Below are positions 1 through 32,319 of a stretch of DNA of 32,319 nt, in pieces. Source of the stretch: Candidatus Zixiibacteriota bacterium (GTDB lineage Bacteria; Zixibacteria; MSB-5A5; GN15; FEB-12); NCBI GenBank assembly GCA_024277795.1, contig JAJRUL010000099.1, forward strand, positions 1 to 32,319. The letters are read 5' to 3'. The position numbers and the translations under genes were made by a program. The notes under the pieces are model-generated. The model was not told where the DNA came from. It ran no database searches and saw nothing but the letters and a program-made list of their open reading frames with translations. Position 1 is the stretch's first letter, and the number at the start of each line of letters is the position of its first letter.

Positions 1-1
1 C

Positions 2-1111
2 AACAGCGCTACCCCCCAACAAGCAGATATAGAGTTTGTAGCCGAACCATTGCCTGTTAAAGCGGTGGTGACACCTAAGGCATCAGTAAGCCACAATCTC
101 AATGACAAAGACAACTTCGATTCACTTGTTGTTGGTGATTTTAATCAATTTGCCTGCGCCGCCGCTATGGCAGTTGCTGAAGGTCCAGGACTAACAAAGT
201 ATAACCCACTTTATATCTATGGTGGTACTGGGCTTGGGAAGACCCACATTATTCAAGGAATCGGAAATGCGATCCTTGAATCATTCCCGACTAAGCGTAT
301 TGTCTATGCTACTAGTGAAAAGTTTACATCTGATTTTATTTCATCAATCTCAGATAGGTCTATATCAGATTTTACCCGTATGTATCGAGATGTAGATGTG
401 TTGATTATCGATGATATACAGTTCTTTACGGGAAAAGAATCAACACAAGAGCAGTTCTTCCATACATTCAACTCGCTCCACCATCAAGGGAAACAGATTA
501 TCCTGTCATCAGACAGGCCTCCTCGTGATATTAAAGGGTTGGAGGAACGTCTCCTCTCACGTTTTTCATGGGGATTAGTCACTGACCTACAAGCCCCTGA
601 TTTAGAAAACAGGACAGCTATCCTCTTCAAGAAACTTGAATTGGAGGGGACCAAAATACCCGACAACGTCGTTCGGTGTATTGCTGATCGTGTAACAACC
701 AATATTCGTGAGTTAGAGGGTGCGCTTATTAGGGTTTTGGCCTATGCATCACTGAAATCTGTAGAAGTGAACCTTGCTATGGCCGAGAAAGTGCTTAGTG
801 ATACGCTCTCTCAGCAACGGAAACAGATTGATATTGAGACGATACTGAAAAAGACAGCCGAGTTTTTTAATATCGACCCCCCTATGATGCGAGCGAAGAA
901 AAAAACATCAGATATTGTTTTAGCAAGACAGGTTGCTATGTATCTTTCACGGTCACTTACAACAAATTCTTTGAAGAATATCGGAGCTTCTTTCGGGGGA
1001 CGGGATCATTCCACAGTTATTCATGCGTGTGATTTGATCTCTAAAAAGATGGCGGGGGATGCGGTTCTAAGGGAAAATATTGACCGTATTTCGGCTAATT
1101 TACTTTATTAA
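2..1111 (+). CDS. dnaA: Chromosomal replication initiator DnaA, 5'-truncated by window edge
   Basis: Walker A GGTGLGKTH, Walker B VDVLIIDDIQFF, C-terminal DnaA-box binding motif GGRDHSTVIHA. The frame is open to the window start, so the listed TTG start at 50 is internal. Confidence 0.97.
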   Translation, partial: NSATPQQADIEFVAEPLPVKAVVTPKASVSHNLNDKDNFDSLVVGDFNQFACAAAMAVAEGPGLTKYNPLYIYGGTGLGKTHIIQGIGNAILESFPTKRIVYATSEKFTSDFISSISDRSISDFTRMYRDVDVLIIDDIQFFTGKESTQEQFFHTFNSLHHQGKQIILSSDRPPRDIKGLEERLLSRFSWGLVTDLQAPDLENRTAILFKKLELEGTKIPDNVVRCIADRVTTNIRELEGALIRVLAYASLKSVEVNLAMAEKVLSDTLSQQRKQIDIETILKKTAEFFNIDPPMMRAKKKTSDIVLARQVAMYLSRSLTTNSLKNIGASFGGRDHSTVIHACDLISKKMAGDAVLRENIDRISANLLY

Positions 1112-1395
1112 CGAATGTGGAAAGTGAGTGTTCATAACATTGTATAACTACTGCTATCTGGGCTTTGTGGATAAACAAGTGGTAACATCGAGTATTGTCA
1201 ACAGAACAATGATGACAACATATGATGAAAACTATACTATTAAATAGTTGTACAACAAACAGTAAACAGGGTATTTTTATCAATAATAGTGTGTTGTTAA
1301 CATATCAACAGTATTATTACTATTACTTATGATATATAAAAAAGAAGATAATAAAGAAGAAGAGAGTGGATATCATTTGAACGGAGTTTCGATAT
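1112..1395. other. oriC: Probable origin of replication (oriC) between dnaA and dnaN
   Basis: 284 bp non-coding gap; perfect DnaA box TGTGGATAA at 1166-1174 (minus orientation of TTATCCACA); AT-rich tract about 1300-1360 with trinucleotide periodicity (gtattattactattactt). Confidence 0.6.
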
Positions 1396-2508
1396 ATGAA
1401 ATTTAGTTTATCAAAAACAAAATTAGCACAGTACCTTCAACAGGTACTTCAGGTTGTTCCAACAAAATCTACTTTGCCGATATTGACGAATGTCTTAGTT
1501 GAGGCGTTGGATAGTAAATTAAAGATCTCCGCAACTGATCTTGATATCTCTTTGACAGCATCGATCGATTGCGAAGTGACAAAAAAAGGTTCAGCGGCTT
1601 TGCCTGCACGAATACTTTTTGAGATAGTAAAAGAACTTCCAGAATCCGAAATAGTTGTGGAAACATCAGGCTCCAGAGTAGAACTGAAAGTTCCTAATGG
1701 TTCCTATAAAATAGCATCTATCCCTTCAGAAGATTATCCAAAACTTCCTGCAGTTAATACCAAGAAGCAGATAAAGGTGAGTGGTCAGGATCTGGTCGCG
1801 ATGATTCGCAAAACGACTTTTGCTTGTTCTGATGATGAAACAAGGCCAGCGTTGAATGGTGTACTTTGGCAAACACAGGGCGACAAAATGGTGATGGTTG
1901 CTACTGATGGTCATCGTTTAGCTAAGATGGCGGGTGCGAACCCAACACTAAAAGGAATGTATGAAGATGTGATTATTCCACCTAAGGTATTGAACCTTAT
2001 CCCTAAACTCATTGATGTTGAGAGTGCAGAAGTAGGGATTATCTTTGGTGAGAATAATATGATCTTTAACCTAGGTGATATAATTCTAACCACCAGACTT
2101 CTTGAAGGGCCGTATCCAAATTACGAGCAGGTTATACCTGACAACAATGACAAGAAGATGATTATCTCACGTGAAGAACTTGCGGGTGCTGTTCGCCGTG
2201 TATCTATTCTTTCGAATGCGTTGACTCATCAAGTAAAATTTACTCTCAAGGATGGCCATCTTACTCTTTCGACAACGAATGCGGATGTTGGAGGAGAAGG
2301 AAAAGAATCGCTTTCTTGTGACTATACAGGGGAGACAATGGAGTTGGGCTACAACGCAAACTATATTACTGAGATTCTAAATAAGATAGAATCAAAAGAA
2401 GTAATTTTTGAGTTGTCGTCATCGGTAGCCGCTGGTCTAATTTATAGCACTGAAGTACCGAAAGAAGATTTCCTTTGTTTAGTGATGCCTTTGCGGTTGG
2501 CTGACTAA
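1396..2508 (+). CDS. dnaN: DNA polymerase III subunit beta (sliding clamp)
   Basis: Full-length 370 aa with N-terminal MKFSLSKTKLAQYLQQV, ATDLDISL, C-terminal YSTEVPKEDFLCLVMPLRL; syntenic after dnaA. Confidence 0.97.
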   Translation: MKFSLSKTKLAQYLQQVLQVVPTKSTLPILTNVLVEALDSKLKISATDLDISLTASIDCEVTKKGSAALPARILFEIVKELPESEIVVETSGSRVELKVPNGSYKIASIPSEDYPKLPAVNTKKQIKVSGQDLVAMIRKTTFACSDDETRPALNGVLWQTQGDKMVMVATDGHRLAKMAGANPTLKGMYEDVIIPPKVLNLIPKLIDVESAEVGIIFGENNMIFNLGDIILTTRLLEGPYPNYEQVIPDNNDKKMIISREELAGAVRRVSILSNALTHQVKFTLKDGHLTLSTTNADVGGEGKESLSCDYTGETMELGYNANYITEILNKIESKEVIFELSSSVAAGLIYSTEVPKEDFLCLVMPLRLAD

Positions 2509-2527
2509 ATAATGATAGATAATTTAT

Positions 2528-2564
2528 GAAATGGCAGATACATAGATCTGCCATTTCTTTTTTT
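2528..2564 (+). terminator. Rho-independent terminator after dnaN
   Basis: Perfect 12-bp stem GAAATGGCAGAT-acatag-ATCTGCCATTTC followed by TTTTTTT. Confidence 0.85.
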
Positions 2565-2580
2565 CTAAGATGGCATCTTA

Positions 2581-3669
2581 ATGATAATTAGATCGATTCA
2601 CGCGAAGAACTTCCGCAATCTTGACAGTATCTCACTCAACTTATCAGATCATACAAATATCTTTTATGGTGATAATGGGGCTGGTAAGACCAACCTTCTC
2701 GAAGCGATTTTTGTTTTAACTCTTGGTCGATCACACCAAGGAACTGCCGATAGCTTGTTAATCAAAGATGGTGCTGATGTGTACCGTCTCGAAGGAATTG
2801 TTTTTGATGGGGAGAGGGAACAAGAAGTTGCAGTTGCTTATCAGAAAGGGAAACGGAAAAAGATTACAATCGATCACGTTGCAATTCGTACAGCAGAGCT
2901 TTACGAACAGTTTTTTGCTGTTGCAACAGGCCCCGAAGACTCAGAAATTCTTGCAGGCTCTCCATCGGTACGTCGGAACTTTATTGATGTATACCTTTAA
3001 CAAGTATCACGCAGGTACCTCTCTCATCTAACTGACTACCAGCGGATACTTCAACAAAAGAATGCCGCTTTGCGTGCTGAGTCTGACCCTGATCCGTATA
3101 ACGAGCTTCTAATCCGAACAGGTTCAATCATCACTCACAATCGTGCTGAGTTTCTTAAGAGACTTTCTCAACCTGCAACAGATCATTATTATGATCTATC
3201 GGGAGGGAGTGAAATGAAAATAACCTACCAACCGTCTGCCAGCGATATTGATCAATGTGATTCTCGTGAGATGATAGAGGATTCTTTTAGGACAAAAATA
3301 ACACTTCATGATACGCAAGAACGCGTAACAAAAAAATCAGTTGTCGGTCCACATCGTGATGATATTAGTTTTACTATACGCGGTTTTCCCGCACGTTCTC
3401 ATGCCTCCCGAGGGGAGTGGCGGACAGGGGCAATTAGTCTGAAACTCGCTGTATACCATCTTATGCGTGAACAAAAAGGGACAGAGCCAATCCTTCTCCT
3501 CGATGAAGTGTTTGCGGAGCTTGATGAGAAAAGAGCACATGCCATGATTGAATCGTTTGGTAAGTTTGGGCAGGTATTCTTGACGTCTGCTGTTACTCCT
3601 CCGAGTGCATTACTTAAAAACAGTAGGAGTTTTACTATAGTGGATGGTCGGGTGGAGGGAGTAGCCTAA
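2581..3669 (+). pseudogene. recF: RecF, interrupted by a single in-frame TAA at 2998-3000
   Basis: ORF 2581-3000 (MIIRSIHAKNFRNLDSISL, GDNGAGKTNLLEAI) and ORF 3070-3669 (LLLDEVFAELDEKRA) are in the same frame. Reading across the stop gives DVYL*QVSRRYLSHLTDYQRILQQKNAALR, matching the RecF YLSQLSPRYL region. Could be a sequencing error, pseudogene or readthrough. Confidence 0.85.
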
Positions 3670-4694
3670 TGTCCCGTTTGTCTGTTCAGCAACTACGTAA
3701 ATCATTTAAGAAGACAACAGTACTTACAGATATTTCCTTTGAACTGTCTGACGGAGAACTGTTAGTATTGTTGGGAAGCTCAGGATGCGGGAAGTCAACA
3801 TTGTTGCGTTGTATTGCAGGTCTTGAAGAAGCTGATAGTGGTGAAATTGTACTCGGGGAGAGACACATAGAAAAGCTCCTCCCTAAAGATAGAAATGTGG
3901 CTATGGTTTTCCAAAACTATTCACTCTATCCTCATATGACAGTTGAGAAGAATCTGTCGTTTCCTCTTCGTATTGCAAAAGTACAGAAAAATGAAATAAA
4001 AAAGAGGGTTGCTGAAGTGGCTGAGATGATAGGTATGACCGACCGACTAACGTTCCGCCCCGCACAGCTTTCAGGTGGTCAGCGTCAACGTGTTGCTTTA
4101 GGTCGTGCTATTATTCGAAAGCCTGATCTGTTTCTTCTTGATGAACCACTCTCAAATCTTGATGCTGACTTGCGTACAAGAATGCGACAAGAAATTGTTC
4201 AACTGCAAAAGAGAACCAAAGTTACAACAATACACGTTACCCACGATCAAACAGAAGCTCTAACAATGGCAGATCGGATAGGGTTACTCAACAACGGAAA
4301 ACTTGTTCAGCTTTCAACACCAACAGAGCTGTATTTTAAACCTGCTAGTATATTTGTTGCAGAGTTCGTTGGCAACCCGAAAATCAATATCATTGATGTG
4401 CAACGAATGGTTTCATGGGGAATAATTGATAAGTCAACAATACCTGAAGAAGCAAAATATATTGGTATTCGGCCTGAAAAGTTACAGGTCAATAGTAACG
4501 GCTCATTGAGAGGTGTCGTTGTTGAATGTGAATATCTTGGAGACCAATATATCTTGACCGTTGAATGCGATTCGACAGCTTTGCGTCTCTCATCTGTCAT
4601 ACAGCATGTTTCGATAGGTGAGACCGTATCGCTTGAAATAGATTCTGCCGATGCGTTGTTTTTTAATAGTGAACGTTTTCTGGTTCAGAAATAA
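3669..4694 (+). CDS. ABC transporter ATP-binding protein, UgpC/MalK-like (CUT1) family
   Basis: LGSSGCGKSTLLRCIAGL Walker A, LSGGQRQRVALGRAI signature, FLLDEPLSNLD Walker B, C-terminal TOBE-like region. Start overlaps recF stop (TAATG). Confidence 0.9.
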   Translation: MSRLSVQQLRKSFKKTTVLTDISFELSDGELLVLLGSSGCGKSTLLRCIAGLEEADSGEIVLGERHIEKLLPKDRNVAMVFQNYSLYPHMTVEKNLSFPLRIAKVQKNEIKKRVAEVAEMIGMTDRLTFRPAQLSGGQRQRVALGRAIIRKPDLFLLDEPLSNLDADLRTRMRQEIVQLQKRTKVTTIHVTHDQTEALTMADRIGLLNNGKLVQLSTPTELYFKPASIFVAEFVGNPKINIIDVQRMVSWGIIDKSTIPEEAKYIGIRPEKLQVNSNGSLRGVVVECEYLGDQYILTVECDSTALRLSSVIQHVSIGETVSLEIDSADALFFNSERFLVQK

Positions 4695-4720
4695 CAGTTC
4701 AAATTAATATATGGATCATA

Positions 4721-5584
4721 TCAATCCGCAGACGGTGCTTTCTGGCAACGAGGGCAGTAATGCGCGGAACGTGCTCCAATTTTTTTTCGGATTATTTTGC
4801 ATGTGCATCGACTGCATTGCTTCCCTTCTTGGTTGTAGGCAAGCAGGTACGTTTGAAAGGATCCTCTTTTACCATTAACACCACTATAACTGTCAACAGA
4901 TGTACCCATCAGTTCAATTGCTTTTGATAGAATTCGCTGAATATGACCATGTAGTTCAATGATTTTGCGTTTAGAAATCGATGTTGTTAGTCTTTGAGGA
5001 TGAAGACGTGAGGCATACAATGATTCATCTGCATAGATATTGCCGATCCCTGCAATAAATGTTTGGTCAAGAAGTGCGCTCTTGAGCATACGCGGTCGCC
5101 TGTAACATAACTCAACAAACTCATCAGGTGAGATATCAAATGGTTCAGGCCCGAGGTTTGATAATCCCGATTGATGCAGAAGCTCATCTTTTCGATACAA
5201 GCGAAGACGTCCGAAACGACGGTAGTCATTGAAGCGAAGATGGTATTCTGTGATGTTCTTTCTTGTCTTATGAAAGCTAAAGATAACAAGATCGTGTTTG
5301 TTTCTCTGCTTCGTTTTAGGAACATAAAAAAAATGACCTGTCATTTTTAGGTGTACCCATAGAACCAATTGAGAGGATAGATCGATAAGAATATTTTTTC
5401 CTCGACGACTGATAGAAAGAATTGTTTTTCCGATTAACAGTGATTCAAAACTATCTCGCTTTAGAGATTCGCTGATCACAATAGAAGAGTCAGGAGCATT
5501 AGTATAGACTTTGGCTATCTTTTTGTTGAGAACAACTTTTCTCAATCCTCGTACGACAGTCTCTACCTCAGGCAACTCAGGCAT
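4721..5584 (-). CDS. mutM: Formamidopyrimidine-DNA glycosylase
   Basis: N-terminal MPELPEVETVVRGL; GIGNIYADESLYASRLHP; C-terminal zinc finger CSRCTCKIIRKKIGARSAHYCPRCQ. Confidence 0.96.
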   Translation of the reverse strand: MPELPEVETVVRGLRKVVLNKKIAKVYTNAPDSSIVISESLKRDSFESLLIGKTILSISRRGKNILIDLSSQLVLWVHLKMTGHFFYVPKTKQRNKHDLVIFSFHKTRKNITEYHLRFNDYRRFGRLRLYRKDELLHQSGLSNLGPEPFDISPDEFVELCYRRPRMLKSALLDQTFIAGIGNIYADESLYASRLHPQRLTTSISKRKIIELHGHIQRILSKAIELMGTSVDSYSGVNGKRGSFQTYLLAYNQEGKQCSRCTCKIIRKKIGARSAHYCPRCQKAPSAD

Positions 5585-5636
5585 GTTTAGTTTCTCGAAA
5601 ATGCAGATCTCAAACTAATGTTAGAGGTGAAACGTT

Positions 5637-8501
5637 CTAATACGCCGCGCCTGCAAAAAGCTGTTTTAGGTATTGGCCGGTATATGATCGTTTAATCGTG
5701 GCAACCTCTTCAGGGCGACCAGTGGCTACAATCTCTCCTCCACCATCACCACCCTCTGGGCCAATATCGATTATCCAATCTGCTGTTTTGATCACATCAA
5801 GATTATGTTCAATAATAACAACTGTATTTCCTCGGTCGACAAGCTCGGTTAATACACTTAGAAGCATTCGGATATCCTCAAAGTGCAAGCCGGTTGTTGG
5901 TTCATCGAGAATATACATAGTCCTACCTGTTGCAGTTTTAGAAAGCTCAGTGGCCAGTTTAACTCGTTGCGCCTCTCCACCTGAGAGTGTTGTCGCTTGC
6001 TGTCCGAGGTGAATATACCCAAGCCCGACATTGTGTAAAGTAAGGAGCTTTTTTTTGATTTTTGGAATGTTTTCAAAAAATGAAAGGGATTCTTCAACAG
6101 TCATTTCAAGAATATCTGATATGTTCTTTCCCTTAAACGCGATCTCCAGCGTCTCACGATTATAACGTTTTCCCCTACATACTTCGCAAGGAACATAGAC
6201 ATCAGGCAGGAAATGCATCTCTATTTTTATGATCCCGTCTCCTTGGCATGCTTCGCATCGTCCACCCTTTACGTTGAATGAAAAACGTCCTGGGAGGTAT
6301 CCGCGTGCTTTTGATTCATGAAGATCAGAAAAGAGATCACGAATATGTGTAAACACTCCTGTGTATGTCGCAGGGTTTGATCTTGGCGTGCGTCCTATCG
6401 GTGATTGATCGATATCAATTACTTTGTCTATATGTTCCACCCCTGTTATCGATTTGTACGGAAGTGGTTGTTTACGGCTGTTGTAAAAATGTCGTGCTAA
6501 GATTGGATAAAGCGTTTCATTGACCAGTGTCGATTTTCCTGATCCTGAAACTCCTGTCACTGCGACCATTGTTCCAAGAGGGAACTCTGCGGTAACCTTC
6601 TTCAGATTATTACCTGTAGCACCTGCGAGTTTGATTATGTTGCCGTCAACTTTTCGTCTTTCTTTCGGCATTTCTATTTTTTTCTGGCCTGAGAGATATT
6701 GCCCTGTTATAGATTTACGAGTCTTCCGAATAGTTTTTGGCGTACCTGAGGCTACGATTCTTCCGCCATGTACACCTGCTCCCGGACCGAGATCGATCAC
6801 ATAGTCAGCTTCTTCAATTGTTTCACGGTCATGTTCAACGACTAAGACAGTGTTACCGATATCACGTAATTCATGAAGGGTGTTGAGCAATTTTCGATTG
6901 TCTCTCTGGTGGAGACCAATCGACGGTTCATCAAGAATATAGAGTACACCAACTAAGCGCGAACCGATTTGAGTGGCTAAGCGAATCCGTTGTGCTTCAC
7001 CACCTGAAAGAGTCGAGGCGGAACGGTTAAGGGTAAGGTAATCTAATCCAACATCGCAGAGAAAACCGAGTCTTTCGCGAATCTCTTTGAGTATTTGCTT
7101 GGCGATGAGCTGTTGTCGTTTGCTTAGTTTTATCTTTTTGAAGAAAAGATCAGCATTCCTTATAGACATCTCAGTAACCGAATCAATTGTCTCTCGATCG
7201 AGCACAACCGACAAAGCTTCAGGACGAAGACGTGCACCTTTACAGGCCGGGCAGTCGAGAATTGTCATGTAGTTTTCTATCCATTGTCGAATGCCGGCAG
7301 ATTCTGTTTGACGGTACCGTCGTTCAAGGTGAGGAATAACACCTTCAAAAGTAGATTTATATTTACCCGAGCCTTTCCCTTTCCCCGAAGTATGCTCATA
7401 TTCAAAAGAGATTTCTTCTTTTCCTGAACCGTATAGAATAATCTGTTGAACAGACTTTTTGAGTTTTCTAAATGGAGTGGAGAACTTGAAATCGTAATGG
7501 TTTGCAAGCCCCTTTAACATATAGCGGTACCAGTTTGGCATATCAACCCCGCCCCATGGACGGATTGCCCCTTCATGGATAGAGAGGTTGACATCAGGGA
7601 TCACAAGCTGAGCATCAATTTCCATTTTTTTTCCGAGACCATCACATGTTTGACATGCTCCAAACGGTGAGTTGAATGAAAAAAGGCGAGGGGATGGCTC
7701 TTCGTAGCTGATATTACAATTTAGGCAGGCAAACTGTTCTGAAAAAAGAAGGTCCTTATTTTTGATATTAACCAGAACAGTCCCTTGTGATATTTTCAAC
7801 GCTGTTTCAACAGAGTCCGCAAGCCTTCTCTTTGATTTCGGTTTGACAATGAGTCTGTCAACAACTGCTTCGATTGTATGTTTCTTTTTCTTGTCGAGCT
7901 CTATTTCAGAGTCAGCTTCAACTATTTCCCCATTTATACGCAACCTGACAAAACCTTCTCGTAGTGCTTCTTCAATTATCTCCTTGTGTTCCCCTTTCTT
8001 CCCCCTAACAAGCGGAGCAAGAACCATAAGTCGTGTTCCCTCTTCAAAACTTAAAACAGAGTCGACAATTTGTTCGACTGTTTGTTGGGTTATCGGTTGA
8101 TTGCATCTTATGCAATGAGGAACCCCGATTCGTGCAAAGAGCAGACGGAAATAGTCGTATATTTCAGTTACCGTTCCAACTGTTGAGCGAGGATTTCGAG
8201 GGCTTCCCTTTTGTTCGATAGAGATTGCAGGAGACAGCCCCTCGATAAAATCAACATCAGGCTTTTCCATCAAGCCAAGAAACTGTCGAGCGTAAGCTGA
8301 TAGGGACTCAACATATCTCCGCTGTCCTTCGGCATAGATAGTGTCAAAAGCTAACGAGCTTTTACCTGAGCCTGAAAGCCCCGTTATGACAGTCAGGCTG
8401 TTTCGGGGAATTTTGACATCTAAATTCTTTAGGTTGTGTTCCCGCGCACCTTTTATGTGCAAGTATTGTTGGTTTCTCTGGTTGCGGGCTTTCGTTGGCA
8501 T
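5637..8501 (-). CDS. uvrA: Excinuclease ABC subunit A
   Basis: 954 aa; [62 protein letters not shown], two ABC ATPase halves, CxxC zinc motifs. Confidence 0.98.
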
Positions 8502-8587
8502 GCTATCTCCTAAAAATGTTAACCGTTAAGATAGTGAATAATAATCCATTATCAAAGTGGTTGCTTCATTTACAGTATCACTTTTTT

Positions 8588-8793
8588 AAGGAGATATTGC
8601 CTGTTGAGAGTTGAGTTTTCCTCTAAAGGCAAATGCACCACAATAGAGAATTACCCTCTCGACCTCTTGGTAGGTTACAGGTTGTCGGTACGTTTGGATT
8701 CTGCAATCATAATCCTATGAAGGAAACGAAATGGGTAAAGCTGATTTCCCGAAAACACTTGACAGTCAATAAGAACCGCTTTTGATTGACTGT
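8588..8793 (+). promoter_or_regulatory. Candidate structured 5' leader of methyltransferase/ECF-S pair
   Basis: Nested hairpin TTGCCT-gttg-AGAG...CTCT-aa-AGGCAA (8597-8632), hairpin GGATT...AATCC (8696-8715), hairpin GGG-t-AAA-gctga-TTT-CCC (8733-8750). No match to a riboswitch consensus I could recall. Confidence 0.3.
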
Positions 8794-9399
8794 ATGTCAC
8801 ATGATTTGCACCAAGAGTTTTTCGATAAATTAGCCAGAGAATGGGATCTCATGTTCACTGCTGGCGACCTTGAGTTCCTGTCACATATTGTTGATGGGCT
8901 CAATGTGAAAGAGGGGATGGATATACTCGATCTCGGGTGTGGTACAGGAGTTCTTTTTGATCTCCTGCGTCGGAAAACAGGACTTTCAGGGTCTGTAACA
9001 GGTGTTGACTTTTCGATCGAAATGGCTCAAACAGCCCATCGGAATTTTCCTTTTCCTAATGTCAATGTCGTTGATGCTGATGCTGTTACTTTGCCTTTTA
9101 CTGATTCATCATTTGATATGGCAGTCGCATTCGCGGCCTTTCCTCATTTTTCTGATCAACAGAAGGCTCTCAATGAGACCCACCGTGTTTTGAAACCGTC
9201 AGCTAAATTCTATATAATCCATCTTGCTTCGAGTACGGAGCTTGTAGAAACACATCAGGATATTGGTGGGGCGGTAAAAAATGATGAAATACCTACGGAA
9301 ACCAAGCTCAAGCATATGTTTGAGAACAGTATGTTTACAGATATTTCGATACGAGATCATACCGGGCTTTATCTGGCAAGTGCCACAAATACAAAGTAG
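8794..9399 (+). CDS. Class I SAM-dependent methyltransferase
   Basis: ILDLGCGTGVLFDLL motif I, GVDFSIEMAQTAHRNFP, ALNETHRVLKPSAKFYIIH. ATG at 8794 preferred over the TTG at 8782 in the ORF track. Confidence 0.88.
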   Translation: MSHDLHQEFFDKLAREWDLMFTAGDLEFLSHIVDGLNVKEGMDILDLGCGTGVLFDLLRRKTGLSGSVTGVDFSIEMAQTAHRNFPFPNVNVVDADAVTLPFTDSSFDMAVAFAAFPHFSDQQKALNETHRVLKPSAKFYIIHLASSTELVETHQDIGGAVKNDEIPTETKLKHMFENSMFTDISIRDHTGLYLASATNTK

Positions 9400-9402
9400 A
9401 TA

Positions 9403-9933
9403 TTGACTCGTCATTTGCAAAACTCACGAACTATATTTCTTGCTCATACAGCACTTTACTTAGCATTAGCAATTGTGCTTCCGATAGGGTTTCACGCGTT
9501 TGGATTGGCAGGGCGCGTTATGTTGCCTATGCACCTTCCTGTTTTGCTTGCAGGCTTTCTGACAGGACCGTTGAGTGGGTTCGTTGTAGGAATCCTCGCC
9601 CCAGGGTTGTCATATTTGTTTACATCAATGCCACCTGCTTATGCGGTTCCTTTGATGTCGCTTGAGTTGCCTGCATATGGTCTTATGGCAGGTCTATTAT
9701 ATAAGAGATTTCATCTGAATATAATACTTGCAACAATTTCTGCTATGTTTGTTGGGCGTTTGATTTTTGCTTTGTCACTCTTTTTACTCGGTCTGTTTAT
9801 GGAAATGCCGTATGATGTTGCCACCTTTGTTTCGGCATCTGGACCACTTATGACCGGACTACCTGGGATTATTGTTCAACTGCTTTTGATCCCTACAATT
9901 GTAGCGACAATACATCGTAGACGACCGCACTAA
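9403..9933 (+). CDS. ECF transporter S component-like membrane protein (substrate unknown)
   Basis: Multi-TM protein with AGRVMLPMHLPVLLAGFLTGPLSGFVVG typical of ECF S-components; TTG start 3 nt after the methyltransferase stop. Confidence 0.7.
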   Translation: MTRHLQNSRTIFLAHTALYLALAIVLPIGFHAFGLAGRVMLPMHLPVLLAGFLTGPLSGFVVGILAPGLSYLFTSMPPAYAVPLMSLELPAYGLMAGLLYKRFHLNIILATISAMFVGRLIFALSLFLLGLFMEMPYDVATFVSASGPLMTGLPGIIVQLLLIPTIVATIHRRRPH

Positions 9934-10118
9934 CCCTCAAAACCGCACGTTTTGTGCGCACCATCGCAAAGCGGTTTCTTCTTTGATTCACCACACCTGC
10001 ACAAAAAGAGCTTACTCTCGACGGTCTTTGTTGTACCGTTAGGGAGTAAAACATCTGCAGAACCCATCTCAAGTTTTGCGGGACCGTTTTCTATGATTGT
10101 TATTTTGACATCTGCCAT
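9930..10118 (-). CDS. CDGSH-type iron-sulfur domain protein
   Basis: CRCGESKKKPLCDGAH = CxC-x6-CDGxH motif; 62 aa. Stop codon overlaps the convergent ECF-S stop (CTAA). Confidence 0.85.
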   Translation of the reverse strand: MADVKITIIENGPAKLEMGSADVLLPNGTTKTVESKLFLCRCGESKKKPLCDGAHKTCGFEG

Positions 10119-10190
10119 AACTTCTCCTTTATGTTGTTTGCTTGTTATGTATTGTTACAACAGATAGTACCGACAAAAGTTCAGATTGTA

Positions 10191-11192
10191 TCAGTCACGC
10201 AGTATAGTAGCTTCACCACCTGAGACAGTAGCCTGTCCTGATTGAGTTGTGACAATAAGCGATCCTGATGTTGAAATGTCGGTTGCAATCCCTTCAATGC
10301 TCTTCTCACCATATCCTATTTGAATGTGCTGACCTATCAAAGATGATTTTGTTTTGATTTGGTCAAGAAAAGGAGATAGGCCTGATTGCATGAACAGCAG
10401 GTATCCTTTTTCAAAGTTCAGCAAAAGTTTTTGCAACAGTTGTACCCGATTAATATATCTACCAGTTGCAATCTGTAATGAGGTTGCAGTTGTTCGCAAA
10501 TCATCAGGAAAATCTGCCACACTTTGATTGATATTGATACCTATTCCGACTACAAGATGCTCAATCTTTTCCCGATCTGCAGAGATTTCGGAAAGAATCC
10601 CACATACTTTGTGACCGTTAATTAACAGATCGTTTGGCCATTTGATAGCCAGAGGTAAACCTGTCTGCTCTTCTATAGTTGTTGCCACTATCAGACCTGT
10701 CATCAAAGTGATGCCAGATGCTTGTTCGGTCTTGAATTGCGGTTTTAATATTATAGTTATATATATGCCAAGTCCTGAAGGGGAGAGCCATGATCTGCCG
10801 AGCCGTCCTCTGCCTGCTGTTTGTTGTTCAGCGACAACGATCGTCCCGTTGCGTGCACCTTGTGATGCTAACTGTAGAGCGGTCTGGTTGGTTGATTGTA
10901 ATGTTTGATAGGCGTGTATTTCAGTCCCGATAAACTCTGTCGTTAGCTTATGTTTGATTTCTGTAGCAGTAAGACAGTCGGGAGAACTTAGCAATCTGAT
11001 ACTTGTTTCGGTAATTTGCAAAGTATATCCGAGAGCTGTCAATTCTGTAACAGCATTAAGAATCTGCCGACGTTCAGCATTCACCGTGACAATGAGTGTT
11101 TCTATCGCCATCGACTGTTGTGGTTGCAATCGCAGTTGAGCAAGAAGTTGATCTGAGAGTGATTCGCTCATATTATGCAGGGAGTTATTCAA
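10191..11192 (-). CDS. birA: Biotin-[acetyl-CoA-carboxylase] ligase / biotin operon repressor-type BirA
   Basis: AGRGRLGRSWLSPSGLGIYITIIL, IKWPNDLLINGHKVCGILSE, N-terminal HTH-like segment. Confidence 0.93.
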   Translation of the reverse strand: MNNSLHNMSESLSDQLLAQLRLQPQQSMAIETLIVTVNAERRQILNAVTELTALGYTLQITETSIRLLSSPDCLTATEIKHKLTTEFIGTEIHAYQTLQSTNQTALQLASQGARNGTIVVAEQQTAGRGRLGRSWLSPSGLGIYITIILKPQFKTEQASGITLMTGLIVATTIEEQTGLPLAIKWPNDLLINGHKVCGILSEISADREKIEHLVVGIGININQSVADFPDDLRTTATSLQIATGRYINRVQLLQKLLLNFEKGYLLFMQSGLSPFLDQIKTKSSLIGQHIQIGYGEKSIEGIATDISTSGSLIVTTQSGQATVSGGEATILRD

Positions 11193-12066
11193 TTACGAGC
11201 ATACTGAAATCAGATGTAGGAGCAGAATGAGTCAATGCTCCGATCGAAATGAAATCAACGCCACTTTCAGCAACATCGGCAACATTATCAAGATTGACAT
11301 TACCTGACGCTTCGAGCTTGACCTCACTATTGAGACTGCGCGCACGTTCAACCATCCTTTTAAGTGATTTGGGTGATTGATTGTCAAGAAGAAGCCTCAT
11401 AACACCGCAGTCGATCGCTTCAGTTAGCTCATTTTCATTTTTTACTTCAACTTCAATCAGGATATTCTTTGGGTCAGTTTCAAATTGAAGGGTAAAATCG
11501 GGTGTTGACATATAATGACGAATATGTTCAACAGCGGATCGTATCGAACCAGCAGATGATATATGATTGTCTTTGATTAGCACCATGTCATCGAGTCCGC
11601 GACGATGATTACACCCTCCTCCATGAACAACCGCTTCTTTTTCAAGCAGTCGGTAGCCGGGGGTCGTTTTACGGGTATCGAGAATAGTGCATTGTGTATG
11701 TTTGACTCTATGGACGAAGTTGGCAGTAAGCGAGGCAATACCTGATAATCGACCGAGAAAGTTCAATGCTGTTCGTTCAGAAGCTAAGAGGGATAGATTG
11801 AACCCGTCGATTTCTGCAATGAGATCACCTCGTGTGAAAACGTTTCCATCATTTTTCAGAAAGTGAACTTTGTTGGCTGAGTCGATCTGATCAAAGACTA
11901 ATAATGCAGGTTTTGTACCAGAGAGTACACCTTCAGATTTTGCGACAATCTTCGCTTTCATTCTGTTCGGTTCAAGACAGCCGAGGGAGGTCAGGTCTCC
12001 TTTGCCAATATCTTCTTCAACCGCATGTTTAACCAAAGCGATAATATTCTGCGACAATTCAGTCAT
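11185..12066 (-). CDS. nadC: Nicotinate-nucleotide pyrophosphorylase (carboxylating)
   Basis: EDIGKGDLTS, ILDTRKTTPGYRLLEKEAVVHGGGCNHRRGLDDMVLIKDNH, LEASGNVNLDNVADVAESGVDFISIGALTHS. Confidence 0.96.
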   Translation of the reverse strand: MTELSQNIIALVKHAVEEDIGKGDLTSLGCLEPNRMKAKIVAKSEGVLSGTKPALLVFDQIDSANKVHFLKNDGNVFTRGDLIAEIDGFNLSLLASERTALNFLGRLSGIASLTANFVHRVKHTQCTILDTRKTTPGYRLLEKEAVVHGGGCNHRRGLDDMVLIKDNHISSAGSIRSAVEHIRHYMSTPDFTLQFETDPKNILIEVEVKNENELTEAIDCGVMRLLLDNQSPKSLKRMVERARSLNSEVKLEASGNVNLDNVADVAESGVDFISIGALTHSAPTSDFSMLVIE

Positions 12067-12185
12067 AACCGTAAATTACATGCTTTGACAATGTTGGTCA
12101 ACACACGTTGTGCGTTTTTCTCCTTTCGTTGGTTTTGCTCTTTATCTTGTTTTGCGAATCGAACTAACTACCGTATATTCTAAGT

Positions 12186-13130
12186 ATGGAAACTGACGGG
12201 AAAAGAATTGTCGCTGTTTTAGGATATGGGTCGCAAGGTCGGGCTATTGCTCAGAATTTGCATGACTCGGGCTACAATGTCATTGTAGGTTTGAAATCAG
12301 GATCACAATCAAGGCGTATCGCCAAAGCTGATGGACAGACACAGATAACGACCTTAGCAAACGCAGTTAAAACTGCTTCGATTATCTGTTTTGCATTGCC
12401 TGATCATACCCATAGAACACTCTATGAAAGTGACATTGAATCGAACATAGTCGGGAACAAGGCACTCTGGTTTCTGCATGGTCTTTCAATACATTTTGGA
12501 CAGATCAAACCTCCCTCTAACTGCGATGTTATCTTGATCGCCCCGCATGCGCCAGGTGTTGCGTTGCGTGAGGAATATCTCGGGTCGCAATCACTTTCGG
12601 GTTTTTATTGTGTGTATCAGGATATATCCCGTTCTGCCAAGAAGCTCACATTCGAATTAGCTGAAGCAATCGGTCTGAAACGGAATAATCTCATCAAAAC
12701 GACTTTTGAGCATGAAGCGATCGGCGATCTCTTCGGAGAACAAGCAGTGTTGTGCGGAGGGATGGCCTCACTTATTAAGAACGGCTTTGAAGTCTTAATC
12801 GAGGCAGGATTATCTCCTAAGAGTGCATGGCTTGAGGTAGCGTTTCAACTCGATCTGATTATCGACCTGATAAAAAAACATGGAATTGAAGGGATGTTCA
12901 ATAGGATTTCAGTTGCAGCTCGTTATGGGTCATTACTTACAGGGCCGAAGCTGATTGATGAGTCTGTGAAGAAGAGGATGAAAGATCAACTTGATGAGAT
13001 AACGTCAGGCCGATTCGCTGAAAAGCTTGCATCCCTTACTGAAGCCGATATATCAAAATTAAGCGACCAACTCAAAGCACTAACCAACCAAAAGCTTGAA
13101 CAAACAGCTCGTATATTTTCATCCAAGTAA
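12186..13130 (+). CDS. Divergent class I ketol-acid reductoisomerase-like protein
   Basis: VLGYGSQGRAIAQNLHDSGYNVIVGLKSGSQS Rossmann motif, HGLSIHFGQI, DLFGEQAVLCGG; several canonical active-site positions differ, so ilvC is not assigned. Confidence 0.85.
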   Translation: METDGKRIVAVLGYGSQGRAIAQNLHDSGYNVIVGLKSGSQSRRIAKADGQTQITTLANAVKTASIICFALPDHTHRTLYESDIESNIVGNKALWFLHGLSIHFGQIKPPSNCDVILIAPHAPGVALREEYLGSQSLSGFYCVYQDISRSAKKLTFELAEAIGLKRNNLIKTTFEHEAIGDLFGEQAVLCGGMASLIKNGFEVLIEAGLSPKSAWLEVAFQLDLIIDLIKKHGIEGMFNRISVAARYGSLLTGPKLIDESVKKRMKDQLDEITSGRFAEKLASLTEADISKLSDQLKALTNQKLEQTARIFSSK

Positions 13131-13314
13131 TTCTCTGCCAACTTTTTAATAATTTTTTTGTCATGGTACGGTCATGAACGAAGAATTATAAACAGTTCAA
13201 GTTTGTGAAATAAAGTACAAATAGTCTCTGTGTAATGACATCGCTGTGACATTCTAACAGTAGTATCCATATAGTTTTACATCTGAATAACCTGATATAG
13301 GCATTGGAACAGAG

Positions 13315-15546
13315 ATGAAATATAGTATAATACTTTTAATAATGTGCTTGCTCGTTTCTGCAGTTGCAGAGCCTGCCTTTGCTATGAAAGTCAGCGGTAA
13401 AGTTGTTAACAGTGAGACGGGTAATCCTATAGATCGTGCTACGGTTCATATTGCAGGGACTGCTGAGGCAACAGCAAGCGACAAACATGGATTCTTCACA
13501 ATAGATATTCCAGACGGATCAAAACAGGAGCTTTATGTTACCTGTATCGGTTTTGACCAATCTGAAATAGTGAGAGTGACTGATAGTCTTGATGAGATTG
13601 TTTTTCGATTGAGTCCTGCCCCTTGGGTGCTTAATGATGTTGTTGTGACTGGAACACGTTCACCTCATTTGCTGAAGGATGTACCTGTACAGACTGAAGT
13701 AGTTTCAAAGCGTGATATGATGCGGACGGGTGCGAAAACGGTTGATGAAGCATTGATATCATCAATCGGTATTCAGGTCACAGGTGGAGGACTTTCAGGT
13801 CAAGAAGCATCAATTCGCGGAGTAGAGGGTGACCGTGTTTTGATACTTATCGATGGTGAGCGTGCAGTCGGTCGAGTTCGTGGTTCAATAGACCTCTCTC
13901 AGTATTCACTTGCAAATGTTGAAAAGATTGAGATTATCAAAGGGAGCGGTGCAACGCTGTATGGTTCTGATGCTATTGGTGGTGTGGTAAATATTATTAC
14001 CAAACGTCCTATAGCATCCACGGGGAGTGTGAATCTCTACGGCGACTATGGTTCGTATACAACATATAACCCATTGATTGAATTTGAATATGGTAATCAG
14101 AAAACAGCGATCAATGGTGGTGTACAGTTTTATTCGACTAATGGGTTTGATCTGGATAAATCAACTCCGCATACCAACGGACAAGACGCTATAGATCGCC
14201 TCAATTTCAATGCAAAGTTGAGAAGAAAACTATCGACCAAGTGGAGTATGACAGGCTCGGCTCGTTTTATGCGCGAGCAGAGAAACTGGATAGAGTCAGA
14301 AGTTGTTGCCCAGAACGCTTTTCAAGACACAACGTATGTATATAGTGATGATGAGTCGAACCAACGGTATGAAGGGTCGCTTTCATTCGATTATCTATCG
14401 GGTGACAACTACTCGATGAAAGGGCGTGTCTTTGCTACCTATTATAATCATGAATTTGACAAATACAGCTCTGATCGGATCAATTGGATCGATGCATCTC
14501 AGACAGAAGATCTCTATGTTGATGTCTCCTATACCTCCAACTATGTGATTGGTCAGTCTCATGTCGCGACGTATGGTTTGGATTATAGCTATCAAGATTT
14601 GAAGTCAAAAGATCAACTTGTCGAGGGAGTGTTAGCAGATAAGGCTGGTTCGGCGTATTTGCAGTATGAATATAGCCCAATAAAGAATCTCAATTTTCTT
14701 CCAGGTGTTCGGTATGACAATCATAGTTCTTTTGGTGGTCATGTTAATCCATCGATCAATATTATGTGGTCTCCCGGTGAGCAATTAAAGATACGTGGTT
14801 TCTTAGGGCGGGGGTTTCGGGCACCATCTATCAAACAACAGTACTTTATTTTTGATCATACAGCCGCAGGTTACATCGTCTATGGTGGTCGGGTTGATTT
14901 ACCGTCGGGAGTTGCTAGTTCAGGCTCATACTCTGATTTGATTCAGGAGACTTCGGTAAACAGTTCCCTTTCTGCTGAGTTTTCATATGGAACTATGGGC
15001 TTACATCGGCTTACCTATTTTTATAATCATCTCAACAACTTGATTGATTTTGTTCTTATCGGATTTACTCCTACATATTGGCGGGGCGTGTATGTCTATC
15101 AGAACATTGAGACAGCAATCACTCAAGGTGTTGAATGGGAATCGAGAATCCGTCTGGGGAAAACGGTCGAATTTTCATTTTCTTACAACTATCTTTTCTC
15201 ACGCAATCTTGGGACACAAGAACGGTTGATCAACCGACCTGCGCATACGCTTAAGTTTTATCTGACGGGATTTCATGCGAAAAGAGGTTTTGGCGGATCA
15301 ATCTGGGGAGACTATCAGTCGAATAAACTGTGGCGAGCACGTTCAAACACAGGGGGGAACGAAAATCCAGGCGAGTATGCCCCGCATCGCACTCGACTGA
15401 GTGTGAATCTTTTCAAACGTTGGTCAAATAGCTTTGAAGCATTTATGAAAATAGAAAACCTGTTTGATGAAACTAATGTGAAATATGGATATTGGCCTGG
15501 TAGAGAAGTCTATTTTGGAATAAAGTATAACATCGGGAAACAGTAA
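13315..15546 (+). CDS. TonB-dependent outer membrane receptor with N-terminal CarboxypepD_reg-like domain; possibly heme-related
   Basis: Signal peptide; KVSGKVVNSETGNPIDRATVHIAGT; plug ASIRGVEGDRVLILIDGERAVG, GSGATLYGSDAIGGVVNIITKRP; FRAPSIKQ; barrel terminus. Followed by HmuY-like gene. Confidence 0.92.
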   Translation: MKYSIILLIMCLLVSAVAEPAFAMKVSGKVVNSETGNPIDRATVHIAGTAEATASDKHGFFTIDIPDGSKQELYVTCIGFDQSEIVRVTDSLDEIVFRLSPAPWVLNDVVVTGTRSPHLLKDVPVQTEVVSKRDMMRTGAKTVDEALISSIGIQVTGGGLSGQEASIRGVEGDRVLILIDGERAVGRVRGSIDLSQYSLANVEKIEIIKGSGATLYGSDAIGGVVNIITKRPIASTGSVNLYGDYGSYTTYNPLIEFEYGNQKTAINGGVQFYSTNGFDLDKSTPHTNGQDAIDRLNFNAKLRRKLSTKWSMTGSARFMREQRNWIESEVVAQNAFQDTTYVYSDDESNQRYEGSLSFDYLSGDNYSMKGRVFATYYNHEFDKYSSDRINWIDASQTEDLYVDVSYTSNYVIGQSHVATYGLDYSYQDLKSKDQLVEGVLADKAGSAYLQYEYSPIKNLNFLPGVRYDNHSSFGGHVNPSINIMWSPGEQLKIRGFLGRGFRAPSIKQQYFIFDHTAAGYIVYGGRVDLPSGVASSGSYSDLIQETSVNSSLSAEFSYGTMGLHRLTYFYNHLNNLIDFVLIGFTPTYWRGVYVYQNIETAITQGVEWESRIRLGKTVEFSFSYNYLFSRNLGTQERLINRPAHTLKFYLTGFHAKRGFGGSIWGDYQSNKLWRARSNTGGNENPGEYAPHRTRLSVNLFKRWSNSFEAFMKIENLFDETNVKYGYWPGREVYFGIKYNIGKQ

Positions 15547-15591
15547 CTGCTGTATAGAACAATAATGAAACAATCAAGGAGAAGTAACACA

Positions 15592-16674
15592 ATGCGTCCT
15601 ATCTTACTCATTTTCTTAGGACTGGTCACCGTGGCTTTTGTCGGATGTGGAGACGATAACAGTCCAACAGGTGGAACAACAACAACTTCCGGGACAACAA
15701 CAACCTGGAATTCGACAGGACAATATTTTGTCACCACCGTTGATGCAACATCATCAGATGAGTTCGCTATGTTCTCTTTTGCAGGACATGATACACTGAT
15801 TCCAGTTAGTGAATATGATGATCGTTACGCCACAGATTCATACGCGACAGCAGATTTGTGGGATATTGCTTTTCGCCGTGAAGTGATCAAGCTCAACGGG
15901 GGATCATCGACAACAAATAACGGAGATGTTGTCGGAGCTAGCCTTGGAGTGGTTAACTTCGATACTATTTCGATTGCAGATACCGCAGGTGTTGAGTGGA
16001 TGGCTGATGCAATCAATTATTTTATCGATAATTGGTATACATATAACCCTCTAACTCATGTTTTATCAGCGAACCAATATGTGTGGTCGATGGTTGATGC
16101 AGGTGGAGTAAACTACTTGAAATTCCGTGTTGATTCAATGGTTGGGGCGGGTGCTCCTCCTTCGATGGGAACGATTTACTTGACCTATTTCTACCAATCA
16201 ACTCCGAACTCAATGGACCTGAGCGGAACAACATCATCAGGAATTGTCAATGTTGGATCAACAAGCGGATATTTCGATTTTTCTACAGGATCTCAGGTGA
16301 CTCCCGCTTCACCGACAACGAGCACTGACTGGGATATAAAATTTGAGAATTATGAAATTAAGCAGAATTCAGGGCCGAATGGTTCAGGAAAATGTTCGGC
16401 TTTTCCAGCTTATGGTGAGCTTACCACTCCGACTGCGATTGATAGTTTTGTTGCACAGCCTGCAGGTGCACCGACATTTCCTGATATTCCTCAATCAGTC
16501 TTAACCGATTGGTACAGTTACAATCCTGACAATCATCAACTAACATCTCTTTCTGAAGTATATTTGATTAAAACAGGCGGTTCTGTCTACAAACTACAGA
16601 TAACAAGCTACTACGCAAACGTAGGCGGGGTACCGACTTCAGGAAATTATTCTTTCAAGTGGGTTAAATTATAA
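15592..16674 (+). CDS. HmuY-like lipoprotein with two tandem HmuY-type domains
   Basis: Start at 15592 preferred because AAGGAG lies just upstream; lipobox VAFVGC. Two copies of WDI.F...K.N and WY[TS]YNP..H.L patterns. Confidence 0.75.
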   Translation: MRPILLIFLGLVTVAFVGCGDDNSPTGGTTTTSGTTTTWNSTGQYFVTTVDATSSDEFAMFSFAGHDTLIPVSEYDDRYATDSYATADLWDIAFRREVIKLNGGSSTTNNGDVVGASLGVVNFDTISIADTAGVEWMADAINYFIDNWYTYNPLTHVLSANQYVWSMVDAGGVNYLKFRVDSMVGAGAPPSMGTIYLTYFYQSTPNSMDLSGTTSSGIVNVGSTSGYFDFSTGSQVTPASPTTSTDWDIKFENYEIKQNSGPNGSGKCSAFPAYGELTTPTAIDSFVAQPAGAPTFPDIPQSVLTDWYSYNPDNHQLTSLSEVYLIKTGGSVYKLQITSYYANVGGVPTSGNYSFKWVKL

Positions 16675-16696
16675 TACCTCTTTTTATACCTTCAAG

Positions 16697-16732
16697 AAAA
16701 GCCCTCAAATATCTGAATGGGGGCTTTTTTCC
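16697..16732 (+). terminator. Rho-independent terminator after HmuY-like gene
   Basis: AAAAGCCCTC...GGGGGCTTTTTT stem with T tract. Confidence 0.8.
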
Positions 16733-16824
16733 TATGGAAAGTGTTTATTTTAGCCAAAACCTTTGCAAAGCTAGTCAATGATTTAATTTGACGCTGATTT
16801 GTATCAACCCTAACTTCTCCCGTT

Positions 16825-18825
16825 ATGAATAAATATCTACGGCAAGGCTGTTTTGTTTTGGCAGTGTTGTTAACACTGGTGGTGGCATGGTATGCATTTG
16901 ATTACCTCAGGGTACCAAGCAAGATTCATACTATAGCCAAAATAGTTCATCTTGAGGACCGTCGTGAATTCTCAGGTCGTCTCAAGAGCTTGCTTAAGAA
17001 TAATGATACTGAGATTCGTGCACGAACGGCTCTTGCAATCGGTCGAATCGGCGGACCGGGTAGTGCGTCTCTATTGTTTCCGTTTGTTATGAACGATCCG
17101 TCGTTAGATGTTCGTATGTCAGCAGTATTTGGGATCGGACTGACGGGAGAGAAAGATTATGCAGACAAATTGCTTGATATAGCGTATGATCTGCCGTCAT
17201 CGGTAGGTGCGGGAGCAGTTGAAGCAATCGGTCGATTGGCTGATAGCAGTATGACTGAAGTAGGGGAACAACTAGTTACATTTTTGAGTCACCCCTCTCC
17301 TGAAGTTCGTGAAGCAACGTGTTATGCTCTTTATCGTGCAGGAGTTCGATCAGCAGGTGCTGATGTGATCAGATTGCTACAGGATGAAAAGGATGAATCA
17401 GTACGTAAAGCGGCTTTATTTATGCTCGCTCGTACGGAAAACAAGAATGCTATGGATATATATGCCGACTTTCTTGGCAGTACAGATCCTGACAGTCGAT
17501 CACTGGCAGTTCAAGGTTTGAGTTTTGATGATAGTAATGAATCTTTACGCTACCTTACAATCGCGCTCAATGATGCAAATAATAATATTGTAGGCGAAGT
17601 TATTAAGGCACTCTCCAAAAGAAAAGCTCGTGTAGTTGCCCCCTTGCTTTTGAAGAGACTGGAACGTGAAACTGATGAGAAACTTATTATTCGGCTTATT
17701 GAAGCTTTCGAGAAACTCCATTATAGCACAGCAATTGATCAGGCACTTCTTATAGCCAGTCGTCGTGGTTCTGATAATATCGTGTCAGCAACTGTCACAT
17801 ATGTTACAAGTATACGAAAAGATCGCGCTGTCAGCTATATTGACTCTCTGATTCTCTTTAACGGTCCGCAAGTTCGAGCATCATGTGCCAAAGCATTTGG
17901 GATAATCGATGATGAGAAAGTAAAAAACAGACTTAACGGGTTGTTCAAAGATGAAGACCCTATTGTGCGCGCTTCTGCCTTTAAAGAACTGGTTAGAATA
18001 GACTCTTCTGATATTGATTATTATTTGCAAACAGGGTTGAATGATGTGGATTGGGTTGTGAAAGCACTTGCAATTAACAAAGTGGGAGAATTAAAGAAAG
18101 AAACATACCTTCCTGCTTTGCATACAATCTTATCAGAAGGGATCAAGGTTGATGCTGGAGTACGTCAATCAATTGTTGAAGCTGTAGGCAATTTCATTGT
18201 TGACGGGAAAGCAGATTCAATTGTTCAGGAGATATTGTTACTTGGGATGGAAGACAGCGAAGTCATTGTACGAAGTACCGCAAAGAAGTCCTGGGATAAG
18301 CAGAAGAATATGCCACCCGTTCCAATGTTGAGTATCGGACAGACGAGAATACTGAAATCAGAAATCCGTCATGCACTTAATCGGTACACTCATAATCCGT
18401 ATGCTACTATTGTTACTTCAAAAGGTGATATAGAAATTGAATTGTACCTTGATATTGCACCACTTACTGTGCTAAACTTTTTTGAGTTAGCCAATACCGG
18501 TTTCTACGATGGTTTGAGTTTTCATCGTGTTATCCCGAATACTGTTATACAAGGTGGCGATCCGAGAGGTGACGGTTGGGGTGGCCCTGACTATTTTATC
18601 CGTTGTGAGTATTCACGTGAAAGATTTAAGAGAGGAACTCTCGGTATTGCCACTTCAGGGAAAGATACGGGCGGATCTCAATTCTTTATAACTCTCTCGG
18701 CACAGCCAGAATATGATGGACGATATACAGTTTTTGGTCAAGTGCTTTCGGGGATGGATGTGGTAGACCAGATTGTTAAGGGGGATATTATAGAAACTGT
18801 TTATGTCCTGGAGGGTGATAGATGA
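16825..18825 (+). CDS. Membrane-anchored HEAT-repeat protein fused to C-terminal cyclophilin-type peptidyl-prolyl isomerase
   Basis: N-terminal TM; repeated HEAT helices (DTEIRARTALAIGRIGG, SLDVRMSAVFGIGLTG, SPEVREATCYALYRAG etc.); C-terminal FHRVIPNTVIQGGDPRGDGWGG and GSQFFITLS cyclophilin motifs. Confidence 0.9.
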   Translation: MNKYLRQGCFVLAVLLTLVVAWYAFDYLRVPSKIHTIAKIVHLEDRREFSGRLKSLLKNNDTEIRARTALAIGRIGGPGSASLLFPFVMNDPSLDVRMSAVFGIGLTGEKDYADKLLDIAYDLPSSVGAGAVEAIGRLADSSMTEVGEQLVTFLSHPSPEVREATCYALYRAGVRSAGADVIRLLQDEKDESVRKAALFMLARTENKNAMDIYADFLGSTDPDSRSLAVQGLSFDDSNESLRYLTIALNDANNNIVGEVIKALSKRKARVVAPLLLKRLERETDEKLIIRLIEAFEKLHYSTAIDQALLIASRRGSDNIVSATVTYVTSIRKDRAVSYIDSLILFNGPQVRASCAKAFGIIDDEKVKNRLNGLFKDEDPIVRASAFKELVRIDSSDIDYYLQTGLNDVDWVVKALAINKVGELKKETYLPALHTILSEGIKVDAGVRQSIVEAVGNFIVDGKADSIVQEILLLGMEDSEVIVRSTAKKSWDKQKNMPPVPMLSIGQTRILKSEIRHALNRYTHNPYATIVTSKGDIEIELYLDIAPLTVLNFFELANTGFYDGLSFHRVIPNTVIQGGDPRGDGWGGPDYFIRCEYSRERFKRGTLGIATSGKDTGGSQFFITLSAQPEYDGRYTVFGQVLSGMDVVDQIVKGDIIETVYVLEGDR

Positions 18826-19631
18826 AAAGAGATATTGATTATATAATTTTGTTACTGCTTTTGAGTTTTACCTGCTGTACAGTTTTGGCACAAAGCTCTA
18901 ACCGTATTGATGCAGATGCGATTATTGATCAGGTGCTTGTTGTGGCAAACCGACAGAGCGAAAAGATTCAAGATATAACATTTGACACTGAATCACTTCG
19001 TGGGAAGTATGATGAGAAGAAAGGCTTTCAGGAAGAATCGCGTTTTATAAAAAAAGTATATTTGAAATATCATCCTGATACGGTCTGGTATGCCGAGACA
19101 TATCTTGAATACTATGAGGGGGATGTCTTACAATCACCGAAGAAAATGAACGAAACAGTATCTGAGTTGCGTGAAAAGAGAAAAAAGCGCAAAGCGCTTA
19201 ATATCAGTTTTGATATGTTGACACCATTTAAGCAGGAAAACCGATCTGAGTATGAGATAACGTATCTTGGTATAGCTACGGATAAGATAGAAGGGTATGT
19301 TTGCCATCATTTCAAAGCTGAGTCAAAAACAGAAGACGACAAAAAAATCAATGGCGACTATTACTTTGAAGCCGATACATTTCATCTTGTCCGTGTTGAT
19401 TTTGAACCTGCAAAATTGATTAAGAAGATGATGTTCAAGCTCAATGAACTGAATATGAGTTTGTACTATGGTCCGACCGAAGAAGGATATTGGGTCCCCC
19501 GACAGTTTGATGTGAGAGGGAAAGGTAAAGCAGCCTTTTTTATCGGTGTAAATTTTGCCAGTACGGAATATTTTCGAAATCCACGGATTAATATTGGCCT
19601 TGATGACAAACTCTTTATTGCAGAAGAATAA
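18822..19631 (+). CDS. Exported LolA-like / outer membrane lipoprotein-sorting-type protein
   Basis: Signal peptide; DGYYFEADTFHLVRVDF-type pattern (NGDYYFEADTFHLVRVDFE); ATGA overlap with upstream stop. Confidence 0.55.
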   Translation: MKRDIDYIILLLLLSFTCCTVLAQSSNRIDADAIIDQVLVVANRQSEKIQDITFDTESLRGKYDEKKGFQEESRFIKKVYLKYHPDTVWYAETYLEYYEGDVLQSPKKMNETVSELREKRKKRKALNISFDMLTPFKQENRSEYEITYLGIATDKIEGYVCHHFKAESKTEDDKKINGDYYFEADTFHLVRVDFEPAKLIKKMMFKLNELNMSLYYGPTEEGYWVPRQFDVRGKGKAAFFIGVNFASTEYFRNPRINIGLDDKLFIAEE

Positions 19632-19697
19632 AATGAAGTTGAAACAGTTCGATAAGATAGATCAAAAAACACCCTAAGAATTGCGGAGAGAAAAAGA

Positions 19698-19898
19698 ATG
19701 CGTTTCACACTCGACAAATCACCGACTGAACAGATAGTAATTGAAGATTCCGAATACAAAGGACGTCAGCTTGTTACCTTAAGAATCTACTTTCTCTCAG
19801 CAGATGAAGAATGGTTGCCAACGAAAAAAGGTGTTACATTTAAACGAGAACAGCTTGCAGATGTGATAGAGAATCTACAGAAAATAGCCGCTGGTTGA
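19698..19898 (+). CDS. PC4/p15-like ssDNA-binding transcriptional coactivator family small protein
   Basis: YKGRQLVTLRIYFLSADEEWLPTKKGVTFKREQLADVIENLQKI resembles the PC4 domain. Confidence 0.7.
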   Translation: MRFTLDKSPTEQIVIEDSEYKGRQLVTLRIYFLSADEEWLPTKKGVTFKREQLADVIENLQKIAAG

Positions 19899-19940
19899 TT
19901 TCTTATGTAAATATGAACCTACCTGTAGCTACAATTTGAT

Positions 19941-20723
19941 ATGCTCATTTTTACTCATGATAAGGGGAAACTGGCTGATCATTTTCGACGTGATCCCATT
20001 TTGTTTGCTTATCATTGTGGAGACTTGGATGATTTCTTCTTTGAAAGATGCCAGTGGTTGACCTCGTATCACAAGAGTATGAAAATAGATGAAGTTATTT
20101 TGATCTATGACGGAGCTTTGTTCCCTACTGTTCTCGCATTCGGGCTTTCAGAACGGTTTCCCGTATTGTTGACATCTGCTTTGGATCTCTTGCCTGACAA
20201 ATTCTATTGTCATTATTTCGAAGAATATAGAACAATACTCTGTCAGCAATATATAGAGGAAAAGCCTGTAGAGAGTTTTAAGATGAAACTCAATCAGGAT
20301 TTGTTCAAGCCAAGCCAAAAACAGAGTCTGGATATTCGTCGATTGACAGCTTCTGATCAATGTGACGTAGAGCGATTGTATGAACAAGCATATCCTGATA
20401 ATTACTTTGATTCACGTATGCTTACGACGGGGAAGTACTTTGGTTGTTATGTGGATAAGGTGTTAGTATCGGCTGGCGGTGTTCATGTTTATGATCCGAA
20501 AAGAAAGATTGTTGCGTTAGGAAATATCGCTACAGCCGTATCGTATCGAGGAAACGGTTTTGCTTCAGCAGTTACGTCCATGCTGGTAGAAGAGCTTCTG
20601 AAAGAGGACTGTATGATTGTTCTTAATGTGCGAGTGGACAATGCATCTGCAATACAATGTTATGAGCGATTAGGGTTTCAAAAAACGCATACGTATCACG
20701 AATCGCTATTCACTCGACGGTAA
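19941..20723 (+). CDS. GNAT family N-acetyltransferase with N-terminal extension
   Basis: C-terminal half: LGNIATAVSYRGNGFASAVTSMLVEELL ... NVRVDNASAIQCYERLGFQKTHTYHE acetyl-CoA binding fold. Confidence 0.85.
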   Translation: MLIFTHDKGKLADHFRRDPILFAYHCGDLDDFFFERCQWLTSYHKSMKIDEVILIYDGALFPTVLAFGLSERFPVLLTSALDLLPDKFYCHYFEEYRTILCQQYIEEKPVESFKMKLNQDLFKPSQKQSLDIRRLTASDQCDVERLYEQAYPDNYFDSRMLTTGKYFGCYVDKVLVSAGGVHVYDPKRKIVALGNIATAVSYRGNGFASAVTSMLVEELLKEDCMIVLNVRVDNASAIQCYERLGFQKTHTYHESLFTRR

Positions 20724-20738
20724 ATAGTTTAGTTTAAC

Positions 20739-21224
20739 TCAATTCTCTGCAGAAACTACTCGTTTCCAGATAAAGCTTTTCTTCACAAACAGAATCTTCA
20801 CTTGAATTCTTAAGTTGAGGCTATCAAGAAGAGTGAGCTTCGGCGAGACTGTTCTCCCTTTACGGTACGCATAGAACTCTCCATCATGCCAAGAATCTTT
20901 CCCGTCAAAGATGTAACCTTTCAAAACTTCGAGACCCAGCAACGGTCGATTCCTAAGTGCTTTATTCTTATTTTTCTTGTCTAATACGTTTTCCCCTGTT
21001 GTCTCTTCTTCTTTTAACCAAACAATCTTTCCGAAATACTTCTCACCACTCTTATAAATTTCTATTTTCTCTACATCCTCACCATCTTCTTCAACCACCC
21101 ACGTTCCCAGTATATCATCCGCTGATATTTCACCTGCACGTACTGCAGGAAGCAGAAGCAATACTACTTGAAAGCTCAGAAACAATACGCTCCTGATCTT
21201 TCTATATCTCATGTTTCCCTTCAT
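20739..21224 (-). CDS. DUF2147-like exported protein
   Basis: Signal peptide; GTWVVEEDGEDVEKIEIYKSGEKYFGKIVWLKE...LGLEVLKGY pattern. Confidence 0.75.
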   Translation of the reverse strand: MKGNMRYRKIRSVLFLSFQVVLLLLPAVRAGEISADDILGTWVVEEDGEDVEKIEIYKSGEKYFGKIVWLKEEETTGENVLDKKNKNKALRNRPLLGLEVLKGYIFDGKDSWHDGEFYAYRKGRTVSPKLTLLDSLNLRIQVKILFVKKSFIWKRVVSAEN

Positions 21225-21228
21225 GTAA

Positions 21229-24200
21229 CTATCCTGCCTGTTTGATCTTGTCAGGTTGATGTCCTATTAGTTTCATACTGAGTTCGTCGAGAGCATCATA
21301 AAAAACAGGGATAACTATCATCGTTAATAATGTCGAGGCAGTCATACCTCCAATAACTGCGATAGCTAAAGGTGAAAACCGTTCCGCACCTAAAGCCCAT
21401 TCCAATGCAAGGGGAATCATCCCAACAATAGTAGAAAGAGAAGTCATCATAATAGGTCGAAATCTCAGGTTCACTGATTCAACAATAGCCTTTCGCTTTG
21501 GGATACCTTGAGCACGTTGTTGCTGAATCACATCTATGAGAATTATCGAGTTGTTCACAAGAATACCAACCAGCAGTATAAATCCTAACATGACAGGCAT
21601 AGATACTGACTTATCAGCCAACCACAATGCAGTACCGACACCGATAAGACTCAATGGGATTGACATCAAAACAGTAATAGGATTCACAAATGATTTGAAC
21701 TGAGCGACAAGGAGCAAATAAACACTTATAAATGCTATTACCAATGCAAAGACTAACTCTCCTTTGGATTCTTTCATATCCTTGTCTTCACCAAGCAATT
21801 CGGCGGTATAGCCCTGTGGTATAGTTAAACTATCCAATGAACTCACAACATCTGCAACTACATAGTTCAGCGGGCGACCCTGATGAAGGGCAAGTATATC
21901 CAAAGTCGGTTGCAAATTTTCTCTGGTGACTAAACCCTGAACACGCTTTTCCTCTTTGTCAACTACTGCCCCCAAAGGAACGCTACGTCCATCTATCGGT
22001 GATATCGCACGAACCCCAAACAAGTCTGTTTCATCGGCCCTGTATCGTTTCGCATAGCGAACTTTGATCGGCGTATCATCACCTGTCGGATTACGTAACA
22101 TACCAGCATTGATACCATCTAAAGAGGAGGACAGCTCTTTGGCTACAAATGCAGGAGTAAAACCCATTTCAAGTGCACGATCTCTATTAACGGTAAGCAA
22201 AATGTTCTTCTGATCAATCCGCCAACTTCGATATGGGTTGACTACTGATTCGATCGGTCTAATCGTTTCGAGAACCTTATTCCCTAGTGCATCAAGTACT
22301 AATGGATCATCACCACGAATACTGACTACAATAGAAGAGGCAGTTGTAGCTTTAGCAGTAGAGCCTGATTCACGAACTACAAGGTTTTCTATACCAGGCA
22401 CTTTTGCAAGTTCTGCTCGGAATTGATCCTGAATTTCCCAAATAGACTGCTCCCTCTCATTTCGAGGAGTGAGTGTATAGGAAATAAAGCCTTTTGTAGC
22501 ACCCTGAACTCCTCCGCCTCCAAGCGAATGCATCCCAGGTTCAAATCCTATCTGAGTCGAAAGACGAACAACATTCGGATCTTTGAGAATAATACGTTCA
22601 ACATCCTTCATAACAGATTCTGTCTGATCAAGTGATGATCCTGAAGTTGTTTCTACAGTAACAAAACCGCTACCACTATCCATAATTGGAAGAAGCTCAC
22701 TCCCTTGAATGCGAAGAAACATCAACCCAATAATCAAAAGCAAGACAGATGAGACAGCAATAATCCAACGTCGGTTCAAAGAATGACGTAAGAGAAACAG
22801 ATAACCGTTCCGTGTACTATCCATAAGCCTGTTCCAAGGAGCCGAGATTTTTGAAGATAACTGTTCTAATCTCCCCGCCTTGCCCGATGTAAAGGTTGTC
22901 ATAATTGGAACAATCACTAAAGCGACAATCAAAGAAGACAAGAATGCAAGAATCAATGTACCCGCTAATGGTCCGAATGTCTTTCCAATGAAACCATACA
23001 AGAAAAGAAGAGGCACTAAAACAGCAAGCGTTGTTGCATTCCCTGCTATAATGGCGAATTGAATTTCTGACGATCCGACTAGGGCCGCCTCATCAGGTGA
23101 TAGCTTATCTTCATGGAACCTTCTGGTTATATTCTCAAGCACAACAACAGAGGCATCGACAACCATCCCTACAGCTAGAATAATAGCAGTAAGAGTCACA
23201 AGGTTTAGCTCTAACCCAAGTAGTTTCATTCCTGCAAAAGTAAGCAGAAATGACATAGGCATAGAAATAGCAACAACAATGCCCTGCCTAATGCTACCGA
23301 GGAAGAGGAAAATAATAAGTGTAGCCAACAACAACGCCTGCCCGACAGATCCCAGCATATTGTCTACTACACGCTGAGTAAAAGTTGCGGATTCTTCCGC
23401 TTCGGCAAACTGCATATCTGGATATCGCTCAGCAAGCTCTGCAAATTTTTCTCTCGCACGTAAAACAACAGCAACAGTATTGGCGTCATCCTGCCTAAAC
23501 ACCTGCACAGCTATAGCCTTCTCTCCATTTACATGAAAACGAGAGAGGTCTTCACTCCCGCCATAATGAATATCCGCTATATCTGACAACAGAATACGTT
23601 TACCGCCGGGAAGCTTGACAGGAATTTGAGCCATCTCATCAACTGTCTTACTCTCCTCATAAAGGCGAAATGTAAATTGCTGATCCTTTGAGTCAATTCT
23701 CCCTGCAGGGATACTAATATTATATTGCTTAATTGCATCTGCAACTGCCATGATTGGAACACTGTAGGCTTCTAACTTATTTCTGTCGACAGATATTGTA
23801 ACTTCAGGTTTGTTCCCCCCAAAAACATCAACCGCAGCTATTCCTGTTACTCTCTGCAACTCAGGTGCGATAGTCTCTTCTGCTATTCTTCTTACAGCTA
23901 CAAGATCAGCCCCTTGAATCCCCATTGTTAGAACAGGACGATCTGATGTTGAAAACTTCAATACTTGAGGTTCAAATATATTTGGTGGCAACCGATCGCG
24001 TATACGTGAAATCGCGTTCTGTACATCCAAAGCGGCTATGTCAACATCGATATCATAACGAAACTCAACCGTAACTAGAGACATCCCGTCCTGTGATGTT
24101 GATGATACCTTGTATACACCTTCTAAGGAAGAGCACTCTTTTTCGATAGGATCCGATACAAGGTCAGCCGCATCACCTGCTGTTGCTCCCGGATATGCAG

Positions 24201-24345
24201 TTAATACATTAACAAGAGGTGGAGCTGTTTCAGGAAACAACTGTATCGGTATTGAAAAATATGATATTACGCCAAAGAATATAGCCCCAATCGAGAGAGC
24301 GTAAATCGTATATTTATTCTTTAAGCCAAACTCAGATATAGTCAT
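21229..24345 (-). CDS. RND family efflux transporter, inner membrane permease
   Basis: 1038 aa; YPGATAGDAADLVSDPIEKECSSLEGV, GMVVDASVVVLENI, GILVNNSIILIDVIQ; 12-TM RND organisation. Confidence 0.96.
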   Translation of the reverse strand: MTISEFGLKNKYTIYALSIGAIFFGVISYFSIPIQLFPETAPPLVNVLTAYPGATAGDAADLVSDPIEKECSSLEGVYKVSSTSQDGMSLVTVEFRYDIDVDIAALDVQNAISRIRDRLPPNIFEPQVLKFSTSDRPVLTMGIQGADLVAVRRIAEETIAPELQRVTGIAAVDVFGGNKPEVTISVDRNKLEAYSVPIMAVADAIKQYNISIPAGRIDSKDQQFTFRLYEESKTVDEMAQIPVKLPGGKRILLSDIADIHYGGSEDLSRFHVNGEKAIAVQVFRQDDANTVAVVLRAREKFAELAERYPDMQFAEAEESATFTQRVVDNMLGSVGQALLLATLIIFLFLGSIRQGIVVAISMPMSFLLTFAGMKLLGLELNLVTLTAIILAVGMVVDASVVVLENITRRFHEDKLSPDEAALVGSSEIQFAIIAGNATTLAVLVPLLFLYGFIGKTFGPLAGTLILAFLSSLIVALVIVPIMTTFTSGKAGRLEQLSSKISAPWNRLMDSTRNGYLFLLRHSLNRRWIIAVSSVLLLIIGLMFLRIQGSELLPIMDSGSGFVTVETTSGSSLDQTESVMKDVERIILKDPNVVRLSTQIGFEPGMHSLGGGGVQGATKGFISYTLTPRNEREQSIWEIQDQFRAELAKVPGIENLVVRESGSTAKATTASSIVVSIRGDDPLVLDALGNKVLETIRPIESVVNPYRSWRIDQKNILLTVNRDRALEMGFTPAFVAKELSSSLDGINAGMLRNPTGDDTPIKVRYAKRYRADETDLFGVRAISPIDGRSVPLGAVVDKEEKRVQGLVTRENLQPTLDILALHQGRPLNYVVADVVSSLDSLTIPQGYTAELLGEDKDMKESKGELVFALVIAFISVYLLLVAQFKSFVNPITVLMSIPLSLIGVGTALWLADKSVSMPVMLGFILLVGILVNNSIILIDVIQQQRAQGIPKRKAIVESVNLRFRPIMMTSLSTIVGMIPLALEWALGAERFSPLAIAVIGGMTASTLLTMIVIPVFYDALDELSMKLIGHQPDKIKQAG

Positions 24346-24350
24346 GATCT

Positions 24351-25412
24351 TCAGCTCTCATCTTCTACGGGGTAAACAACAGTGCTATCAAATAGGTTTG
24401 TGATATTTGAAACAGCAACTCGATCAGTGCCATTCCAACTAAATAGAGATGACACCCACCCAGATTGTTCAACTCCGAGTGTAACAGGTGTTATAAAGGC
24501 AGAATCATTTCTTACCAAGAAAATAAACTGTTCGTTGTTTCGACTGAGAACCGCTTTCTTCGGTACTGACAATACCTGTTGCTTCTGATTCAGAATGAAA
24601 TGAACAGTGAGTGCTTCACCCAATCGAAAACTGTCACGATAAGCAAGTGGTACAGGAATCCTTACTGTGTACGTACGCCCCATGCCAGTTGTTGCTGCCG
24701 CAATACTTGCAATATTCGATTCAATACGCTCCCCTGAATTTGTCATTATTGTAACGGGAGAGCCAACAACAACCCCTCTGCTAATATCCTCCTGTACAAC
24801 CTCAACAAGTATTTCAAAAGTATTATTGCCAATCAGTAAGAGTCTTTGCCCTGGCATTACATGCTGTCCCACTTTGACAAAATGCTTAAGAACCTTACCG
24901 TCAAATAATGCAATCTCTCTTGCTTTATTCAATTTCGCTTTTACTTCTGACAATGAAGCACGTGATGTTTCAAATGCTTTACGCGAAATATCAACTTGTT
25001 CTTGAGATATTGAACTCTTCTTGAGAAGATTCATATCTTCCTTCAAATGCTGATCCCAATATGTATATTCTACTTCCAGTTTACTGACTGTCGCTTCCAG
25101 ATCAGGCACTGATAACGCAATTAATACATCTCCTTTTGAAATAGCCACACCCTCATCAATAGGTATCTGTGCGACCGTCCCCTGAACCTGAGCGATCACA
25201 GGCATTTCGTTGGTTGCATGAACTGAACCGATATATGTCAATTGCTCTGAGATATCACGGTATTGAGGACTTACAACTCTTACTGCAACGGGGTGAACAG
25301 TACTAATCTCATTATCAGTTGTTGAACACCCAACTACAAGCTGAATAATAAGCACCATAACAATAGCAGTCGAGAGTGCTAATCTGTTTTTGTATTTTTC
25401 TTTTTCCCTCAT
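24351..25412 (-). CDS. RND efflux periplasmic adaptor (membrane fusion) lipoprotein
   Basis: Lipobox VVGC; VQGTVAQIPIDEGVAISKGDVLIALSVPDLEA; FDGKVLKHFVKVGQHVMPGQRLLLIGN. Confidence 0.93.
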   Translation of the reverse strand: MREKEKYKNRLALSTAIVMVLIIQLVVGCSTTDNEISTVHPVAVRVVSPQYRDISEQLTYIGSVHATNEMPVIAQVQGTVAQIPIDEGVAISKGDVLIALSVPDLEATVSKLEVEYTYWDQHLKEDMNLLKKSSISQEQVDISRKAFETSRASLSEVKAKLNKAREIALFDGKVLKHFVKVGQHVMPGQRLLLIGNNTFEILVEVVQEDISRGVVVGSPVTIMTNSGERIESNIASIAAATTGMGRTYTVRIPVPLAYRDSFRLGEALTVHFILNQKQQVLSVPKKAVLSRNNEQFIFLVRNDSAFITPVTLGVEQSGWVSSLFSWNGTDRVAVSNITNLFDSTVVYPVEDES

Positions 25413-26725
25413 TGTATACCTCCTGCAATCAGCATCGCTTTTTCTTTTGTCAGATTTCCTGCAATCAACTCATAACGCAGGAGAGCAGATTGGGCTGAAA
25501 ACAACAATTTATTTTTATCAAATTGGATTTGAAGTAATTCAAGTTCCTGTACATTAAGATCTCTCAGAGGAATGCGACCAGCTTCATACAGTTCATTTTG
25601 CGACTGCACAGATATTATCTTCTCTTTCTCTGCTTGAGTGAGTAACTGATACCGTTCCCTACTTGAAAGATAATCAGAATAAGCTATTTGTAGATTCGTA
25701 TTCTGTTCCAATCTTGCGTTTACAACTGCTTGAGTCGAGGCAGTCGCCAGAGCGTTAGATTCACGGATTTTATTCATCCGTGTACCTCCCTGAAAAATCG
25801 GGAGGGATATTTTGACTCCAGCTACCCACTCTCCTATCGGATCCCAACTTGTACCTGATCGATAGATATACGTACCAAAAACTGACACTTCCGGCCACAA
25901 ACTTCGCTTAGCAACTGATGCTACTGCTTCTGTTTTTTCCTGTCGGGCTTTTGCACTCAATAAGGCAGGGCCTGTTATATCAGTAAATAGACTGTCTTTT
26001 GTGCTTTCTCTTTCGATATCAATGTTGAGAGAAGATACTAATGGCACTACTGGAACTGACTTTCCGACTAATAGACCTAGTCGTAATGCTATTTGTCTCT
26101 GTGATACAACAACCGCAATTGAATCTGCCTGAGCTGAAGCCAAAGTCGAAGCAACCAAAGCAACATCTCCTTGCTGTACCCTGCCTTCTGTTTCCATAGC
26201 CAACAGATCATTGTACCGTTGATGCAATGATTCAAGGCGTTTGCCTATCAAAAGAGCTTGCTCTTGAACCTGCTTTGCCAAAAGATAGATTTCTGAGACC
26301 TGTTGGAGGAGTGTCTGCTTAACTAATTGTTTATTCGCACGATTTTCACGCTCTGATGATTTTGCTATCTTACGAATTGACCAACGCCTTCCTCCATCAA
26401 AAATAGGCAGAGAAAGACTCAAGTTAGCGTTATAGATTTCATCATCCAAGGCAGGAAAAACTCCAACTTCATGTATTGGCGTTATTATGTTTGGTTCCTG
26501 ATATTTCGTGTAACCTGCATTCAAATACAATGCGGGGAGAAAATTCCCTGTTGCTTGACGAACCGATGCTTGTGCCGCTTTTGTACGAGCACTGGCGGCC
26601 AGCAAATTCGGGTTGGTCGTCAGAGATAACTCCAAAGCCTCTTCCATAGACAGAGTAACCTGACTGTGCAGTCCAACCGCTACACTGAAAAATAAAAGAA
26701 GAGTAAACATTGTTCGTATTAGCAT
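25409..26725 (-). CDS. TolC-like outer membrane efflux protein
   Basis: Signal peptide; LSMEEALELSLTTNPNLLAASAR; duplicated OEP repeats. Overlaps adaptor start. Confidence 0.93.
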   Translation of the reverse strand: MLIRTMFTLLLFFSVAVGLHSQVTLSMEEALELSLTTNPNLLAASARTKAAQASVRQATGNFLPALYLNAGYTKYQEPNIITPIHEVGVFPALDDEIYNANLSLSLPIFDGGRRWSIRKIAKSSERENRANKQLVKQTLLQQVSEIYLLAKQVQEQALLIGKRLESLHQRYNDLLAMETEGRVQQGDVALVASTLASAQADSIAVVVSQRQIALRLGLLVGKSVPVVPLVSSLNIDIERESTKDSLFTDITGPALLSAKARQEKTEAVASVAKRSLWPEVSVFGTYIYRSGTSWDPIGEWVAGVKISLPIFQGGTRMNKIRESNALATASTQAVVNARLEQNTNLQIAYSDYLSSRERYQLLTQAEKEKIISVQSQNELYEAGRIPLRDLNVQELELLQIQFDKNKLLFSAQSALLRYELIAGNLTKEKAMLIAGGIQ

Positions 26726-26763
26726 ATAGCACCTATCTGTCTGACATCATATTCCATATATTT

Positions 26764-27249
26764 TTATTCTGGCCTTAGATTTGAAAATCTTTTATTTGAA
26801 TAGGTAGAATGGCAATTCAAACATCCCTGAGTCATTTCAGAATAAAGATTGAATGCTTTCTGAAAATCTTTCAACTTCACAGCTTCAGCTAACTTATTTG
26901 CATCACCGTGAAATTTCTGATCGAGCTTGATGAAGCCTTTGGGCAACAGACCAAGTATTTTCTTGATCTCGGTAGCATCAAAACTCTTCTTCAGATTCGA
27001 ATTACGAATATCTATCGCAATACTCGCTGAATTCTCAATATTCCCCTGAACAAGATTTTCAAGAAGTATACCCATAAGTTTTGAAATAGTAACCATCTCG
27101 CTCACTAAAACTGTTCGAACATTCTCAGGAAGAGTGAGTTGTTCGGGTGCAGGCTTGCTCTTAAGTGAAACTTGTTCAGCTTTCACATCACTTGAAAATG
27201 CAAGCAACAAAACTGCGGAAGCTATTACTACAATCGTTTTTGAGAACAT
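26764..27249 (-). CDS. Cytochrome c'-like (class II c-type cytochrome) exported protein
   Basis: Signal peptide, helical body, C-terminal CLNCH heme attachment motif (MTQGCLNCHSTYSNKRF). Confidence 0.75.
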   Translation of the reverse strand: MFSKTIVVIASAVLLLAFSSDVKAEQVSLKSKPAPEQLTLPENVRTVLVSEMVTISKLMGILLENLVQGNIENSASIAIDIRNSNLKKSFDATEIKKILGLLPKGFIKLDQKFHGDANKLAEAVKLKDFQKAFNLYSEMTQGCLNCHSTYSNKRFSNLRPE

Positions 27250-27887
27250 CTCTTTTTCCCTTTATATTTTGTTTGTTTTTTTCTATTCTTCTTTTTTGTA
27301 TTGTTTGCAATGCCGTCGATCACCAAAGGCAACACTGTTTCAAATGCTGTCTGCTTCAAATCAACTTTAGTCCCTACGCGAACTTGTATCGCTAATGACG
27401 CAGACATCCCGATAAGAACAGTTGAATATTCAACAAGAGCAGGCTGCTCAATATCGGGATTTATTTCGATAATAAGATCTTCAATGATCTGTCGATACTC
27501 ATCGAGAATCTGCTTGATGTGCTTGGTCAGGTCGAGCTTCTTACTAGAGGCTACTTCTGCCATAAAAACAATAGGTAGTCCATTGAGTTTCAAAACTGTT
27601 TGAATATGATGAGTGACTATCTTTTGCAGTTTTATTGTGGGTGCTTCATCAGAGGCTTGTAGCTTATATAACTGTTTCAAGAGAATTTTCTTGATCCCGC
27701 CTATAATACCAATAAGCAATTGCGTCTTATCAGGGAAATATCGGTATGCCGAGGCTTCTTTGATCCCTACTCTATCTGCTACCTTCTTCATTGTTACTGC
27801 CTGCAACCCGCCCTTACGTATGAGATACATTGTCTCTTTCAGGATTTCCTGCTGTCGACTGTTGCCTTTTTGTTCTTCTCGTTTCAT
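27228..27887 (-). CDS. TetR/AcrR family transcriptional regulator
   Basis: N-terminal HTH: RQQEILKETMYLIRKGGLQAVTMKKVADRVGIKEASAYRYFPDKTQLLIGII; overlaps downstream cytochrome gene by 22 bp. Confidence 0.93.
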   Translation of the reverse strand: MKREEQKGNSRQQEILKETMYLIRKGGLQAVTMKKVADRVGIKEASAYRYFPDKTQLLIGIIGGIKKILLKQLYKLQASDEAPTIKLQKIVTHHIQTVLKLNGLPIVFMAEVASSKKLDLTKHIKQILDEYRQIIEDLIIEINPDIEQPALVEYSTVLIGMSASLAIQVRVGTKVDLKQTAFETVLPLVIDGIANNTKKKNRKKQTKYKGKKRCSQKRL

Positions 27888-27902
27888 ATTCTCTCCAAGC
27901 GA

Positions 27903-27928
27903 GCTAGTACTTGCTAGTTAATTAACTA
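27903..27928. promoter_or_regulatory. Candidate TetR operator upstream of the efflux operon
   Basis: Perfect 14-bp palindrome TAGTTAATTAACTA (27915-27928) overlapping direct repeats GCTAGT (27903-27908, 27913-27918), just upstream of the TetR start and SD (ggaga). Confidence 0.45.
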
Positions 27929-28039
27929 CTGAAACCACTTCTTGTCAAATATAGTTCCAAGTATTATGACAAAAATACAGAAACAGGGCTGTTTCTGCAT
28001 AACTATCTAAACATCAATAGATTAGAAACTCAAAAATAG

Positions 28040-28096
28040 TTGTCTCGGCTAAGTGCTGGCAGTAGTAATCTTTGAGCCAACTCTCAACCGAGACAA
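28040..28096 (-). terminator. Candidate clpB 3' terminator or small structured RNA
   Basis: Perfect 9-bp stem TTGTCTCGG/CCGAGACAA enclosing a second perfect hairpin TTGAG-ccaact-CTCAA (28072-28087). On minus strand it lies downstream of clpB and is followed by CTATTTTTG. Confidence 0.45.
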
Positions 28097-28150
28097 TAAT
28101 AATAGATAACCTCACAATATCAGTTACTGCGACTTATTTTCGTATATGCC

Positions 28151-30790
28151 TTATGCAACTGACAATTCCTCAGCAGGTGCTTCTTCAAGGTGTTCCTCTA
28201 CCTTGAAACAAAGGGAGTCTGAACCTTCGTCAACACGTACTATCAACGTATCATGCGGTTTCAGTTCACCGGCAATTATCAACTTCGATAAATGCTGACT
28301 GACTGCTCTGTTGATGAATCTCTTAATAGGGCGAGCACCGAATGTCTGGTCATAACTTCGCTCTGCGATATAATCAACAGCCTCGTCAGTTATATTCAAC
28401 AACATCTCTTTTTCTGACAGCAGTTGTTCAAACTGTGACAGTTGTAAGGTGACAATTTTCTTTACTTCTTTTTTTGTAAGTGATGAAAATACTATCGTCT
28501 CATCAACTCGATTAAGAAACTCCGGTCTCATTGTTTGCAGTAACACATTGAGAACATGTTTCTTCATCTCATCATAAATTGCTTGCCTGTTGGACTCATC
28601 TATCTGTGCTGATCTCTCTTGTATATATGATGCTGCAACATTGGAAGTCATTATCAATATGCTGTTCTTAAACGATATTGTTCGTCCTTTGTTGTCAGTC
28701 AATCTGCCATCATCAAGAACTTGCAACAGGATATTGATAACATCAGGGTGTGCCTTTTCTATTTCATCGAGCAGAACAACGGAATACGGTTTCCTTCTCA
28801 CCTTTTCTGTCAACTGCCCACCTTCATCATATCCGACATAACCGGGAGGTGCACCAACAAGTCGTGAAACCGAATGCTTCTCCATATACTCAGACATATC
28901 TATCCGAACAATTGCTTCCTCTGTTCCATAGAGTAGTTCAGCCAGAGCTTTAGCCAACTCTGTTTTTCCGACTCCTGTCGGTCCTAGAAAGATGAATGAT
29001 CCGATCGGTCTGTCAGGGTGTGCCAACCCCGCCCTTGATTGTCTAACCGCATTACTTACTGCTGTGACCGCTTCATCTTGACCAACCAATCTCTTATGCA
29101 GGTTCTCTTCCAGTTTTAAGAGTTTTTCAGATTCCGACTCGGTTAAATAGTTCAATGGAATATGCGTCCATCGTGTTATCACTTCGGCAATCTCATCAGA
29201 TGTTACTTCTTCTTTGAGGAGTTGTCGATCTTGTTGAATCGAGATAAGAGCATTAGTATGCAGTTCAAGTTTCTTCTCCGCCTCAACAATATCGCCATAT
29301 TTTATTCTGGCTGCAGTTTCGTAATCACCTCTTCGCTCACAATCTGAAGCTTTTTGATTGAGCTGTTCAATCTCAACTTTGGTCTGACGAATTGCGTCTA
29401 CAGTCGATTTCTCTTTCTTCCATTGGATTCTTATATCATCCCGACGGCCATACAACGTGGAAAGCTCCTCTTCAACTGGCTTCAGTCTCTTCTTCGCATC
29501 CTTTTCACGCTTTATCCCTTCCTTTTCGATCTCCAGTTGTCGGATTCTCTTTTCTATAGAATCTAATTCCTCTGGAACAGAATCAATAGAGATCCTCAGT
29601 TCAGCGGCCGCTTCATCGATCAGATCGATTGCTTTGTCTGGAAGAAATCTATCCGACACATATCGATCGGAAAGCTTTGCCGCTGACACAATAGCATCAT
29701 CGGAAATCTTGATCCCATGAAAGTTTTCATACCGTTCACGAAGCCCTCGTAAAATTGAAATGGTCGCTTCCACAGTAGGAGGGTCGATTGTAACTGGAGC
29801 AAAACGACGCTCGAGCGCGGCATCTTTTTCAATATGTTGCCTGAATTCATCAAAGGTTGTCGCACCAATAAAACGAATCTCACCTCGTGCCAAAGCTGGC
29901 TTGAGCATATTCGAAGCATCAAGTGAACCTCCAACAGCACCTGCTCCGACAAGAGTGTGCATCTCATCAATAAAGAGCACTATATTACCGTCCGATTCTT
30001 CTACTTCCTTCAGTACAAGTTTCAAACGCTCTTCAAATTCACCACGATACTTTGAACCTGCGATCAAAGCACCAATATCGAGAGCAACAAGTTTACGATC
30101 CTGTAAAGTTACGGGGACCTCACCTATTGCAATCTTCTGTGCCAAACCTTCAACAACTGCTGTCTTTCCTGTCCCTGGCTCTCCGATCAAAACCGGGTTG
30201 TTCTTTGTTCTTCGTGATAGAATTTTAATAATACGTCGAATCTCATCATCTCTGCCTATAACCGGATCCAGTTTCCCCTCTCTAGCCATTTTAGTCAAGT
30301 CACGTGAATACCGTTCAAGAACCTCATATTTTGATTCAGGGTCATCATCAATAACTTTGTTGTTCCCTCGTATCGCTTGCAAAGCCTTGAGCGCATGATT
30401 TTTGTTAATCCCATGAGATGACAGAATCCTCTGTGCTTCACACTTTGTATCTACAATACTAAGAAGAAGATGCTCAACCGAAACATATTCATCTTTGAAT
30501 TTTGATGCTTCTGCTTCAGCTTTCTGAAAAACTTGCTGTAATTTGTTCGATGCATATGTCTGCCCGCCTTGTTGTTTTGGGAGAGACTCAATATACTTTT
30601 CAAGTTCACCAACAATCACGTCAACATCAGAACCGATTTTCCTAACCAGCTTGGGGACTAAACCTTCATCCTGATTTAATAGTGACAACAGAACATGCTC
30701 TACCGTGATCTCTGGATTCCCATTGGCAGTCGCCATCTGTTGAGCTTGATTGATCGCCTCTATTGATTTTTGTGTAAATTTATCCATCAT
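28151..30790 (-). CDS. clpB: ATP-dependent chaperone ClpB
   Basis: MDKFTQKSIEAINQAQQMA N-domain, GEPGTGKTAVVEGLAQKI, FLGPTGVGKTELAKALAELLYG, VLLDEIEKAHPDV, central coiled-coil M domain. Confidence 0.97.
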   Translation of the reverse strand: MMDKFTQKSIEAINQAQQMATANGNPEITVEHVLLSLLNQDEGLVPKLVRKIGSDVDVIVGELEKYIESLPKQQGGQTYASNKLQQVFQKAEAEASKFKDEYVSVEHLLLSIVDTKCEAQRILSSHGINKNHALKALQAIRGNNKVIDDDPESKYEVLERYSRDLTKMAREGKLDPVIGRDDEIRRIIKILSRRTKNNPVLIGEPGTGKTAVVEGLAQKIAIGEVPVTLQDRKLVALDIGALIAGSKYRGEFEERLKLVLKEVEESDGNIVLFIDEMHTLVGAGAVGGSLDASNMLKPALARGEIRFIGATTFDEFRQHIEKDAALERRFAPVTIDPPTVEATISILRGLRERYENFHGIKISDDAIVSAAKLSDRYVSDRFLPDKAIDLIDEAAAELRISIDSVPEELDSIEKRIRQLEIEKEGIKREKDAKKRLKPVEEELSTLYGRRDDIRIQWKKEKSTVDAIRQTKVEIEQLNQKASDCERRGDYETAARIKYGDIVEAEKKLELHTNALISIQQDRQLLKEEVTSDEIAEVITRWTHIPLNYLTESESEKLLKLEENLHKRLVGQDEAVTAVSNAVRQSRAGLAHPDRPIGSFIFLGPTGVGKTELAKALAELLYGTEEAIVRIDMSEYMEKHSVSRLVGAPPGYVGYDEGGQLTEKVRRKPYSVVLLDEIEKAHPDVINILLQVLDDGRLTDNKGRTISFKNSILIMTSNVAASYIQERSAQIDESNRQAIYDEMKKHVLNVLLQTMRPEFLNRVDETIVFSSLTKKEVKKIVTLQLSQFEQLLSEKEMLLNITDEAVDYIAERSYDQTFGARPIKRFINRAVSQHLSKLIIAGELKPHDTLIVRVDEGSDSLCFKVEEHLEEAPAEELSVA

Positions 30791-30837
30791 TGTAATTATC
30801 CTCCATTCTTTCTCCCTGCATATATAAACATATTGTG

Positions 30838-31073
30838 TGCCATATTTCCTATCTTATAGTTCAACAACAGGTTATAAACAACCCTCAAGATACTACTGCA
30901 AGAAACCCATACTAAACAGCCAATATGGCAATATCTATGCCATTAAGGCAGCCATATGCCGCCTATTTGACATGCAATAGTGCCATTATGACAGTTTTTA
31001 TAGGTAAACAAATATGAACCTCTCAAATCTATTTGGAAAATATAGACTTACACAAATTGGCACGCATTTTGAT
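30838..31073. promoter_or_regulatory. clpB/hsp20 divergent regulatory region with TGCCAT motif array and sigma54-like elements
   Basis: TGCCAT(AT/TA) copies at 30838-30845(+), 30923-30930(-), 30938-30945(+), 30981-30988(+), plus GCCATAT at 30951; TTGGCACGcattTTGAT at 31057-31073(+); GG-N10-GC dyad TGGCA-N7-TGCCA at 30926-30942. Confidence 0.4.
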
Positions 31074-31131
31074 ATAGGATTTCTTGTAGACAACAAAAGT
31101 CGTTAACCTATAATCGAAGGAGGTTGTTAAA

Positions 31132-31566
31132 ATGACAAACCTAACTGTTAGATCAGACAGAACTGGCAATCGTTGGCTCGACCCTATTTTCGAGGACTTC
31201 TTCACTCTGCCTTCGATTGTCGATCGAAGAAGTGACTCATTCATTCCGAAGACAAACATAACTGATTCTGAGGATAAGCTGATTTTCTCATTTGAAGTTC
31301 CTGGAATGAAGAAAGACGATATTCAAGTGACAGTTACTGACAAACTGTTGAGTGTAAAAGGAAACCGCGAAGCTCGAATGGAATCAGAGAAAGAGCAAGT
31401 AGTCAGGCAGGAGATTATTACCGGTAAATTCGAACGTCAGTTTACTCTACCCGAAGCAGTCCGTACAGATAACATCCAAGCGGAATACAGCAATGGGATT
31501 TTGACTATCGAATTGGAGAAACGGGACGAGGTAAAACCTAGACAAGTAGAGGTGAAAATCAAATAA
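31132..31566 (+). CDS. Small heat shock protein, Hsp20/alpha-crystallin family
   Basis: PKTNITDSEDKLIFSFEVPGMKKDDIQVTVTDKLLSVKGNRE...GKFERQFTLPEAVRTDNIQAEYSNGILTIELEK; SD AAGGAGG upstream. Confidence 0.95.
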   Translation: MTNLTVRSDRTGNRWLDPIFEDFFTLPSIVDRRSDSFIPKTNITDSEDKLIFSFEVPGMKKDDIQVTVTDKLLSVKGNREARMESEKEQVVRQEIITGKFERQFTLPEAVRTDNIQAEYSNGILTIELEKRDEVKPRQVEVKIK

Positions 31567-31595
31567 CTACTGACTGATTTCTACATTGCATTATG

Positions 31596-31627
31596 AAGGG
31601 TCGATGTGCAAACATCGACCCTTTTCC
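31596..31627 (+). terminator. Rho-independent terminator after hsp20
   Basis: Perfect 12-bp stem AAGGGTCGATGT-gcaa-ACATCGACCCTT followed by a short T-rich tail. Confidence 0.8.
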
Positions 31628-31744
31628 ATATTTTTCCATATATAGAGAAAATAACGATTTCAACAATCTTTCAAAAGCGAGTTATGTTTCTTCAATACAA
31701 CCTCATTCCCCCACCGTTGTACATTTTTATATCACCTTTAACCT

Positions 31745-32044
31745 TCACCCCGGTACGATATTTCCGAACTGCTTGAAACATACTCCAACCTGCCCACTTC
31801 GGACATCAAATATCCCGTCTGCTTTAATCGACGTTGACGGTTCAAAGTATGTAATTGATCCATTGTCAACATATAGTGTTCGATTTACTGGGATATGCAC
31901 ATTACCTACCACCCAATATGGATTTCCTGAGGGGACTAACGGGCCAACATACCCGTCATAGACGACACCATTCAAACGAACAGGATCTATACCGACATAA
32001 AAACTGATCATTGAATCAGGGTAACCAATATCAGCAATGAACAA
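31745..32044 (-). CDS. Beta-rich protein fragment of unknown function; boundaries uncertain, possibly degenerate
   Basis: VHIPVNRTLYVDNGSITYFEPSTSIKADGIFDVRSG resembles repeated beta-strand motifs of secreted proteins. The frame stays open to about 32275 without ATG/GTG/TTG upstream of TTG 32044. Confidence 0.35.
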   Translation of the reverse strand: MFIADIGYPDSMISFYVGIDPVRLNGVVYDGYVGPLVPSGNPYWVVGNVHIPVNRTLYVDNGSITYFEPSTSIKADGIFDVRSGQVGVCFKQFGNIVPG

Positions 32045-32319
32045 TCCGCCATCACTGTCATCGCTTAAAAATGAGGAAGGTGACGACAGGTCATTGATAC
32101 AAACTCTTCCGGATGTAGCACTGTAACAAGCATTCTCAGGTTGCCCATTGCTTGTTGTATCAACCCCGCCAGACCGGGCAACTCTAATATGGTGTCGGTG
32201 TTGCTTTGAATAGTAATGGTCATGGTCATATCCTCTTCGTGTGGCTGACGCCGGAATCCAACAGCTTCCGGTTGATCAGCCTGGTTTCGGTTTCTTGCCG
32301 CTGGATACGCTTCATGATG

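Follow-up and report, generated by a model that had tools for sequence, protein, structure and literature searches.

We propose that an ancient, reductase-only relative of the class I ketol-acid reductoisomerase (KARI, IlvC) is probably the ketopantoate reductase of the phylum Zixibacteria, a reading built on sequence comparison. PanB converts 2-ketoisovalerate to ketopantoate (2-dehydropantoate), which PanE normally reduces to D-pantoate, and PanC then makes pantothenate for coenzyme A. Our sample of 133 Zixibacteria genomes, 79 of them good, combines a KARI homologue of conserved fold and fixed active-site substitutions with loss of ilvB and ilvD, presence of panB and panC (and panD) and, with one exception described below, no dedicated panE. 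From this combination we infer that the isomerase activity was lost and the reductase activity retained, with ketopantoate as the substrate and valine as the source of its carbon.

A KARI scaffold with a substituted active site

The gene under study lies at positions 12186..13130 on the + strand of the window, the 32,319-nucleotide stretch of DNA analysed here. Its open reading frame encodes a 314-residue protein, the proposed ketopantoate reductase, that matches the Pfam domains KARI_N (2.6e-48) and KARI_C (2.7e-37), scores 283 bits against the NCBIfam IlvC equivalog model TIGR00465 (cut-off 226), and aligns with canonical KARIs at approximately 40% identity. The C-terminal domain is KARI_C, and the PanE C-terminal domain (PF08546) was not among the Pfam matches. 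An AlphaFold2 model, for which 45 aligned relatives served as input, reached a mean pLDDT of 94.8, and the best 50 matches in a PDB fold search with this model were all KARIs, at about 35-42% identity. Pfam, the model and the PDB matches agree on a KARI fold with an all-helical C-terminal domain. A preliminary description of this DNA, made from the letters alone, had recognized a class I KARI scaffold and suggested structural modelling as a check; the domain matches and the model bear it out.

Class I KARIs bind Mg(I) through an Asp and a Glu, and Mg(II) through the same Asp and two further Glu residues (PMC5940873). By alignment with these ligands, codons 180-185 of the window gene (12723..12740, + strand) specify Gly180 in place of the canonical Thr, the bridging ligand Asp181, and the Mg(I) ligand Glu185. 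The Mg(II) ligand Glu217 (12834..12836, +) is also kept, while Gln221 (12846..12848, +) occupies the position of the third Mg(II) carboxylate, a Glu in canonical KARI, so that only Mg(II) is short of one ligand from the D,E,E,E set. His121 (12546..12548, +) stands where canonical KARIs have the Lys of AP[K]xPG. Besides these changes, which read APHAPG, LEVAFQ, and EAIGD for ETETD, the window protein has KKHG for YEGG and AARYGS for AEYGD. Retained features include His98 of the HG motif (12477..12479, +), Ser242, and the NAD(P) fold. Every substitution named in the preliminary description was recovered in the alignment, and the D and E of DLFGEQ and the HG motif, which it considered retained, are indeed kept.

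The same changes recur across the phylum. Among 112 KARI-like phylum sequences on which residue counts were based, the active-site Lys is gone from all 112 (H in 87, L in 24, A in 1), Gln replaces the Mg(II) Glu in every sequence that reaches this site (111/111), and the canonical Thr before Asp is Gly in 112/112, with the counterpart of ETETD reading E[ATS]xGD. Asp181, Glu185 and Glu217 are invariant in the 112 sequences, Ser242 is invariant wherever readable, and the HG motif His is kept in 99/112. In the reference set of canonical KARIs from outside the phylum, K, E and T are all kept (33/33). Given this fixation across phylum members, the substitutions are neither chance nor sequencing error.

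Distribution, phylogeny and gene neighbourhood

By profile, KARI_C was detected in 116/133 genomes, nearly always as one copy per genome. A protein search of the profile-negative genomes revealed KARI-like fragments at contig ends in two others (G033 and G105), which brings the total to 118/133, and to 76/79 good genomes. Named relatives of the window protein come mostly from Candidatus Zixibacteriota MAGs. The preliminary description had raised the possibility of a second, canonical ilvC accompanied by ilvB and ilvD. A whole-genome search of the window's genome found none, with KARI_C occurring once, and the two partner genes are missing throughout the phylum sample: neither ilvD (TIGR00110) nor biosynthetic ilvB over its cut-off was found in any of the 133 genomes, although each model matches 14/14 control genomes. 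The KARI-like gene is phylum-wide and almost never shares a genome with another KARI, so it is not an extra copy maintained alongside a working ilvC. With ilvD and ilvB both at 0/133, there is no known route that uses dihydroxyisovalerate; the KARI-like gene cannot serve valine or isoleucine synthesis as known, and a role in branched-chain amino acid (BCAA) synthesis was rejected. Our literature search on Zixibacteria with pantothenate or BCAA auxotrophy yielded nothing useful.

In a first quick tree, two very long branches (L123 and L124) caused the phylum sequences to split. When these and two other long rows were left out and 19 active-site columns were removed, the phylum sequences formed one side of a branch opposite canonical IlvC with 95/95 support; as this tree is unrooted, monophyly of the phylum sequences is likely, subject to where the root falls. 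The placement inside canonical IlvC that the preliminary description had weighed was thus not observed. Its suggestion of a neofunctionalised reductase, or a KARI of altered chemistry, holds because the substitutions are fixed throughout a phylum without ilvB and ilvD and the sequences stand apart from canonical IlvC.

Related changes were also seen outside the phylum. Sequences L104 (genome G325) and L119 (G252) have T and Q, respectively, in place of the Lys and Gln in place of the Mg(II) Glu, and each is its genome's only KARI match. Both fall outside the Zixibacteria clade, so the Lys/Glu change looks convergent. Five other KARI relatives from other phyla (L102, L108, L118, L122 and L125) carry L, M, A, H and H for Lys with the Glu kept. 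Rows L105-L107, L110-L112 and L114-L117 of our 'variants' set keep both K and E in a KGSG...DLTGER pattern, which we take to resemble fungal/Bacteroidetes-type KARI.

The position of the gene next to nadC/birA, noted in the preliminary description, is correct for the window locus, and several genomes from the same family have replication genes nearby. As evidence the siting fares less well: conservation of the nadC/birA context stops at the window's family and nearby orders, with unrelated genes surrounding the KARI-like gene in other genomes, and the context therefore carries little weight. In the neighbourhoods that were read, the KARI-like gene never lay adjacent to panB, panC or panD. Two neighbours in the window are recorded here as separate observations. 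A HEAT-repeat protein fused to a cyclophilin-type peptidyl-prolyl isomerase (16825-18825) is likewise a neighbour of the KARI-like gene in several relatives, and a substrate-binding component of an ECF transporter, possibly for a vitamin, is encoded two genes away (9403-9933).

Pantothenate genes and the PanE family

We found panB in 119/133 and panC in 123/133 phylum genomes, and each of the 79 good genomes had a panB or panC match. In the window's genome, panB lies beside folate genes and panC has panD nearby; in G010, folB-folK-panB-panC-panD lie together, with panD following panC and without panE. The four good genomes that carry the KARI-like gene but in which panB was undetected (G060, G126, G081 and G001) have panC or a panC fragment. 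Co-occurrence of the KARI-like gene with pan genes gave a Fisher p of 0.004, a value that depends on four genomes without pan genes and also reflects completeness; because the KARI-like gene, panB and panC are all near-universal, this statistic is weak.

The PanE-family C-terminal domain (PF08546), by comparison, was found in only 16/133 genomes. For 15 of these 16 genes, the one in the window's genome among them, the setting is a benzoyl-CoA downstream cluster. In the window's genome, the gene has as neighbours Had (TIGR03201) and Oah (TIGR03200), which both exceed their cut-offs, and a Dch homologue that does not reach its own. Given this degradative setting, shared with 14 other genomes, the PanE-family gene of the window's genome is disfavoured as its ketopantoate reductase, if not strictly excluded. 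These catabolic paralogues keep PanE-like motifs and might serve as ketopantoate reductase in the 15 genomes.

As a side observation, the benzoyl-CoA downstream cluster of 15 Zixibacteria genomes always includes a PanE/ApbA-family reductase (L132 1075-5810; also L138, L140, L141, L150 and L152-L161). Its partners are Had, usually Oah and a Dch-like hydratase, and often a sodium:solute symporter-like or acyl-CoA synthetase-like gene. Annotation of these cluster genes as 2-dehydropantoate 2-reductase is probably misleading.

The sixteenth PanE-family gene, in G021 (L139), stands alone and scores 244 bits against TIGR00745. Only 3 good genomes lack a KARI-like gene, G021 among them, whereas G022, from the same genus, carries the KARI-like gene but no panE; this contrast, seen in one MAG, is what replacement of one enzyme by another would look like. 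In genomes other than these 16, no gene with PF08546 was found for the reaction linking PanB to PanC, a place that the KARI-like protein would fill. Exceptions to this arrangement are G019 and G084. G019 (estimated 100% complete) has panB (L148 5532-6350) and panC with neither a KARI-like nor a PanE-family gene, so that either its assembly has a gap or it needs another ketopantoate reductase. Both genes are also missing from G084 (93%), where panB is present and no panC was found.

Proposed function and alternative explanations

Ketopantoate closely resembles 3-hydroxy-3-methyl-2-ketobutyrate, which canonical KARI reduces after its own isomerisation step. E. coli IlvC active-site mutants that lose the isomerase and keep the reductase were reportedly described by Tyagi et al. 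in 2005. On the most economical reading, an ancestor of Zixibacteria lost ilvB and ilvD and kept ilvC for its side activity, with the isomerase residues replaced afterwards. The product would be an offshoot of class I KARI in which the acyloin isomerase half is lost and the NAD(P)H-dependent 2-keto-acid reductase half retained. Without the Lys and one of the Mg(II) carboxylates, alkyl migration by the two metals should no longer work, whereas Mg(I) (Asp181/Glu185) and the site of hydride transfer would persist. The enzyme would then most likely reduce the 2-dehydropantoate formed by PanB to D-pantoate, from which PanC would make pantothenate for coenzyme A, with 2-ketoisovalerate presumably supplied from imported valine. 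A dedicated, phylum-wide ketopantoate reductase on a KARI scaffold arising after BCAA loss, together with independent Lys/Glu loss in KARI variants of other phyla, seems likely on balance.

The side activity itself has precedent. IlvC of E. coli, Salmonella, B. subtilis and C. glutamicum reduces ketopantoate (PMC4306246, PMC11487621), ilvC from Buchnera rescues an E. coli strain lacking panE and ilvC, and canonical IlvC replaces PanE in both Buchnera and C. glutamicum (PMC4306246); in B. subtilis, IlvC is a third ketopantoate reductase (PMC11487621). KARI reductase activity is separable from isomerase activity and broad for 2-keto acids (PMC5940873, PMC4353338). These moonlighting enzymes share with our candidate the proposed reaction and the replacement of PanE by a KARI fold, but they are canonical, dual-function proteins within a working ilv pathway. 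Because Zixibacteria have lost both the BCAA pathway and the isomerase residues, their enzyme would instead be dedicated. Ketopantoate reduction by the KARI fold has thus been described as a secondary activity; the literature we searched contained no dedicated, phylum-wide form without the isomerase residues.

Compared with class I KARI in general (IlvC, EC 1.1.1.86; TIGR00465, PF07991+PF01450), the window protein shares the fold, length, NAD(P)-binding domain, Mg(I) Asp/Glu, one Mg(II) Glu, Ser, and the HG and PG motifs, and differs in its replaced Lys, in Gln for the Mg(II) Glu, and in EAxGD for ETETD. The Zixibacteria form is further set apart from canonical IlvC by genomes that have neither ilvB nor ilvD and by its own side of the 95/95 branch. 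PanE/ApbA (PF02558+PF08546, EC 1.1.1.169) shares the proposed reaction and membership of the 6-phosphogluconate dehydrogenase superfamily, but is a different family; the window protein has KARI domains and no PanE C-terminal domain.

The most serious alternative, possible though rather unlikely, is that this reductase-only KARI relative acts on another 2-keto acid or an imine, such as hydroxypyruvate, 2-ketoisovalerate or pyrroline-5-carboxylate, the last of which some Streptomyces IlvC can use. IlvC enzymes are promiscuous reductases, and the Streptomyces work, in which pyrroline-5-carboxylate was assayed, describes an interlock between IlvC and proline synthesis (PMC4353338); the neighbourhoods read also offer no link to pan genes. 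Another substrate would, however, leave the phylum-wide missing ketopantoate reductase unexplained, as well as the finding that the only genome with a stand-alone panE is one without the KARI-like gene. It is far less probable that the protein is a degenerate or non-catalytic ilvC remnant with a regulatory or structural role. Loss of its pathway partners would fit such a remnant, but single-copy retention across the phylum and conservation of D, E, E, S, the PG motif and the NAD(P) fold argue against it.

Two further explanations were weighed. A true KARI converting acetolactate to dihydroxyisovalerate, with the K/E/T changes tolerated and perhaps valine made with unknown partners, is improbable. 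The score above the IlvC equivalog cut-off is in keeping with it, as is an acetolactate-synthase-like ThDP enzyme in about 52 genomes (PRK08322 in the window's genome), but that enzyme is missing in 41/76 good genomes carrying the KARI-like gene, ilvD is absent from all 133, and no member retains the active-site Lys or the complete set of Mg(II) ligands. Least credible is a stand-in for DXP reductoisomerase of isoprenoid synthesis, whose isomeroreduction is analogous and for which no dxr match was found in the window's own genome; dxr is present in 105/133 genomes, mostly alongside the KARI-like gene, so the idea fails, and the isomerase residues are the very ones lost.

If ketopantoate reduction is indeed the function, the phylum would show, as an experiment of nature, how the two chemistries of KARI separate, since the fixed K/E changes should abolish isomerisation with reduction kept. 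The signature of H/L for K, Q for E, and EAxGD is usable as an annotation rule. It would correct the name 'ketol-acid reductoisomerase', which the protein acquires by passing the IlvC equivalog cut-off and which wrongly implies valine and isoleucine synthesis in these bacteria. For Zixibacteria, the assignment would close the gap left by a missing enzyme of coenzyme A synthesis across a whole, largely uncultured phylum.
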